DNA of 59,355 nucleotides. Source: an uncultured Lachnospiraceae bacterium (lineage in GTDB: Bacteria; Bacillota; Clostridia; Lachnospirales; Lachnospiraceae). Position 1 is the stretch's first letter. Each line of letters begins with the position of its first letter. Below, in pieces: positions 1-59,355 of the stretch. The notes beneath the pieces were generated by a model. That model made no database searches. It was given only the letters and a program-made list of their open reading frames with translations, and had not been told where the DNA came from. The position numbers and the translations under genes were made by a program. The stretch covers positions 1-59,355 of the forward strand of contig CANRLR010000018.1 of assembly GCA_947631505.1 (NCBI GenBank), in the 5' to 3' direction.

Positions 1-2006
1 ACCTTGATATAGTAGGTTTTCTTTTTCTTTAGTTTCTTTAAAGTTACGGTTGTTTTTGTCACATTTTTCGTCTTTTTCTTCTTGAACTTTTTGTTGACAG
101 CATAGGCAATCTGGTAGCCGGATGCCCCTTTTACTTTCTTCCATCGGATAATGGCTTTTTTCCCTTTTTTATTTTTCACTGACTTTATGACAGCCTTTTT
201 CACTTCCGTCCCGGACGGGGTTGCCGATGGCGACGGAGTATAATCCGGCAACGGCGAAACGGTAGGCGATGACGACGGAGTATGATCCGGCAACGGTGAA
301 ACGGTAGGCGATGGCTTCTGTGTCGGTATTCCTGCCTGCGGCATTGTCGGGGTTGGAGTTGGCTTCACTGTCGGTTTCACGATTTCTGTCGGAATTGCAG
401 TTGGTGTTGGCTCTGCGTCAGAAGACGAATCCTCTTCCTCTACCGTTACTTTTCCTGCCGCTTTCCATACAGAAGAAGAAAGATTCAGGTGCAAAGCGGG
501 ACGAACCGCATCATTCTCATTATAATTATAATCACTGTCAACATCACCACTATATCCAGTAATGTCCACAAAGCCAAAGTACGTGACAAGTGCCACACCA
601 TCACTCATAATCCCCCGCGACCGCAACCACCAATTCCCATTCCCCTCATACTCTGATTCCGACGTACCCGCTCCCGCTCCGCACTCTGTAGCATAAGCCG
701 TATTTTTTGCTTCTCTTGTCTTACTGAATACATTATATCTGCTATCGAACCCATATACCGCATGACTTACTTCTGCAATTGACAGCAGATACACTTTGTC
801 TATCGTATCCCTGTCGCCTTCTGCTCCGTCATATGGATTATTGTCATTTACGACCGTTGTATTTTCTATCACACTCTGCTCTACCGCAGAAAATGCATTG
901 GTCAAAAAGGTACTGTTCAACCATTTCCGCAGTGTACATGTCTCCCATGTGACAAACATATCCTCTTCATTATACGGCTGGCAGTCAAGGCTTTGGTCCG
1001 CAAGCAAAAAAGCATCGTCTCCGTCTACCGCTAGTACCCTCCATTTAATCGGCTGTTTTTCGTCATTCTGATCTACGGTTCCGTCACTGTTCGTATCGCT
1101 CTGCCAGTAGTTTCCAAAGGAGATACTGTCCCATGTGGACGAACTAACTTCTTCCGCTGTTACTTTCTCTGCTACCTTCCATGAAGAAGAGGAAAGATTC
1201 AAATGCAAAGCAGGTCGAACTGCACTATCAAGACCGATAAAGCAGCCATACCAGCCACCGCTTCCGTCACTATTGACCGGAACAGCATAATAATTACCAT
1301 TTCCCGGCGACCGTAGCCACCAATCACATTTCTTGGCATAAGCGGTATTCTTTGCTTCCCTCGTCTTACTAACTTTTTCAAATTCACGATCAAACCCATA
1401 TGCCGTATTACTCACCTCAGCAATTGACAACAGATATACTTTATCTGTCGTATCCTTGCCACCTTCTGCTCCGTCATATGGATTATCCTCATTTACGACT
1501 ATTGTATTTTTTATCGCACTCTGCTCTTCCGCAGAAAAAGCATTGTTCAAAAAGCTACTGTTCAGCCAGTTCCGCAGTGTACATGTCTCCCATGTGACAG
1601 ACACATCTTCTTCATTATACGGCTGGCAGTCGAGGTTCTGGTCAGCAAGCAGAAACGCATCGTCACCGTCCACCGACAGTACCCGCCACTTGATTGGCTG
1701 TTTTTCATCGTTCTGATCTACGGTTCCGTCACCGTTTGTATCGTTCTGCCAATAGTTCCCGAAGTAGACACAGTCCCAAGTCGTAACCGTTGCTTTCACC
1801 AACGGATTGTTAATAACACCTTCCTCTTTTTCACTGTCATCTCCCGATATAACAACATCCTTCTTTATTGTCGGATTACTCAAGCCATACCCGGATGCCT
1901 TTGTCTTCACCACATTTCCCGGTATATAAAATGAAGATACTAAGAATGCAGCTGCCACTGCTATGCCCAATGTCTTTTTTGCATTCATTCCTTTTCTTCG
2001 TTTCAT
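1..2006 (-). CDS. Secreted protein with two DUF6273 units and a C-terminal Fn3-like module (3' end outside window)
   Basis: The reverse-strand reading frame is open from the ATG at 2006 to the window edge (668 codons, no stop), so the gene is partial. It begins with a basic stretch and a hydrophobic segment ending near KTKA, a Sec signal peptide. Two long homologous units follow; each has an FGNYWQ motif, an Asp-rich DTNxDGTVDQND loop resembling a calcium or dockerin loop, KWRVL, TCTLRxWLN, a WWLRS motif and AVRPALHLNL. This is the DUF6273 pattern. A Pro/Thr/Ser-rich linker and a Lys-rich fibronectin-III-like end (GYQIAYA, TYYIK) come next. The AGGGAGG ribosome site and a promoter at 2040-2068 support the start. 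It is probably an extracellular surface or matrix protein; its molecular function is unknown. Confidence 0.85.
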   Translation of the reverse strand, partial: MKRRKGMNAKKTLGIAVAAAFLVSSFYIPGNVVKTKASGYGLSNPTIKKDVVISGDDSEKEEGVINNPLVKATVTTWDCVYFGNYWQNDTNGDGTVDQNDEKQPIKWRVLSVDGDDAFLLADQNLDCQPYNEEDVSVTWETCTLRNWLNSSFLNNAFSAEEQSAIKNTIVVNEDNPYDGAEGGKDTTDKVYLLSIAEVSNTAYGFDREFEKVSKTREAKNTAYAKKCDWWLRSPGNGNYYAVPVNSDGSGGWYGCFIGLDSAVRPALHLNLSSSSWKVAEKVTAEEVSSSTWDSISFGNYWQSDTNSDGTVDQNDEKQPIKWRVLAVDGDDAFLLADQSLDCQPYNEEDMFVTWETCTLRKWLNSTFLTNAFSAVEQSVIENTTVVNDNNPYDGAEGDRDTIDKVYLLSIAEVSHAVYGFDSRYNVFSKTREAKNTAYATECGAGAGTSESEYEGNGNWWLRSRGIMSDGVALVTYFGFVDITGYSGDVDSDYNYNENDAVRPALHLNLSSSVWKAAGKVTVEEEDSSSDAEPTPTAIPTEIVKPTVKPTPTPTMPQAGIPTQKPSPTVSPLPDHTPSSSPTVSPLPDYTPSPSATPSGTEVKKAVIKSVKNKKGKKAIIRWKKVKGASGYQIAYAVNKKFKKKKTKNVTKTTVTLKKLKKKKTYYIK
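430..1790 (-). repeat. Tandem duplication of a DUF6273 unit within one gene
   Basis: Two units of about 220 codons lie head to tail inside the partial gene, about 1790-1140 and 1140-430. Shared landmarks are FGNYWQ, QPIKWRVL, DDAFLLADQ, DCQPYNEED, VTWETCTLR, NPYDGAEG, KVYLLSIAEVS and AVRPALHLNL. DNA identity is visibly high, which suggests recent duplication or gene conversion. A smaller repeat in the linker (SPLPD with TP/SP runs, about 215-310) is also duplicated. Confidence 0.8.
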
Positions 2007-2028
2007 AGTAAATTTCCTCCCTTTTCAT

Positions 2029-2074
2029 ATTTCGTTTTTATTATACGATATTACGAACTATTTTGCAACGAAAT
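2029..2074. promoter_or_regulatory. Inverted repeat flanking the promoter between the DUF6273 gene and the XRE gene
   Basis: ATTTCGTT (2029-2036) and AACGAAAT (2067-2074) are exact inverted copies whose centres are 38 bases apart. They bracket both promoter elements of the DUF6273 gene, and the adjacent divergent gene encodes a helix-turn-helix protein. A role as its operator is inference. Confidence 0.35.
2040..2068 (-). promoter_or_regulatory. Sigma-A-type promoter of the DUF6273 gene
   Basis: Read on the reverse strand, TTGCAA (2068-2063) and TATAAT (2045-2040) are separated by 17 bases and end 34 bases before the ATG at 2006. Confidence 0.6.
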
Positions 2075-2119
2075 AATTTAGTATAATTAACGATATGATA
2101 AATGAAGGAGGCAGCGATT

Positions 2120-2425
2120 ATGGACATCTTAGACAGAATTGTACAATTACGGGAAGAAAGTCATTGGACCGAATATCAGCTGGCAGAAAAATCCGGTCTT
2201 ACCCAATCTACGATTTCCAGCTGGTACCGAAAAAAAATGACACCCTCGATTACCTCTTTGCAAAAAATATGTAATGCCTTTGGCATTTCTCTTTCACAGT
2301 TTTTCTTAGAAGATGGAGATGATACCGTTCTCCTGAACAAACAACAGATTGCTCTGATAGAAGTCACCACTAGATTAGATTCCGAACAATTAAGACGATT
2401 ACTTGCCTTTCTTGAAGCATTGTGA
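2120..2425 (+). CDS. XRE-family transcriptional regulator (short, 101 aa)
   Basis: A lambda-repressor-like helix-turn-helix fills residues 4-60 (REESHWTEYQLAEKSGLTQS, then STISSWYRKKMTPSITSL and CNAFGISLSQFF). A short C-terminal helix follows (LLAFLEAL). The upstream ATG at 2102 is rejected because it precedes the ribosome site; GGAGG at 2107-2111 lies 8 bases before the ATG at 2120. The gene is divergent from the DUF6273 gene, and an inverted repeat lies between them, so local control of that neighbour or of itself is plausible. It is a one-domain regulator with no ligand domain. Its target is unknown. Confidence 0.88.
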   Translation: MDILDRIVQLREESHWTEYQLAEKSGLTQSTISSWYRKKMTPSITSLQKICNAFGISLSQFFLEDGDDTVLLNKQQIALIEVTTRLDSEQLRRLLAFLEAL

Positions 2426-2515
2426 GAACACGTTCGTGTGAAACAATCCTGAAACAATTTTGAATCACGGAAAGCGGTTCTTCACTCTGCATAGATTGAA
2501 ATTTCCTATGCGGCA

Positions 2516-2560
2516 AAAAGAACCTGACAATCATTTGGTTATGAATTGTCAGGTTCTTTT
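2516..2560. terminator. Bidirectional rho-independent terminator
   Basis: A perfect 16-bp stem (2516-2531 with 2545-2560, core AGAACCTGACAAT) with a 13-base loop has T-rich flanks on both strands. It lies between the convergent xre and serA ends and can serve both. Confidence 0.85.
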
Positions 2561-2586
2561 CTTATCACACAGATAGTTGCTCCCTA

Positions 2587-3753
2587 CTATTTAATCACTC
2601 TCACGCGGATGACACCATCCATGGCTTCCAGTTCTTTTACCACTTCATCGGTCGAATCAGAACAGATGTCAAGAATCGTATAGGCATAATCACCACGGCT
2701 CTTATTCATCATATTTTCAATATTGACACCGTCTTTTGAGAATAAAGCGGTAAACCGGGTCAGCATATTCGGTACATTTTTATGGGCAATCGTAATACGC
2801 CCTGCTGTGGAGCATACACCGGCGTCACAGTTTGGATAATTGACCGAATTTTTAATATTACCGTTTTCAATAAAATCACGGATTTCACTCACTGCCATTT
2901 TAGCACAGTTATCCTCCGATTCCTGAGTAGAAGCACCTAAGTGCGGAGTGACAATCGTGTTCGGCATATTTACCGTATTCGGATTTGGGAAATCTACAAC
3001 ATACTTGCCGACTTTTCCAGAAGCCAATGCCTCTTTCATATCCTCTTCATTCACCAAAGTATCACGGGAGAAGTTCAAGAGAACAACACCGTCTTTCATC
3101 TTGTCAAAAGCAGCTTTGTTAAACATTCCCTTCGTAGAATCCAACAACGGGACATGAACGGTAATATAATCACACATCTCGAACAATTCATCATTTGTCT
3201 TTACCATTGTTACATCACGTGACATATTCAACGCATGTTCTACAGACAAATAAGGGTCACAGCCATACACATCCATACCAAGACGGTTCGCAGCATTTGC
3301 CACCAATACGCCAATTGCTCCCAGACCGATAATTCCCAGCTTCTTTCCTTTGATTTCTGTTCCGGCAAAGGCTTTTTTCGCTTTCTCTCCGGCCTTGGCA
3401 ATATTCTCATCCTCTTTGTTATCTCTGCACCACTGAATACCTCCCGTGATATCACGGGCCGCCAATAACATAGAAGCAATCACCAATTCCTTTACGCCAT
3501 TCGCATTTGCTCCCGGTGTATTAAATACAACAATACCTTTTTCTGCACATTGTTCCAGCGGAATATTGTTGTAGCCGGCACCGGCTCTTGCTACGGCAAG
3601 AAGACTGTCCGGTAAGTCCATATCGTGCATAACCGCACTGCGGACTAAAATAGCTTCTGCTTCTGCTACATTTTCTGTAATCTCATACTGGTTATCCAGC
3701 ATATCCAAACCGCACGCAGCAATTGGATTCAGACAATTTACTTTAATACTCAT
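2587..3753 (-). CDS. serA: D-3-phosphoglycerate dehydrogenase
   Basis: This enzyme performs the first step of serine synthesis, NAD-dependent oxidation of 3-phosphoglycerate. The 388-residue protein has the NAD-binding GLGAIG motif (about 143-148), the catalytic Arg in FSRDT (about 230), the catalytic His in TPHLGAST (about 271) and a C-terminal ACT domain from about 318. The intervening-domain insert of long SerA types is missing. The usual catalytic Glu of the D-V-F-x-x-E-P segment is not visible; the line reads VDFPNP. An in-frame TTG at 3777 is unlikely as start: AGAGG inside the end of serC sits 8 bases before the ATG at 3753, which is one base after the serC stop. It is the last gene of the leuB-ilvD-ilvB-serC-serA operon. 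Confidence 0.95.
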   Translation of the reverse strand: MSIKVNCLNPIAACGLDMLDNQYEITENVAEAEAILVRSAVMHDMDLPDSLLAVARAGAGYNNIPLEQCAEKGIVVFNTPGANANGVKELVIASMLLAARDITGGIQWCRDNKEDENIAKAGEKAKKAFAGTEIKGKKLGIIGLGAIGVLVANAANRLGMDVYGCDPYLSVEHALNMSRDVTMVKTNDELFEMCDYITVHVPLLDSTKGMFNKAAFDKMKDGVVLLNFSRDTLVNEEDMKEALASGKVGKYVVDFPNPNTVNMPNTIVTPHLGASTQESEDNCAKMAVSEIRDFIENGNIKNSVNYPNCDAGVCSTAGRITIAHKNVPNMLTRFTALFSKDGVNIENMMNKSRGDYAYTILDICSDSTDEVVKELEAMDGVIRVRVIK

Positions 3754-3754
3754 T

Positions 3755-4840
3755 TTATGACCTCTTTTCTTCTTCAAATTTCTTCATGAACTCAACCAGT
3801 TTTTCAACCCCTTCTTTTGGCATTGCATTGTAAATGCTGGCACGCATACCACCTACAGTACGATGTCCCTTCAGGTTTTCAAGACCGGCTTCTTTCGCCG
3901 CTGCCACAAATTCTGCATCTAAATCAGCATCCCCTGTCACAAACGGTACATTCATAAGAGAACGGTCTTCCTTGCGGACCGTACCTTTGAACAATTGGGA
4001 GGAATCCAAAAAATCATAGAGAATCTTAGCCTTCTCTTCATTTCTCTTCTTCATCTCAGCCAGACCGCCCATTTTCTTTAACCACTTAAATACTTTTCCA
4101 CAAATGTAAATTCCATATGCCGGCGGCGTATTATAAAGAGAGCCCGCATCTGCATGCGTCTTGTACTGTAACATAGTCGGGACCTTCTCATCTACCGATT
4201 CCGGAATCAGATCCTCCCGAATAATAACAATTACCACACCTGCCGGTCCGATGTTCTTCTGAACACCGCCATAGATTACACCGTATTTGGATACGTCGAC
4301 CGGTTCTGACAAAAAACAGGAAGAAACGTCTGCTACCAATGTCTTACCCTTTGTATTTGGTAATGTTTTGTATTTGGTTCCATAAATTGTGTTATTCTCA
4401 CAGATGTATACATAATCAGCATCCTCATCAATCGGCAAATCGGAACAATCTGGAATATAGGAAAAGGTTTCATCCTCAGAAGAAGCAATCTTAACGGCTT
4501 TTCCATATTTACAAGCTTCCTGATATGCTTTCTTTGCCCACTGACCGGTTACAATATAGTCAGCCACACCATTTTTCATAAGATTCATCGGAATCATGGC
4601 AAACTGCTGGGAAGCTCCTCCCTGCAGGAACAACACCTTGTAGTTATCCGGAATCTCCATCAAATCTCTTAAATCCTGCTCTGCTTCCTTGATAATGGTA
4701 TCATATGCTTTGGAACGATGGCTCATTTCCATCACTGACATCCCCGTTCCTCTGTAATCCATCATCTCATCTGCTGCCTCTTTCAATACCTCTTCCGGTA
4801 AAACTGCCGGACCTGCTGAAAAGTTATACACTCTAGCCAC
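3755..4840 (-). CDS. serC: Phosphoserine aminotransferase
   Basis: This PLP enzyme converts 3-phosphohydroxypyruvate and glutamate to phosphoserine, the second step of serine synthesis. The start region ARVYNFSAGPAVLPEEVL is diagnostic of class-V aminotransferase SerC. The PLP lysine lies in GGVQKNIGPAG, and the C-terminal RTVGGMRASIYNAMP motif is typical. The chosen start is the GTG at 4840, with AAGGAGG 9 bases before it; the in-frame TTG at 4846 is only 3 bases from that site. The length of 361 residues is normal. It is directly followed by serA, and no phosphoserine phosphatase (serB) is in the window. Confidence 0.95.
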   Translation of the reverse strand: MARVYNFSAGPAVLPEEVLKEAADEMMDYRGTGMSVMEMSHRSKAYDTIIKEAEQDLRDLMEIPDNYKVLFLQGGASQQFAMIPMNLMKNGVADYIVTGQWAKKAYQEACKYGKAVKIASSEDETFSYIPDCSDLPIDEDADYVYICENNTIYGTKYKTLPNTKGKTLVADVSSCFLSEPVDVSKYGVIYGGVQKNIGPAGVVIVIIREDLIPESVDEKVPTMLQYKTHADAGSLYNTPPAYGIYICGKVFKWLKKMGGLAEMKKRNEEKAKILYDFLDSSQLFKGTVRKEDRSLMNVPFVTGDADLDAEFVAAAKEAGLENLKGHRTVGGMRASIYNAMPKEGVEKLVEFMKKFEEEKRS

Positions 4841-4885
4841 TTTCAAAATCCTCCTTACACTTTTTTACTTATTGTTTGCCCTGTA

Positions 4886-6574
4886 TCAATTGCTGACACG
4901 GTTCTCTTGGTCTTTTTCATCAAAAGCTTCTTCGATTGCCGCTCCCGGTGCAACCATTGGCCACACTTTATCATCATGGTCAATGACAACTTCAATCACA
5001 ACCGGCTCTTTTGCCTCAATCGCTGTGCGGATCGCATCATCTACTTCTTCCTTTCTGGTAACACGAATCGCCTTTGCCCCCATTGCTTCGGAAAGTTTGC
5101 AATAATCCACCTTATCTTCCAAAATCGTACTGGAATAGCGCTTTCCGTAAAACAACGTCTGCCACTGGCGAACCATTCCGAGAGCATGGTTGTTGAACAC
5201 GATCTGAATGATCGGAATATCATAACGGGTCGCCGTTGCTATTTCATTCATATTCATCCGAAAACACCCGTCTCCGGCAATATTAATAACGGTCTTTTCC
5301 GGCATACCAATCTTAGCTCCGATACAGGCTCCCAAGCCGTATCCCATCGTTCCCATTCCGCCGGAAGTCAGAAGATGTCTTGGGGAACGATATTTATAAT
5401 ACTGTGCTGCCCACATCTGATGCTGTCCGACATCGGTTGTAATAATCGCTTCATTATTCGTAATTTCGCTGATCCGCTCAATAACATAAGGTCCTGTCAA
5501 TACATCTGAATGATAGACCATCGGCATCGCTTCTTTTCTTGCCATAACCTTATCAATCCAGGCTTTATGGAACTGCTGCTCCAGCTTTTTATTGAGAATC
5601 TCCAATACCGATTTTAAATCTCCGATTATCGAATAATCTACCTGTATATTCTTATTAATCTCCGCCGGATCAATATCAATGTGGACAATTTTAGCATGAT
5701 AAGCAAACTTCTTTGCATTTCCGGTAACACGGTCAGAGAAACGTGCACCTAACACAAGTAATAGATCACATTCCGTAACGCTTAAATTCGCTGTTTTTGT
5801 TCCATGCATACCAAGCATTCCGGTATAATAATCCTCCGTGCCATCATAAGCACCTTTTCCCATCAGCGTATCGGTAACCGGTGCATCAACCTTCTTAACA
5901 AACTCGCTTAATTCCTTTTCTGCTCCCGAAATTACAGCGCCACCGCCAACAAAAATCATTGGCTTTTCTGCTTCTTTAATAACCTTGATAACTGCCTCAA
6001 TATCATTCTGGTCAATCGTATCTACCTGACGCTGAATAATTTCCGGTGTCTGCGGAGTAAATTCTGCCAATGCTCCTGTCACATCTTTGGTCACATCCAC
6101 AAGTACCGGACCCGGTCTTCCCGTCTGGGCAATCTTGAAAGCACGCCGCATGACTGCCGCCAAGTTATTTACATCCTTTACAATAAAGCTATGCTTCGTA
6201 ACCGGCATGGTCACTCCTGCAATATCTACCTCCTGAAAAGAATCCTTTCCCAGTAATGGTAACGTAACATTACAGGTAATCGCCACCATTGGTACGGAAT
6301 CCATATAGGCTGTAGCAATTCCCGTAACAAGGTTGGTTGCTCCCGGACCGCTCGTCGCCATACAGACTCCGACTTTTCCTGTTGCTCTGGCATATCCGTC
6401 GGCTGCATGGGCTGCCCCCTGCTCATGGGAAGTCAGTACATGACGTATTCTGTCCTGATAACGGTACAATTCATCATATACATTCAGAATCGCCCCACCC
6501 GGATATCCAAAAATCGTATCTACTCCTTGCTCCAGCAGACACTCAATCATAATCTGTGAGCCGTTTAACTGCAT
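4886..6574 (-). CDS. ilvB: Acetolactate synthase large (catalytic) subunit
   Basis: A ThDP- and FAD-dependent enzyme that condenses pyruvate to acetolactate (or acetohydroxybutyrate) for valine, leucine and isoleucine. Seen in order: GYPGGAILNVYDELYR at the N-terminus, the ThDP-activating Glu in SHEQGAAHAADGYAR, the central domain, and the ThDP/Mg motif GDGCFRMNMNEIATA with NN. At 562 residues it matches biosynthetic AHAS rather than catabolic AlsS. AGAGG lies 8 bases before the ATG at 6574, so the in-frame GTG at 6583 is rejected. No regulatory subunit gene (ilvN/ilvH) is adjacent, which is unusual, and ilvC is not in the window. Confidence 0.95.
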   Translation of the reverse strand: MQLNGSQIMIECLLEQGVDTIFGYPGGAILNVYDELYRYQDRIRHVLTSHEQGAAHAADGYARATGKVGVCMATSGPGATNLVTGIATAYMDSVPMVAITCNVTLPLLGKDSFQEVDIAGVTMPVTKHSFIVKDVNNLAAVMRRAFKIAQTGRPGPVLVDVTKDVTGALAEFTPQTPEIIQRQVDTIDQNDIEAVIKVIKEAEKPMIFVGGGAVISGAEKELSEFVKKVDAPVTDTLMGKGAYDGTEDYYTGMLGMHGTKTANLSVTECDLLLVLGARFSDRVTGNAKKFAYHAKIVHIDIDPAEINKNIQVDYSIIGDLKSVLEILNKKLEQQFHKAWIDKVMARKEAMPMVYHSDVLTGPYVIERISEITNNEAIITTDVGQHQMWAAQYYKYRSPRHLLTSGGMGTMGYGLGACIGAKIGMPEKTVINIAGDGCFRMNMNEIATATRYDIPIIQIVFNNHALGMVRQWQTLFYGKRYSSTILEDKVDYCKLSEAMGAKAIRVTRKEEVDDAIRTAIEAKEPVVIEVVIDHDDKVWPMVAPGAAIEEAFDEKDQENRVSN

Positions 6575-6624
6575 ATTCTGCACCTCTTTCTGTCAATCTA
6601 TTCTATCTTTTCCATCCGTGTGCT

Positions 6625-8286
6625 TCATGATTTCAAAATTGCTCCTGTGCTGCCGGATGTTACCATATCCGCATATCGCCTCAAATAACCGGTTGTTACT
6701 TTCGGCTCCCTCGGCTGCCATTTCTTTCTTCTCTCTTCCAGAACCTCATCCGATACCGCTACATTGATAGAATTTTCAGGAATATTGATCTGAATGATAT
6801 CCCCCTCTTCAATGAAAGCAATCGGACCGCCTACGGCAGCTTCCGGTGAAACGTGTCCGATGGAAGCTCCACGGGATGCCCCGGAAAAACGTCCGTCAGT
6901 AATCAATGCTACCGAAGAGCCAAGTCCCATTCCGGCAATTGCAGAAGTCGGATTGAGCATCTCTCTCATTCCCGGACCGCCCTTTGGTCCCTCGTAGCGG
7001 ATAACCACAACATCACCGGCCACAATTTTTCCACCTTTAATTGCTTCAATGGCATCCTCTTCACAATCAAATACACGGGCCGGTCCCTCATGTACCATCA
7101 TTTCCGGCACAACAGCAGAGCGTTTTACAACGCCGGAATCCGGTGCGATATTTCCCTTGAGAACGGCAATGCCGCCGGTCTCACTGTACGGATTGTCAAT
7201 CGGACGGATGACATCCGGATCTCTGTTTACAACATGTTCAATATTCTCACCTACCGTCTTACCGGTTACCGTAATAATATCTGTATAGAGAAGTCCTTTT
7301 TTATTCAGCTCATTCATTACAGCATAGACACCACCGGCCTCATTAAGCTGTTCCATATACGTGTGTCCTGCCGGTGCCAAATGGCAGAGATTCGGTGTCT
7401 TAGCACTAATTTCATTGGCAATATCGAGGTTCAGCTCCACACCTGCTTCATGGGCAATCGCCGGTAAATGAAGCATCGTATTGGTCGAACAGCCAAGTGC
7501 CATATCGACAGTCATAGCATTCATAAATGCCTTTTCATTCATAATATCCCTTGGACGGATATTGCGTTTGTACATTTCCATGACCTGCATACCGGCATGC
7601 TTTGCCAATTTAATACGATCCGAATATACAGCAGGAATTGTTCCGTTTCCCTGAAGTCCCATGCCGATTGCCTCCGTCAGGCAATTCATGGAATTCGCAG
7701 TATACATACCCGAACAGGAACCACAGGTCGGACAGGCATGGCTGACAAAATCATCCACCTGCTCTTCGGTCATATTTCCTGCTGCATGAGAACCGACTGC
7801 CTCAAACATACTGGACAGGGATGTTCTCTTGCCCTGCACATGTCCGGCAAGCATCGGACCTCCACTCACAAATACAGTAGGAACATTAACTCTGGCAGCT
7901 GCCATCAAAAGTCCCGGTACATTTTTATCACAGTTCGGTACCATAACTAATGCATCAAAAGCATGTGCCAGAGCCATACATTCCGTAGAATCCGCAATCA
8001 GATCACGGGTTACCAGAGAATACTTCATTCCGATATGCCCCATGGCAATTCCATCACATACTGCAATGGCCGGGAATACGATCGGTGTACCGCCTGCCAT
8101 GGCAACACCGAGCTTAACAGCCTCTACTATTTTATCCAGATTCATATGTCCCGGTACAATTTCATTGTAGGAACTTACAATACCAACTAATGGTTTTTCT
8201 AACTCTTCTTTTGTCAGACCGAGTGCGTTAAATAAAGAACGCTGTGGTGCGGTCTGCATACCTTTTTTCACAGAATCACTTTTCAT
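6625..8286 (-). CDS. ilvD: Dihydroxy-acid dehydratase
   Basis: This iron-sulfur enzyme makes the 2-keto acids of the valine and isoleucine branches. Cluster ligands are visible in [10 protein letters not shown] and in [19 protein letters not shown]. The substrate and Mg segments include [10 protein letters not shown] and the C-terminal [19 protein letters not shown]. The length of 553 residues is normal. AGAGAGG precedes the ATG at 8286. It sits between leuB and ilvB in the operon. Confidence 0.97.
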
Positions 8287-8327
8287 ATTAACCTCTCTTT
8301 TCTCTATCTTCCAAAACTCTTTTTTTA

Positions 8328-9413
8328 CTATCTGATCTCTGCCACAATCGCATCTCCCATTTCCTTTGTTCCGAGGAGTGTCTTGCCATCATCCATGATA
8401 TCAATGGTGCGAAGCCCTTTTTTCAGCACTTCCTTCACGGCATTTTCCACCGCATCCGCCTCTTTCTGCAGATTGAATGAATAACGGAGCATCATAGCTG
8501 CTGACAGAATTGTTGCGATTGGATTTGCTTTATTCTGTCCTGCAATATCTGGAGCAGAACCATGACTCGGCTCATACATACCAAAGGTTCCCTCTCCCAA
8601 GCTGGCCGAAGAAAGCATCCCCAAGGAGCCGGTTACCATACTTGCCTCATCGGAAAGAATGTCACCGAACATATTCTCCGTCAAGATCACGTCAAACTGC
8701 TTTGGGTTTCGGACAATCTCCATCGCACAGGCATCGACTAACATATTTTTCAGCTCTACTTCCGGATAATCCTTGGCGACCTCTGCCACGACCTTACTCC
8801 ATAACCGGGAAGAATCTAATACATTTGCCTTATCCACACTACAGACCCTTTTATTTCTCTTCATGGCAATTTCAAATGCCTGAACAGCAATACGGCGAAT
8901 CTCATTTTCATCGTATTTTAATGTATCCACAGCAGTCATTACCCCATCTATTTCCTTGGTATAACGCTCGCCGAAATAAAGACCTCCGGTCAACTCTCTG
9001 GCAAAGATAAAGTTAAAACCGCCCTCAATAATTTCTTCCTTCAGAGGACAGGCTCCACTTAACTCTTCAAACAGGATAGCCGGTCTCAAATTACAAAACA
9101 GACCTAAGCCCTTACGGATTTTTAATAATCCTGCTTCCGGTCTCTTATCTGGTGATAACTGATACCAGCTATCCACACCGACTCGTCCTCCCACCGAACC
9201 AAGAAGAATCGAGTCGCTTTTTCCCGCACGTTCCAATGTTTCATCGGTCAATGGCTCACCATAAACATCAATGGAACATCCTCCCATCAGCAATTCTTCA
9301 TATTCAAATGTGTGTCCGTAAACATCCGCTACCTGATCTAATACTTTTCTCGCCTCTGTTACGATTTCAGGACCGATTCCGTCTCCCGGAATCACTGCAA
9401 TTTTGTAATTCAT
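8328..9413 (-). CDS. leuB: 3-isopropylmalate dehydrogenase
   Basis: NAD-dependent oxidative decarboxylation of 3-isopropylmalate, the third step of leucine synthesis. Diagnostic are [11 protein letters not shown] at the N-terminus, [27 protein letters not shown], the metal-binding region [13 protein letters not shown] and the NAD region [23 protein letters not shown] lies 6 bases before the ATG at 9413, so the in-frame TTG at 9419 is rejected. It is the promoter-proximal gene of the operon. leuC and leuD are about 31 kb away and leuA is not in the window. Confidence 0.97.
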
Positions 9414-9435
9414 AGTCAACCTCTTTTCTATTTAA

Positions 9436-9494
9436 AATGCCTTTTCGCATTATATAGGTATTTCATTCTTCCTAGTATAATGCAAAAAGGCACA
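9436..9494. promoter_or_regulatory. Long inverted repeat over the leuB operon promoter (candidate operator)
   Basis: Arms 9436-9454 and 9476-9494 are near-perfect inverted copies (core AATGCxTTTTxGCATTATA). One arm fills the spacer and part of the -10 of the leuB promoter. The other lies beyond the expected transcription start. Arm centres are 40 bases apart, close to four helical turns. Because the upstream arm would not be transcribed, a DNA operator is more likely than an RNA hairpin. The protein that binds is unknown. Confidence 0.5.
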
Positions 9495-9503
9495 TTATGT
9501 CAA
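9474..9503 (-). promoter_or_regulatory. Sigma-A-type promoter of the leuB-ilvD-ilvB-serC-serA operon
   Basis: On the reverse strand TTGACA (9503-9498) is followed after 18 bases by TATACT (9479-9474). No T-box or leader-peptide terminator is visible in the short leader before the leuB ATG at 9413. Confidence 0.65.
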
Positions 9504-9565
9504 GTAGTGAGGTTATATGGATAACAAAAAAAGACAAAAAGCGACTTTTTCTTTCTATCTTCCTA

Positions 9566-9595
9566 TTTACAAACTAAAATTTCTCGTGCTATAAT
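9566..9595 (+). promoter_or_regulatory. Sigma-A-type promoter of the YbjQ-family gene
   Basis: TTTACA (9566-9571) and a perfect TATAAT (9590-9595) are separated by 18 bases. The predicted start is near 9602. Confidence 0.65.
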
Positions 9596-9610
9596 ATTTT
9601 TAGCATATAT

Positions 9611-9626
9611 ATGAACTTCTGTTCAT
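9611..9626. promoter_or_regulatory. LexA-like SOS box
   Basis: The palindrome ATGAACTTCTGTTCAT contains GAAC-N4-GTTC, the core of the LexA/DinR box of Firmicutes. It begins about 10 bases after the predicted transcription start of the YbjQ-family gene, a position where repressor binding would block transcription. Whether LexA binds here is inference. Confidence 0.5.
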
Positions 9627-9659
9627 AAATTTATAATGCCAAAGAATGGAGGATATTTT

Positions 9660-9977
9660 ATGATTATCGTAAACACAGCTACTGTAGAAGGCTACAACAT
9701 GCAGACATTAGGTCTTGTTCAGGGAAGTACCATCCAATCCAAAAATATGTTCAAGGATATGGGTGCCGGCTTCAAAAGCATGGTAGGCGGTGAGTTGACT
9801 GCTTATACCAAAATGATGGAAGAAGCAAGAGAACTTGCTATTAAGAGAATGATCGATAAGGCAAATGCTCTGAATGCAGATGCCATTGTAAATGTTCGTT
9901 TCAATTCTGCTTCTGTTATGCAGGGTGCTGCCGAAATTATGGCATACGGAACAGCCGTAAAATTGATAAAAGAATAA
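9660..9977 (+). CDS. YbjQ-family (UPF0145/DUF74) protein
   Basis: A 105-residue protein of the YbjQ/UPF0145 fold. Visible signature elements are the N-terminal hydrophobic strand followed by LGLVQGSTIQSKN, a helix AREL(A)IKRMIDKANALNADAIVNVRF, and a closing GTAVKL strand. Members are small oligomeric proteins of unknown cellular role. GGAGG lies 7 bases before the ATG at 9660; the earlier in-frame ATG at 9636 lacks a site. It has its own promoter and a LexA-like box, so induction by DNA damage is possible. Confidence 0.85.
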   Translation: MIIVNTATVEGYNMQTLGLVQGSTIQSKNMFKDMGAGFKSMVGGELTAYTKMMEEARELAIKRMIDKANALNADAIVNVRFNSASVMQGAAEIMAYGTAVKLIKE

Positions 9978-9990
9978 TACAATGATGTCA

Positions 9991-10142
9991 GGGTCAAAAG
10001 GTCAGCACTGCTTTCGTGCAAGTACGAAAGCAGTGCTGACCTTATTGACCCACCAAACATGAGAAAGTAACCGTTTCCTGCGGAAACGTGCGGATTTCGA
10101 ATGTTTGCAGGATTGCGGGAATTGCGAAGCAATGGAGCAATC
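9991..10142. repeat. Cluster of palindromes (REP-like or structured RNA element)
   Basis: The stretch holds an 18-bp perfect stem (10000-10017 with 10024-10041, core GTCAGCACTGCTTTCGT). An outer 7-bp stem surrounds it (GGGTCAA 9991-9997 with TTGACCC 10045-10051). Next come CGTTTCC/GGAAACG (10072-10078 with 10082-10088) and a nested pair, GATTGC/GCAATC (10111-10116 with 10137-10142) enclosing ATTGC/GCAAT. The cluster lies between two convergent genes. The first stem has only four T on its reverse-strand side, so it may end transcription weakly. Its clustered design resembles extragenic palindromic repeats. Confidence 0.55.
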
Positions 10143-10156
10143 CGTGGACATCCGTT

Positions 10157-11029
10157 TTATCTAAAAGTTATCCCAAGTACATCAATCAAAATCCCCCAAA
10201 AAACTGCTGATACATAGACAAAAGCAAGGATTCCCAAATTGTGTTTCGGATGCTTTTTATTCATGCGGAATAAAATCAGCATCCCCATACCGGCTCCGCT
10301 TAACAATCCTGCCATCATAGGACCGGCTCCGATTACGCCCTGTACATAAAGTTCTGTAATAACAACGGATGCTGCACAGTTCGGAATTAATCCGATAAGT
10401 GCTGCCACCACTTCACCCAGAACGGGCACATTCTGCACAAGTGTGGCCAACTGTTGTTCTCCGATTCCTGCTATCACCACATTCAATAGCAGGGTGATGA
10501 GAAAAATAAATAATGTAATTTGCAGCGTATGGCGAATGGTTGATTGAAAAATTCCTTCTTCACATTTGCAGTGCTCACTTTCACACATGGAATGAATATT
10601 TTTGTACCGTATTTCCTTACGGATTACTTTATGATACAGAAAATCCAGTACAAACCCGCTTATTACTGCCAATACCATTTTCACAAGTAGTATTTTAATA
10701 ATTGCAGAGGCAGAGACTGCCTCAGACAAAAAAATAGGAAGCATCTCATCTGAGGTAGACAAAAATACTGCAGCCAATGCTCCGGCCGTAATCAATCCAC
10801 CGGCATAAAGATTTGACGCCGCCACAGAAAATCCGCACTGAGGAAAAATACCAAGAATTCCTCCCAGAAGAGGACCGGCCTTTCCTGCTCTGCGAATCAT
10901 TGCCTGAGTACGGCTTCCCGTCTTATGCTCTAACCATTCCATAACAAAATAGGTCAAGAATAAAAATGGCAATAATTTAATTGTATCCACAAGGGCATCC
11001 GCTACAATATCCACAAACAGCTCAAACAT
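10157..11029 (-). CDS. ArsP_2-type heavy-metal or arsenic exporter-like permease
   Basis: A 290-residue polytopic membrane protein with about 8-10 hydrophobic segments. It has two similar halves: GGILGIFPQCGFSVAASNLY with TAGALAAVFLSTSDEM, and AALIGLIPNCAASVVITELY with GPMMAGLLSGAGMGM. The repeated Pro-x-Cys motif sits in matching positions, as expected for a duplicated transport unit. A short His/Cys-rich loop between the halves (CESEHCKCEEG) could bind metal. This fits the putative 10TM heavy-metal exporter family (ArsP_2). The true substrate is unknown. It is the last gene of the run starting at 14574, 19 bases after the HD-GYP gene. Confidence 0.75.
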   Translation of the reverse strand: MFELFVDIVADALVDTIKLLPFLFLTYFVMEWLEHKTGSRTQAMIRRAGKAGPLLGGILGIFPQCGFSVAASNLYAGGLITAGALAAVFLSTSDEMLPIFLSEAVSASAIIKILLVKMVLAVISGFVLDFLYHKVIRKEIRYKNIHSMCESEHCKCEEGIFQSTIRHTLQITLFIFLITLLLNVVIAGIGEQQLATLVQNVPVLGEVVAALIGLIPNCAASVVITELYVQGVIGAGPMMAGLLSGAGMGMLILFRMNKKHPKHNLGILAFVYVSAVFWGILIDVLGITFR

Positions 11030-11048
11030 ATATAAATCCTTCTATTTT

Positions 11049-12425
11049 CTATTCACTGAATGACTCGTCAAATAACTCGTCAATAATTTTCATAAACACA
11101 TCTACAATATCCGGATCAAATTGTCTGCCCCGGTTTTTCTCAAATTCAGATACGATGTGTTCCTGTGTCAGCTTGTCTCGATAACAGCGTCTGCTGTTCA
11201 TTGCATCAAAAGAATCTGCCACACAAATAATCCGGCCAACGAGCGGAATATCTTCTCCCTTTTTTCCTATTGGATATCCATTTCCATCATAACGCTCATG
11301 ATGATACAGGGCTCCATCCCGAATTCCCTCGATAGAGGTAAAGTCCTCCAGTAATTCTGCTCCCTTTGTCGTGTGTGTTTTTATAATATCAAACTCTTCT
11401 GCCGTCAGCTTACCGGGCTTTTTCAATATTTCATCCGGAACAAAATACTTTCCGCAGTCATGCATCAGCGCAATATAATAGAGCCGGACACATTCTTCTT
11501 CTGAGAACCCCATCTTTTTTGCAATCAATCTAGTATAATCTGCCACACGTTTGGAATGGCCTGCTGTATATTCGTCTTTTTCTTCAAAGATTCTTGAAAA
11601 AATACTTAAAGACTGCTCAATTATTTTCTCATGTTCCTCCAAACGTCTGTCGGCTGCTTTCATATTAATATGAACAACAATTACAATAATACAGAGTACC
11701 AGCCAGATCACAGACACTGCAAGAAGAATACGGAAAACAAAATCCTGTGTTATGACCCGGTTCAAATGATACGAGATGTTAAAGTCATCAAATACTAAAG
11801 GGGTATCACCGATATAATAAAATATCACTCCAATATCGACACTGCGCTTTTCTTCCTTCGCCAAATCAGAGCAGTCAATCGGAGTCTCTTTATCTACTAC
11901 ACTTGGCTGATAAATGAAATAATCCCCCTCATGCAGCTCAATCATAATATCCTGTTCGGCCATCCGGTGGTTCAATGTCACATCCGATAATTTATAATTT
12001 CTTAAATCCAGTGTCTGGACCTTTTCACCCCCACTGGTTTTCTGATGGATTTCCAATTTACCGCACCATGCGTTATTGATATAGCAATCTCCGTGAATAT
12101 TGACACGAAGTTCCCAGTCCTCTATAACCGATTGTGTACAGTTCGTTATAACACTATGATAAATTAATCCCTGATACTCCTTTTCTTCTCCCGAAGATTC
12201 GGTTACCTTTTTCACCCAGGCATCAGCATCGCCGCCCCGGGGCTCAATCAGAACATCGCACTCCTTATCCTTATTATCTTCCGTAAAATCCTTTGCTTTC
12301 ATTGCTCTGTCCGTATTGTTATATGAATAGACAAAGATTCCGTAAGCAGCAAAGGATATAAGAATAAGCAGTAAAAAACCCCCTAAAAATACTACCGTCT
12401 TACGAAGATTCCCCTTTTTTTCCAA
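11049..12425 (-). CDS. Membrane-bound HD-GYP cyclic-di-GMP phosphodiesterase
   Basis: The 458-residue protein has an N-terminal membrane segment (about 10-32), an extracytoplasmic domain (about 35-230), a second membrane segment (about 233-256) and a cytoplasmic HD-GYP domain. Catalytic signatures are intact: HSKRVADY, HDCGK (about 322), KTHTTKGAELL, HHERYDGNGYP (about 375-385) and DSFDAM. It should hydrolyse cyclic di-GMP in response to an outside signal. The outer domain has a CBM2-like rhythm (GLIYHSVITN, EDWELRVNI, NAWCGKLEI), so a carbohydrate or peptide sensor is conceivable. It lies between fakA and the permease gene with about 20-base gaps. Confidence 0.9.
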   Translation of the reverse strand: MEKKGNLRKTVVFLGGFLLLILISFAAYGIFVYSYNNTDRAMKAKDFTEDNKDKECDVLIEPRGGDADAWVKKVTESSGEEKEYQGLIYHSVITNCTQSVIEDWELRVNIHGDCYINNAWCGKLEIHQKTSGGEKVQTLDLRNYKLSDVTLNHRMAEQDIMIELHEGDYFIYQPSVVDKETPIDCSDLAKEEKRSVDIGVIFYYIGDTPLVFDDFNISYHLNRVITQDFVFRILLAVSVIWLVLCIIVIVVHINMKAADRRLEEHEKIIEQSLSIFSRIFEEKDEYTAGHSKRVADYTRLIAKKMGFSEEECVRLYYIALMHDCGKYFVPDEILKKPGKLTAEEFDIIKTHTTKGAELLEDFTSIEGIRDGALYHHERYDGNGYPIGKKGEDIPLVGRIICVADSFDAMNSRRCYRDKLTQEHIVSEFEKNRGRQFDPDIVDVFMKIIDELFDESFSE

Positions 12426-12443
12426 TTCTAATTCCCCTTTTCT

Positions 12444-14195
12444 TTATTCCACGGAAACAAAGTAATAGTAAATCGGCTGTCCGCCACGTTCTATTATGAC
12501 TTCAATTTCCGAATCAATCGCTGAAATCGCATCTGCAATTTTTTCCGCATCCTCTTCGGTCCCCTCTTCGCCATAATAGATCGTTACCAGTTCACTTTCT
12601 TCCTCCAGCATCTTTTTCACAAGCTCTACGGTAGTATCCACAACATCACTTCCTACCGTTTCAATGGTCTTATCACTTAGTCCCATAATATCACCGGCTT
12701 TAATGTCATAGCCATCTATGGAAGTATCACGGACTGCGTACGTGACCTGACCGGATTTCACCTCAGAAAGGCTCTCCGTCATTGTCTTTGCATTTTCCGC
12801 AGAGTCAGCCCCTTCCACATAATTCACCATCGCTGTAATTCCCTGTGGAATATTTTTCGTAGGAATTACAATAATTTCTTTGTCCTCTGTCAAATCTTTC
12901 GCCTGCTGTGCTGCCAGTACAATGTTAGAATTATTAGGTAAAATGAAAACATGGTCCGCATTTACTTTATCAATTGCTTCCAAAATATCCTCTGTGCTCG
13001 GATTCATCGTCTGACCGCCCTCAATAATATAATCCACACCTAGATCCGTAAAAATTTCACTGAGCCCGGTACCGACCGATACACTGATAAATCCATTTTC
13101 CTTATGCGGCATTTTCTTTTCTTCCTTTTTCCCGGATGGTACAGTCTTTGTACGGTCTCCCAGCGATGCCTCGGAATCATTTTTCTTGCCTGCTGTTTCG
13201 TCACCGGCTTTCTGAGCAGCTGCTTTCTTCTCTGCATCGCGGATTACTCTTTCATTATGCTCTTCTCTCATATTATCAATTTTCATGCTCGTCAGAGAGC
13301 CATAGCTCAGACCTTTTTGAATGGCAAGTCCCGGATCATTGGTGTGCACATGAATTTTTACCATATCATCATCTGCCACACATACAATAGAATCTCCAAT
13401 TGACTCTAAATATGTCTTGAACTCTTTTTCTTCCTTACTGCGGAATTCTTTTTCAAGCATCACAATAAATTCTGTACAGTAACCAAATTTAATATCCGCT
13501 TCTGACACAGAATCGGAAGAAGCACTCGGATCAACAGCACGGCTGCCTGTCGTTGCTTCCACCTTATAATTTACATCCTTTCCCAAAAGAGCATCATAGG
13601 CACCCTCCATAACGGTCAGAAGACCCTCACCACCGGAATCCACAACACCTGCTTTTTTCAATACCGGAAGCATCTCCGGTGTCAGTTCCAGCACATCCCG
13701 CATATGAAGAATAACAGCATTCACAAGCTCAATCAGATTATCGGTACGGTCAACAATCTCTAATGCCTTCTCAGAACCTCCTCTTGCAACCGTAAGAATC
13801 GTTCCCTCTTTTGGTTTCATCACAGCTTTATAGGCAGATTCTACAGCACGTTCAAAAGCTTTCGTCAGCACATGAACATCTACTTCATCCACTTTACTGA
13901 TTTCTTTTGTAAACCCACGCAAAAGCTGAGAGAGAATAACGCCGGAATTTCCTCTTGCTCCCCGAAGAGAACCGCTGGAAATTGCTTTACAGATTTTTCC
14001 CATATCATTCTCTTCAATCGCAGCTACTTCTTTAGCTGCTGACATAATCGTCATGGTCATATTCGTTCCGGTATCTCCGTCCGGTACCGGAAATACATTC
14101 AAATCATTGATTAATTCCTTTTTGGAATCAATGGCATTTGCACCCGCCAAAAAACATTTTTTAATTTCAGCAGCACCTATTGTTCTTATAATCAC
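12444..14195 (-). CDS. fakA: Fatty-acid kinase subunit A-like DAK2/EDD protein (YloV)
   Basis: A 583-residue protein. The N-terminal DhaL/DAK2 kinase domain (about 5-205) shows the ATP/Mg motif PDGDTGTNM (about 38-46), SLRGARGNSGVILSQ and DSGGEG. A Lys/Glu-rich linker lies near 300-345. A C-terminal EDD-type domain includes PNNSNIVLAA, KNIPQGITAM and TIYYGEEGTEED. FakA uses ATP to phosphorylate fatty acids held by FakB (DegV proteins) for phospholipid synthesis. The start is GTG at 14195 with GGAGG 8 bases before it. It follows the Asp23-like gene by 22 bases, an arrangement widely conserved in Firmicutes (yloU-yloV). Confidence 0.9.
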   Translation of the reverse strand: MIIRTIGAAEIKKCFLAGANAIDSKKELINDLNVFPVPDGDTGTNMTMTIMSAAKEVAAIEENDMGKICKAISSGSLRGARGNSGVILSQLLRGFTKEISKVDEVDVHVLTKAFERAVESAYKAVMKPKEGTILTVARGGSEKALEIVDRTDNLIELVNAVILHMRDVLELTPEMLPVLKKAGVVDSGGEGLLTVMEGAYDALLGKDVNYKVEATTGSRAVDPSASSDSVSEADIKFGYCTEFIVMLEKEFRSKEEKEFKTYLESIGDSIVCVADDDMVKIHVHTNDPGLAIQKGLSYGSLTSMKIDNMREEHNERVIRDAEKKAAAQKAGDETAGKKNDSEASLGDRTKTVPSGKKEEKKMPHKENGFISVSVGTGLSEIFTDLGVDYIIEGGQTMNPSTEDILEAIDKVNADHVFILPNNSNIVLAAQQAKDLTEDKEIIVIPTKNIPQGITAMVNYVEGADSAENAKTMTESLSEVKSGQVTYAVRDTSIDGYDIKAGDIMGLSDKTIETVGSDVVDTTVELVKKMLEEESELVTIYYGEEGTEEDAEKIADAISAIDSEIEVIIERGGQPIYYYFVSVE

Positions 14196-14217
14196 AACAT
14201 CTTCCTCCAGAAAAATT

Positions 14218-14574
14218 TTAGCTGACTACTTTTACCCCTTCAACACATACAACAATTTTTCCGACTTCCATGCCGGTATACTCCTCAACCTTATATTTTA
14301 CGTTATCTACCAAATTCTCTGCCACGGCAAGAATGCTGACTTCATAGGCTACGATAATATGAAGCTCGATCATGAGTTTTTCATTCTCAAGTGAAACATT
14401 CACACCATGGCGCAAATTATCACGTTTTAACAATTTAACAATACCATCTTTCATATTGACCGAAGCCATTCCTACTACCCCAAAACATTCTACTGCCGCA
14501 GAACCGGCATATTTTGCTAATACATCTTCATCTACAATAATTTTCCCCAATTCTGTATCCATCTGACCTTTCAT
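14218..14574 (-). CDS. Asp23/Gls24 family envelope stress protein (YloU-like)
   Basis: A 118-residue Asp23/Gls24 protein. Visible landmarks are the start GKIIVDEDVLAKYAGSAAVE, then CFGVVGMASVN, VNVSLENEKLMIELHI and the end VEEYTGMEVGKIVVCVEGV. Relatives are cytosolic or membrane-associated proteins linked to cell-envelope stress. GGAGG lies 6 bases before the ATG at 14574; longer upstream frame space reads through the promoter region and is not coding. It is the first gene of the fakA operon, and rpmB lies just beyond the 46-codon gene, as in many Firmicutes. Confidence 0.9.
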   Translation of the reverse strand: MKGQMDTELGKIIVDEDVLAKYAGSAAVECFGVVGMASVNMKDGIVKLLKRDNLRHGVNVSLENEKLMIELHIIVAYEVSILAVAENLVDNVKYKVEEYTGMEVGKIVVCVEGVKVVS

Positions 14575-14620
14575 GGTACCCTCCATTCTATCATTTATTT
14601 CGATTGCATAGTTATTATAT

Positions 14621-14649
14621 AGTTTACACCATACCAAGAAAAAAATCAA
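14621..14649 (-). promoter_or_regulatory. Sigma-A-type promoter of the asp23-fakA-HD-GYP-permease run
   Basis: TTGATT (14649-14644) and TAAACT (14626-14621) on the reverse strand are separated by 17 bases. Confidence 0.45.
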
Positions 14650-14716
14650 ATTTTTCCGACATTTTGCATAGAATAGAAATAAATATTCCCACTGTCTCTT
14701 CAGAATGGAGGTTATT

Positions 14717-14857
14717 ATGCAACGTCTTATCGGCTTTATACTTTTTTGGATTGGTATTGGTATGTGCATTATGCTGTTTCTCCATCATGGACTGCTTGCA
14801 CTATGTATTATTATTGCCTGCCTTGTACTTGGTTATAACCTTTTTAGCTGTAAATAA
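14717..14857 (+). CDS. Small hydrophobic membrane protein, 46 aa
   Basis: The frame encodes MQRLIGFILFWIGIGMCIML, then two His and a second hydrophobic run ending in CLVLGYNLFSCK. Two membrane helices (about 4-22 and 25-43) with a short His-His-Gly turn would form a hairpin in the membrane. GGAGG lies 5 bases before the ATG at 14717. It runs forward between reverse-strand genes and does not overlap another gene. Small proteins of this style occur in clostridia, but I do not recognise a named family or function. Confidence 0.65.
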   Translation: MQRLIGFILFWIGIGMCIMLFLHHGLLALCIIIACLVLGYNLFSCK

Positions 14858-14913
14858 AGCGTCGTGAGAAACCGACGCTCCAGCTCCGCAAATGAAGAAC
14901 TTTCCTATTACAA

Positions 14914-14943
14914 TAAAAAAGAGCCATCCCAATGGATGACTCT
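14914..14943 (-). terminator. Rho-independent terminator after rpmB
   Basis: On the reverse strand a stem (14943-14934 with 14929-14920, one mismatch) is followed by a run of six or seven T. A second reverse-strand hairpin, AGCGTCG/CGACGCT (14880-14859), followed by TTATTT, lies further downstream and may act as backup or serve the 46-codon gene. Confidence 0.75.
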
Positions 14944-14964
14944 CTACATTCGATGTAATAAATC

Positions 14965-15150
14965 CTATGCTCTTTCCACTTTTCCAGAACGAAGGCATGA
15001 AGTACAAACATACATTTTCTTTGTACCACCGTTTACCTTTACTCTTACAGATTTCAAATTCGATTTCCAAATCTTGTTACTTCTTCTGTGGGAGTGGCTG
15101 ACAGCGTTACCAAAATGTACGCCTTTTCCACATACTGCACATTTAGCCAT
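14965..15150 (-). CDS. rpmB: 50S ribosomal protein L28
   Basis: A 61-residue L28. Landmarks are the start AKCAVCGKGVHFGNAVSHSH, the central NLKSVRV and the end YVCTSCLRSGKVERA. Both CxxC pairs are present (CAVC and CTSC), so this is the zinc-binding form rather than the cysteine-free paralogue. AAGGAGG lies 8 bases before the ATG at 15150; longer frame space upstream is leader. It is a single-gene unit with its own promoter and terminator. Confidence 0.97.
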   Translation of the reverse strand: MAKCAVCGKGVHFGNAVSHSHRRSNKIWKSNLKSVRVKVNGGTKKMYVCTSCLRSGKVERA

Positions 15151-15228
15151 GAAAAGCACCTCCTTCTGTTCATACTTCGTGTTTTCCATTTATATAAGTA
15201 TATATCTCTTTTACACGACAACACGAAT

Positions 15229-15257
15229 ATTCTAGCAAAAAAAATAGAATATTGCAA
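15229..15257 (-). promoter_or_regulatory. rpmB promoter embedded in an inverted repeat
   Basis: TTGCAA (15257-15252) and TAGAAT (15234-15229) on the reverse strand are separated by 17 bases. Exact inverted arms AATATTCTA (15226-15234) and TAGAATATT (15245-15253) overlap the -10 and the -35. A regulator site is possible. Confidence 0.55.
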
Positions 15258-15311
15258 GTAGTTTTTCGATTATTTTCTTTTTTTTCACTCATTTAGACAA
15301 GAATCTGTCTC

Positions 15312-15704
15312 TCATTCCTTTGTTTCTTCTGCCTTCTGTTCCTTTGACTGAGCAGAATCTGAACCTTTTTTGGCAAAACGGTCAACAAAATCCGGTACCA
15401 TATCCAAAAGTTTTGTAATACCATCCTGATTCTTTACATTAACTAATTTAGACACACCATCTTTAATCACTAATACAGCACTTGGCTGAATTTTACCGCC
15501 CATTCCGCCGCCGCCATTATTTTTTTTCTCATTTTCATTAGAAAATGCACCGGCACCGACACCAAAACTTACATCCACCAGGGGAAGGACAATGGTTCCA
15601 TCATCAAAACGTACAGCATCACCTACAACCGTTTTCGTTGTTATAAATGCATCCATTCCTTTAAACAAAGACTCTACGGTACTGTTAAAACTATTATCTG
15701 CCAT
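15312..15704 (-). CDS. ytfJ: GerW/YtfJ family sporulation-type protein
   Basis: A 130-residue protein of the GerW (YtfJ) family. It has the N-terminal helix NSTVESLFKGMDAFI, VVGDAVRFDDGTIVLPLVDVSFGVGAGA, a Gly/Asn-rich loop (NGGGGMGGKIQPSAVLVI) and a Lys/Glu-rich tail. In Bacillus the family is needed for normal spore germination. It begins one base after the DUF2953 stop, so the two are translationally coupled, as ytfI-ytfJ are in Bacillus. Many clostridia keep this pair; presence alone does not prove that this strain sporulates. Confidence 0.9.
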   Translation of the reverse strand: MADNSFNSTVESLFKGMDAFITTKTVVGDAVRFDDGTIVLPLVDVSFGVGAGAFSNENEKKNNGGGGMGGKIQPSAVLVIKDGVSKLVNVKNQDGITKLLDMVPDFVDRFAKKGSDSAQSKEQKAEETKE

Positions 15705-15705
15705 T

Positions 15706-16479
15706 TTATGCAGCCTCCTTTTTCATTATATGATTATAAAATCGTTTCAAATCCTGATTGCAGTACAGACGCCAGAGCAGCCGGAGCAGATAAATCACCC
15801 GCATCCGTCCCTTCATATGCCCCTCCAGCTTGAACGCTTTCTCTTCAAAATCCGGTACAATGTGAATCCCCTCGGCATACATCCATGGAACCATGGAAAT
15901 ACCACCAAATAGTAAACCGGTATTACAAGGATCACCGGTTCCGAGCACCATATCCAGCTTTACCTTACGCGGTGACAGATAGCGGAGAAGCTGCCAGAGT
16001 TCTCCCCACAGGGCTCTGACCGCCCGTCGATTCCCTTTGTCCCGTATCTCTTTTATTATACTCGAAAATTGATGAAAAGAAAAGCGTTTCTTTCTTTTCT
16101 TTGTTGCAGCTTTCCCCTTTTCACTTTTTTTATGCGTAATTTCTCTTGTCTGCCCGGTCTGTCCATCTTCATGTTCTTCCTTATTCACAACGGCCGGCTT
16201 CTTGGCCGGTTTTTCCTTCCCCGAAAAAAGATGCCTGCCAAAAGGAATACCGAAAACCCAAAAGCGGATATTATCGGATTCTTTTTTCTTTTTCACTGTC
16301 ACCAGATGACAGAGCCAGCTGACAGAAAATCCATAAAAAAAATGTTCCTCATCCCTCTGGGCTTCTATATAATACCGTACCGGAATCAATAACAGAATTC
16401 CCGCAAGAAGAAGGAGCAATCCGATGATTACTCCGATTACAATGCCTATCCATTTTAGTATAGCCAAAACAATCGACAT
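15706..16479 (-). CDS. DUF2953 (YtfI-like) membrane-anchored protein
   Basis: A 257-residue protein. It has an N-terminal membrane anchor (about 5-33, VIGVIIGLLLLLAGILLLIPV), a basic Lys-rich central linker (about 85-135) and a conserved C-terminal DUF2953 part with GTGDPCNTGLLFGGISMVPW and HIVPDFEEKAFKLEG. It is the usual partner of GerW/YtfJ, to which it is fused at the operon level with a one-base gap. A role in forespore or spore envelope processes is inferred from the family pairing. The exact biochemical function is unknown. Confidence 0.8.
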   Translation of the reverse strand: MSIVLAILKWIGIVIGVIIGLLLLLAGILLLIPVRYYIEAQRDEEHFFYGFSVSWLCHLVTVKKKKESDNIRFWVFGIPFGRHLFSGKEKPAKKPAVVNKEEHEDGQTGQTREITHKKSEKGKAATKKRKKRFSFHQFSSIIKEIRDKGNRRAVRALWGELWQLLRYLSPRKVKLDMVLGTGDPCNTGLLFGGISMVPWMYAEGIHIVPDFEEKAFKLEGHMKGRMRVIYLLRLLWRLYCNQDLKRFYNHIMKKEAA

Positions 16480-16483
16480 TATC

Positions 16484-16843
16484 TCACTTCCTGTCTCTCG
16501 ATTTAAAATCTTCCTTTTTAAAAAGCACGTTAGGATTCCAAATTTCTTCTTTACTCATTTTTTCAACGATTTCCTGCAATATTTTCACTGCCTCTTCTTT
16601 ACTGGCAGCCAGCCCTACCACAAAGATATCCAAATACGCATATCTTCGGAAAAACATTTGTCCCGTTCCCATAATATCAAATAGATTTTCCGAATTTGCC
16701 GCCAAAGTAACCGCATAGTAATTTCGCTTCCACGGTCGTCTCCGCTCCACACGTTTCATACATTTCTTCGGATTCTTTTTCACCGTTTCATCCATATACA
16801 AATGACGATACCAGCATATCATAATTCCATCCAACCTTCTCAT
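16484..16843 (-). CDS. Conserved-looking protein of unknown function, 119 aa
   Basis: I do not recognise this family. From the ATG at 16843, which overlaps the stop of the previous gene as ATGA, the product is small and basic (MRRLDGIMICWYRHLYMDET, then KRVERRRPWKRNYYAVTLA). A possible alternative start is the Met before ICWYRHLY. The middle is hydrophobic (YLDIFVVGLAASKEEAV) and is followed by an amphipathic helix. There is no signal peptide. The tight overlap upstream and 4-base gap to the DUF2953 gene place it in the same transcription unit as GerW, so it may share a sporulation or envelope role. Confidence 0.65.
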   Translation of the reverse strand: MRRLDGIMICWYRHLYMDETVKKNPKKCMKRVERRRPWKRNYYAVTLAANSENLFDIMGTGQMFFRRYAYLDIFVVGLAASKEEAVKILQEIVEKMSKEEIWNPNVLFKKEDFKSRDRK

Positions 16844-18216
16844 TCTTCCTGCATCAAATCCCGCAACAGCGTCATTACTGTACACTTTTCCGCTTCATCC
16901 TGACAACCGAAGAGGTTTACACGGATATATTCCTCCACCTCACCGGATTTTTGAAACATCAACGGCAGCTTCTCAAGAACTTCACCCATAATGGCACGTT
17001 TCACCGGACGGCAAACTTCTGACAGCTTCTTTTCCAATTCCCGGAACAACTTCTCTCTGCACTGTTCCACATAAGCAGCATCTGCTTTTTCTCCCTGAAC
17101 CACTGTGTCCAAGTCAATAAAAAGGCTGTCCGACAAAAGATTTGCCACTATGGCAAAGTCTTGAAAAAATCCGGTCAGTCCTGCTGCCTCTGCTTCCTCC
17201 TTATAAGAAGCTTTCACTTCATATAGGACCGATTCCAAATAACTTGTTTTTTCTACGCTTTCTTCGATCCGCCCCTCTAACGGCATCAGCATCTCATCCC
17301 GGTACTCTTTGTTTGCCAGACAAATCCAAATAGAACGGCAGGCAGCCGTCAATTTCGTATCTGCCGCCTGATAATTCTGGATTAATACCATAGCATAAAT
17401 GCCGTTTACCACTCTTTGCATTGAATAGTAGAAATCTGTCAACTGGGCAATCTGTTCTGCTCCCTGCTCCAGCTGCTGCACAAGACGGTTATACTCCTCT
17501 TCTGTCAGATTCGAATAATCAGCACGTTCCAGATCTTCCAAAATTTCCTGCAGCTCCGGATAATCCTCCCCCTGATTCACCGGTTCATAGACCATTGCTG
17601 CTGTCCGTATCATATAGATAAAGTCATCCAAAGAAGACTTGTCCCCATCCTTATACAAGGTCAGTGCCTCTCCTATTTTCTCAAAAAATTTCATTTTGGT
17701 CATCCGAACCGGAACCTGTCCCACCACAAGACGGACCTTATCCCGTATCACACTTTGGTCCTCCTGCCGGAACAGATACCCACAGAGCCGGTTCATATAT
17801 TCTTCCTCATCAAAGGATTCCAAGCATTTCTTTAATTCCTTTGCCGGAATATATTTTAATTCCATTCGGTTCAGCACATATTCATAACAAATGAGCCGGT
17901 CTGTAAAAGAAGTAAAGTAGTCCATCTTCCCGGTAATCTCCTGACGAAGCTCTCTCATCTTATGAATAACTGTTTCGGATTCTCCTTCTTTTCTTCCCAA
18001 ACTTCCCAAAGTCTCACAAATCCTATCCGTCATATCTTTTTCCTTCGCTGCCAGAGCGGCTTTTTCTTCTACCATTTCCTGTACAAAGGTAAAAGCAGAA
18101 AAGGTAAGTTCTAAAGAACCATAGTCCAGATATGTCGGCACAGCAATTTTTTCATATTGTTTTAAATTTCTGTCTAAATTTTTCCCTGTATGAATTTCCT
18201 GAATCAAATGTTTCAT
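16840..18216 (-). CDS. Helical cytoplasmic protein of unknown function, 458 aa
   Basis: I do not recognise a family. The product is acidic, rich in Glu, Leu and Lys, and has no signal peptide or membrane segment. Long amphipathic helices are apparent (KAALAAKEKDMTDRI, NLTEEEYNRLVQQLEQGAEQ, REKLFRELEKKLSEVCRPVK). It heads the group 458-aa gene, 119-aa gene, DUF2953 and gerW, with a 4-base overlap to the next gene. GAGG-type bases precede the ATG at 18216. The context suggests a sporulation or envelope-linked role, but that is inference from position only. Confidence 0.75.
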   Translation of the reverse strand: MKHLIQEIHTGKNLDRNLKQYEKIAVPTYLDYGSLELTFSAFTFVQEMVEEKAALAAKEKDMTDRICETLGSLGRKEGESETVIHKMRELRQEITGKMDYFTSFTDRLICYEYVLNRMELKYIPAKELKKCLESFDEEEYMNRLCGYLFRQEDQSVIRDKVRLVVGQVPVRMTKMKFFEKIGEALTLYKDGDKSSLDDFIYMIRTAAMVYEPVNQGEDYPELQEILEDLERADYSNLTEEEYNRLVQQLEQGAEQIAQLTDFYYSMQRVVNGIYAMVLIQNYQAADTKLTAACRSIWICLANKEYRDEMLMPLEGRIEESVEKTSYLESVLYEVKASYKEEAEAAGLTGFFQDFAIVANLLSDSLFIDLDTVVQGEKADAAYVEQCREKLFRELEKKLSEVCRPVKRAIMGEVLEKLPLMFQKSGEVEEYIRVNLFGCQDEAEKCTVMTLLRDLMQEE

Positions 18217-18263
18217 ATTTTTTTCCTCCGTCTGTAACTTCTCTTTCCCATAAGTTCCTTCCT

Positions 18264-21200
18264 TTAGCTGACTAACTGCCAGCCGGAAAGCCAGCGGAGA
18301 CCATCCCGCACATAATCATAAGTCACTCCCTGTCCTGAAAGAACCGGATAGAATAACAGGAACAGAAGAAAGGCCGCCACAGCATAAACAATGATCCACT
18401 TGAACCATTTGTCGTTCCGCCGCACAAGACGTACCATAATATACACAAGCATCATTGTAATGAACGGCACACTTGGAAAATAATGGTAAATAAATGTACA
18501 ACGGGGCACTCCGATCCAAGGCACGTACTGCACCAGATAAGCAAATACTAAAAACAATGCCGTTCTATCCTCATCCTTGATAATCAGATACCACATATAG
18601 AAAAATGCCGGAACGCCAGCCCACCAGACCAGCGGATTTCCAAAGGCACTTATTCCCTCTTTCAATCCATTCGTCAAAGTCTGACAATAATAATACATTG
18701 GACGGAGCATAATCGGCCACTCATTCCAGGCAGACTGAAATGCATGAGTTGCCTCCAGTTCGGAATGATACGTATACATTGCATCCTGATTGCGTATCAT
18801 CTTACCAATCGTTTCTGTCACTGCATTCTGATGGTTCTGCAAAAATTCAATCACACTGCGGTACAGTCCTCCTACCGGATGGGAAGTATCCGCTAACCGC
18901 GGGCTGAACCGGGCAATATTTCCCTCACACCCATCCGAAAACGGAATATAGGAAACGATATAAATCGTCCCCGCAATCACAACAAAGAACAGGACACAAA
19001 AAGCCAATGTCCAGAGGAACTTCTTGACAAAAACATTCTGAATATAGGAATGGGAAATCCCTGAAGTTTCCCCATCCGGATCCTTTTTAGCCAGACGATA
19101 TTCATAATACCGCCAGCCCATAATGGCAAAAAAGAAAATTGCCAGTCCGGCAGCGGCATATACCGCTGTCCATTTCGCAGCACAGCCAAGTCCCATCATA
19201 ATGGCACTGAGCCCTAGAGGAACAAAAGTTTTTGGCAATGATGTATCGTAAAAGCTCATCTGACTGTACCAGTACATAAAGAAGAACATCGCAATAATGA
19301 AAAAAGTGCCATACACATCAATTGTGGCAATTCTTGTCTGCGTAAAATGCATAAAATCAAACGCGAAAAGGAATGTCAATATACCTGCTGCCCATATCTT
19401 TCCCTGAAACAAACGTCTGCCAAAAAGATACATAAACGGCAGCATACCAATCCCAAAAAGAACTCCCATAATCCGCCATCCAAAAGGATTCATTCCAAAA
19501 ATACGAATGCCAATGCTAATAATATATTTGCCAAGAGGCGGATGGGTATTTTCATAATTATAATCCTTCTGTATCATCTCATACGCCGTTCTTGCATGAT
19601 AAATTTCATCAAAATAAGTCCCGCTCCGGTAGGTAACCGGTGCTTCATATTCCTGCTGTTCATCAAAAAGCTCTGCATAATCCGATGCATTCACCGGGGT
19701 CAGAAGATTCCCCTCCGAATCGGTAATCACAAGTTCATTGAGAACAGACATGGAATCTAAACACTGAATCCGCAAATAGCGGTATTCCTTTGCAAGATTA
19801 TAAGTATCCGGGCTTTCCCCCTCCTTTGTATTCCGCATGTTGTTCCATGCGAACACACTTCCTGCTTCTGTCTCACTAATGCAGTCATAGTTCACTCCAT
19901 CCTGAGATAACTCCAGCTGAAATTTTCTATTTTCATACTGTCCCAAAAACACATGAACCATATCAATTTTTTTGTTTTCCCCAAAATCAAGAGCAATTTT
20001 TCCCTGATTCTGTTCCGTACTGCTCCAAGAAGTTTCCGGCGCACTCATTTTCCCAAGATTAGAGAAAGCAAAGAGAGAATAAAACAGAACAATTCCCCCC
20101 AGCACAATCAGATCCCATCTGGTAAATGGAATTTTTTTCCGGCTGGCATGAATCCCGTTCCAGTCCGATGTTATTTTTTCTTCTTTCCTTACCGGTTTCT
20201 TTCTCACAATATAGTTCTTCGCCGGTTTCTTCTTTTCCTTCTGATGTACATATTCCTTCATTTCTATTATTTTTGTCTTTGTAAAAACAGCAAAAAACAT
20301 ATACCCATAAACAGCAAGTGTCAGTAATGCTGTCACACCGATTGTCCCGCCCTGCGGCCAAGTCGATTCCTCTTCCACAAAAGCACACAGAACATGAGCA
20401 ACATTGATGAACTGTACGACAGAAAAACCTACATAGGTAAAAAACAGTTCTACCGTTGGTTTTACAAGAAACGCCGCCAGTGTCAGCACCACGACCGGAA
20501 ACAGGTATCTCTCATGCATACGCACGGAAAACAGAAATACGGTACTTACAACTACGCTCATACTCATGAAATACTTCGACTTATCTTCCTTCTGTTTAAA
20601 GAAAATAAATGCACTCAACGCCACTGCTATGACAATCGCCAGCATTCCCCAATAACGGCATTCCATAAAGAGAAACATATCCGACTGGGACGCCCAGTTC
20701 TTTCCAAATAATGCCCATACATTATAGGCATTGATCGTGCAATATTCATAAGAACCCAATGTATCAACATACTGGGGAATAACCTTTTCCAGCCCGAACG
20801 GCAACGCAAGAAGCAGCATGACTGCAACTGCCGATATCCCACCTATTAAATCACGAATTAATTTTTTCTTGCTGAAATCCCGTAAAAACACCTGTTCAAC
20901 AATTGTCCAAATAAGAATCGGTGTAAAAATAAGCATCTGTGGTTTGATCAGAACACCAACGCAGAATACAAAATATGCCGGTATTCGTTTCTCCTCCATA
21001 CAGAAAAAGCAGGTCGCCAGGACACAAAGAGTGAACACTCCGTCCGTCTGTCCCCAAATGGAAGAATCCAGAACAACAATCGGATTTAACACATAACTCA
21101 CTGCCAGCAAAAGGGAAGAACCCTCCGAGAACTTTCTTTTTGCCATAAGATACAAAAGCAGCCCTGCCAGCAGATCCGATAACATCGGCACCAGTTTGAT

Positions 21201-21587
21201 CAGGACACGTCCCATTTCAGAGCCCATATCAACCCGCAGCAGATGCCGGATTCCTGCAATTACCCAAAGTATAGCCATATATCCCGGTGGATAGTCCGTA
21301 AAAGCATCCAAATAGTAAAATTTTCCAATGCCGTTCTTATAAATCATTTCTGACCATGCATTAAAACAACTCATATCGGTTCCATGGCCTTCATACAGCG
21401 CAGCATAAATTACCTTTACCAAAAAGGCTGCCAGCAATATCAATATAATGTTCGTCCAGTCGCGCTTCTTTTCTTTGGTATATACACGGATCCCTGCCAC
21501 TTCATAATGTAGTTTAAAACAGTAGATCACAGTGAATACAGCAATGGTAACGAACACCATTAGCACGATTTTTTCAAAACTATCCAT
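18264..21587 (-). CDS. Double GT-C membrane glycosyltransferase (GT-C unit, discoidin-like domain, PMT unit)
   Basis: An 1107-residue polytopic protein. The first half (about 1-430) is a GT-C fold with an acidic loop after the first helix (GHGTDMSCFNAW, about 70) and TDYPPGYMAILW. A basic linker and one helix lead to a soluble beta domain (about 515-650; KIALDFGENKKIDMVHVF and EYRYLRIQC) like an F5/8-type C domain. The second half is a protein-mannosyltransferase (PMT/GT39) unit with FDEIYHARTAYEMIQ (about 660), THPPLGKYII and a PRCTFIYHYFPS end loop. Both parts would use polyprenyl-phosphate sugars outside the membrane. Target and sugar are unknown. Confidence 0.85.
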   Translation of the reverse strand: MDSFEKIVLMVFVTIAVFTVIYCFKLHYEVAGIRVYTKEKKRDWTNIILILLAAFLVKVIYAALYEGHGTDMSCFNAWSEMIYKNGIGKFYYLDAFTDYPPGYMAILWVIAGIRHLLRVDMGSEMGRVLIKLVPMLSDLLAGLLLYLMAKRKFSEGSSLLLAVSYVLNPIVVLDSSIWGQTDGVFTLCVLATCFFCMEEKRIPAYFVFCVGVLIKPQMLIFTPILIWTIVEQVFLRDFSKKKLIRDLIGGISAVAVMLLLALPFGLEKVIPQYVDTLGSYEYCTINAYNVWALFGKNWASQSDMFLFMECRYWGMLAIVIAVALSAFIFFKQKEDKSKYFMSMSVVVSTVFLFSVRMHERYLFPVVVLTLAAFLVKPTVELFFTYVGFSVVQFINVAHVLCAFVEEESTWPQGGTIGVTALLTLAVYGYMFFAVFTKTKIIEMKEYVHQKEKKKPAKNYIVRKKPVRKEEKITSDWNGIHASRKKIPFTRWDLIVLGGIVLFYSLFAFSNLGKMSAPETSWSSTEQNQGKIALDFGENKKIDMVHVFLGQYENRKFQLELSQDGVNYDCISETEAGSVFAWNNMRNTKEGESPDTYNLAKEYRYLRIQCLDSMSVLNELVITDSEGNLLTPVNASDYAELFDEQQEYEAPVTYRSGTYFDEIYHARTAYEMIQKDYNYENTHPPLGKYIISIGIRIFGMNPFGWRIMGVLFGIGMLPFMYLFGRRLFQGKIWAAGILTFLFAFDFMHFTQTRIATIDVYGTFFIIAMFFFMYWYSQMSFYDTSLPKTFVPLGLSAIMMGLGCAAKWTAVYAAAGLAIFFFAIMGWRYYEYRLAKKDPDGETSGISHSYIQNVFVKKFLWTLAFCVLFFVVIAGTIYIVSYIPFSDGCEGNIARFSPRLADTSHPVGGLYRSVIEFLQNHQNAVTETIGKMIRNQDAMYTYHSELEATHAFQSAWNEWPIMLRPMYYYCQTLTNGLKEGISAFGNPLVWWAGVPAFFYMWYLIIKDEDRTALFLVFAYLVQYVPWIGVPRCTFIYHYFPSVPFITMMLVYIMVRLVRRNDKWFKWIIVYAVAAFLLFLLFYPVLSGQGVTYDYVRDGLRWLSGWQLVS

Positions 21588-21620
21588 ACCTGTATAATCC
21601 CTTTCCTGTCAAACCTTTCC

Positions 21621-22529
21621 TCACCGATGAACGTGTTCGTGAGTAAACAAATGCTCGGAACAATATTCATAATTACCTTCACATTTGGAGCAATAGCGGA
21701 AATCCAAATGCGGAGCATCCAATTCGGTTCTTCCACAGATTGCACATCGGTGAATCGGTCCTGTCTGCTTTGTATGATTTATTTTACGCCGGAACTCTGT
21801 TTTTCTCTTATGATTTTTATACATTCCCCTTGCCCCGGGCTTACCATGGGAAAAGAAAAAGAACAGCCCTAAATTAATAAGAGAGCCAGCCACCAATGCC
21901 ACCGCAATATAATTTTGATTTAATATTCCACTGATAATATAATAACCGTCCATTACAAAATAGAGAATACTCAGCCATTTTGCCTTTACCGGAATTACAA
22001 AATAAATTAAGAACTGTGCGTCCGGATTTGCCAAAGCGAATGCCAAAAACAGAGATTGATTCAAATATTCCAACGTAATGCCTGCCTCTGTATAATAGCT
22101 GATCAGTCTCATATATTCCGGCGGATAGATAAGAGCATTTGCAAAATAATACACAAAGGCCGTCAGAATGACAAACACCACACCGCCAAGATAGAACAGC
22201 GTAAAACGGAAAGTTCCCCAATAACGCTCAAGAGACATTCCGATACTGTAATACACAAAAATCCAGATTGCGAACCAAAGCAAACTGGAAATCAGGCCGG
22301 AACCTCCAAAACCGGATGGATAGAAAACAAACGTCACCAGTCTCCACACCTGTCCATGAAGAATCTGATACACATCAAGGCTGAGATAATCATAATAAAG
22401 ATTAAACTTATATATCTCGCCGAAAATACCAAAAAACAATCCGATAATATTGACTCCGATAACATACTTCATCAAATTCGGAATTCCGAACCGTCCGAAT
22501 TTTCTTTCTAATTTATCAATAAAATTCAT
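21621..22529 (-). CDS. Rhomboid-like membrane protein with C-terminal zinc ribbon, probably not a protease
   Basis: A 302-residue protein with about six membrane helices showing rhomboid/derlin landmarks: HGQVWRLVTFVFYPSG and LERYWGTFRFTLFYLGG. The catalytic GxSG serine and the helix-6 histidine of active rhomboids are not visible. The soluble tail (about 260-302) is Cys/His-rich (CAIC, YCSKC, YCSEH, THEHVH) and likely binds zinc. GGAGG lies 6 bases before the ATG at 22529, so the in-frame TTG at 22535 is rejected. The gene precedes the double glycosyltransferase gene by 33 bases, so the two may be co-expressed. Confidence 0.7.
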   Translation of the reverse strand: MNFIDKLERKFGRFGIPNLMKYVIGVNIIGLFFGIFGEIYKFNLYYDYLSLDVYQILHGQVWRLVTFVFYPSGFGGSGLISSLLWFAIWIFVYYSIGMSLERYWGTFRFTLFYLGGVVFVILTAFVYYFANALIYPPEYMRLISYYTEAGITLEYLNQSLFLAFALANPDAQFLIYFVIPVKAKWLSILYFVMDGYYIISGILNQNYIAVALVAGSLINLGLFFFFSHGKPGARGMYKNHKRKTEFRRKINHTKQTGPIHRCAICGRTELDAPHLDFRYCSKCEGNYEYCSEHLFTHEHVHR

Positions 22530-22555
22530 CCGCAACCTCCAATTTTTTATAAAAT

Positions 22556-23482
22556 CTAGAATAAATTTTTCTTTCTAAAGAACAATGCCACAAGGAGAGA
22601 AACTAATAATGTCAGAATGATAATCGTCACAAATCCGTAAGAAGCATGTCCCAGTGGAATATTGTCAAAGTTCATGCCAAAGAAACTGGCAATCATCGTT
22701 GGAATCGAAAGAACAATTGTTACCGTTGCCAGTAACTTCATCACAATATTTAAGTTATTCGAAATAACCGAAGCAAATGCATCCATCGTTCCACTTAGAA
22801 TTCCACTATAAATATTAGCCATCTCTATCGCCTGTTTATTCTCAATAATGACATCCTCCAGCAGATCCTCATCCTCCGGATACTTTCGGATACTTTCTGT
22901 CCGAAGAAGTTTCTCCAGCACTACTTCATTTGAACGGAGCGAGGTCGTAAAGTATACAAGGCTCTTTTCCAGCTCCAGCAGTTCTATCAGTTCACTGTTC
23001 TTCTGTGACACATGAAGCTTCTCTTCAATCTGGTCGCTCTTTCTGTCAATAATACGCAGGTAGCGCAGATAAGAGGTAGCATTGCGATACAGAATCTGAA
23101 AGACAAACCTCGTCTTTTTAAAGGTATAAAATTCTCTTACCCGCTTATTTTCAAAGGCTTTTAATACAGGTGATTCCTCCAGACAAATCGTAACAATCAA
23201 ATCCTTTGTCATATAAATACCAAGAGGAATCGTAACATAGCGGTCTTTTTCATCCAAAGATGGGATGTCCACCAATATCATATTGTAACCATCCTCCACC
23301 TCAATACGGGAACGCTCTTCATCATCCAGCGGTGCCCGTAAATCATCCAAGTCAATCTTGGTTTCTTCTTGTAATCGTGCCAATTCTTCACTCGTTGGCT
23401 TCGTAACAGAAATCCAGCATCCCTCTTCGATTTTGTCAACGGATGTCAGTTCAGCTTCTACTGTCTTATAGATCGAAATCAT
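22556..23482 (-). CDS. corA: CorA-family divalent cation transporter
   Basis: A 308-residue CorA-type magnesium or divalent-metal channel. The cytoplasmic N-terminal domain (about 1-240) includes LDDLRAPLDDEERSR and a long helix pair (RYLRIIDRKSDQIEEKLHVS). Two C-terminal membrane helices flank the signature FFGMNF (the G-M-N filter loop) and end in a basic tail (FFRKKNLF). AAGGAG lies 7 bases before the ATG at 23482. It is followed 26 bases later by the rhomboid-like gene. No M-box riboswitch is visible upstream. Confidence 0.92.
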   Translation of the reverse strand: MISIYKTVEAELTSVDKIEEGCWISVTKPTSEELARLQEETKIDLDDLRAPLDDEERSRIEVEDGYNMILVDIPSLDEKDRYVTIPLGIYMTKDLIVTICLEESPVLKAFENKRVREFYTFKKTRFVFQILYRNATSYLRYLRIIDRKSDQIEEKLHVSQKNSELIELLELEKSLVYFTTSLRSNEVVLEKLLRTESIRKYPEDEDLLEDVIIENKQAIEMANIYSGILSGTMDAFASVISNNLNIVMKLLATVTIVLSIPTMIASFFGMNFDNIPLGHASYGFVTIIILTLLVSLLVALFFRKKNLF

Positions 23483-23584
23483 AGTCTGCTCCTTTCTTTC
23501 CAACATAGAAAGCGATGCCACCAGCCAAGGGGCACCGCCACGTTCGCATAGATATTTTTATTATAAATGTTATCGTAATCTTTG

Positions 23585-24166
23585 TCAAACCCTCTTTGGC
23601 AGATAGATCCGTACACCTTCTGCCAGAATCAGCTCATCTCCATCATTCATTTCCAACAGTTCGGAGAGAGAAATATTTTCATCCCGCAGCACCCCGCCAA
23701 GACTTCTTCTTCCATCCATAATCAGATAAGGAGCGTCTTCCTCTCCTCTTTCATCCTCCTGCACTTCAGGCTCTTGTACCAAAGTTCCCTCTGTTACAGC
23801 CTCCTCATCCATTCTATCTCTCATCCTTTCCGCCATCTCTTCTCCGAACGGAGACTGCATGGACGAGCGGTCTTCTTCCTCCGAATTCTCCTGAACAGGC
23901 TGATTTTCCATAGAATTCCTCTCCTGCATTGGCGGAGTCATCCGATTTCTTCTTGGCGGTCTTCCGAACGGCGGCATCATTCCCGGAAATACCGGACGGC
24001 CGACCGGAATACAAATTTCCTGTCCGACCTGTAAATTATACACATCCACATAAGGATTTGCCCGAAGCAAAAGAGCCACCGGAACACGGTACATCCTGCT
24101 CAATTGATACAGGGTCTCCCCCTCTTTTATCACATGTACCATTCCATTGCAAAATCTCTGATTCAT
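23585..24166 (-). CDS. LysM-domain protein
   Basis: A 193-residue protein with one N-terminal LysM (about 10-55: HVIKEGETLYQLSRMY, LLLRANPYVDVYNLQVGQEI), which binds peptidoglycan-type glycans. A Pro/Met/Arg-rich region and an acidic, low-complexity middle follow. A second conserved-looking block (ISLSELLEMNDGDELILAEG) closes the protein. It has no signal peptide, which is typical of clostridial spore-coat or morphogenetic LysM proteins such as SafA rather than secreted hydrolases. It is divergent from the activase gene. Spore function is inference. Confidence 0.75.
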   Translation of the reverse strand: MNQRFCNGMVHVIKEGETLYQLSRMYRVPVALLLRANPYVDVYNLQVGQEICIPVGRPVFPGMMPPFGRPPRRNRMTPPMQERNSMENQPVQENSEEEDRSSMQSPFGEEMAERMRDRMDEEAVTEGTLVQEPEVQEDERGEEDAPYLIMDGRRSLGGVLRDENISLSELLEMNDGDELILAEGVRIYLPKRV

Positions 24167-24228
24167 TATATACCTTTAAAAACCTTTTTCTACTATCCTA
24201 TTCTTTACTTATAAAAAAGTTCTTTTCG

Positions 24229-24257
24229 TTGCAAAAGATTTTTTTTTGTCGTATAAT
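24229..24257 (+). promoter_or_regulatory. Sigma-A-type promoter of the activase gene
   Basis: TTGCAA (24229-24234) and TATAAT (24252-24257) are separated by 17 bases and lie about 50 bases before the ATG at 24306. Confidence 0.6.
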
Positions 24258-24305
24258 ATAAGTTCAAGAAATTTAACAACTTAGGAAGAAAATAAGGAGG
24301 TAAAT

Positions 24306-27300
24306 ATGAACAGAGTAGGTATCGATATCGGTTCCACAACTGTCAAAATTGCGATTCTTGACAACGAGAACCAGATTATCTTTTCGGCTTACGAAAGACA
24401 TTTTGCCAATATTCAAGAAACATTAAGAAATATTATAGAACGAGCATACAATGAACTGGGCGACCGGGATATCGCTCCTATGATTACCGGTTCCGGCGGG
24501 CTTACCATTTCCAAACATCTGAATATTCCATTTGTTCAGGAAGTTGTCAGTGTTGCCACAGCACTAAGAGACTATGCACCTCAAACCGATGTTGCCATTG
24601 AGCTTGGTGGTGAGGATGCTAAGATCATATACTTTACCGATGGTATCGAACAGCGAATGAACGGAATCTGTGCCGGGGGTACCGGTTCCTTTATTGACCA
24701 GATGGCAACTCTGTTAAAGACGGATGCTGCCGGTCTAAACGAATATGCGAAAGATTATCAGGCAATTTATCCTATCGCTGCACGTTGCGGCGTTTTTGCC
24801 AAAACAGATATTCAGCCACTGATTAACGAAGGTGCCGCTAAAGCAGACCTTGCCGCTTCCATTTTTCAAGCGGTTGTAAATCAAACAATCAGTGGTCTTG
24901 CCTGTGGAAAGCCAATCCGTGGCAATGTAGCGTTCTTAGGCGGCCCTCTTCATTTTTTAACAGAATTAAAAGAAGCTTTTATCCGCACTCTGAAATTAGA
25001 AGGGGCGGCCATTATCGCACCGGATAATTCTCATCTTTTTGCTGCCAGCGGTGCTGCCATGAATTCAAAGGGCGAAGGTGTTACTACTCTGGCCCAGTTA
25101 CTGGCACGCCTATCCAATGAAATAAAAATTGAATTTGAAGTTACCCGAATGGACCCGCTTTTCAAAAACGAAGCAGAATACGACAAATTTCTCAGGCATC
25201 ACAGCAGACACAGTGTAGCAAAGGGAAATCTTTCCGATTATGAAGGAAATGTGTTTTTGGGTGTGGATGCCGGTTCTACGACTACGAAAGTAGCCTTAGT
25301 GGGCGAGGACGGTTCACTGCTTTATTCCTTCTATGATAACAACAACGGCAGTCCGTTAAAAACGACTATAAAAGCAATGAAAGAAATTTATGAACAGCTT
25401 CCAGAGGGTGTCAACATTGTGCGTTCCTGTTCGACCGGCTACGGAGAAGCATTAATTCAGTCTGCTCTCATGCTGGATGAAGGTGAAGTGGAAACCGTAT
25501 CCCACTATTATGCCGCTTCCTTTTTTGAACCAAATGTTGACTGTATATTGGATATCGGCGGACAGGATATGAAATGTATCAAGATCAAAAACCAATCCGT
25601 TGACAGCGTACAGTTAAACGAAGCCTGTTCTTCCGGCTGCGGTTCCTTTATCGAAACCTTTGCCCGCTCCTTAAACTATGATGTCAAGGACTTTGCAAAG
25701 CTGGCCCTATTTGCCGAAAATCCGATTGACCTCGGCTCCCGTTGTACCGTGTTCATGAACTCCAAAGTAAAACAGGCACAAAAAGAGGGGGCAACCGTAG
25801 CAGATATTTCTGCCGGCTTGGCAATTTCTGTCATAAAAAATGCACTGTTAAAGGTAATCAAATTAACCGATCCAAAAGATCTGGGAACAAATGTTGTTGT
25901 ACAGGGCGGCACTTTTTATAATGATGCTGTTCTCCGCAGTTTTGAACGAGTATCGGGATGTCAGGCCGTACGCCCTGATATTGCCGGCATTATGGGAGCA
26001 TTCGGTGCAGCATTGATTGCGAGAGAACATTACGAGGAAGGCATGGAGACAACAATGCTTTCTCTAGAAGATATTATCAATCTGAAATTCGAAAGTTCCA
26101 TGGCTCGCTGCAAAGGTTGTACCAATCACTGTCTGTTGACAATTAACAAATTTACCGGCGGACGGCAGTTTATTTCCGGCAACCGTTGCGAACGAGGTCT
26201 TGGGAAAGAAAAAACAAACAAAGATATACCAAATCTTTATGAATACAAAAATCAAAGGCTCTTTGAACATTATCAGCCTCTCACCTCAGAAAAAGCTTTC
26301 CGTGGCAAGGTCGGTATTCCAAGAGTGTTAAATATGTATGAAAACTATCCGTACTGGTTTACTTTCTTTACGGAACTTGGTTATGAGGTCGTGCTCTCAC
26401 CCGCTTCTACCCGGAACATTTACTCTTTGGGAATTGAATCTATCCCGAGTGAATCCGAGTGCTATCCGGCCAAGCTGGCACACGGTCATATTATGTGGTT
26501 ATTAAAACATGATATAAATTATATTTTCTATCCGTGTGTGCCATACGAGCGAAAGGAAATTGATGGTGCAGGAAATCATTACAACTGCCCGATTGTTACT
26601 TCTTATGGAGAAAACATCAAAAATAATGTAGAAGAATTACAGGATGATTCTATTATTTATCAGAATCCTTTTGTTTCTTTTGAGAGCGATAAAATTCTTG
26701 CTGATGAATTAGTGAAGTATATCAGTAAAGAAAACAATATTCCTGCCGGAGAAATCCGTGCTGCCGCTCACAAAGCCTATGAAGAATTGACAAAGACAAG
26801 AGAAGACATCCGCCGCAAGGGCGAAGAAGTTCTGCTGTGGATGAAAGAGAACAACAAACGTGGTATCGTTCTTGCCGGCAGGCCATATCATATTGATCCG
26901 GAAATCAACCATGGTATACCGGAATTAATTACTTCCTATGATATTGCCGTACTATCTGAAGACAGTATTTCCCATCTGGCATCCGTAGACCGTCCAACAA
27001 TTGCTATGGACCAATGGATGTATCATTCGAGACTGTATGCTGCCGCAAGCTATGTCCGTACTCAGGAAAATTTAGAAATGATTCAGTTAAATTCCTTTGG
27101 ATGTGGACTAGATGCCGTTACAACAGATCAGGTCAACGACATTTTAACAAGTTCCGGCAAAATCTGTACGGTACTGAAAATTGATGAAGTAAACAACTTA
27201 GGGGCTGCACGAATCCGTATCCGTTCCCTGATTTCTGCTGTAAAAGACCGTGCCCGAAAAGGAATCAAGCCTCATGTGGCAGATTCTTCCCATAAACGTG

Positions 27301-28517
27301 TTATCTTCACAAAAAAAATGAGAAAAGAATATACGATTCTTGCTCCACAGATGTCACCGATTCATTTTGACATTCTGATGCCGGCATTGAGAGCCTGTGG
27401 TTACAATTTAGTTGAATTGCCGAGTGGTGTCGGTGAATTGGACTACGGACTGAAATATGTAAATAATGATGCCTGCTATCCATCTCTTTTAGTAGTAGGG
27501 CAGTTTATGAAAGCTCTGTTATCCGGCGAATATGATCTGGACCGCACCGCTGTTATCATTACACAGACTGGCGGTGGCTGCCGTGCCACGAACTATATCG
27601 GATTTATTCGACGTGCTTTGAAAAAAGCAGGAATGGAACAGATTCCGGTTATTTCTTTAAGTGCCGGTATCGAATCTAATCCGGGATTTAAAATTAATTA
27701 CCGCCTGTTAAAGGGTGCTATTCATTCCATCCTTTACGGTGATTTGTTTATGAGAGTTGTATACCGTACAAGACCATACGAAAAGGTTCCCGGTTCCGTA
27801 AATGCACTTCATGAAAAATGGAAACAACGTTGTATTCAGGCAGTACAGAATCCAAAGCAATCGGAATTAAAGAAAATTGTCCGTGGTATTATAAAGGACT
27901 TTGATGAAATCGAGCTGGACGAAACAGTCAAAAAGCCTCGTGTTGGTATTGTAGGAGAAATTCTTGTTAAATTCCTCCCCGCCGCTAATAACTATGTTGT
28001 CAATCTTTTAGAGTCTGAAGGTGCTGAGGCAGTATGTCCCGATATGCTTGACTTCTTCATGTACAGTGCCTATGACAGTGTATTTAAAGCAGAGCACCTC
28101 GGATTTAAGAAACGTAGTAAATTCCTTGGAAAAGCTGCCGTCCGGTTCTTGGAAAGTTTTCGTAGACCAATGGTCAAAGCATTACAGGAAAGCAAACGCT
28201 TTGATGCACCGCCCGCAATCGAAACATTAGTACAATATGCAGAACCATTTGTGTCAACCGGCAATCAGACAGGTGAGGGCTGGTTCCTGACCGGAGAGAT
28301 GATTGAACTTCTCCATTCCAATGTTCCAAATATTGTATGCACACAGCCATTTGGATGTTTACCAAACCACGTAGTCGGCAAAGGCGTCATTAAGCAGCTT
28401 CGTAAAGCCTTTCCGGATGCTAATATCGTAGCTGTTGACTATGATCCGGGTGCCAGTGAAGTCAACCAGTTAAACCGTATTAAGCTGATGCTTGCCACTG
28501 CAAACGAGAATTTATAA
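24306..28517 (+). CDS. Giant acyl-CoA dehydratase activase-like ATPase (double ASKHA, DUF2229, HgdB-like)
   Basis: A 1403-residue protein. Two BadF/BcrAD-type ASKHA ATPase units (about 1-270 and 315-580) carry [10 protein letters not shown] and [10 protein letters not shown]. Each has the pair of cysteine motifs that, in HgdC-type activators, hold a shared [4Fe-4S] cluster: [10 protein letters not shown] with [10 protein letters not shown], and ACSSGCGSF with [10 protein letters not shown] Cys-rich linker (GCTNHC, about 603), a DUF2229 region (about 670-900) and a dehydratase-subunit-like end (about 1000-1390, [15 protein letters not shown]) follow. HgdC uses ATP to drive one low-potential electron into 2-hydroxyacyl-CoA dehydratases. 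The substrate of this fused form is unknown. AAGGAGG precedes the ATG, and no separate dehydratase genes are adjacent. Confidence 0.92.
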
Positions 28518-28544
28518 TCAATAACAAGGCTCATTACACACAAC

Positions 28545-28586
28545 AAGGGACACTTCATATCAAGAAGTGTCCCTTCATTTTTTTAT
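28545..28586 (+). terminator. Rho-independent terminator after the activase gene
   Basis: The stem AAGGGACACTT/AAGTGTCCCTT (28545-28555 with 28565-28575) is followed by CATTTTTTTA. The convergent PT-repeat gene ends 16 bases further on and may also use it. Confidence 0.85.
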
Positions 28587-28601
28587 ATTTTGTTATTTGA
28601 A

Positions 28602-30284
28602 TCAATCTTCTTTTTTTCTACAGACAATCAGACAAATCACAATTGCTAATACGGATACTCCCATTGCCAAAATCGGGAATAATAGGTTCGTTGTATCTCC
28701 TGTTTCCGGTGCAGAATCCGATAGTGGTACATCTTCGTCTAAAATTGTCGTTTCCTTGCTCTTCTGTTTTGCTTTCTTCAATGAATTTTTAGAAGAGAGC
28801 GGTGTATTTTCATCATTAATCGTTGAAGTTTCATCTGTCGGTGATGGTTTCGCTGTCACCTCTTCATTTTCCGAATCATCTGCCGGAGATGGTGTTGGTT
28901 CATCCTCTGGATTATCAATAGATGAAACTGGCGGAGTTTTTTCCGGACCATATGATGGTTCCTCAAACGGTGTCGCTGTTGGAGCTTCCGTCGGTGTTGT
29001 TCCCGGCTCCACAGTTGGAGTGCCCGTCGGCTGATCTGTCACATTCGGTGTTTCCGTTGACCCCTGAGTCGGCGTTGCCGTCGGAGAAGCTGTTGGTTTT
29101 GGTGTCGCTGTTGCCGCTGGTTTCTTAGTCGGTGTAACCTCCGGTGTTGCCGTCGGCTCCTCTTTCGGTGTCGCTGTCGGTTTCGGCGTTGGTTTTTCCG
29201 TTGGTTCTGCTGTCGGTGTTGCCGTCGGTTTTTCCGTCGGCTCTGCTGTCGGTGTTGCCGTCGGCTTTTCGGTCGGCTCTGCTGTCGGCGTTGCCGTTGG
29301 TTTTTCTGTTGGTTCTGCTGTCGGCGTTGCCGTTGGTTTTTCCGTCGGCTTTGCTGTCGGTTTCGGCGTTGGTTTTTCCGTCGGCTCTGCTGTCGGTTTC
29401 GCTGTCGGAGAAGGAGACGGTGTCACATCACCGATTTTTCTGGAAATCATATGCCACTCACCACTGTTTTCCACAACACTGTCACAAACAAGCCAGCCCT
29501 CGGCAGTAGTCACAATATTAACAAAGGCACTTGGTGCAATTACCGTTGCATGCATACCGTCCGATTTAATCGTAAGATTATTCACATAAGGAGCATTCCA
29601 TATGATCGTCTCTGCCTTTTCCTGTCTCGTTTTCCTTCCGTCAATAACATCCAGCGTATAGCGGGAAATCTGAAACTCATTCTTCTCCTTGATATTGAAA
29701 ACCAAAGTCTGCTCTTTCAACATTTTAATCTTTAGAGCACCTTCCTGAACTCTGCCTTCGTGTTGTGCTTCTACAAACTTTGACATGTCTACATAAACAA
29801 CATCCTTATCGACTCCTGAAATGTCAATATTGTAATTGTTCTGATCGGTCACATCCGGTGCATCATAATCATTCTTCTTTACAACAGATGTTGCATATTC
29901 CTTCACCTCTGCAATTTTTTCTCTCGCTTCCTCTTTCACGCTCTCATCAACTACAACTACTGGTTTTGGTCCATTATTGAACCTGCACTCGCCTATCAAT
30001 TCTCCGATCCGAATTTCTCCCGGTGCATTTGCCATGTTTTCGTTGACTGTGTTTCCATTTACCTGACCGTTTGATTCATATTTCCCTGCAATAAAATTTG
30101 TTTCCATATGTGCAGTCTGATTCAACCGGTTACAGACAATTCCATACTGAACGCAGTCACCTAAGAAGGGCTCATTTCCCCTATTAGAAGCCCATGTCAC
30201 ACCGCTGATAATAGCAAAAGCTGCTATTAATGCAATCACCGCGGCACCTGCTTTCGCAACCGTACGTTTTCTAAATCCTTTCAT
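28602..30284 (-). CDS. Choice-of-anchor-A-like surface protein with PT repeats and a sortase-like tail
   Basis: A 560-residue surface protein. It has an N-terminal signal segment (AGAAVIALIAAFAIISGVTWA) and a beta-rich domain (about 45-290) with TNFIAGKYE, VVYVDMSKF, QTLVFNI, ATVIAPSAFVNI and SGEWHM, matching the choice-of-anchor-A pattern. A long Pro/Thr/Glu/Lys stalk built of PTAEPTEKPTATP units follows. The end is APETGD, a hydrophobic helix and CRKKED, resembling a divergent LPxTG wall-anchor signal. The true start is the ATG at 30284, with GGAGG 5 bases before it; the in-frame TTG at 30302 precedes that site. Function is probably adhesion or surface display. Confidence 0.82.
   Translation of the reverse strand: MKGFRKRTVAKAGAAVIALIAAFAIISGVTWASNRGNEPFLGDCVQYGIVCNRLNQTAHMETNFIAGKYESNGQVNGNTVNENMANAPGEIRIGELIGECRFNNGPKPVVVVDESVKEEAREKIAEVKEYATSVVKKNDYDAPDVTDQNNYNIDISGVDKDVVYVDMSKFVEAQHEGRVQEGALKIKMLKEQTLVFNIKEKNEFQISRYTLDVIDGRKTRQEKAETIIWNAPYVNNLTIKSDGMHATVIAPSAFVNIVTTAEGWLVCDSVVENSGEWHMISRKIGDVTPSPSPTAKPTAEPTEKPTPKPTAKPTEKPTATPTAEPTEKPTATPTAEPTEKPTATPTAEPTEKPTATPTAEPTEKPTPKPTATPKEEPTATPEVTPTKKPAATATPKPTASPTATPTQGSTETPNVTDQPTGTPTVEPGTTPTEAPTATPFEEPSYGPEKTPPVSSIDNPEDEPTPSPADDSENEEVTAKPSPTDETSTINDENTPLSSKNSLKKAKQKSKETTILDEDVPLSDSAPETGDTTNLLFPILAMGVSVLAIVICLIVCRKKED
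29161..29415 (-). repeat. 36-base tandem repeats encoding a Pro/Thr stalk
   Basis: Units of about 36 bases encode PTAEPTEKPTAT with small changes (PKPTAKPTEK variants at both ends). At least five consecutive units are readable, with mostly third-position differences. This coding repeat could vary in copy number between strains. Confidence 0.8.
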
Positions 30285-30336
30285 GCTCTCCTCCTGATTC
30301 AAATAAACAAGTCGACAGTTATATTATATTTTTATA

Positions 30337-30366
30337 ATTATAACACAGTTTTCTCCTATTTGTAAA
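30337..30366 (-). promoter_or_regulatory. Sigma-A-type promoter of the PT-repeat surface protein gene
   Basis: TTTACA (30366-30361) and a perfect TATAAT (30342-30337) on the reverse strand are separated by 18 bases. Confidence 0.65.
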
Positions 30367-30378
30367 GAACTTTCCCTG

Positions 30379-30405
30379 TAATCTTTTTTCCGTCCATGCC
30401 GATAT
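30379..30405 (+). promoter_or_regulatory. Sigma-28 (SigD/FliA)-type flagellar promoter
   Basis: TAATCTTT (30379-30386), 11 bases, then GCCGATAT (30398-30405) match the flagellar sigma consensus TAAAGTTT-N11-GCCGATAA at 13 of 16 positions. No good sigma-A -35 accompanies the nearby TATACT. The predicted start (about 30412) coincides with the first base of the leader's first hairpin. Confidence 0.65.
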
Positions 30406-30412
30406 ATATACT

Positions 30413-30513
30413 GATGACATTACTACTTGTGTCATCGCATTGACCATGGTAGGGATTTGCTATATCGCAAGGATGCGCAATAAACGCACGGATACTGCAA
30501 TATAGCTTTTTTT
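30413..30513 (+). promoter_or_regulatory. Structured leader: attenuator-like stem enclosing two CsrA-type GGA hairpins
   Basis: Hairpin 1 is GATGACA/TGTCATC (30413-30419 with 30430-30436). A later outer stem, GCTATAT/ATATAGC (30459-30465 with 30500-30506), is followed by seven T (30507-30513), like an intrinsic terminator. Inside it are CGCA-AGGA-TGCG (30466-30477) and GCA-CGGATAC-TGC (30486-30498), two hairpins that show GGA in the loop. The two GGA are 19 bases apart. An alternative hairpin, TTGC-TATATC-GCAA (30457-30470), would exclude the outer stem. I do not recognise a known riboswitch class. CsrA binding is inference. Confidence 0.5.
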
Positions 30514-30554
30514 ATGTCTGTATGTATCCTGCGTCAAGAAAGGGAGCGATTGCA

Positions 30555-31622
30555 ATGAAAATTGAAAGTAGTACAATTCAAATGGATGCGGTACATACAG
30601 CCAGCCAGAACAGCAGAACGGAGCTGAACTCAAAATCTGTTTATCTTACGGCTCAGGCAGATGCCCGCTCCAATGGGGCAGAAGATTCTGCCGGAAGCTC
30701 ATCATCAGGAGGACTTACTTTTTATCTTGGGAACAGCTTCTCTTATCAGACACGGTTTATCACAAATCGTCCGGTACATACTTCGGAGGAGTCTATGAGT
30801 CAGTTTCACAAAAGGTTATTCCACCACATTATCGAAATGATGAAGGAAATGTTAGCCGGTAACAACAGTACCCGTTTTTCCGATTCGGCCGAATACCTGA
30901 CCTACTCTGCCCAGCCGGAATCTCCTCACTGGGAAACTCAGGTATGGCATCAGGAAACTACCTATACTTCTTACTATGAAGAACGGGAAAACACCTGTTT
31001 TCGTACAAACGGGCTTGTCAGAACATCGGATGGCAGAGAAATTTCCTTTGGATTAAAGGTCGGAATGTCACGTTCTTTCATGGAGGCAACCAACCTCACT
31101 TCCGCAGAGGATACGGAAGTATTAGTAATGCGGGATCCTCTTGTGATAAATCTGGACTTACCATCCGCTGCTGTGACAGATCAGGAATTTTTCTTTGATC
31201 TGGATGCTGACGGAACAAAAGAAGCTATTTCTACTCTTGCCGGCGGCTGCGGATTCCTTGCTCTGGATAAAAACGGAGATGGCATGATCAATGATGGCAG
31301 CGAATTATTTGGAACCAAGACCGGAGACGGTTTCACAGAACTTGCCGCCTATGACGAAGACGGAAACGGATGGATTGACGAAAATGATTCTATCTTTTCC
31401 CGCCTTAAAGTATGGACCAAAGATGCTGACGGAACAGACAAACTCCTCAATCTGGCAGAAGCCGATGTAGGAGCAATTTTTCTTGGTCATATAGCAACTG
31501 AGTTCAGTCTCAACAATGATATGACCAATGAAACCAATGCTAAAATCCAAAGCAGTGGAATTTTTTTACACGAATCCACAGGTGAAGCAGGTACTGTTCA
31601 GCATGTGGACTTTGCCATTTAA
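30555..31622 (+). CDS. EF-hand-like calcium-binding protein of unknown function in a SigD-type unit
   Basis: A 355-residue protein without a signal peptide. The N-terminus is Ser/Thr/Asn-rich, with TFYLGNSFSYQTRF near 60. The C-terminal third has several DxDxDG loops (FDLDADGTKEA, LDKNGDGMINDGSELFG, YDEDGNGWIDENDSIF, TKDADGTDK), the pattern of EF-hand or VCBS-type calcium sites. AAGGGAG lies 8 bases before the ATG at 30555; the earlier in-frame TTG at 30522 precedes that site. A flagellar-type promoter and a structured leader precede it, so it should be expressed with motility genes. A flagellum-related, possibly exported, role is inference. Confidence 0.8.
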   Translation: MKIESSTIQMDAVHTASQNSRTELNSKSVYLTAQADARSNGAEDSAGSSSSGGLTFYLGNSFSYQTRFITNRPVHTSEESMSQFHKRLFHHIIEMMKEMLAGNNSTRFSDSAEYLTYSAQPESPHWETQVWHQETTYTSYYEERENTCFRTNGLVRTSDGREISFGLKVGMSRSFMEATNLTSAEDTEVLVMRDPLVINLDLPSAAVTDQEFFFDLDADGTKEAISTLAGGCGFLALDKNGDGMINDGSELFGTKTGDGFTELAAYDEDGNGWIDENDSIFSRLKVWTKDADGTDKLLNLAEADVGAIFLGHIATEFSLNNDMTNETNAKIQSSGIFLHESTGEAGTVQHVDFAI

Positions 31623-31652
31623 AAATTAAGAACAACACAATAAAATAGTCTA

Positions 31653-31690
31653 AAAACAGCAAGTTATATCTGGATATAACTTGCTGTTTT
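31653..31690. terminator. Bidirectional rho-independent terminator
   Basis: A perfect 17-bp stem (31653-31669 with 31674-31690, core CAGCAAGTTATAT) has A and T runs on its two sides. It lies between the convergent calcium-binding gene and ung. Confidence 0.9.
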
Positions 31691-31709
31691 TTAATAATAC
31701 ACGCAATTC

Positions 31710-32387
31710 CTAATTGATATCCGGAATCTGCCAGTCAATTGGTTCAGCACCATTCTTTACCAAAAAATCATTTGCCTTACTAAACGGTCTGCTCCCAAAG
31801 AAACCCCGGTACGCTGACAACGGGCTTGGATGTGGTGCCTTTAATACCAAATGCTTCGGATTTGTCAGCATTTTTTCCTTTTCCTGTGCCGGCTTTCCCC
31901 ATAGGATAAATACAATCGGCCGGTCCTGCTCATTCACTTTGGCAATCGCCGCATTCGTGAACTCTTCCCAGCCCACTCCCCGGTGAGACATCGGTTTATG
32001 TGCCTGAACAGTAAGAACTGTATTCAGCATAAGCACTCCCTGCTCTGCCCATGATGTAAGATATCCATGATTCGGTATCTTACATCCCAGATCATCATGA
32101 AGCTCCTGATAAATATTCACAAGAGACGGCGGAATATCTACCTGAGGTTTTACAGAAAAACAGAGTCCATGTGCCTGTCCGGCATTATGATAGGGATCCT
32201 GCCCTAATATAACGACCTTTACCTTATCTAACGGTGTCAGATGAAATGCGGTAAAGATTTCATCCGAGGAAGGATAAACAATTCCTTTTTTATATTCTTC
32301 TCTCACAAACAAAAAAAGTTTTCGGTAATATTCTTTAGAAAACTCTTCCTGTAATGCTTTTTCCCATGTTCCTGTCAGTGCAGCCAT
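31710..32387 (-). CDS. ung: Uracil-DNA glycosylase
   Basis: Family 1 UDG, which removes uracil from DNA. Signature motifs are the water-activating loop GQDPYHNAGQAHGL (about 61-74), the uracil pocket LNTVLTV, FILWGKPAQ, and the DNA-intercalating loop HPSPLSAYRGFFGSRPF (about 184-200). The 225-residue length is normal. AAGGAG precedes the ATG. It follows hisF by 12 bases, the last gene of the reverse run. Confidence 0.97.
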   Translation of the reverse strand: MAALTGTWEKALQEEFSKEYYRKLFLFVREEYKKGIVYPSSDEIFTAFHLTPLDKVKVVILGQDPYHNAGQAHGLCFSVKPQVDIPPSLVNIYQELHDDLGCKIPNHGYLTSWAEQGVLMLNTVLTVQAHKPMSHRGVGWEEFTNAAIAKVNEQDRPIVFILWGKPAQEKEKMLTNPKHLVLKAPHPSPLSAYRGFFGSRPFSKANDFLVKNGAEPIDWQIPDIN

Positions 32388-32399
32388 TGATTCTACTCC

Positions 32400-33161
32400 T
32401 TAAATTCGTACACTAATACCTTTATTTGTTAAATACTGTTTTAATTCATTGATTTCTAATTCTTTAAAGTGAAACAGTGATGCAGCCAATACAGCATCCG
32501 CTTTTCCATCTGTCAATGCTTCATAAAAATGTTCTTTCGTTCCCGCTCCCCCTGATGCAATTACGGGAATATTTACGTTCTCCGAAATTGTTCTCGTTAG
32601 TTCAATATCATATCCATCCTTCGTTCCATCACAGTCCATACTGGTGAGAAGAATCTCTCCTGCCCCCAGCTGCTCTGCTCTCATTGCCCATTCAACGGCA
32701 TCTGTCTGCATATCAACTCTTCCGCCGTTCTTATAAATTGTCCAGCCGCTGCCATCTTCTCTTCTCTTCGCATCAATGGCCACTACAACACATTGGCTTC
32801 CAAATTTATCAGCAGCATCCGATACCAGTGCCGGATTTAAAATAGCTGCCGAATTCACCGCCACTTTATCTGCCCCTTCACGAAGAATCATCCGAAAATC
32901 ATCAATTGTTCGGATTCCACCACCTACAGTGAACGGAATAAAAACTGTTTCTGCTACTTTACGCACCATGTTGGCTTTAATCTCTCTTGCATCACTCGAG
33001 GCTGTTATATCTAAAAAAACCAGTTCATCCGCCCCCGCCTTCCCATAGGCAGCTCCGACGGCAACAGGATCACCAGCATCAATCAAATTTACAAAATTAA
33101 TCCCCTTTACAACTCGTCCGTTATTCACATCCAAACAAGGAATTATTCTTTTGGTAAACAT
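32400..33161 (-). CDS. hisF: Imidazole glycerol phosphate synthase, cyclase subunit
   Basis: A 253-residue (beta/alpha)8 barrel. The start [21 protein letters not shown] contains the catalytic Asp, and [14 protein letters not shown] has the second. The phosphate-binding [12 protein letters not shown] and [14 protein letters not shown] loops are intact. With HisH it makes imidazole glycerol phosphate and AICAR from PRFAR and ammonia in histidine synthesis. GGAGG precedes the ATG at 33161. It is 12 bases after hisH; no other his genes are in the window. Confidence 0.97.
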
Positions 33162-33173
33162 AGGACACCTCCA

Positions 33174-33785
33174 CTACTCCAATGAAATAAAGTTCTTCAG
33201 TATCTGCAATCCCACTTCCCCACTCTTTTCCGGATGGAACTGGGTCGCAAATATATTATCGTGCTCTGCCGCCGCATGAACATCAACAATATAATCCGTT
33301 GTCGCTGCCACATCTTCCTTCCTTTTGGCCTGTAAATAATAAGAATGGACAAAATAGACATAAGACTGGTTCGGAATATTCCTTAACAATCGGGATTTTG
33401 GATTTACTTCAATCGAATTCCAGCCCATATGCGGAATTTTAAATCCCTCTGTTTCTGGGAAACGCACGATTTCTCCCGGCAGTAAAGAAAGTCCCTCCAC
33501 ATCATGTTCAGATTCATCGCTTCGCTCAAAAAACAACTGTAACCCTAAACATATACCTAAAATAGGTGTTCCCTTTCCTGCCACATCCTGAAGAACTTCT
33601 TTTAAATTGTAGTGATTCATTCGATTCATAGCATCTTCAAAGGCACCTACACCGGGAACGATTACTTTATCTGCCTGATAGATCAACTCTGCATTCCTTG
33701 TGACAACCGGCTCCTCTCCGATATATTGCAGTGCCTTTTCCACACTTTTTATATTACCAGCATCGTAATCTACAATCGCAATCAT
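33174..33785 (-). CDS. hisH: Imidazole glycerol phosphate synthase, glutamine amidotransferase subunit
   Basis: A 203-residue class-I glutaminase. Visible are the start IAIVDYDAGNIKSVEKAL, PGVGAFEDAM, the nucleophile Cys in GICLGLQLFFE and the His-Glu pair in ATQFHPEKSG. It supplies ammonia to HisF. GAGG lies 5 bases before the ATG at 33785; frame space further upstream has no site. Confidence 0.97.
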   Translation of the reverse strand: MIAIVDYDAGNIKSVEKALQYIGEEPVVTRNAELIYQADKVIVPGVGAFEDAMNRMNHYNLKEVLQDVAGKGTPILGICLGLQLFFERSDESEHDVEGLSLLPGEIVRFPETEGFKIPHMGWNSIEVNPKSRLLRNIPNQSYVYFVHSYYLQAKRKEDVAATTDYIVDVHAAAEHDNIFATQFHPEKSGEVGLQILKNFISLE

Positions 33786-33820
33786 ATCTTCCTCACTTTC
33801 GCACCTTTTTGTGCTGTTTA

Positions 33821-35287
33821 TTATTCCTCCTGCCCAGCCTTTGCCCGCCAATTCTGAATAATTTCTTCCAGCTTTGCGGTATATTCTTCCTGCTTTTCAA
33901 TTTCATTCAATTCTCTTGCCTGAGTTTCACTTACACCAAATTCCGTATATAATGCTTCTGCCAGCTTGCCCTCCAATTCATTATATTGGCTCATGATACC
34001 ATATAGATCTGCTTTTTCCTTATTTTCATCGTAACTTCGGATTCCCTTCATCAACGAATCTAAAGACTCCAGATACATTTTCATTTTATAATAATTCGTA
34101 TAGGAATTAAGCTCTTTTTGTAACTGCATACAAATCCGCACTTTATCTTTTAATTCCTCAGAAGCTTCTGAGACCTCGACACCTGCCAATGACTCATACG
34201 CAGCCTGATAATCCCGTTTTTCAAAATTTGCTTCTGCACGATTAACAGCACTGCGGTAAGAAAAGCTCTGTGTTCCGAATATTACGATTAAGCAGATAAT
34301 TCCAAAAAAGACTATCACAATGGCAGCACCGACCGGATTCACTTTCCCCACAACCTCTGCTGCTTCCAGTTCCGCTTTCTTCCTTCTTTTCTCTTCCTTT
34401 GCAGCTTTTTTTTCTGCTGCCTGCTTCGCCTTCTGTGCTGTTTTCTGAGCTTTTTCCTCTTTGGCCTTTTGTGATTTTTCTTCCCTTTCAACAGCAGCCT
34501 GCTGTTTCTTTTTTTCCTTTAATGCGGCTCTCTGTTTCGCATTTACCTTTTCAAGTTCACGCTCTTTCGCTTCTTCTGCTGCTGTCTGCTCCGTAATGAT
34601 ATTACCGAAAATTTTCTTCCAAAAACTTTCTTTCTTTGCTTTGGACAAATCCTCTGATGGCAAATCATCATTCACTTCCACCGGATGGTCTCCATCCATG
34701 TCACTGATCTCAGATTCGTCAATCCCAAAGGCATTCATTGCGAGCATATCGAAATCGTCTACGGAATCCCCATCCGCAGAAGCTTCACCTGAATTTGATT
34801 CGGCAGAATCAAATTCCTCAGTCTCGTAATCTTCCTCATAATCCTCTACAGCAGCTAATGCCTCTTGATAAATATCATCTACGGAAGTTCCGGCATCATC
34901 CGCAAAAATTGCCCCCTCATCTTCACTGAACAAGGACAGTTCTGCTTCCTCCATAGGCTCCGGCTCTTCCGTCGTTTCTTCCATCTCAGTTTCCTCATAA
35001 TCAGAATCAACGTCTTCTGTATAATCCTTCTCCAATAGATTTAATAATTCATTGATATCATCACCGTCAGAAGCCTCCTCTGCCGATATCACCGGCTCTT
35101 CTGCGACAGGCTCTGACACTTTTTTTGATGCAGCAGGTTTCTCTTGTATCATTTCTTCTGCCAGTCCCATAGTTTGCATAAGCTCATCCAAGTAGGACTC
35201 ACCAGAACTGGCATCTAGAGTTCTGCATTCCTCACACAGTTCTTGTCCATCCGGAATTTCTTTTCCGCATTTTCTGCAAATGGTCAC
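33821..35287 (-). CDS. Zinc-ribbon, coiled-coil, single-pass membrane protein of unknown function
   Basis: A 488-residue protein. An N-terminal zinc ribbon (CRKCGKEIPDGQELCEEC, residues 4-21) is followed by a long, very acidic low-complexity stretch (about 40-215). A Lys/Glu/Ala coiled coil (about 235-315) and one membrane helix (about 325-350, AAIVIVFFGIICLIVIFG) follow. The helical C-terminal domain (about 355-488; FEKRDYQAAYESLAGVEVSE) resembles TPR-like repeats, probably outside. I cannot assign a function. It sits between cheV and hisH. Confidence 0.75.
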   Translation of the reverse strand: MTICRKCGKEIPDGQELCEECRTLDASSGESYLDELMQTMGLAEEMIQEKPAASKKVSEPVAEEPVISAEEASDGDDINELLNLLEKDYTEDVDSDYEETEMEETTEEPEPMEEAELSLFSEDEGAIFADDAGTSVDDIYQEALAAVEDYEEDYETEEFDSAESNSGEASADGDSVDDFDMLAMNAFGIDESEISDMDGDHPVEVNDDLPSEDLSKAKKESFWKKIFGNIITEQTAAEEAKERELEKVNAKQRAALKEKKKQQAAVEREEKSQKAKEEKAQKTAQKAKQAAEKKAAKEEKRRKKAELEAAEVVGKVNPVGAAIVIVFFGIICLIVIFGTQSFSYRSAVNRAEANFEKRDYQAAYESLAGVEVSEASEELKDKVRICMQLQKELNSYTNYYKMKMYLESLDSLMKGIRSYDENKEKADLYGIMSQYNELEGKLAEALYTEFGVSETQARELNEIEKQEEYTAKLEEIIQNWRAKAGQEE

Positions 35288-35335
35288 CTGTCACACCTCC
35301 TATCCATTTCTTCATTTTTCGTATCATTCCGAAAT

Positions 35336-35363
35336 ATTCCCACGACAAAAACGCCGCGGGAAT
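35336..35363 (-). terminator. Possible weak terminator between cheV and the zinc-ribbon gene
   Basis: On the reverse strand ATTCCCGCG/CGTGGGAAT (35363-35355 with 35344-35336, one G-T pair) forms a stem, but the tail ATTTCGG is poor in T. It may be a partial terminator or a processing site. Confidence 0.35.
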
Positions 35364-35379
35364 ACTCACCTTTCTTTCA

Positions 35380-36288
35380 CTAGCTTAATAACATATCTAA
35401 TTGATGTACTAATCTTCCGATTTCCGGTTTAGACAACTGTGCATCTACACCAAGAGCCTCACCCTTTCTCTTCATCTCATCATTCACAAGAGAGGAGAAA
35501 ATAACAACAGGAAGTCCATCAAAACGTGGATCCGACTTGATTTTTTTCGTCAAATGATGACCATCCATCTGCGGCATCTCAATATCGGTAATAACAAGAG
35601 AGATATCTTTCCCGATAATCGCACCTTCACTCATCATACGATCCAATTTTTCCCATGCTTCCTGACCATTGGTAGTCGGAATTAAATGTGAGTAACCTGC
35701 CTTGCCTAAGCACTTCTTTAACATTTCCAGCAGCAATGGCGAGTCCTCTGCCAGTAAAATCGTATGTTCATTTCGGGAACGTTCACCCATCGCTTCAATT
35801 TCAGACAATTTAAGACCGGTTTCCGGATTTATCTCTGTAACGATTTTTTCAAAATCCAGTACAATAATAATTTTTCCGTCAATTTTAGTAATACCTGTTG
35901 CTATACCTTTACCCTGACGGCTGATAGTAGAATCCGGTTTCACTACATCACTCCAGGATACTCTGTGAATTCCAAGAACCTGCTGCACGTGAAAAGCGGT
36001 ATGTATTTTATTAAAATTGGTAATAATATACATATCCTTTGATGTGTCATCACCTTTCTGAACGTCCAGAGCCTTAGCCAGATTGATTACCGTAATAATC
36101 CGTTCTCTCGGCATAAAAATTCCCTCAATAAACTCATGGGCATTCGGTACCAGAGTTGGCTCAACATATGGACACAGCTCACTGATCTTTGCCACATTAA
36201 TTCCATAGTGCTGTCTTCCCACTACAAATTCCAACAACTCTAACTCATTGGTTCCACTCTCTAATAAAATTCCTGTTTCTTCTGCCAT
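35380..36288 (-). CDS. cheV: Chemotaxis protein CheV (CheW domain plus receiver)
   Basis: A 302-residue adaptor. Residues about 15-165 are a CheW domain (LELLEFVVGRQHYGINVAKI, FIEGIFMPRERIITVINLAK, GIATGITKIDGKIIIVLDFE). Residues about 175-302 are a receiver with acidic AEDS, the phosphorylatable Asp in VITDIEMPQMDG (about 231), FSS and SKPE. CheV couples chemoreceptors to CheA and is tuned by phosphorylation. It stands apart from other che genes here, downstream of a lipoprotein gene, which is common for cheV in clostridia. Its presence supports a motile organism. Confidence 0.93.
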   Translation of the reverse strand: MAEETGILLESGTNELELLEFVVGRQHYGINVAKISELCPYVEPTLVPNAHEFIEGIFMPRERIITVINLAKALDVQKGDDTSKDMYIITNFNKIHTAFHVQQVLGIHRVSWSDVVKPDSTISRQGKGIATGITKIDGKIIIVLDFEKIVTEINPETGLKLSEIEAMGERSRNEHTILLAEDSPLLLEMLKKCLGKAGYSHLIPTTNGQEAWEKLDRMMSEGAIIGKDISLVITDIEMPQMDGHHLTKKIKSDPRFDGLPVVIFSSLVNDEMKRKGEALGVDAQLSKPEIGRLVHQLDMLLS

Positions 36289-36323
36289 TATAAGGTCCTC
36301 CTCCTACTTCATTCTTTTCCTCT

Positions 36324-37061
36324 TTATTCTTTTATTTTCACAATGGATACCTTATCGCCATCCTCTACAGAAAGTGTAATCTCCGAAGCCTGCTTTCTTT
36401 CCTCAGACATTCGGTAAATCAATACTGCTTTTTCTGATTTGCCCGAAGGAATTGTAGTATTTAAGAAATTCAATCCCATATTGGACAAAATACTTATTGT
36501 CGGCTGATATTCACTGCCATCCACTGTTAATTGATAGGAAATGTTGCGTTTTCCCAAATTAACCTTCTGTTTTTTACCCGACCGATTCTTCACATTAAAC
36601 TCAACGACCAAAAGTGTCTGTCCCTTTTCCGCTGTTATCTGTGTTGAATACTTTTTACAGAATTGATAAGATTGATAAGAAAAATCCAATCCCTCCATAT
36701 GGTACACATCATTCAATGCCACCGTAGGATGTTCTGCTGTCTGCTGTCCATCGACACCGCTTCCTGATGCTGTATCTCCTGATGCCGCCGGCTGTGGTGT
36801 CGGAGTAATCTCAGGAGTAACCGTTGCTTCCGAAGTAATCGTATTCCCAGCTCCATTCTCATCCTGATTTTCTTTTGCCAGCTGATCTTTTGTCACTAAT
36901 CTCCGGTCGTAACGATAAGAATACCGCAATAATACTCCAGCAGAATACTCTGCTACAAGATCACTTTGTTCCTCTGTCATTTCCTGTACCTTTACGCACC
37001 CACAGAGGGATGTCATCAAAAACAACATAAGAAACAGAAACATTATTTTATTGTATTTCAT
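36324..37061 (-). CDS. Lipoprotein with DUF4352-like domain
   Basis: A 245-residue lipoprotein. The signal peptide ends in a lipobox LCGC, so the Cys would be lipidated and the protein held on the outer face of the membrane. A Thr/Pro-rich linker (about 65-110) leads to a beta-sandwich domain (about 115-245; GQTLLVVEFNVKNRSGKKQKV, TIPSGKSEKAVLIYRM), the pattern of DUF4352/immunoprotective extracellular domains. AGGAGGGG precedes the ATG at 37061; longer frame space upstream is not supported. It lies downstream of a histidine kinase gene and may be its sensor partner. Confidence 0.8.
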   Translation of the reverse strand: MKYNKIMFLFLMLFLMTSLCGCVKVQEMTEEQSDLVAEYSAGVLLRYSYRYDRRLVTKDQLAKENQDENGAGNTITSEATVTPEITPTPQPAASGDTASGSGVDGQQTAEHPTVALNDVYHMEGLDFSYQSYQFCKKYSTQITAEKGQTLLVVEFNVKNRSGKKQKVNLGKRNISYQLTVDGSEYQPTISILSNMGLNFLNTTIPSGKSEKAVLIYRMSEERKQASEITLSVEDGDKVSIVKIKE

Positions 37062-37144
37062 GTTTCCCCTCCTTTGTACTCCGCATTTACAAATATATAT
37101 TATTATAACACATATTTTTCTATTCAGCAACGCACACTTTTATT

Positions 37145-38692
37145 TCAATCCATACTTTTTATATCCAGTTCAAACCAGAACTCTACTCCATTATCATAAT
37201 TTCTGACACCATAGCTCTGATTATGGGCTTCCATTATTGCTTTTACAATAGAAAGTCCGATTCCGTTGCCACCATACTCTCTTGTCCTCGCTTTATCCAC
37301 TTTATAAAATTTAGTCCATATTTTGCTGATTTCTTCTTCCGGGATCGGGTCACCGGTATTAAAAACGCTTACCCGCACAACTCGTTCTCCCTTTAACATT
37401 TTTATCTCAATTTTATTGTCATATTTCACATGATTCAACGCATTGCTAATATAATTTGTTACGACTTCTTCTATCATATACTCATCTGCCCACACAAGAA
37501 CCGGCTCCTCCCTGCGCTGGTAGGAGAGTGCAACATTTTTTTGCCGGAATAAAATTTCCGTCGAATTCAACACAGAATCCACAACAGTATTTAAATCAAA
37601 ATGTTCCAAATGAACCTGTCCATTGCCAAACTCGAGCTGGTTCAGGCTGAGAAGCCGTTTCACCATTTTGTTCATTTTATTAGCTTCATCGATAATAACA
37701 TCACAATAGAATTCACGGCTCTGCGGATCATCATTAATATTTTCCTGTAAGCCCTCCGCATAACCCTGTATCAAAGCAATCGGCGTTTTCAATTCGTGAG
37801 AAACATTAGCAAGAAATTCCTGCCTCATTTCCTCCTGCTTTGTCCGTCTCTCCAAATCCAGCTGCAGTTCATTATTGGCAGTTTTCAATTCAGAAATCGT
37901 TTCCTCCAGCTTATCCGAAAGTGCATTCATGCTATTGCCCAAAATGCCGATTTCATCCTGCCGGTCATCTTCATAACGAAATGAAAAATTCAGTTTTTGC
38001 ATATCTTCCGCATGTTTTGCCAGTCTTAAAATTGGTTTTGTATACTGATTACTGACAAAAAGCATGATAAAAATTCCAACGATCAGAACAATCGCACCAA
38101 CATAAGCCATAAATTGATTTGATACCGATGTGCTTTCTTGAATCCCCTGATAATTTGTTCTCAAATATACCCAGTAATTATTTGAAAGGCCGCCTGTTAA
38201 TTCCAAAAAATTGGACTGCAGCCGCTCGTCATAAACTTTATATACCTCACAGCTTTCGGTCTTACTGAGCATTTGGCAGTTCTCATCTAAGGGTGTTCCA
38301 AAATAGCGGGCCTTCACATATTTTCCCAGCTGATCCATGGTGACATCCTTCAACCGCTCTGTGTTCGAGGGATATACATAGATCACATCCGCTATGCTGC
38401 CGGATACTGTTGAGGCTTCAATCTGCATAATATAAGCACTGACATTGTAATTGTTGGACAAAATATCCAGTTTATCATAAACTGCATTCAGTTCTTCCTG
38501 TGACAGATTATCCCAGTCCACGTCACTGGCTATTTTCACAGTCTGATTATACGCAGTTTTCATTTTACCGACCTTACTGTTCTGATAAAATCTCGGAAGC
38601 AGCAGCACATTGGTTACCCAAATGCAGACGATCGCAACCAAAAGCATACCGGATGATATTGTAATCAGCCTTGTGCGCATTGAACTTCTCAT
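37145..38692 (-). CDS. Sensor histidine kinase
   Basis: A 515-residue kinase with an N-terminal helix (about 12-33), an extracellular loop (about 35-165), a second helix (about 170-195), HAMP, and a DHp helix with the phospho-accepting His in NVSHELKTPIALIQGYAEGL (about 298). The ATPase domain has the N box NYISNALNHVK and G box GNGIGLSIVKAI. AAGGAG lies 6 bases before the ATG at 38692; the GTG that overlaps the previous stop is less likely. It pairs with the response regulator just upstream. The signal is unknown; envelope stress would fit the PhoR/ResE-like layout. Confidence 0.93.
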   Translation of the reverse strand: MRSSMRTRLITISSGMLLVAIVCIWVTNVLLLPRFYQNSKVGKMKTAYNQTVKIASDVDWDNLSQEELNAVYDKLDILSNNYNVSAYIMQIEASTVSGSIADVIYVYPSNTERLKDVTMDQLGKYVKARYFGTPLDENCQMLSKTESCEVYKVYDERLQSNFLELTGGLSNNYWVYLRTNYQGIQESTSVSNQFMAYVGAIVLIVGIFIMLFVSNQYTKPILRLAKHAEDMQKLNFSFRYEDDRQDEIGILGNSMNALSDKLEETISELKTANNELQLDLERRTKQEEMRQEFLANVSHELKTPIALIQGYAEGLQENINDDPQSREFYCDVIIDEANKMNKMVKRLLSLNQLEFGNGQVHLEHFDLNTVVDSVLNSTEILFRQKNVALSYQRREEPVLVWADEYMIEEVVTNYISNALNHVKYDNKIEIKMLKGERVVRVSVFNTGDPIPEEEISKIWTKFYKVDKARTREYGGNGIGLSIVKAIMEAHNQSYGVRNYDNGVEFWFELDIKSMD

Positions 38693-38709
38693 GCTGTTCT
38701 CCTTTTCCA

Positions 38710-39381
38710 CTAGACTTCAAATTTGTACCCCATACCCCAGATGGTCTTAATATAACTTCCCCGTTCCCCCATTTTGCTCCTTAATTTCTTGACATGGGTA
38801 TCAATCGTTCTGGCATCTCCAAAATAATCATAATCCCACACATGATTTAAGATTCGTTCCCTTGATAACGCAATATCCTTATTTTCCATAAAATACGTTA
38901 ATAACTCAAATTCTTTAAAACTCAGATCTACCTTCTCACCATCAATGGTCACTTCATGAGCAGCACGGTTCAATACAATTCCGCCATATTCTAAGTTCTC
39001 CTCACTCGCTGCATTGGCACGGCGAAGCAGTGCCTGCACCCTTGCCACAAGAATTTTGGGACTAAATGGTTTGGCGATATATTCATCCACCCCTAATTCA
39101 AACCCGCGGAGCTCGTCATTTTCGCCTCCTCTGGCAGTCAGCATTATAATCGGGACCTTAGAATACTGACGAATCTCGCGGCAGGTCTGCCAGCCATCCA
39201 TTTTCGGCATCATTACGTCTAAAATCACCAATACTATGTCTTTGTTCTCCAAAAAGATATCCACTGCCTCTTCTCCGTCGGCAGCCTCTAATACTTTAAA
39301 ATCCTGCTTGACCAAAAAGTCCTTTACCAGCTTTCTCATTCTCTGTTCATCATCGACAACTAATATCGTATTTCCCGTCAC
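38710..39381 (-). CDS. OmpR-family response regulator
   Basis: A 223-residue regulator. The receiver has acidic VVDDEQ, the phosphorylatable Asp in VILDVMMPKMDGW (about 54), LTARG and AKPFSPK. A winged-helix DNA-binding domain (LSFKEFELLTYFMENKDIAL, DTHVKKLRSKMGERGSYIKT, WGMGYKF) follows. The start is GTG at 39381 with AAGGAG 9 bases upstream. It is directly followed by its kinase. Confidence 0.95.
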   Translation of the reverse strand: MTGNTILVVDDEQRMRKLVKDFLVKQDFKVLEAADGEEAVDIFLENKDIVLVILDVMMPKMDGWQTCREIRQYSKVPIIMLTARGGENDELRGFELGVDEYIAKPFSPKILVARVQALLRRANAASEENLEYGGIVLNRAAHEVTIDGEKVDLSFKEFELLTYFMENKDIALSRERILNHVWDYDYFGDARTIDTHVKKLRSKMGERGSYIKTIWGMGYKFEV

Positions 39382-39387
39382 AGGATA

Positions 39388-39972
39388 TCACTCCTTTCCA
39401 GACTTATTTAATTCTTTTTCCCGCTCTTCTAATTCTGCCTGCCAATTCTCATATTTATCAATAAGTTCTTCTTCCATATTAGCCTTATAATTTGTAAAAT
39501 ATGTGAAAATTGAATACTGAAATCTGAAATTGATAATTACAAATCCAGCCAAAATAATTATCACAGCAGCAAGGGCAATTTTAAATTTTTTATTTAAAAT
39601 TCTCTGCCCCTCATACATTCTCTGATACCGGTCACCATGGGGAGAACGTGCCGGCATAGTATCTGTCTGCTTTTTCTTTACTTCCTTTACCGGAATATCG
39701 GAAAGCATATCGGAAGTGGCCAGACCACATTCCATAATATGCTGGCGCAGCTGTACCAAAAAACAATAGCCGATTACCGTGCTGAACACTTTATCCGCCA
39801 CTAGCTTGTTATATAATTTCAATGCCGTCTTTCCATCTGACAGATCCGCTTTCTGATACAATTGGAGAATCATCTCCTCCTCTTTTTTCGCTCTGTCATA
39901 GGATTCCCGGCTCTCAAACTGAAAATTCCCAATGGATTCCCTGATTTCCATATTTACACGTTTTCCTCTCAT
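39388..39972 (-). CDS. Single-pass membrane protein of unknown function, 194 aa
   Basis: No family recognised. A helical cytoplasmic part (about 1-125; ESRESYDRAKKEEEMILQLYQ, GYCFLVQLRQHIMECGL) is followed by one membrane helix (about 130-150, IALAAVIIILAGFVIINF) and a short Glu/Lys-rich outer tail. Two starts are possible: ATG at 39972, with a weak ribosome site, or ATG at 39951, with AGAGG 13 bases before it. It lies 6 bases upstream of the response regulator, so it may be the first gene of that two-component operon and could modulate the sensor. Confidence 0.65.
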   Translation of the reverse strand: MRGKRVNMEIRESIGNFQFESRESYDRAKKEEEMILQLYQKADLSDGKTALKLYNKLVADKVFSTVIGYCFLVQLRQHIMECGLATSDMLSDIPVKEVKKKQTDTMPARSPHGDRYQRMYEGQRILNKKFKIALAAVIIILAGFVIINFRFQYSIFTYFTNYKANMEEELIDKYENWQAELEEREKELNKSGKE

Positions 39973-40000
39973 TTTTTTCTAGTGTATCACAAATTTGTGT

Positions 40001-40034
40001 AAAAAAAAAGAAGAAACTACCAGATAGCTTCTTC
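40001..40034 (-). terminator. Rho-independent terminator after leuD
   Basis: On the reverse strand a 10-bp stem (40034-40025 with 40019-40010, GAAGAAGCTA with TAGTTTCTTC) is followed by nine T. Confidence 0.88.
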
Positions 40035-40076
40035 CTTTATACATACACGGCAGACCAGTGATGTTCACAAATATTT

Positions 40077-40565
40077 TCAGCCCTTTGCATTGATATAATT
40101 CATCAATCCCTCTGCCTTAATAATTTTCTGCATAAATTCCGGAAATGCCTGTCCTTGATAAGATTCATTCTTTGTTTTATTGGTAATGATTCCACTGTCA
40201 AAATCAATCTCTACCTCATCGCCTGCCTCAATACGTTCGGAAGCCTCTTTGCACTCAATAATCGGCAATCCGATATTAATCGCATTTCGGTAAAAAATGC
40301 GGGCAAAGGTTTCCGCAATCACACAGCTTACCCCGGAAGCCTTAATCGCAATCGGTGCATGCTCACGGGAAGAACCACAGCCAAAGTTCTTCGCTGCCAC
40401 AATAATATCACCTTTGTTCACGCGATTCACAAACTCTTTATCAATATCTTCCATACAGTGGGTTGCCAGCTCTGCCGGATCTGATGAATTCAGGTAACGG
40501 GCAGGGATAATAACATCCGTATCTACATTATCACCGTATTTAAATACTTTTCCTAACGCTTTCAC
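40077..40565 (-). CDS. leuD: 3-isopropylmalate dehydratase small subunit
   Basis: A 162-residue aconitase-swivel subunit. Diagnostic are [20 protein letters not shown] at the start and [11 protein letters not shown], the substrate-binding loop. With LeuC it isomerises 2- to 3-isopropylmalate in leucine synthesis. The chosen start is the GTG at 40565: GGAGG lies 8 bases before it, and the ATG at 40580 overlaps that ribosome site. It is separated from leuC by a broken membrane glycosyltransferase gene, but probably shares its transcript. Confidence 0.93.
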
Positions 40566-40608
40566 ACTATATTCCTCCATTCATTTTCAAAATTATTTGT
40601 ATCTGATA

Positions 40609-41835
40609 TTATGAAATCCAAGCATTATATGTTGCTACAGTTCCAATCAGGTTCAGTGCAGATCCAAGCATAAAAAGCGGCACATTGCACTGGTCAAAAC
40701 TTTTATCTCTCGGCTTCCAAAGAAGAAATCCCACAAAGAGATAAGGAAGAAAATCCATGAGATACCGGTTGCCAAAATGCCATCCTCCCAGTGTCTTATG
40801 ACAGCAGAGAAACAGCACATGAACCACTGCCAGCAGCGGCAGAAAAAGAAGAACCGGCAAATATTCCTTTCTCTTCTTTACCATACCATATCCCCAAGCA
40901 GCAGCCATCGTAAGAAAGAATGGTGTGACGAGCCAGAATGCCATTCCATTTGATGTAAAAAAATACAAGCTGCCGCTGTTCTCCCCCGCTTGTGGGAGCC
41001 GGAACAGTAATTTTAAATTTTCTGCCAAATAGGACAAATGAAACTGTCCCGTCTCAGTTCTTGTAAATTCAGGCAGATAGTTGTGGCCAAACTCCAAAAT
41101 ACTGCCAAAACGTTTCTCATTCAATACCATATAAAAGGCAGCAATCACCAGAACTCCCATGCCGCTGCTCCACCTCTGACGAAGCATGGCAGGTCATGTC
41201 CCCTCCGGATTCTGCTTCTGCCATTTCTTCCACAGTAAATACAACAGCAGGGGAAGATACAATGCGACCATTGGCCGGCATCCTACCGCACACGCCCAAA
41301 GGGCAAGAGAGCAGCCAGCCTTTCCCTCTGCAGCATAGAACAACGCCATAAGAGAAAGTGTAAAGCAAAGATTTTGAGCAATGAACCACACATACCCATT
41401 TACGGAAACAAAAAGCATACCGGATGCCAGATATAGAAAAAATACATAAAATTCTGCCTGTTCTGTCGTTTTCATCAATTTCCGATACAGCTTTACCGCA
41501 TATACAGAACCGATTCCAATCACAAAAAGGGCAATAAAATGGTCTGGCGTATTCTTTCCAAATATACAGGCAAATGGCAGCATTAAAACAGAAGGAAATG
41601 GTGGAAAACTAACATAATACTTCCCTCCATAGACGGCCAGTTCCAGCCATGGGTAATCCTGTCCCAGATCCAATCTTCCCTCTAACCAGGCACATGCCTG
41701 AAGAGTATAGGAATTATAGGGGTTCTCTTTCCAGGGCCACATTCCCGTAAAGGCGGCAACTACCCAGATGACCGCCAAAATACTGAGCGGTACAATGGCA
41801 TAAGACAACTCTGTTTTCTTCCATTGTTTCATCAT
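40609..41835 (-). pseudogene. GT-C-like membrane glycosyltransferase split by one in-frame TGA
   Basis: Two open segments, 41835-41194 and 41187-40609, lie in the same frame and are interrupted only by TGA at 41196-41194 (context ACA TGA CCT GCC ATG). Joined, they give about 408 residues with some ten membrane helices. GT-C-like features are an acidic first outer loop (TLQACAWLEGRLDLGQDYPW), GGKYYVSFPPFPSV and HKTLGGWHFGNRYLMDFLPY. A TGG-to-TGA change would explain the break. The second part could restart at the ATG at 41187, but its GGAGGGG is 14 bases away. It starts 3 bases after leuC. Substrate is unknown. Confidence 0.7.
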
Positions 41836-41838
41836 GAA

Positions 41839-43104
41839 TTACAGTCCAAGCTCTGCCGGTTCAGAAATTTTTCCTGTTACCGCACTGGCGGCTGCCACAG
41901 CAGGACTGGCCAAATAAACTTCTGAATTTACGTGTCCCATACGGCCGACAAAGTTACGGTTCGTCGTAGAGACCGCTCTCTCTCCCTCTGCTAAAATTCC
42001 CATATATCCGCCCAGACATGGACCACAAGTCGGTGTACTGACAATCGCTCCCGCTTTAATAAATGTCTGTGTCAGACCCTCTTCTATCGCCTGAAGATAA
42101 ATCGCCTGTGTCGCAGGAATTACAATACATCGGATTCCTTTTTTCACCTTGCGCCCTTCTAAGATCTTCGCAGCCACGCGCATATCCTCAATACGTCCAT
42201 TGGTACAAGAGCCAATGACTACCTGATCAATTACCACTTCACCGGCCTCTTTTACCGTCTTTGTGTTCTCCGGTAAATGCGGAAATGCAACCGTAGGCTC
42301 CAATGTATTCAGATCAATTGTAATTGTCTCATCATATTCCGCATCTTCATCTGCTTCATATACCGTATATTCTTTTGCAGAATGCTCTTTCATATAGGCA
42401 ACCGTCTTTTCGTCTACAGGGAAAATGCCATTCTTTGCTCCTGCCTCAATTGCCATATTAGCAATACTGAAACGGTCATCCATAGAAAGACTTTTCACAC
42501 CATCCCCCGTAAACTCTAACGAACGGTATAATGCTCCATCTACACCAATCATTCCAATTAAATGAAGAATAACATCTTTTCCACTTACCCAAGGCTTTAA
42601 CTCCCCAGTCAGGACTACCTGAATCGCAGATGGTACTTTGAACCATGCTTTACCGGTAATCATACCGGCACCCATATCGGTACTGCCGACTCCTGTGGAA
42701 AATGCTCCCAGTGCACCATACGTACAAGTATGGGAATCTGCCCCAATACAGGTTTCTCCCGCTACGATCAATCCCTTTTCCGGAAGAAGGGCATGTTCAA
42801 TTCCCATCTCTCCCACTTCAAAATAATTGGTAATTCCCTGCGCCTTGGCATATTCTCTTACACATTTGCAGTGTTCCGCTGATTTAATATCCTTGTTCGG
42901 TGCAAAATGATCCGGCACAAGGGCAATCTTATCTTTATCGAACACTGTCTTTTTATTTAATTTCTCAACCTCATGAATTGCTACCGGTCCTGTAATATCA
43001 TTTGCCAGCACCAGATCTAAGTCTGCTTCAATCAACTGTCCGGCTGATACAGTTTCCAATCCTGCATGAGCCGCCAGAATCTTTTGAGTCATTGTCATTC
43101 CCAT
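41839..43104 (-). CDS. leuC: 3-isopropylmalate dehydratase large subunit
   Basis: A 421-residue aconitase-type subunit. The [4Fe-4S] ligands are visible in [12 protein letters not shown] and in [33 protein letters not shown] and the C-terminal [12 protein letters not shown] are also diagnostic; this is the shorter, archaeal/clostridial LeuC type. GGAGG lies 8 bases before the ATG at 43104. It begins a leuC, glycosyltransferase, leuD unit with its own promoter. Confidence 0.96.
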
Positions 43105-43137
43105 GATTGATTCCTCCGTTCCATATTTTTCTACATT

Positions 43138-43166
43138 ACCATATCAGAAATTTACAGATTTGTAAA
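43138..43166 (-). promoter_or_regulatory. Promoter of the leuC unit with a palindrome at the -35
   Basis: TTTACA (43166-43161) and TATGGT (43143-43138) on the reverse strand are separated by 17 bases. The -35 is one arm of the palindrome TTTACA-GATT-TGTAAA (43151-43166), a possible regulator site. Confidence 0.5.
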
Positions 43167-43179
43167 GGGAAAGCATGCG

Positions 43180-43626
43180 TTACCTTGTCCCGGTAGAGCC
43201 AAAACCGCCCTCCCCGCGAAGGCTGTCCCCTAACTCCTCTGCTTCCTCATAGCAGGCATATAAATATGGTGCAATAACCATTTGCGCCACTCTCTCTCCA
43301 ACATCAATCGTAATGGCTTCTTTCGAGTGATTGTGAAGTGCCACCATGATTTCTCCCCGGTAATCGGAATCAATTACTCCCACTTTATTCGCCGGTGCCA
43401 GCCCTTTTTTACAGGCAAGACCACTTCTGGCGTATACAAGACCAACAAGGCCTTCCGGAATTTCCATGGCAATTCCGGTATGGACAAATTCTGTCGTTCC
43501 CGCCGCAATGGTCAATGGGGCTTCCATACAGGCAAATAAATCGGCACCTGCCGAAAACTCGGTTCCGTAAGCCGGCACCTGTGCCTTTTCATCCAATTTT
43601 CTATAATGTATTTTTACTGTATTCAT
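43180..43626 (-). CDS. dut: dUTP diphosphatase
   Basis: A 148-residue trimeric dUTPase. All five motifs are visible: AGADLFA, VYARSGLACKKGL, the catalytic GVIDSDYRGEI, GERVAQMVIAPY and the C-terminal RGEGGFGSTGTR that closes the active site. It makes dUMP and keeps dUTP low. The ATG overlaps the nrdG stop as ATGA, so the two genes are translationally coupled. Confidence 0.97.
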   Translation of the reverse strand: MNTVKIHYRKLDEKAQVPAYGTEFSAGADLFACMEAPLTIAAGTTEFVHTGIAMEIPEGLVGLVYARSGLACKKGLAPANKVGVIDSDYRGEIMVALHNHSKEAITIDVGERVAQMVIAPYLYACYEEAEELGDSLRGEGGFGSTGTR

Positions 43627-44153
43627 ACAACTTCACCTTCCCAGTGTATTACTTCTCCTGCAGCCAAAGATTTTTTCACATCAATAATACGCTGATTGTC
43701 CGAACCTCTAAAATTTACCTTTAGGTTCTTATGCTCTGCTTCGAACTCACCGTCTACCAAAATATCTATATAGGAAAGAAGTTCTCTCGTTATCTCCGAT
43801 TCCTTACACATTTTCCCAACAAGATCCCGGTCAAAAAGATACCCGGTATAACACCAGATATTTTTTTCCGGATATTCTGAATGAACCCTGCGAAGCAAGG
43901 GAAGGAGCCCCTCCTGATTCTGAGGCTCCATCGGTTCTCCACCCAGCAGCGATAATCCTGCCACATAGGATGGTTTTAAATACGTTATAATATCTTCTAA
44001 TTCTTTTTCCGTAAAAGGCTGTCCATAATTAAAATCCCAAGCCTCTTTATTAAAGCAATCCCTGCAGTGATGAGTACAGCCACTGACAAACAGAGATACC
44101 CGTACGCCAATGCCATTTGCCACATCATACTGCTTGATATCTGCATAATTCAT
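43623..44153 (-). CDS. nrdG: Anaerobic ribonucleotide reductase activating protein
   Basis: A 176-residue radical-SAM enzyme. The cluster motif is SGCTHHCRDCFN (C-x3-C-x2-C). Upstream is NGIGVRVSLFVSGC, and downstream SLLGGEPMEPQNQEGLL binds SAM. It installs the glycyl radical on NrdD. It follows nrdD by 18 bases and overlaps dut. Confidence 0.97.
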   Translation of the reverse strand: MNYADIKQYDVANGIGVRVSLFVSGCTHHCRDCFNKEAWDFNYGQPFTEKELEDIITYLKPSYVAGLSLLGGEPMEPQNQEGLLPLLRRVHSEYPEKNIWCYTGYLFDRDLVGKMCKESEITRELLSYIDILVDGEFEAEHKNLKVNFRGSDNQRIIDVKKSLAAGEVIHWEGEVV

Positions 44154-44171
44154 CTTACCGGTTCCTTTCTC

Positions 44172-46298
44172 TTATAAGTGAAGAACACGGGAATTAATTT
44201 CCTTTGTTTTTCCTACGTTCCAGAAGTTTTCACCCAAATAGCCGCAGGTTCTTCTTGTTACATTCATTTTATCATGGTCTTTATTACCGCAATTCGGACA
44301 TTCCCATTCCAGATCATCATTTACAATAATTTCTCCGTCATATCCGCATTCATGACAGTAGTCGGATTTTGTATTGAACTCTGCATACTGAATGTTGTCA
44401 TAAATATATTTCACTACTTCCTCCAGTGCCGGTAAGTTGTGCTGCATATTCGGAATTTCTACATACGAAATCGCCCCACCGGAAGAAATCACCTGAAACT
44501 GTGCTTCAAAGTTGAACTTACTAAAGGCATCAATCTTCTCCCTCACATCTACATGATAAGAATTGGTATAATATCCTTTATCTGTAACATCCTTAATGAC
44601 ACCAAAACGTTTTTTATCGATCTCAGCAAAACGGTAACATAAACTTTCTGCCGGTGTACCATACAATCCGAAATGAATTCCGGTTTCCTCTTTCCATGTG
44701 TCCGTTGCACGGCGGAGACGATTCATCAGAGCCTTTGCAAATTGGCTTCCCTTTTCTGTCGTCTGACTTTCTCCTGTCATTAGCTTCGTCACTTCATACA
44801 ACCCGATATATCCAAGAGAAATCGTAGAATAACCTCCATGGAGAAGCTTATCGATCTTCTCTCCTTTTCCCAGACGGGCAATGGCCCCATACTGCCAATG
44901 AATCGGACTCACATCACTGGTAACCCCTTCCAGTGCACGATGTCTGCACATCAGGGCTTCAAAACAAAGAGACAGTCTCTCTTCCAACAGCTGCCAGAAA
45001 TATTCCATATCACCCTTTGCCAGAATTCCAAGCTGTGGAAGATTTAAACTGACAACACCCTGATTGAAACGTCCTTCAAATTTATAAGTTCCATTTTCAT
45101 CCTTCCACGGAGTAAGGAAAGAACGGCATCCCATACAGCTGAATACATTCCCCTCATAATGCTCACGCATCTTCTTGGCAGAAATGTAATCCGGATACAT
45201 TCTCTTTGCCGAGCACTGTACAGCCAGTTTCGTAATATAATCGTATCTGCCTCCTTTTAAGGCATTGTGTTCATCCAATACATAAATGAGTTTTGGAAAT
45301 GCCGGTGTCACATAAACACCCTTTTCATTCTTAATTCCCTCCAGACGCTGGCGGAGAATCTCTTCAATGATCAAAGCATTTTCTTCGATATACTCATCTT
45401 CCGAATCCAAATTCAAAAACAAGGTAACAAACGGTGACTGCCCGTTCGTAGTCATTAATGTATTGATCTGGTACTGAATTGTCTGAACGCCGGAACGGAG
45501 CTCATCCATCACACGGTCCTGTACGAACTGCTCAATAACTTCGGCATCCAGCTTATCCCCATATTTACCAAGATAATGCTTACGGTATTTATCCGCACTC
45601 TTTCTTAAATACTTGCCCAAATGTCTTGTATCGACGGACTGGCCGCCATACTGACTGCTCGCCACAGCGGAAATGATCTGCGTCATGACCGTGCAGGCAA
45701 CCTGAAAACTTTTCGGACTCTCAATTAATTTTCCATTCATAACCGTGCCATTATCTAACATATCTCCAATATTAATCAGACAACAATTAAAAATCGGCTG
45801 GATAAAATAATCCATATCATGAAAATGAAGAACCCCTTCTTCATGTGCCCGCGTTATTTTCTCTGGCAGCAGCACCCGCTTTGTCAGATCCTTGGAAACC
45901 TCACCGGCAATCAAATCACGCTGTGTACTTGCCACAAAAGCATTTTTATTGGAGTTCTCTTCCATAACATCCTTATTGCTGTTCTGAATCAGACTCATAA
46001 TCGAATCATCCGTTGTATTTGCTTTGCGGACTAATTCTCTTGTATAACGATAAATAATATATTTTTTTGCCAGAATAAACTTACCCGCTGCCATTAACTT
46101 CTGTTCGATAATATCCTGAATATCTTCTACCTGCATCGTTTCCCTTTTCATGTTCTCAATGCCGGCAACAATCCCATCAATCATATCATCCGAAGCTTTA
46201 TCAAAATTTTCCACCTCTGCATTTGCTTTACGAATAGCAACTAGAATTTTATTCCTGTCATATTCATCAACTCGTCCATCACGTTTAATAACCCTCAC
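44172..46298 (-). CDS. nrdD: Anaerobic (class III) ribonucleoside-triphosphate reductase
   Basis: A 708-residue glycyl-radical enzyme. An ATP cone (about 1-90, VIKRDGRVDEYDRNKILVAI) is followed by the reductase barrel. The zinc site has two CxxC pairs (CHECGYD and CPNCGN), and the glycyl-radical loop RTCGYLGENFW has Gly at about 686. It reduces NTPs to dNTPs without oxygen. The start is GTG at 46298 with AGGAGAGG 6 bases before it. Two NrdR-type boxes cover its promoter. Confidence 0.97.
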   Translation of the reverse strand: MRVIKRDGRVDEYDRNKILVAIRKANAEVENFDKASDDMIDGIVAGIENMKRETMQVEDIQDIIEQKLMAAGKFILAKKYIIYRYTRELVRKANTTDDSIMSLIQNSNKDVMEENSNKNAFVASTQRDLIAGEVSKDLTKRVLLPEKITRAHEEGVLHFHDMDYFIQPIFNCCLINIGDMLDNGTVMNGKLIESPKSFQVACTVMTQIISAVASSQYGGQSVDTRHLGKYLRKSADKYRKHYLGKYGDKLDAEVIEQFVQDRVMDELRSGVQTIQYQINTLMTTNGQSPFVTLFLNLDSEDEYIEENALIIEEILRQRLEGIKNEKGVYVTPAFPKLIYVLDEHNALKGGRYDYITKLAVQCSAKRMYPDYISAKKMREHYEGNVFSCMGCRSFLTPWKDENGTYKFEGRFNQGVVSLNLPQLGILAKGDMEYFWQLLEERLSLCFEALMCRHRALEGVTSDVSPIHWQYGAIARLGKGEKIDKLLHGGYSTISLGYIGLYEVTKLMTGESQTTEKGSQFAKALMNRLRRATDTWKEETGIHFGLYGTPAESLCYRFAEIDKKRFGVIKDVTDKGYYTNSYHVDVREKIDAFSKFNFEAQFQVISSGGAISYVEIPNMQHNLPALEEVVKYIYDNIQYAEFNTKSDYCHECGYDGEIIVNDDLEWECPNCGNKDHDKMNVTRRTCGYLGENFWNVGKTKEINSRVLHL

Positions 46299-46356
46299 TA
46301 TTTTCCTCTCCTTTCAACATCTATCTTGATTCTATTTAATTTGAAAAAGCCTATGG

Positions 46357-46404
46357 TGCTTATTATAACACCACAGACTTTCAATGTCCACTATATATTG
46401 TGAT
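46357..46404 (-). promoter_or_regulatory. nrdD promoter with two NrdR-type boxes
   Basis: TGGACA (46392-46387) and TATAAT (46369-46364) on the reverse strand are separated by 17 bases. CACTATATATTGTG (46391-46404) matches the NrdR consensus well and touches the -35. A second palindrome, GGTGCTTATTATAACACC (46357-46374), is a weaker match and covers the -10. Their centres are 32 bases apart, the three-turn spacing known for NrdR box pairs. NrdR would repress when dATP is plentiful. Confidence 0.7.
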
Positions 46405-46449
46405 TTTTTTCTGATTTTTGTTTTTTTGACCCAATATAATGGAGTTTTA

Positions 46450-47502
46450 CTATGATTGTAGAAAGCCATGGAATGCCACTGGCAAGGCATATTTCCGCTC
46501 TAAATCCTCTCTCTTTACAAATACAAGATCCGGCACAATATGTTGTTCCGGTTCTTGGTTCAGCACGACTTTATATCCCCTCATATGCCATTCCACATGG
46601 GAAAATATATGCTTGCCATTGGGAAGCTTGGAAAGAGCATGGATTTCCAGCCCCATTTCTTCCAATTCCTTCTGCAGCGCCGCTTTCGTTCTATAATCCG
46701 GCAGGGAAGGAAATTCCCACATGCCGGCTAACAAACCATCGGCTGGTCTTTTCCGTATGCCGATTCTGCCCTGTAACTCCAACATCAAAATCGTCTTTTT
46801 CTCAATCCGTCTTGCCTTCTTCTCCGGTTTATTCGGCAGCTGAAGCTGCCGTCCTGCCGCTCTTCCCTCACAATGATCGTTTAAGGGACATCGATCGCAC
46901 AACGGCATCCCATTCGGAATGCAAATCACTTCCCCCAGCTCCATTAATGCCTGATTAAACTCTCCCGGCATTTTTTCCGGAATTACGCTCTGAATGGATT
47001 CTTCCATCTGATGACGCACTGACATCTTAGAAATATCATCGTCACAATTCAAAAAACGCATTGTTACCCGGAGTACATTGCCATCTACAGCCGGAGCCGG
47101 TATCCCATAAGCAATCGAAGCAATGGCTCCCGCCGTATAATTACCAATTCCTGCCAGACCCCTTAGCTTCTCATAATCTGCGGGCAGCTCCCCCTCGTAT
47201 TGCTCCATAACCTGTATTGCAGCCTTTTTTAGATTTCGTGCCCGGTTATAGTATCCAAGTCCCTCCCATAATTTTAACAGCTCATCTTCCGGCACTTCTG
47301 CCAAACTTTTTACATTCGGCAATTTTGCTGTAAAATGAGCATAATACCCCATGACCGCCTCAATTCTCGTCTGCTGAAGCATAATTTCAGAAATCCAGAC
47401 ATGATAAGGTGTAGCATCCTCCCGCCATGGCAGCTCTCTCTTATTTTCCTCATACCAAGAACAAAGGGGCTTGACCAAAGCCCCTAAATCATACTTACTC
47501 AT
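46450..47502 (-). CDS. mutY: A/G-specific adenine DNA glycosylase
   Basis: A 350-residue glycosylase that removes adenine paired with 8-oxoguanine. Visible are WREDATPYHVWISEIMLQQT with the following catalytic Glu (RIEAV), the helix-hairpin-helix LRGLAGIGNYTAGAI with the catalytic Asp in PAVDGNV, and the [4Fe-4S] loop CIPNGMPLCDRCPLNDHC. A C-terminal NUDIX-like 8-oxoG sensor (about 230-350; GLLAGMWEFPSL) follows. GAGG lies 5 bases before the ATG at 47502; the in-frame GTG at 47508 is less likely. Confidence 0.96.
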   Translation of the reverse strand: MSKYDLGALVKPLCSWYEENKRELPWREDATPYHVWISEIMLQQTRIEAVMGYYAHFTAKLPNVKSLAEVPEDELLKLWEGLGYYNRARNLKKAAIQVMEQYEGELPADYEKLRGLAGIGNYTAGAIASIAYGIPAPAVDGNVLRVTMRFLNCDDDISKMSVRHQMEESIQSVIPEKMPGEFNQALMELGEVICIPNGMPLCDRCPLNDHCEGRAAGRQLQLPNKPEKKARRIEKKTILMLELQGRIGIRKRPADGLLAGMWEFPSLPDYRTKAALQKELEEMGLEIHALSKLPNGKHIFSHVEWHMRGYKVVLNQEPEQHIVPDLVFVKREDLERKYALPVAFHGFLQS

Positions 47503-47531
47503 ACTCACCTCGTATCTGCAATTATCCCTTC

Positions 47532-48308
47532 CTACTTGATTTCACCGGTACCAATTTCAATTTTATTTTGAGAAAATTCCACATACATTTTTATTTCCTC
47601 ATCATCCATATGGGTAAATTCCGCCAGTTCGTTAAGAGTTGCGACTCTGCCATACTCCTCCGCCAAAATATTCGTAGCTTCCAGCAAAAGATTGACTCTT
47701 GCCAGAACCGTATTGACATTATCACTGTCATACAATTCTGCGTCGACCAGTTCAATCAAACGGCTTCTGACCGCATGGTCAATTGCCTTTTTATAATCTA
47801 CGACTTCCCGGTTCCCACACAGCATCGTTACACAAGTCATTAACTCCAGATTTCCCTCTTGAATCAAATCCTCCAACGGCACTCCCCGTCCCTTGTATTT
47901 ACCTGCCAAGGTTACAATACGCTTCAAATGAGCCTCTACAACAACCGGAATAACTTCCTCATTCCCCATCCGCAGTTTCCGGTAAAGCTCCTCTAAATCC
48001 TCGGATGTCCGCTCCGGCAGATCCCGCAGTTCTTTTCGATACATCCTGAGATACTTGGAGTCCTCCCGTGTCTTATTATCGGTATGTGGTGTGTCCTCTG
48101 ACATTTCATCTTCAAGCGATGGTGCATGATAGCCGGGAACCTGTATCTGGTGCTCCTTCAAATAAGCATATACCAGTTCCAGCTGTTCTGCTGTCAAAGA
48201 CAGATCACTACAGTAATCCGCTATTTCTTCCTTTATCAGACAATTTCCTTTTGTCCTTCCGAAATCCACTAATTCCTGCATCTGTTGTAAAAATTTTTTC
48301 TGATTCAT
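47532..48308 (-). CDS. Sigma-70-like protein lacking region 4
   Basis: A 258-residue protein. The N-terminus (about 1-70) is helical and resembles sigma region 1.1. A core-binding segment like region 2.1-2.2 is clear (VEAHLKRIVTLAGKYKGRGV, PLEDLIQEGNLELM). The -10-reading helix is poorly conserved (AIDHAVRSRLIELV in place of the usual Tyr/Trp-rich helix). A region-3-like helix-turn-helix (YGRVATLNELAEFTHMDDEE) ends the protein; there is no -35-binding region 4. It may bind polymerase without being a normal sigma. GGAGG lies 5 bases before the ATG at 48308. Confidence 0.75.
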   Translation of the reverse strand: MNQKKFLQQMQELVDFGRTKGNCLIKEEIADYCSDLSLTAEQLELVYAYLKEHQIQVPGYHAPSLEDEMSEDTPHTDNKTREDSKYLRMYRKELRDLPERTSEDLEELYRKLRMGNEEVIPVVVEAHLKRIVTLAGKYKGRGVPLEDLIQEGNLELMTCVTMLCGNREVVDYKKAIDHAVRSRLIELVDAELYDSDNVNTVLARVNLLLEATNILAEEYGRVATLNELAEFTHMDDEEIKMYVEFSQNKIEIGTGEIK

Positions 48309-48338
48309 GCTTTCCTCCATTCCGAAGCGTCGCAGCCT

Positions 48339-49505
48339 TTACAGAGCACTCTTATAGATATGAATAACATCCTCCCTTGTCAGCTTTACATAATTTCCCT
48401 CTGTCTTTCTGCTTCCCAGTAATTTATCCGTAAGCAGTTCAATGTCTTCTTCCTTTGCCCCGATTTCATCAAACGTAGACGGCATACCAATGCTCTTTAA
48501 GAAGTTTTCAAATGCCTCGATTCCTTTCTGTGCCGTCTTCTTTTTATTCATGCCCGGTTTAATATCCCACACTCTCTCTGCAAACAGAACAAATTTATCC
48601 GGGTTAATCTCCAATACATAACGCATCCACTTCGGCATAATCACTGCCAGTCCCGCTCCATGAGTCACGTCATATAGAGCCGATAACTCATGTTCAATAT
48701 GGTGACTTGCCCAGTCCTGAGAACGTCCCACTCCACAAATATTATTATGTGCTAACATTCCCGCCCACATAATATTTGCTCTTGCCTCATAATTGTCAGG
48801 GTCCTCAATGACACGGGGCGTTTCGTAAATCATTGTTTTTAATACGGCTTCACAGAGACGGTCTGTGATCTCTACCTCTTCCGTGTTAGAAAAATAGCGT
48901 TCACACACATGTGCCATAATATCCGTTGCCCCTGCCGCTGTCTGATAAGCTGGTAACGTGCAGGTTAATTCAGGATTTAAGACAGAAAACTTAGGGCGAA
49001 GCAATTCACTTTTGGCACCCTTTTTAATCTGAGTGCTTTCATCCGTAATAACAGTATTTGGTGAGCCCTCACTTCCTGCTGCCGCAATCGTAAGGATGGT
49101 TCCAATGGGAAGTGCTTTTTCAATCACCGCTTTTCCCTGATAAAAATCAAGAAAATCACCATCATACAAACTTCCCGCTGCGATTGCTTTGGAAGAGTCG
49201 ATCGTGCTGCCGCCGCCCACTGCCAAAATAAAATCTACCTTTTCTTTTTTACAGAGTTCAATACCTTCATATACAAGACCGCTTCTTGGATTTGGTCTTA
49301 CACCACCAAGCTCCACAAACGGAATCCCCGCCTTTTGCAAAGTAGAAACTACCCGGTCATAAAGCCCGCTCTTTTTAATTGAGCCGCCGCCATAGTGCAA
49401 TAGTACCCTGCTGCCACCGAACTGCTGAATCAACTCTGCCACATGTTCTTCCGCTCCCCTGCCAAAGTCAAAATAAGTGGGAGCATAAAAAGTAAAATTA
49501 TCCAT
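48339..49505 (-). CDS. Iron-containing alcohol dehydrogenase (butanol-dehydrogenase-like)
   Basis: A 388-residue group III alcohol dehydrogenase. The NAD(P)-binding AVGGGSTIDSSKAIAAGS is intact. Metal ligands sit in GATDIMAHVCER and in the later HHIEHELSALYDVTHGAGL. It is most like clostridial BdhA/BdhB and E. coli YqhD, which reduce aldehydes with NADPH. It may act in fermentation or aldehyde detoxification. It lies between asnA and the sigma-like gene in a tightly spaced run, without an obvious functional link. Confidence 0.9.
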   Translation of the reverse strand: MDNFTFYAPTYFDFGRGAEEHVAELIQQFGGSRVLLHYGGGSIKKSGLYDRVVSTLQKAGIPFVELGGVRPNPRSGLVYEGIELCKKEKVDFILAVGGGSTIDSSKAIAAGSLYDGDFLDFYQGKAVIEKALPIGTILTIAAAGSEGSPNTVITDESTQIKKGAKSELLRPKFSVLNPELTCTLPAYQTAAGATDIMAHVCERYFSNTEEVEITDRLCEAVLKTMIYETPRVIEDPDNYEARANIMWAGMLAHNNICGVGRSQDWASHHIEHELSALYDVTHGAGLAVIMPKWMRYVLEINPDKFVLFAERVWDIKPGMNKKKTAQKGIEAFENFLKSIGMPSTFDEIGAKEEDIELLTDKLLGSRKTEGNYVKLTREDVIHIYKSAL

Positions 49506-49537
49506 TCAAAGCCTCATTTCTATCTCACAAAGATCTC

Positions 49538-50545
49538 TTACAACAAATTGATATTTTTCAGTTCTGCTTCCTTATGAACATCCTCCGGCCAAATGGAGGA
49601 CTGTACCTCTCCGATATGTGCTTTTTTTAAAAAGAACATACAGATACGAGACTGTCCGATTCCTCCGCCAATGGTATATGGCAGCTTTTTCTCCAAAATT
49701 TCTTTCTGGAATGGAAGTTTTTCCCGTTCCGGACATCCTGCTTTTATAAGCTGCTCTTTCAATGCAGCTTCATCCACACGAATTCCCATCGAAGAGATTT
49801 CAAATGCCATATCCAGCACATCATAATAAACAATAATATCACCATTTAGAGTCCAGTCATCATAATCCGGTGCACGACCATCATGTGGTTCACCGGATGC
49901 CAGCTTATCACCAATCTGCATGAGGAATACCGCTCCATGCTCTTTGACCGCCAGATACTCCCGTTCCTTCGGTGTTTTATCCGGATATTTATCTTCCAAT
50001 TCCTGTGTTGTAATAAAGGTAATTTCCGATGGCAGAAATTTCTGAATATAATCATACTTGATAGCCATATAATCTTCTGTTTCCTGTAACGTCTGATATA
50101 CATTCCGAACAATCTTCTTTAATGTATCTTCATTTCTCTCTTCTTTGTCAATGATACGTTCCCAGTCCCACTGGTCAACAAAAATAGAGTGTACATTATC
50201 CGTATCCTCATCACGGCGAATGGCATTCATATCTGTATACAAGCCCTCTCCGTGATGAAAACCATATCGTTTCAATGCATGACGTTTCCATTTGGCAAGA
50301 GAATGGACGATCTCCACTTCTCTGTCCCCCTGCTCTTTAATTCCAAAAGAAACCGGTCGTTCTACACCGTTTAAGTTATCATTGAGCCCGGATTCCGGGA
50401 CAACAAAAAGCGGTGCCGAGACACGGGTAAGATTCAAATTTGCAGCCAATGCCCTTTCAAAAAAATCTTTCACTACTTTTATGGCAACTTCTGTTTCCCG
50501 AACATCCAATGCCGGTCTATAATCTTCAGGTACTACTAAATTCAT
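49538..50545 (-). CDS. asnA: Aspartate-ammonia ligase (asparagine synthetase A)
   Basis: A 335-residue class-II-synthetase-like enzyme that makes asparagine from aspartate, ATP and ammonia. Visible are [56 protein letters not shown] and the ATP motif [21 protein letters not shown] lies 8 bases before the ATG at 50545. It follows asnS by 24 bases, linking asparagine synthesis to its use in tRNA charging. Confidence 0.97.
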
Positions 50546-50569
50546 GTTATCTTCCTCCATATTTCTTTA

Positions 50570-51961
50570 TTACAAATCACAATTGTTCACAGTACGAGGG
50601 AATGGAATTACGTCACGAATATTCTGCATTCCGGTAAGATACATAACACAGCGCTCAAAGCCAAGGCCAAATCCGGCATGACGTGCCGTGCCATATTTGC
50701 GCAAATCCAAATAAAAATCATAGTCCTCTTTGTTCAGTCCACACTCTTTCATCCTCTGAACAAGCTTATCATAATCATCCTCACGCTGGCTGCCGCCGAT
50801 AATTTCTCCAATACCCGGAACCAGACAATCCATAGCTGCAACCGTCTTATTGTCCTCGTTCATCTTCATGTAAAATGCTTTAATTTCTTTTGGATAATCC
50901 GTAACAAATACCGGACGCTTGAAAATTTCCTCCGTCAGATATCTCTCATGTTCTGTCTGCAAATCACATCCCCAAGAAACTTTATATTCAAATTTGTCAT
51001 TATGCTTCTTCAAAAGTTCAATGGCCTCTGTATAAGTCACATGACCAAAATCAGAGTTTATAACATGCTGTAAACGCTCAATCAGTCCTTTGTCTACAAA
51101 TTTGTTGAAAAACTCCATTTCCTCCGGTGCATGCTCAAGCACATAAGTAATGACATATTTTAACATGCTCTCTGCCAGCATCATATCATCTTCCAGATCA
51201 GCAAAGGCAATTTCCGGCTCAATCATCCAGAACTCTGCCGCATGGCGGGTCGTATTGGAATTCTCCGCACGGAATGTCGGGCCAAAGGTATAAATATTTT
51301 TAAATGCCATCGCATATGTTTCGCCATTTAACTGACCACTTACTGTAAGATTTGTTTCTTTATTAAAGAAGTCTTTTGTATAATCGATACTGCCGTCTTC
51401 TGTCATCGGAAGATTTTCCATATCCAATGTAGTGACACGGAACATTTCTCCTGCTCCCTCACAGTCACTTCCGGTAATCAATGGTGTGTGTACATAGACA
51501 AATTCTCTCTCCTGAAAAAACTTATGGATGGCATAAGCAATGAGAGAGCGTACACGGAAAACTGCCTGAAAGGTATTTGTTCTCGGTCTTAAATGAGAAA
51601 TTGTTCTCAAATATTCAAACGAATGACGTTTCTTTTGCAACGGGTAATCCGGTGCACTCTCTCCTTCGATGAATACTTCATCTGCCTGAATTTCAAAAGG
51701 CTGTTTTGCCTCTGGTGTCGGTACTAATTGACCGGTAACAATAACCGCTGCCCCTACATTCAATTTGGAAATCTCTGAAAAATTCTCCAGTTTATCGGAA
51801 TAAACCACCTGTAATGGTTCAAAAAATGTTCCGTCATTTACTACAAGGAATCCAAATGTCTTGGAATCTCTTACGCTCCGAAGCCACCCTCCCACGGTAA
51901 CTGTCTGATTCAAATAAGTTTCTTTATTCCGGAATAAGCTCCGTATACTTGTCAGTTCCAT
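50570..51961 (-). CDS. asnS: Asparaginyl-tRNA synthetase
   Basis: A 463-residue class-II synthetase. An N-terminal OB fold (about 10-105, [19 protein letters not shown]) binds the tRNA anticodon. The core has motif 2 ([20 protein letters not shown]) and motif 3 ([15 protein letters not shown]). It is AsnRS rather than AspRS by overall pattern ([23 protein letters not shown]) and by its asnA partner. GGAGG lies 5 bases before the ATG at 51961; the in-frame TTG at 51973 is rejected. It is the first gene of the operon. Confidence 0.96.
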
Positions 51962-52002
51962 ATCTTCCTCCAAATTCTCTATAGTTTGTTCTCTAATCTA
52001 AT

Positions 52003-52031
52003 AGTTTATCAAAAGATACGTTTGATTGCAA
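52003..52031 (-). promoter_or_regulatory. Sigma-A-type promoter of the asnS operon
   Basis: TTGCAA (52031-52026) and TAAACT (52008-52003) on the reverse strand are separated by 17 bases. The leader is too short for a T-box. Confidence 0.55.
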
Positions 52032-52048
52032 GTACTGTTATACAAGAA

Positions 52049-52084
52049 AAATGGTCTGTTCACAAAGCTTCAAACAGACCATTT
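52049..52084 (-). terminator. Rho-independent terminator after the beta-helix gene
   Basis: On the reverse strand AAATGGTCTGTT pairs with AACAGACCATTT (52084-52073 with 52060-52049) and is followed by TTTCTTG. Confidence 0.82.
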
Positions 52085-52098
52085 CCAAATTTTACGGA

Positions 52099-55000
52099 CT
52101 ACTTTTTAATTTTAACGGTTTTTGCCTGTCCCTTTTTCTTCATAAGCTTTTTATATTTCTTCAGCTTTGAAGCCGGAACTTTTATCACACATTTTTTGTG
52201 TATCTTTTTGAATGCATTTTTTCCGACCTTTTTGATTGTTTTACTCTTTACTGTAATTTTTTTCAACTTATTACAACCATAAAAAGCTTTTGCATTTATT
52301 GCTGTTACCTTATATTTGACCCCTTTATAAGTAACCGTTGCCGGAATAACAACGGATTTCTTATTTTTCTTTTTCACACCGGATACCGCTACTGTTCCTT
52401 TTCCATTCGTAGAAGCATTCGTAATCTTGAATTTCAAACCGGATACAGTAATCACGGTCCCTTTCTTCGGTGCCTTCTTTTTCGTTGGTGTTGTAGTCGT
52501 TCCACCGTTTCCGGAAGTTGAATTATTGTTTCCCTGTGTAATCGGCGGAGCAGGCTGATTATCAGCCTTTTTCTGTTCTTCTGTGCGAAGGTCAGCTGCT
52601 TTTGGTGATTCCAGCTTGGTATCCTTCTCTGCCCAGTTCACAGTCAGATGGTGGAATAAAATTCGGTTTCCAATTGCGGCTGTACTGGTATCCAATACAC
52701 CAAGACCACCAAAACTGTTTTTTTCTATTGCAGCCTGCAGATCAACACTATGTGCCAGATTCTCATTCTGCTGTTTTTCACTTTGGATATGTGTTGTTGT
52801 CATGCGGGCAGAAAGTGTGTCTCCTGTCACTGCCACCAGCAGGGTAACTTCTGAGTTAAAAGCAGAGGTCAGCACTTTATCGCTGATATAGGTTACCGCT
52901 CCCTTGTCAAATTTCACAAGAGCAGCCTGTACACCATTAGCGGTCTGCTTTACACGCTCCAAACGGAATCCATAACCGGTCATTGTTGCCGCATCGTATT
53001 TAATATAAATATCCAAATACTGTCCCGCACTGCCAAATCCCTGACCGGCTGTTTTCTCTGTCTCTAATGTTAAGGAAAGGCTCATATCACCATACGTTCC
53101 GGATGCCGGCTCATATAATAGTCTGGAACCACGCTGTGTAGGTAAAAGCCCGGACACTCCGGCTGCTCCATAGGCAGCATCTCCTTCCCCATACGTCCAG
53201 CTGTTCTGAATCTTTTGTACCGGTTGTGCCTGCCATCCTGTATATGTATCACGAATCCAGAATCCCGGCGCCAAAATCCCCTGTGCCGGACAGGCAAATT
53301 CCGTAAAGTCAAGGTCCATAGCATAAGGACTTGTTTTTACATCTTCCAGCGTGACCGGTCGGCCCGATACTACCGTTACCGATTCTGCCGGATTCGTACA
53401 CTGTTCTTTTGCCGTGATGACAGCCTTGATATAATAACCCACATCACCGTAACTAAGCGTATAATTCTTCAGCGGCGTTTCCGTATTGGTCGTAGCCGTC
53501 AAAACAGAGATCTCCCCTTTGGCATCATTGCATCGATACCATGCAATATTGGAAAGATCTTCTAATTTGTCCGCATTGGACAAGAGATATTCCGCCGCAA
53601 TCTGTCCCTCTCCATTAAAGGTCAGGGTCGGACTTTTTACAAAGGTCGGTGCCGGCTGGGTCTTCGGTACTGCGGAAACATAACATCCTCCCATCAGACC
53701 GGATTTTCCCGTTGCATACACCATTCCCTTTACAATATCTAATGTCTCGTTCTTACATGTCAGTGTACAGCTTCCATCGCTGTTTGCTGTAAGCGTAATA
53801 TAATCTTTCAAGGATTCTTCCATGGACCAGGTAACCGATTCCGTCTTCGCTGTTGTTCCTGTAAACGCTTTTACATAGGTGGTCAGATTTCTTGACTGTC
53901 CATCGGTAATGGATGTTACTGTTAAATTACAGGATAACGCCACCGGAACATCCGTATACTTCCCGGTATCCGTTCCCTCGGCAGCAAGAAGTGCTTCTTT
54001 CTGATTCAATGGATCCCAGTCATCACTTCCCTTGAGAAGATTGTATACATTGTATACCTTTTCCCCATTTATCTCTGCCACATACGCATTCATGGCAGCT
54101 GTTCCTGTTATATTTACGTTATCATATGGTGCATCGGCATCCATAAGATAATTCTCCTTCACTTCCTGTTGTTTCGTACCATTTTCATCCACATATTCAT
54201 ATACGGTCTTTACATTGCCGGATACACAGCGGAGCCATGCCGATGGGTTCGGTGTCCATCCGACATACTGATCTTTATTTTTCAAATGGAAGGTACTGTC
54301 AATAATGTCAACAACTCCATCTACTTTTGTCAGATACTGGTTTGAATTATGCATAAGATTAAAATCGCAACCAAGCATTACCGAACCGGTTCCCGTCGTA
54401 TTATAAAACGGCTTAGAACTATAAAAATCAAAATCGCAGTTTACATACACGGCTCCTGTTGGCAGAGAATCATCCGTACATTCAAAATGACAATCCTGAA
54501 ACAGGATTCTGCTTCCTCCCACAAACGGGCAGGAGTTCAAACGGCTGACAAAGTTACAATTTTCCGCTGTAATTTTGCTGCCATTCGTCAGGCAGAGCTG
54601 GGACTGTGTAATCGTACTCGTTCTTTTTTCCCTTCCCAATTCCGGTTTTAGTGGATAAACCAAATCCATACAGCAGTAATTTCCCATTGTCAGGTTTTCC
54701 GTATGGGTACCTGTTCCGTTAATGTAGAACATGGTAAAGTTCCCTATCGCACCATGGCTCTGTCCTCTATTTACAGCAAGAACTACATTGTCGGGATTTT
54801 TTGACAAACCATTTAGGGAAAGATAGTTGCAATTCATCCAAAGGCCGTATGGCACTTTATCACCATTCACACCCTCTCGGATGGCTTCATCATCCGGGTC
54901 ATCAATCCAGTAAACATATGGTGCTATGTACACATTCATCGGATCAGTCAGACTGGTTCCGTTTTGAAATGCTCCGTCTTCATACGCCTTTTTAAAGTCA

Positions 55001-55260
55001 TTATAAACATATTTGTACTGGCTGCACTGGGCATCCGTAAGCGTTCCATCAATATAGATACTCTTTTCCCCCAGCGTAATCGTCTTTCCCTGATACTCAA
55101 TCGTATCTCCGTAGAAATACACCGGGTCAGATGAATCCAATGGGGTATTCAGTGCCTGTGCCGCCTGAGCTTTTGTGCCCGGCAGACAACCGATACCAAG
55201 CACAAAGAAAAGTCCCATCCAAAAAAAGACTTTTCTTACTAAATGCAAAGTTTCCTTCAT
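52099..55260 (-). CDS. Large secreted protein: pectin-lyase-like beta helix, beta sandwich and BspA-like C-terminus
   Basis: A 1053-residue secreted protein with a signal peptide (about 1-33, cleaved near KAQA). Residues about 90-370 read as a right-handed parallel beta helix, with short rungs such as GSKITAENCNFVSRLNS, GGSRILFQDCHFECTDDS and TGAVYVNCDFDFYSS; this is the pectinesterase/lyase fold. Ig-like and concanavalin-like beta domains follow (about 440-900). The end (about 955-1053) is a very Lys-rich BspA-type leucine-rich unit (AINAKAFYGCNKLKKITV, VGKNAFKKIH). It is probably a cell-surface polysaccharide-active or binding protein. The catalytic class is not certain. GGAGG lies 8 bases before the ATG. 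Confidence 0.85.
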   Translation of the reverse strand: MKETLHLVRKVFFWMGLFFVLGIGCLPGTKAQAAQALNTPLDSSDPVYFYGDTIEYQGKTITLGEKSIYIDGTLTDAQCSQYKYVYNDFKKAYEDGAFQNGTSLTDPMNVYIAPYVYWIDDPDDEAIREGVNGDKVPYGLWMNCNYLSLNGLSKNPDNVVLAVNRGQSHGAIGNFTMFYINGTGTHTENLTMGNYCCMDLVYPLKPELGREKRTSTITQSQLCLTNGSKITAENCNFVSRLNSCPFVGGSRILFQDCHFECTDDSLPTGAVYVNCDFDFYSSKPFYNTTGTGSVMLGCDFNLMHNSNQYLTKVDGVVDIIDSTFHLKNKDQYVGWTPNPSAWLRCVSGNVKTVYEYVDENGTKQQEVKENYLMDADAPYDNVNITGTAAMNAYVAEINGEKVYNVYNLLKGSDDWDPLNQKEALLAAEGTDTGKYTDVPVALSCNLTVTSITDGQSRNLTTYVKAFTGTTAKTESVTWSMEESLKDYITLTANSDGSCTLTCKNETLDIVKGMVYATGKSGLMGGCYVSAVPKTQPAPTFVKSPTLTFNGEGQIAAEYLLSNADKLEDLSNIAWYRCNDAKGEISVLTATTNTETPLKNYTLSYGDVGYYIKAVITAKEQCTNPAESVTVVSGRPVTLEDVKTSPYAMDLDFTEFACPAQGILAPGFWIRDTYTGWQAQPVQKIQNSWTYGEGDAAYGAAGVSGLLPTQRGSRLLYEPASGTYGDMSLSLTLETEKTAGQGFGSAGQYLDIYIKYDAATMTGYGFRLERVKQTANGVQAALVKFDKGAVTYISDKVLTSAFNSEVTLLVAVTGDTLSARMTTTHIQSEKQQNENLAHSVDLQAAIEKNSFGGLGVLDTSTAAIGNRILFHHLTVNWAEKDTKLESPKAADLRTEEQKKADNQPAPPITQGNNNSTSGNGGTTTTPTKKKAPKKGTVITVSGLKFKITNASTNGKGTVAVSGVKKKNKKSVVIPATVTYKGVKYKVTAINAKAFYGCNKLKKITVKSKTIKKVGKNAFKKIHKKCVIKVPASKLKKYKKLMKKKGQAKTVKIKK

Positions 55261-55393
55261 GCTTCATTCCTCCTGTCTCAATTTATTTGTTCTGGAAAGA
55301 ATTTCACGTCCAACACCCTTTACCACTGCAATGTACATATATACAGTTTACCACAGTTTTCCACTATCTGCCAGCATTACTCTATTTATTTTT

Positions 55394-56158
55394 CTAAAGT
55401 TTTTCCCAGAATTCTTCCAGTGTCATATCATGCTGATGCATATATGCGGCTGCCTCCTTCCCCACATAGCGGAAATGCCATGGCTCATAGTTAACTCCTG
55501 TTATCCTTTCTTTCCCCTTTGGATAGCGGAGAATAAAACCATACCGCCAGCTGTTCTTCCGAAGCCATAAGTTGGCAGGCTCTTTCATCTGAGAAGTATC
55601 CATATGTGGATTTCCTTTGCAAAGTATATCCAGAGCAAGCCCCGTTTCATGCTCGCTGTGCCCCGCGGGCATTGTTTCTTTATAAGTCTCTTCCAGTGCT
55701 TTCTTATAGGAAAGTCCTTTCTGCATTTCCTTTTGCACATCCTCATCCACTAATTTCTGCTGCTTTTCTCTGCTGCGCCAAGCGGATGCAATATAATAGT
55801 GATACCCTTCATCCGATGCCGCCTCCAGCATGTCCACTAAGGAAGAATATAATCTTTTTGATGCCTGCAGCCGTCCATTACAAATTGTCTGCAGGGACGC
55901 ATCATATGTTTCCTGTAATGCGTGGTCGGCATTAACAAGAATTAAGTTTCTCTTATTCTTCTGATATATGTCCTGAACCTTCTGCTCCTGTCCCCCTGTT
56001 TTTTTTGACTGTTTCTGTCTGTTTGAGCCCCCCTCTCTGGCTTCATATTGTGTCCCATATATTCTGTTTGCCGGTGGCAAAGTGAACAATCCGGTCAAAA
56101 TACAGCCTTCCATCACAAATACGCTTATCATTCCGATAAAATATTTTTTCATTTTCAT
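55394..56158 (-). CDS. VanY/LAS-family D-alanyl-D-alanine carboxypeptidase
   Basis: A 254-residue membrane-anchored or secreted peptidase. Residues about 5-28 form a signal anchor. A basic Gln/Lys linker leads to the VanY domain (about 80-254) with all zinc and catalytic residues: AWRSREKQQKLV, the zinc motif AGHSEHETGLALDI (S-x-H-x6-D type) and EPWHFRYVG. It trims the terminal D-Ala of peptidoglycan stems. GGGGG lies 8 bases before the ATG, just after a hairpin. It follows an RR-HK-membrane-protein group, an arrangement like regulated VanY units. Confidence 0.92.
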   Translation of the reverse strand: MKMKKYFIGMISVFVMEGCILTGLFTLPPANRIYGTQYEAREGGSNRQKQSKKTGGQEQKVQDIYQKNKRNLILVNADHALQETYDASLQTICNGRLQASKRLYSSLVDMLEAASDEGYHYYIASAWRSREKQQKLVDEDVQKEMQKGLSYKKALEETYKETMPAGHSEHETGLALDILCKGNPHMDTSQMKEPANLWLRKNSWRYGFILRYPKGKERITGVNYEPWHFRYVGKEAAAYMHQHDMTLEEFWEKL

Positions 56159-56170
56159 GAAAATTTCCCC

Positions 56171-56207
56171 CTTATCTTGATTACGCTCAACCGTTATTCA
56201 AGATAAG
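56171..56207. promoter_or_regulatory. Inverted repeat just before the VanY gene
   Basis: CTTATCTTGA (56171-56180) and TCAAGATAAG (56198-56207) are exact inverted copies with a 17-base loop, beside the ribosome site of the carboxypeptidase gene. A second inverted pair, ATCTGC/GCAGAT (56211-56216 with 56225-56230), lies next to it. They may be operator sites or leader hairpins. Confidence 0.4.
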
Positions 56208-56246
56208 TATATCTGCCCATTGTAGCAGATTCCCCTCATAGCTGCA

Positions 56247-57152
56247 TCAAAATTGTATCATTTTCTCCAGCGGCAGACCTATCATACACATTGCTCTCCC
56301 CTTTTGGTCCTGCATATAAGTTTTATACAGAAATATTTGATATTGATTATTAAATTCAATCATACCGGTATGCCAATCCTTTATCATGGATACATACGGC
56401 ACATCCTTGAAGGAATAAAAGTCATAATACAATAACATTCCATCCCAGGGAATCCTATATTGTTCCTGCATACCGTCATAAGCACTTGCATCAACAACAC
56501 CTGAAGTATTACTGCGGGTGCTCATCTTATTCCCGACATTTTGGCATATGTCCGTAGACTCTGCACAGATAGCTGCACGCTTCGAGGCAGCATCATAAAT
56601 TTCATGATATAAAATCTTCATGGAATAAATTTTATGGTATTCTTCATCCAGATAAATCGTAAGTGTTCTCTTGCTGTTTTCATACACCAGTTTCCAGCAG
56701 CTGATCCCCTTCATACCATCTGCTTCTTGTGTACCATAAATAGTATACCGTTCACACAAGGTCATCCTCTTTTCCTTCGGTCTTATTTTGGAATCCAATA
56801 CCTTATTTTCATCTAATTTCTGTAATTCTTCATTAACAATTGCCGTCAGTTCATCTTTATTCATGCCAAAGCCCAGTTCATTGGTACGGATGGCACGTAA
56901 CGGTTCTCCCCCTTGAACATAGGCTCTTGAAAGTGCATAAAGTTTACTGGCAAAGGAATCATAGGATGTCTTGTAGGTGCTGACATTTACATCCGTAAAA
57001 GACACGTGGTTTAAAGTCTTCTTATCATATAGCTCACTATAATACTTCGGAAACACCATCGCTATCCCAAACAGGGCAAGAACGCACAGAATCCCCCCTG
57101 CCGTATACATCCGCTGTCTGTAACAATGCCGGTTGTTATCGTCTCTTTTCAT
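56247..57152 (-). CDS. Membrane-anchored protein of unknown function in a two-component operon
   Basis: A 301-residue protein with one N-terminal membrane helix (about 16-35, YTAGGILCVLALFGIAMVF); the rest should lie outside the cell. No family recognised. Notable parts are ELGFGMNKDELTAIVNEELQ, KRMTLCERYTIYGTQEAD, a Tyr-rich SMKILYHEIYDAASKRAA and a C-terminal VPYVSMIKDWHTGMIEF. The ATG overlaps the kinase stop as ATGA, so it is translationally coupled to the histidine kinase. A role as accessory sensor or signalling partner is inferred from that. Confidence 0.78.
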   Translation of the reverse strand: MKRDDNNRHCYRQRMYTAGGILCVLALFGIAMVFPKYYSELYDKKTLNHVSFTDVNVSTYKTSYDSFASKLYALSRAYVQGGEPLRAIRTNELGFGMNKDELTAIVNEELQKLDENKVLDSKIRPKEKRMTLCERYTIYGTQEADGMKGISCWKLVYENSKRTLTIYLDEEYHKIYSMKILYHEIYDAASKRAAICAESTDICQNVGNKMSTRSNTSGVVDASAYDGMQEQYRIPWDGMLLYYDFYSFKDVPYVSMIKDWHTGMIEFNNQYQIFLYKTYMQDQKGRAMCMIGLPLEKMIQF

Positions 57153-58588
57153 TCACTGCCATCTCCTTTTTTCTTTCCAAAATCCTCTGATGTGCTGGGG
57201 AAAAAGATTGTAATTCTTGTTCCGGCTCCCGGCTTGCTCTGTATGCTCCACTCAGCCTGATGTATGGCAATAATTTTTTGGCAAAGTGCCATACCTATTC
57301 CTGCTCCGCCTTCTTTTCTGGCCCGGGATTTGTCAATCATGTAGAACGGCTCCGTAATTTTGTGTATTTCCTCCTCCGGCATTCCACATCCATCATCTGT
57401 TATACCAAAGAAATATCCCTCTTTCCGGCACTCACCTTCCAGCCATATCGTTCCCCCGTCACCGCACGCCTTCCTTGCATTATCAATCAGGTTAGAAAAT
57501 AATGACAGCAAGAGGTCTGCATCCCCATATACTACGCCATCATCCAGCTTTATAAGGAGCCGGATGCCTTTCTGTTCCAGCAGATTTTCTGTCATATGTT
57601 CTATCTGGTCTGCAAGCGCTGAAACATCATTCTCTTTTGATAAAAATTCCAGTTTGTCGACATATGACATCTCCAGCATTTTCAGTGCCAGACGTTCCAA
57701 GCGCCGTCCCTGCATAACAATATAATTCGCCGAAAGACTTTGTTCCTCGTCGGATAATATTCTCGAACGCAAAATGTCCGCATATCCTATAATAGAGGTC
57801 AGAGGTGTTTTTAATTCATGCGAAAATGCTGCCGTAAATTCCTCCTGCCTTCTGGCCTCTTCTTTCAGACGTCCTATACTTTCCTCCAACTGTCCTGCCA
57901 TCTGATTGAAGTCCCTGCTCAGAACAGCCATCTCATCATTCCCCTTGATACACACCCGTCTTTTGTAATCCCCATCGGCAAAAGCCCTCGTTGCCTGCGA
58001 CAATTTCCGAATCGGACGTGTAAAATAGAAAGAAAAAATAAAAAGGACAATCGCAAAAACAGCAGAAACACAAGTAAGCAGCACCATATACCGTTCATAC
58101 AGCCAATCTCTGTCCTGATATACATAATCAATACAGCGATGAAACTCCAGCACATAATCCCCCTCCTTACTGTGTATCTCACAAAGCGATTCCAAATAAT
58201 AATGCCCCTTCTCATTTGTAATCTGCCACGCATTGTTATGTCCTTTTCGCTCCTGCCGGATTAACTTGCCCCGATAAGTGCTGTCTTGAAAAAGCACCGC
58301 ACCCTTGTCATCATATATAACAATCCCACCTTTCTCACCATAGAAGCTCTGCCTGATCGAACTGGCTATCTCAACAACTGCCTGATCCACTGCCTGATAA
58401 TCCTTTGGCAGGCCCTCCAGTGATGCCAGCATTGCATACTGAAATATTTTCATCTCTTCCATACCTTGGCTGGTCTCTCTGTCGATTGTCGTCTCAAATG
58501 CGGTATGTACAAGAATATTCCCAAATATCATAAAAAAAAGAATCAGTACACACATCATTGTAATAAATTGTTTTGCAAATACTCTCAT
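57149..58588 (-). CDS. Sensor histidine kinase
   Basis: A 479-residue kinase: helix 1 (about 8-30), an extracellular domain (about 32-165), helix 2 (about 168-192), HAMP (FYFTRPIRKLSQATRAFADG), the DHp box AFSHELKTPLTSIIGYADIL with its His near 255, the N box NLIDNARKACGDGG, and the G boxes DDGCGMPEEE and GAGIGMALCQKII. GAGG lies 5 bases before the ATG at 58588, which touches the response-regulator stop. The kinase is followed by an overlapping membrane-protein gene and by the VanY gene, suggesting an envelope or peptidoglycan signal. Confidence 0.95.
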   Translation of the reverse strand: MRVFAKQFITMMCVLILFFMIFGNILVHTAFETTIDRETSQGMEEMKIFQYAMLASLEGLPKDYQAVDQAVVEIASSIRQSFYGEKGGIVIYDDKGAVLFQDSTYRGKLIRQERKGHNNAWQITNEKGHYYLESLCEIHSKEGDYVLEFHRCIDYVYQDRDWLYERYMVLLTCVSAVFAIVLFIFSFYFTRPIRKLSQATRAFADGDYKRRVCIKGNDEMAVLSRDFNQMAGQLEESIGRLKEEARRQEEFTAAFSHELKTPLTSIIGYADILRSRILSDEEQSLSANYIVMQGRRLERLALKMLEMSYVDKLEFLSKENDVSALADQIEHMTENLLEQKGIRLLIKLDDGVVYGDADLLLSLFSNLIDNARKACGDGGTIWLEGECRKEGYFFGITDDGCGMPEEEIHKITEPFYMIDKSRARKEGGAGIGMALCQKIIAIHQAEWSIQSKPGAGTRITIFFPSTSEDFGKKKGDGSE

Positions 58589-59254
58589 TTATTCCTCATT
58601 TCTGACTGTAAACCGATATCCAACCTTATACACCGTTTCAATGTACTTTTCCAGTCCCGCCTTTTTACGAAGCCGCTGTACATGCAGATCTACCGTCCTG
58701 CCATCCCCCATATAGGAACTCTCCCACACATGCTCATAGATTACTTCCCGGTACAGGGCCACGTCCGGATTCCGGACAAAAAGCAGCAAGAGGTCGAATT
58801 CCTTATAAGTCAGACGAATCGGCACTCCCTTTCTAGTCACTGTCCGGGAAGCAATGTCAATATGCAGGTCCAATACATCAATACTTGCAGCCGTCTTTTC
58901 ATATCGTCTTAAAACATTCTCCACTCTTGCCAAAAGTTCCAGCACATCAAAGGGCTTTGTTATATAATCATCTGCACCTGCCCGAAGCCCCTTTACCTTA
59001 TCCTCTGTTCTTCCCTTTGCCGTCAAAAAGATAACTGGTATTTTCATACTTTCGGCATAAGCCAGTAATTCATATCCATCTACTTTCGGCAGCATAATAT
59101 CAAACAGACACAAATCATAATGCTCTGCCTGAAGCTGGTTTGCTCCTTCCTCTCCATCACCAGACACATCACAGTAATATCCCGCTTTCCCCAGACTCAT
59201 TCTAATTAAATCTGCAATCGGCTCTTCATCCTCCACCACTAAAATCCGATTCAT
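58589..59254 (-). CDS. OmpR/VanR-like response regulator
   Basis: A 221-residue regulator. The receiver has VVEDEEP, the phosphorylatable Asp in LFDIMLPKVDGYEL (about 51), LTAKGRTEDK and TKPFDVLELLARV. A winged-helix domain (LTYKEFDLLLLFVRNPDVAL, VWESSYMGDGRTVDLHVQRL, TVYKVGYRF) follows. GGAGG lies 6 bases before the ATG at 59254; frame space further upstream covers hairpins and is not coding. It is the first gene of this two-component run. Confidence 0.95.
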   Translation of the reverse strand: MNRILVVEDEEPIADLIRMSLGKAGYYCDVSGDGEEGANQLQAEHYDLCLFDIMLPKVDGYELLAYAESMKIPVIFLTAKGRTEDKVKGLRAGADDYITKPFDVLELLARVENVLRRYEKTAASIDVLDLHIDIASRTVTRKGVPIRLTYKEFDLLLLFVRNPDVALYREVIYEHVWESSYMGDGRTVDLHVQRLRKKAGLEKYIETVYKVGYRFTVRNEE

Positions 59255-59285
59255 CCTTATCCTCCTTTCTTTATCTCTTTTATTA

Positions 59286-59330
59286 GGCGTTTGCGAAACG
59301 CCACAAGCCGCATGAATACGGCATTTTTTT
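59286..59330. other. Two hairpins upstream of the response regulator gene
   Basis: GGCGTTT-GCG-AAACGCC (59286-59302) and GCCG/CGGC (59307-59310 with 59319-59322), the latter followed by ATTTTTTT on the forward strand. The forward-strand T run looks like a terminator, but no forward gene ends here. On the reverse strand the hairpins fall in the leader of the response regulator gene. Purpose unknown. Confidence 0.35.
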
Positions 59331-59355
59331 GTTGCTAAAATCAAAAATCTCCTCA

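Follow-up and report, generated by a model that had tools for sequence, protein, structure and literature searches.

Genes and leader at the locus

The stretch of DNA analysed here, 59,355 nucleotides from an uncultured Lachnospiraceae bacterium and referred to below as the window, contains a gene coding for a 355-aa protein, preceded by a leader of about 145 bases. The features of the leader and the gene are the following:

30379 to 30405, plus strand: SigD-type promoter, TAAT-N15-GCCGATAT, read directly (TAAT at 30379–30382, GCCGATAT at 30398–30405)
30413 to 30436, plus strand: hairpin 1, from the predicted fold and covariation in the genus
30443 to 30454, plus strand: mini-hairpin ACC-AUGGUA-GGG
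30459 to 30506, plus strand: outer stem A.B, GCTATAT (30459–30465) with ATATAGC (30500–30506), a weak terminator-like hairpin
30466 to 30477, plus strand: GGA hairpin CGCA-AGGA-TGCG, candidate CsrA site 1
30484 to 30534, plus strand: alternative hairpin B.C, part of the minimum-energy fold of the full leader, with a counterpart in the genus
30486 to 30498, plus strand: second GGA hairpin GCA-CGGATAC-TGC, named in the original prediction
30507 to 30513, plus strand: seven U (T in DNA) after the outer stem
30540 to 30546, plus strand: Shine-Dalgarno sequence AAGGGAG, candidate CsrA site 2 (GGA at 30543–30545)
30555 to 31622, plus strand: controlled gene (MKIESSTIQM start, backed by homologs), with an FrpC-like self-processing module

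The positions originally given for hairpin 1, the outer stem, the seven U, the two GGA loops and a small alternative hairpin (30457–30470) proved right on direct reading. The sigma factor of the promoter is presumably SigD, according to the consensus of such promoters. The first and second GGA start at 30471 and 30490, 19 bases apart, and the mini-hairpin is the counterpart of an ACC-ANGGA-NGG site found in the family, with GGA changed to GGU. The GGA hairpin 30466–30477 was compared with the CsrA SELEX consensus RUACARGGAUGU, as quoted in the available part of PMC4347634.

With regard to folding, the leader surpasses its shuffled versions in structure by no more than a modest margin (z −1.79 and −1.91), with as good a fold in 11 of 200 and 6 of 200 shuffles. 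The outer stem, placed directly before the seven U, has 7 bp, and a strict terminator scan gave no match here because the stem, rich in A and U, encloses a long interior (−11.9 kcal/mol). The predicted fold of the full leader contains not this terminator but the stronger hairpin 30484–30534, absent from the original list of features, which excludes the outer stem and can form only once the U-run is transcribed. In the folding of a growing chain, hairpin 1, the CC/GG mini-hairpin and the GGA hairpin 30466–30477 are predicted at an early stage, the outer stem forms at the U-run, and in the full leader the GGA hairpin returns together with the strong hairpin that excludes the outer stem. Nothing credible at the leader emerged when Rfam was searched with the window, with positions 30300–30700 and with seven loci of the genus, and its belonging to a known RNA family was rejected on these searches; a DNA similarity search in 41 genomes detected no relative of the leader except the window itself. 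Elsewhere in the window, positions 9983–10153 on the plus strand match the Clostridiales-1 RNA (RF01699, 117.5 bits).

A profile of 23 homologs of the controlled gene gives a match to 6sjw, the FrpC self-processing module (E 3e-11). All 23 homologs have an Asp-Pro pair, and its proline is where the match begins. Foldseek gave a match of 1.4e-9 to 6sjx; the protein model is of middling quality (pLDDT 65.4). According to the available parts of PMC5233953 and PMC7078468, FrpC is processed at Asp-Pro. The N-terminus of 97 homologs carries I3 in 96, M10 in 94, A or S at position 12 in 89 and R14 in 62, the choice of start codons having favoured M(K/R)I, which biases the first positions of these counts. 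Because this N-terminus resembles the flagellin starts of the window's genome, we would guess at flagellar export, and the product is possibly a Ca-dependent self-processing Lachnospiraceae protein exported by the flagellum. The divergent neighbour (28602–30302, minus strand) codes for a surface-type protein, in which an ice-binding-like adhesive domain is accompanied by a PT repeat and by an LPXTG anchor match below the cut-off.

Conservation and alternative pairings in the genus

The gene has a match in 21 of 39 genomes of the genus, at full length in eight, the window's genome among them, and the leader is common to all eight full-length loci. The −10 box CGATAT is kept in each of them, as are CCANGGNNGG, the letters of the GG mini-hairpin, and GCANGGANGC, those of the hairpin 30466–30477 in which a CsrA-type site had originally been recognised. 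The Shine-Dalgarno sequence also contains a GGA in all eight leaders, with AAGGGA in the window and AAAGGA in the other seven. Four of the eight keep the second GGA, the segment of which belongs in the relatives to stem B.C, and the U-run is present in the window only (1 of 8). Because the second GGA and the U-run are unconserved, the pair 19 bases apart, which had been proposed as the unit bound by CsrA, is not the conserved unit and was rejected as a functional one. That a terminator is conserved throughout the window's genus was likewise rejected, on account of the U-run. The expectation that related leaders would keep the outer stem and the GGA loops holds for the stem, in a shifted form, and for the first GGA hairpin, but not for the second loop.

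A covariance model (R1) built from seven leaders of the genus recovers the eighth at 89 bits, the next-best matches in the 39 genomes reaching at most 24.3 bits. Across 397 genomes of the family, R1 gives strong matches in two genus members only, followed by L156 with 41.9 bits. In hairpin 1, five of eight pairs change on both sides and 94.4% of the cells are paired; the counterpart of hairpin B.C has four two-sided pairs and 83.3% of its cells paired. Taken together, hairpin 1 and B.C show a covariation of 0.313 versus 0.201 in shuffled alignments, and the competing set, composed of the shifted A.B (82.1% of cells paired) and a stem C.D, shows 0.274 versus 0.204, further pair types being in both sets no more numerous than in shuffles (329 and 372 of 500, respectively, reach the count). 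Stem C.D joins an upstream segment to the flank of the Shine-Dalgarno sequence; of its 10 positions, 9 or 10 are paired in six relatives and 5 in the window. From these competing sets, the genus seems to possess a putative switch between alternative pairings that bears on ribosome access.

GGA hairpins and terminator-like hairpins across the Lachnospiraceae

Homologs of the 30555 gene are present in 39 of 150 genomes of the family, and the best 80 loci of at least 512 candidates from a search of named genomes were also used. Start codons were assigned at 126 loci, some of which represent the same gene fetched twice; five loci were dropped because the start was doubtful or the sequence before it too short, and another 24 as redundant, so that 97 non-redundant upstream regions were retained. 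In these regions, GGA is the most loop-enriched of the 64 trinucleotides (79 occurrences versus 16.9 in dinucleotide shuffles, z 15.5). The enrichment persists when the window's genus is left out (92 regions, z 17.0) or the last 25 bases are removed (z 11.5); in a control region 420–600 bases upstream (96 regions), GGA has a z of 1.8 and ranks 15th. A CGATA-type −10 box, that is of the SigD type, lies upstream of 77 of the 97 homologs, versus 14 in the control region further upstream and 10 on the reverse strand; the SigD-type promoter originally read in the window is supported. Many of the homolog leaders possess only a short GGA hairpin, such as GGTAA-AAGGA-TTTACC, together with a GGA hairpin at the Shine-Dalgarno sequence. 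Predicted terminators were found by a first scan, which missed the one of L114, in 15 of 83 homolog leaders, 12 of them with GGA at the loop. Hairpins of the terminator-like kind have a GGA loop in 13 of 24 cases in the leaders of the 97 genes, versus 53 of 343 in the remainder of these loci (Fisher p 3.4e-5).

Sixteen homolog leaders, hereafter class II, harbour a CC-ANGGA-NGG mini-hairpin (in L031 with a four-base loop), followed by a long hairpin and usually by a U-run. The model R2, built from class II leaders, matches in 29 of the 397 family genomes at E <= 0.001, with one match per genome, and 25 of the 29 lie before a homolog of the 30555 gene (8 training and 17 new). In these 25, about 42–243 nt separate the element from the assigned start, and a CGATA box precedes the element by 33–121 nt. 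The remaining four matches comprise three poorer ones (L185, L186 and L194) and a good element before a different gene (L188). In the latter case, the element (L188:1501–1564, minus strand) and a GACGATA box precede a gene coding for a 206-aa protein with no Pfam match, relatives of which are found in 18 of 250 genomes of the family.

For an alignment of 33 elements (A7), nine further leaders were added and L182 was left out. The class II hairpin is strong in these elements (median −23.1 kcal/mol) and joined to the U-run, a stable stem directly before a U-run being the arrangement by which an intrinsic terminator is recognised. In the terminator stem, 93.1% of the cells are paired, and covariation amounts to 0.581 versus 0.285 in shuffled and at most 0.132 in slid alignments, A7 having been fitted to the structure of the model so that pair counts lean that way, and the 6 two-sided pairs of the stem being reached by 54 of 500 shuffles. 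The base following the first GGA, which is free in the loop of the mini-hairpin, covaries with its partner in the terminator (C-G 16, U-A 10, G-C 1, other 6). Chance alone as the origin of the leader features was rejected by the GGA loop enrichment and the covariation.

The apical loop, taken with two stem bases on each side, contains a GGA in 30 of the 33 elements and in 15 of the 17 new ones; the long hairpin, the apical GGA and the U-run had not been required in the training set, the ends of which were trimmed after the T-run. L182, which lies before a homolog, has an apical loop without GGA, bringing the elements of this kind to 4 of 34. In the 30 elements with an apical GGA, the two GGA are separated by 16–24 bases (median 22). 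The CC and GG of the mini-hairpin are invariant in the 33 elements, partly as a result of selection because the training set was picked by the CC-ANGG-GG pattern, and its pairing rests on this invariance and on one varying pair; covariation support is weak here, with two invariant pairs and more two-sided cells in the slid version (8 versus 3).

The first GGA of class II has two mutually exclusive fates: it either lies in the loop of the mini-hairpin or is buried in the terminator base. Because the GGANGG of this base is also used by the mini-hairpin, the latter excludes the terminator and represents a candidate antiterminator. Energetically, the terminator fold has a median advantage of 10.9 kcal/mol over the mini-hairpin fold; when the last 20 bases of the chain are left off, the best fold has the mini-hairpin in 24 of 33 elements and lacks it in nine. 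The original idea of GGA sites nested in a terminator-like hairpin finds its counterpart in these hairpins across the family, though not as a conserved feature of the window's own genus. The window leader itself was not reported by R2 at E up to 1. It keeps the position of the mini-hairpin, the GGA hairpin, the outer stem and the seven U, with a first site reading GGU, and we call it a diverged class II member by anatomy and position, not by score.

CsrA, FliW and the proposed control of the leaders

The window's genome encodes CsrA (C2:64503–64658), which resembles 5dmb, and FliW (C2:64101–64466), side by side. Of the 39 genomes that have the gene, 37 contain a CsrA scoring above the Pfam cut-off, versus 43 of the 111 that lack it, and FliW is present in 36 of the 39, a co-occurrence that is not specific and for which flagella in general could account. 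Both proteins are present in all 11 class II genomes among the 150 searched for them. Two flagellin leaders of the window's genome (L216 and L217) carry CCGCAAANGGATTTGCGG, which ends 10 nt before the Shine-Dalgarno sequence AAGGAGG; this ANGGA hairpin, with 22 nt from GGA to GGA, looks like a textbook candidate CsrA site. Its occurrence near the Shine-Dalgarno sequence of the organism's own flagellins supports the view that ANGGA hairpins may serve as CsrA sites in this organism, and together with the csrA–fliW pair bears out the link to motility of the original prediction. CsrA dimers bridge GGA pairs at about such spacing.

Other GGA-containing elements were noticed in the family. A TwoAYGGAY RNA (RF01731, 109 bits) lies in L087:4795–4959, minus strand, just downstream of a homolog of the gene and convergent to it. 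Open reading frames in L188, L197, L200, L201, L202 and L205 are preceded by a recurrent motif of the type CCGCNNGGACCUUUCNGGA, with a hairpin between it and the Shine-Dalgarno sequence; Rfam searches gave no match in these loci, and the motif may represent another GGA-type leader.

On balance, we favour as the probable reading that these leaders are controlled by CsrA, through translational control combined with a CsrA-dependent antitermination switch, the window being a diverged member whose terminator is weak. What the comparison shows directly is conservation, covariation, GGA enrichment, the exclusive fates of the first GGA and the tie to one gene family; that CsrA binds, that transcription terminates and in which direction control runs is inferred. 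The window leader would be transcribed from the SigD-type promoter, and CsrA would dock on the GGA hairpin 30466–30477 and on the GGA of the Shine-Dalgarno sequence, blocking ribosomes until FliW, once free of flagellin, lifts the block. Many relatives would possess an added layer in the form of a switch at an intrinsic terminator. In class II, the first GGA would be displayed in the loop of the small, early-forming hairpin or engaged in the terminator base, and the second would follow some 22 bases later in the apical loop. If a CsrA dimer bridged both GGA during their emergence, the terminator base would stay open, with the pairs beside the U-run opened, and read-through would result; with no CsrA, the terminator would form. 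CsrA would have to act during transcription because the terminator is so strongly favoured energetically. The window's genus would lean instead on alternative pairings around the ribosome site. With a GGA in the Shine-Dalgarno sequence, CsrA would repress translation while promoting read-through, two effects of opposite sign. Against this reading stand the GGU at the first site of the window, a U-run not shared with the seven relatives, the weakness of the terminator and the silence of R2 on the window. The same applies, in class II, to the energetic preference for the terminator, the nine nascent folds that lack the mini-hairpin, the weak covariation of the latter and the four elements with no apical GGA, as well as to the unspecific co-occurrence with CsrA.

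More tentatively, and with somewhat less than even confidence, we can propose a dedicated family of Lachnospiraceae leaders in which the CsrA dimer would act as an antitermination protein at an intrinsic terminator, bridging an AYGGAY-type mini-hairpin and an apical-loop GGA. The flagellar checkpoint, i.e., FliW and the level of flagellin, would thereby be coupled to transcription of a self-processing protein that is possibly exported by the flagellum.

The closest contender, a real possibility if a rather doubtful one, is control of translation only, as for hag, where CsrA would bridge an upstream GGA hairpin and the Shine-Dalgarno sequence; the long hairpin would then only present GGA, and the U-run would be incidental. 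The many homolog leaders limited to a short GGA hairpin and one at the Shine-Dalgarno sequence fit this explanation well, as do the similar look of the organism's own flagellin leaders, the lack of the U-run in seven of eight genus leaders and the involvement of the Shine-Dalgarno flank in the alternative pairings of the genus. It leaves aside, however, the strong class II hairpin joined to a U-run, whose base contains the first GGA with covariation, an arrangement unneeded for translational control alone. That CsrA promotes termination instead, by holding the apical loop of the terminator, would agree with the GGA found there in 30 of 33 elements and with pgaA, where CsrA promotes Rho-dependent termination according to the available part of PMC7652899; we consider it unlikely, since exposure of the first GGA requires an open terminator base, so that a hold on both sites would point to antitermination.

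The terminated leader might alternatively be a SigD-dependent short RNA that titrates CsrA, in the manner of CsrB or of the TwoAYGGAY RNA, the latter being put forward, like Bacillaceae-1, as a CsrA-binding RNA in the portion of PMC4333381 at hand. Several GGA hairpins and a terminator would suit such a role, which seems quite improbable given that the matches lie, one per genome, before one gene family, that the first GGA is buried in the terminated form, and that Rfam detects at the leaders neither a CsrB/RsmZ-type RNA nor TwoAYGGAY (RF01731). A free-standing sponge RNA was rejected on the linkage to that gene family (25 of 29 matches). An unrecognised small-molecule riboswitch, originally regarded as the main alternative, now appears very unlikely. 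In the genus, the mutually exclusive covarying stems, with A.B, B.C and C.D as switching parts, and the conserved 5' core would speak for it; across the family, however, the recurring letters are the GGA sites, the stems vary freely and no Rfam family matches the leader.

Among known systems, the hag mRNA of Bacillus subtilis, the flagellin mRNA on which CsrA blocks ribosomes, is regulated by CsrA and FliW and resembles the window leader in its SigD-type promoter and in the loop GGA upstream of a GGA-containing Shine-Dalgarno sequence, CsrA and FliW being both encoded in the window's genome. The differences lie in the gene family, in the terminator with GGA in its base that class II adds, and in the alternative pairings of the genus. 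CsrA is known mainly for blocking translation, and a conserved leader with CsrA-type sites built into an intrinsic terminator would, if true, make it a classical attenuation protein. In gut commensals, the CsrA/FliW circuit would then no longer be confined to flagellin. The results also indicate that a widespread but uncharacterised family of proteins is a likely product of the flagellar regulon.

In the open-access literature, subscription journals being mostly outside this coverage, no report of the leader was recognised, and in the portions available the effects of CsrA on termination proceed via Rho or a riboswitch. The TwoAYGGAY RNA shares AYGGAY-type loops in Clostridia and, in the accessible text of PMC4333381, a proposed binding of CsrA; the leaders described here have no match to this family, are tied to one gene family and use GGA in the terminator. 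In the pgaA leader of Escherichia coli (PMC7652899, in part), CsrA similarly alters folding and consequently termination, but it promotes termination, which is Rho-dependent there. The nearest work concerns Legionella and is taken from the available part of PMC5338858. In the leader of its CsrA-tuned TPP riboswitch, a CsrA site likewise occurs together with a putative Rho-independent terminator, whereas here no riboswitch was recognised and the GGA lies within the terminator stem itself. In the gap gene, ANGGA is buried in the terminating fold and looped in the read-through fold, which CsrA favours, as we propose for class II. That single case lies inside a coding sequence and depends on Rho, whereas the elements described here form a dedicated leader with an intrinsic-type terminator, recurrent across genera.
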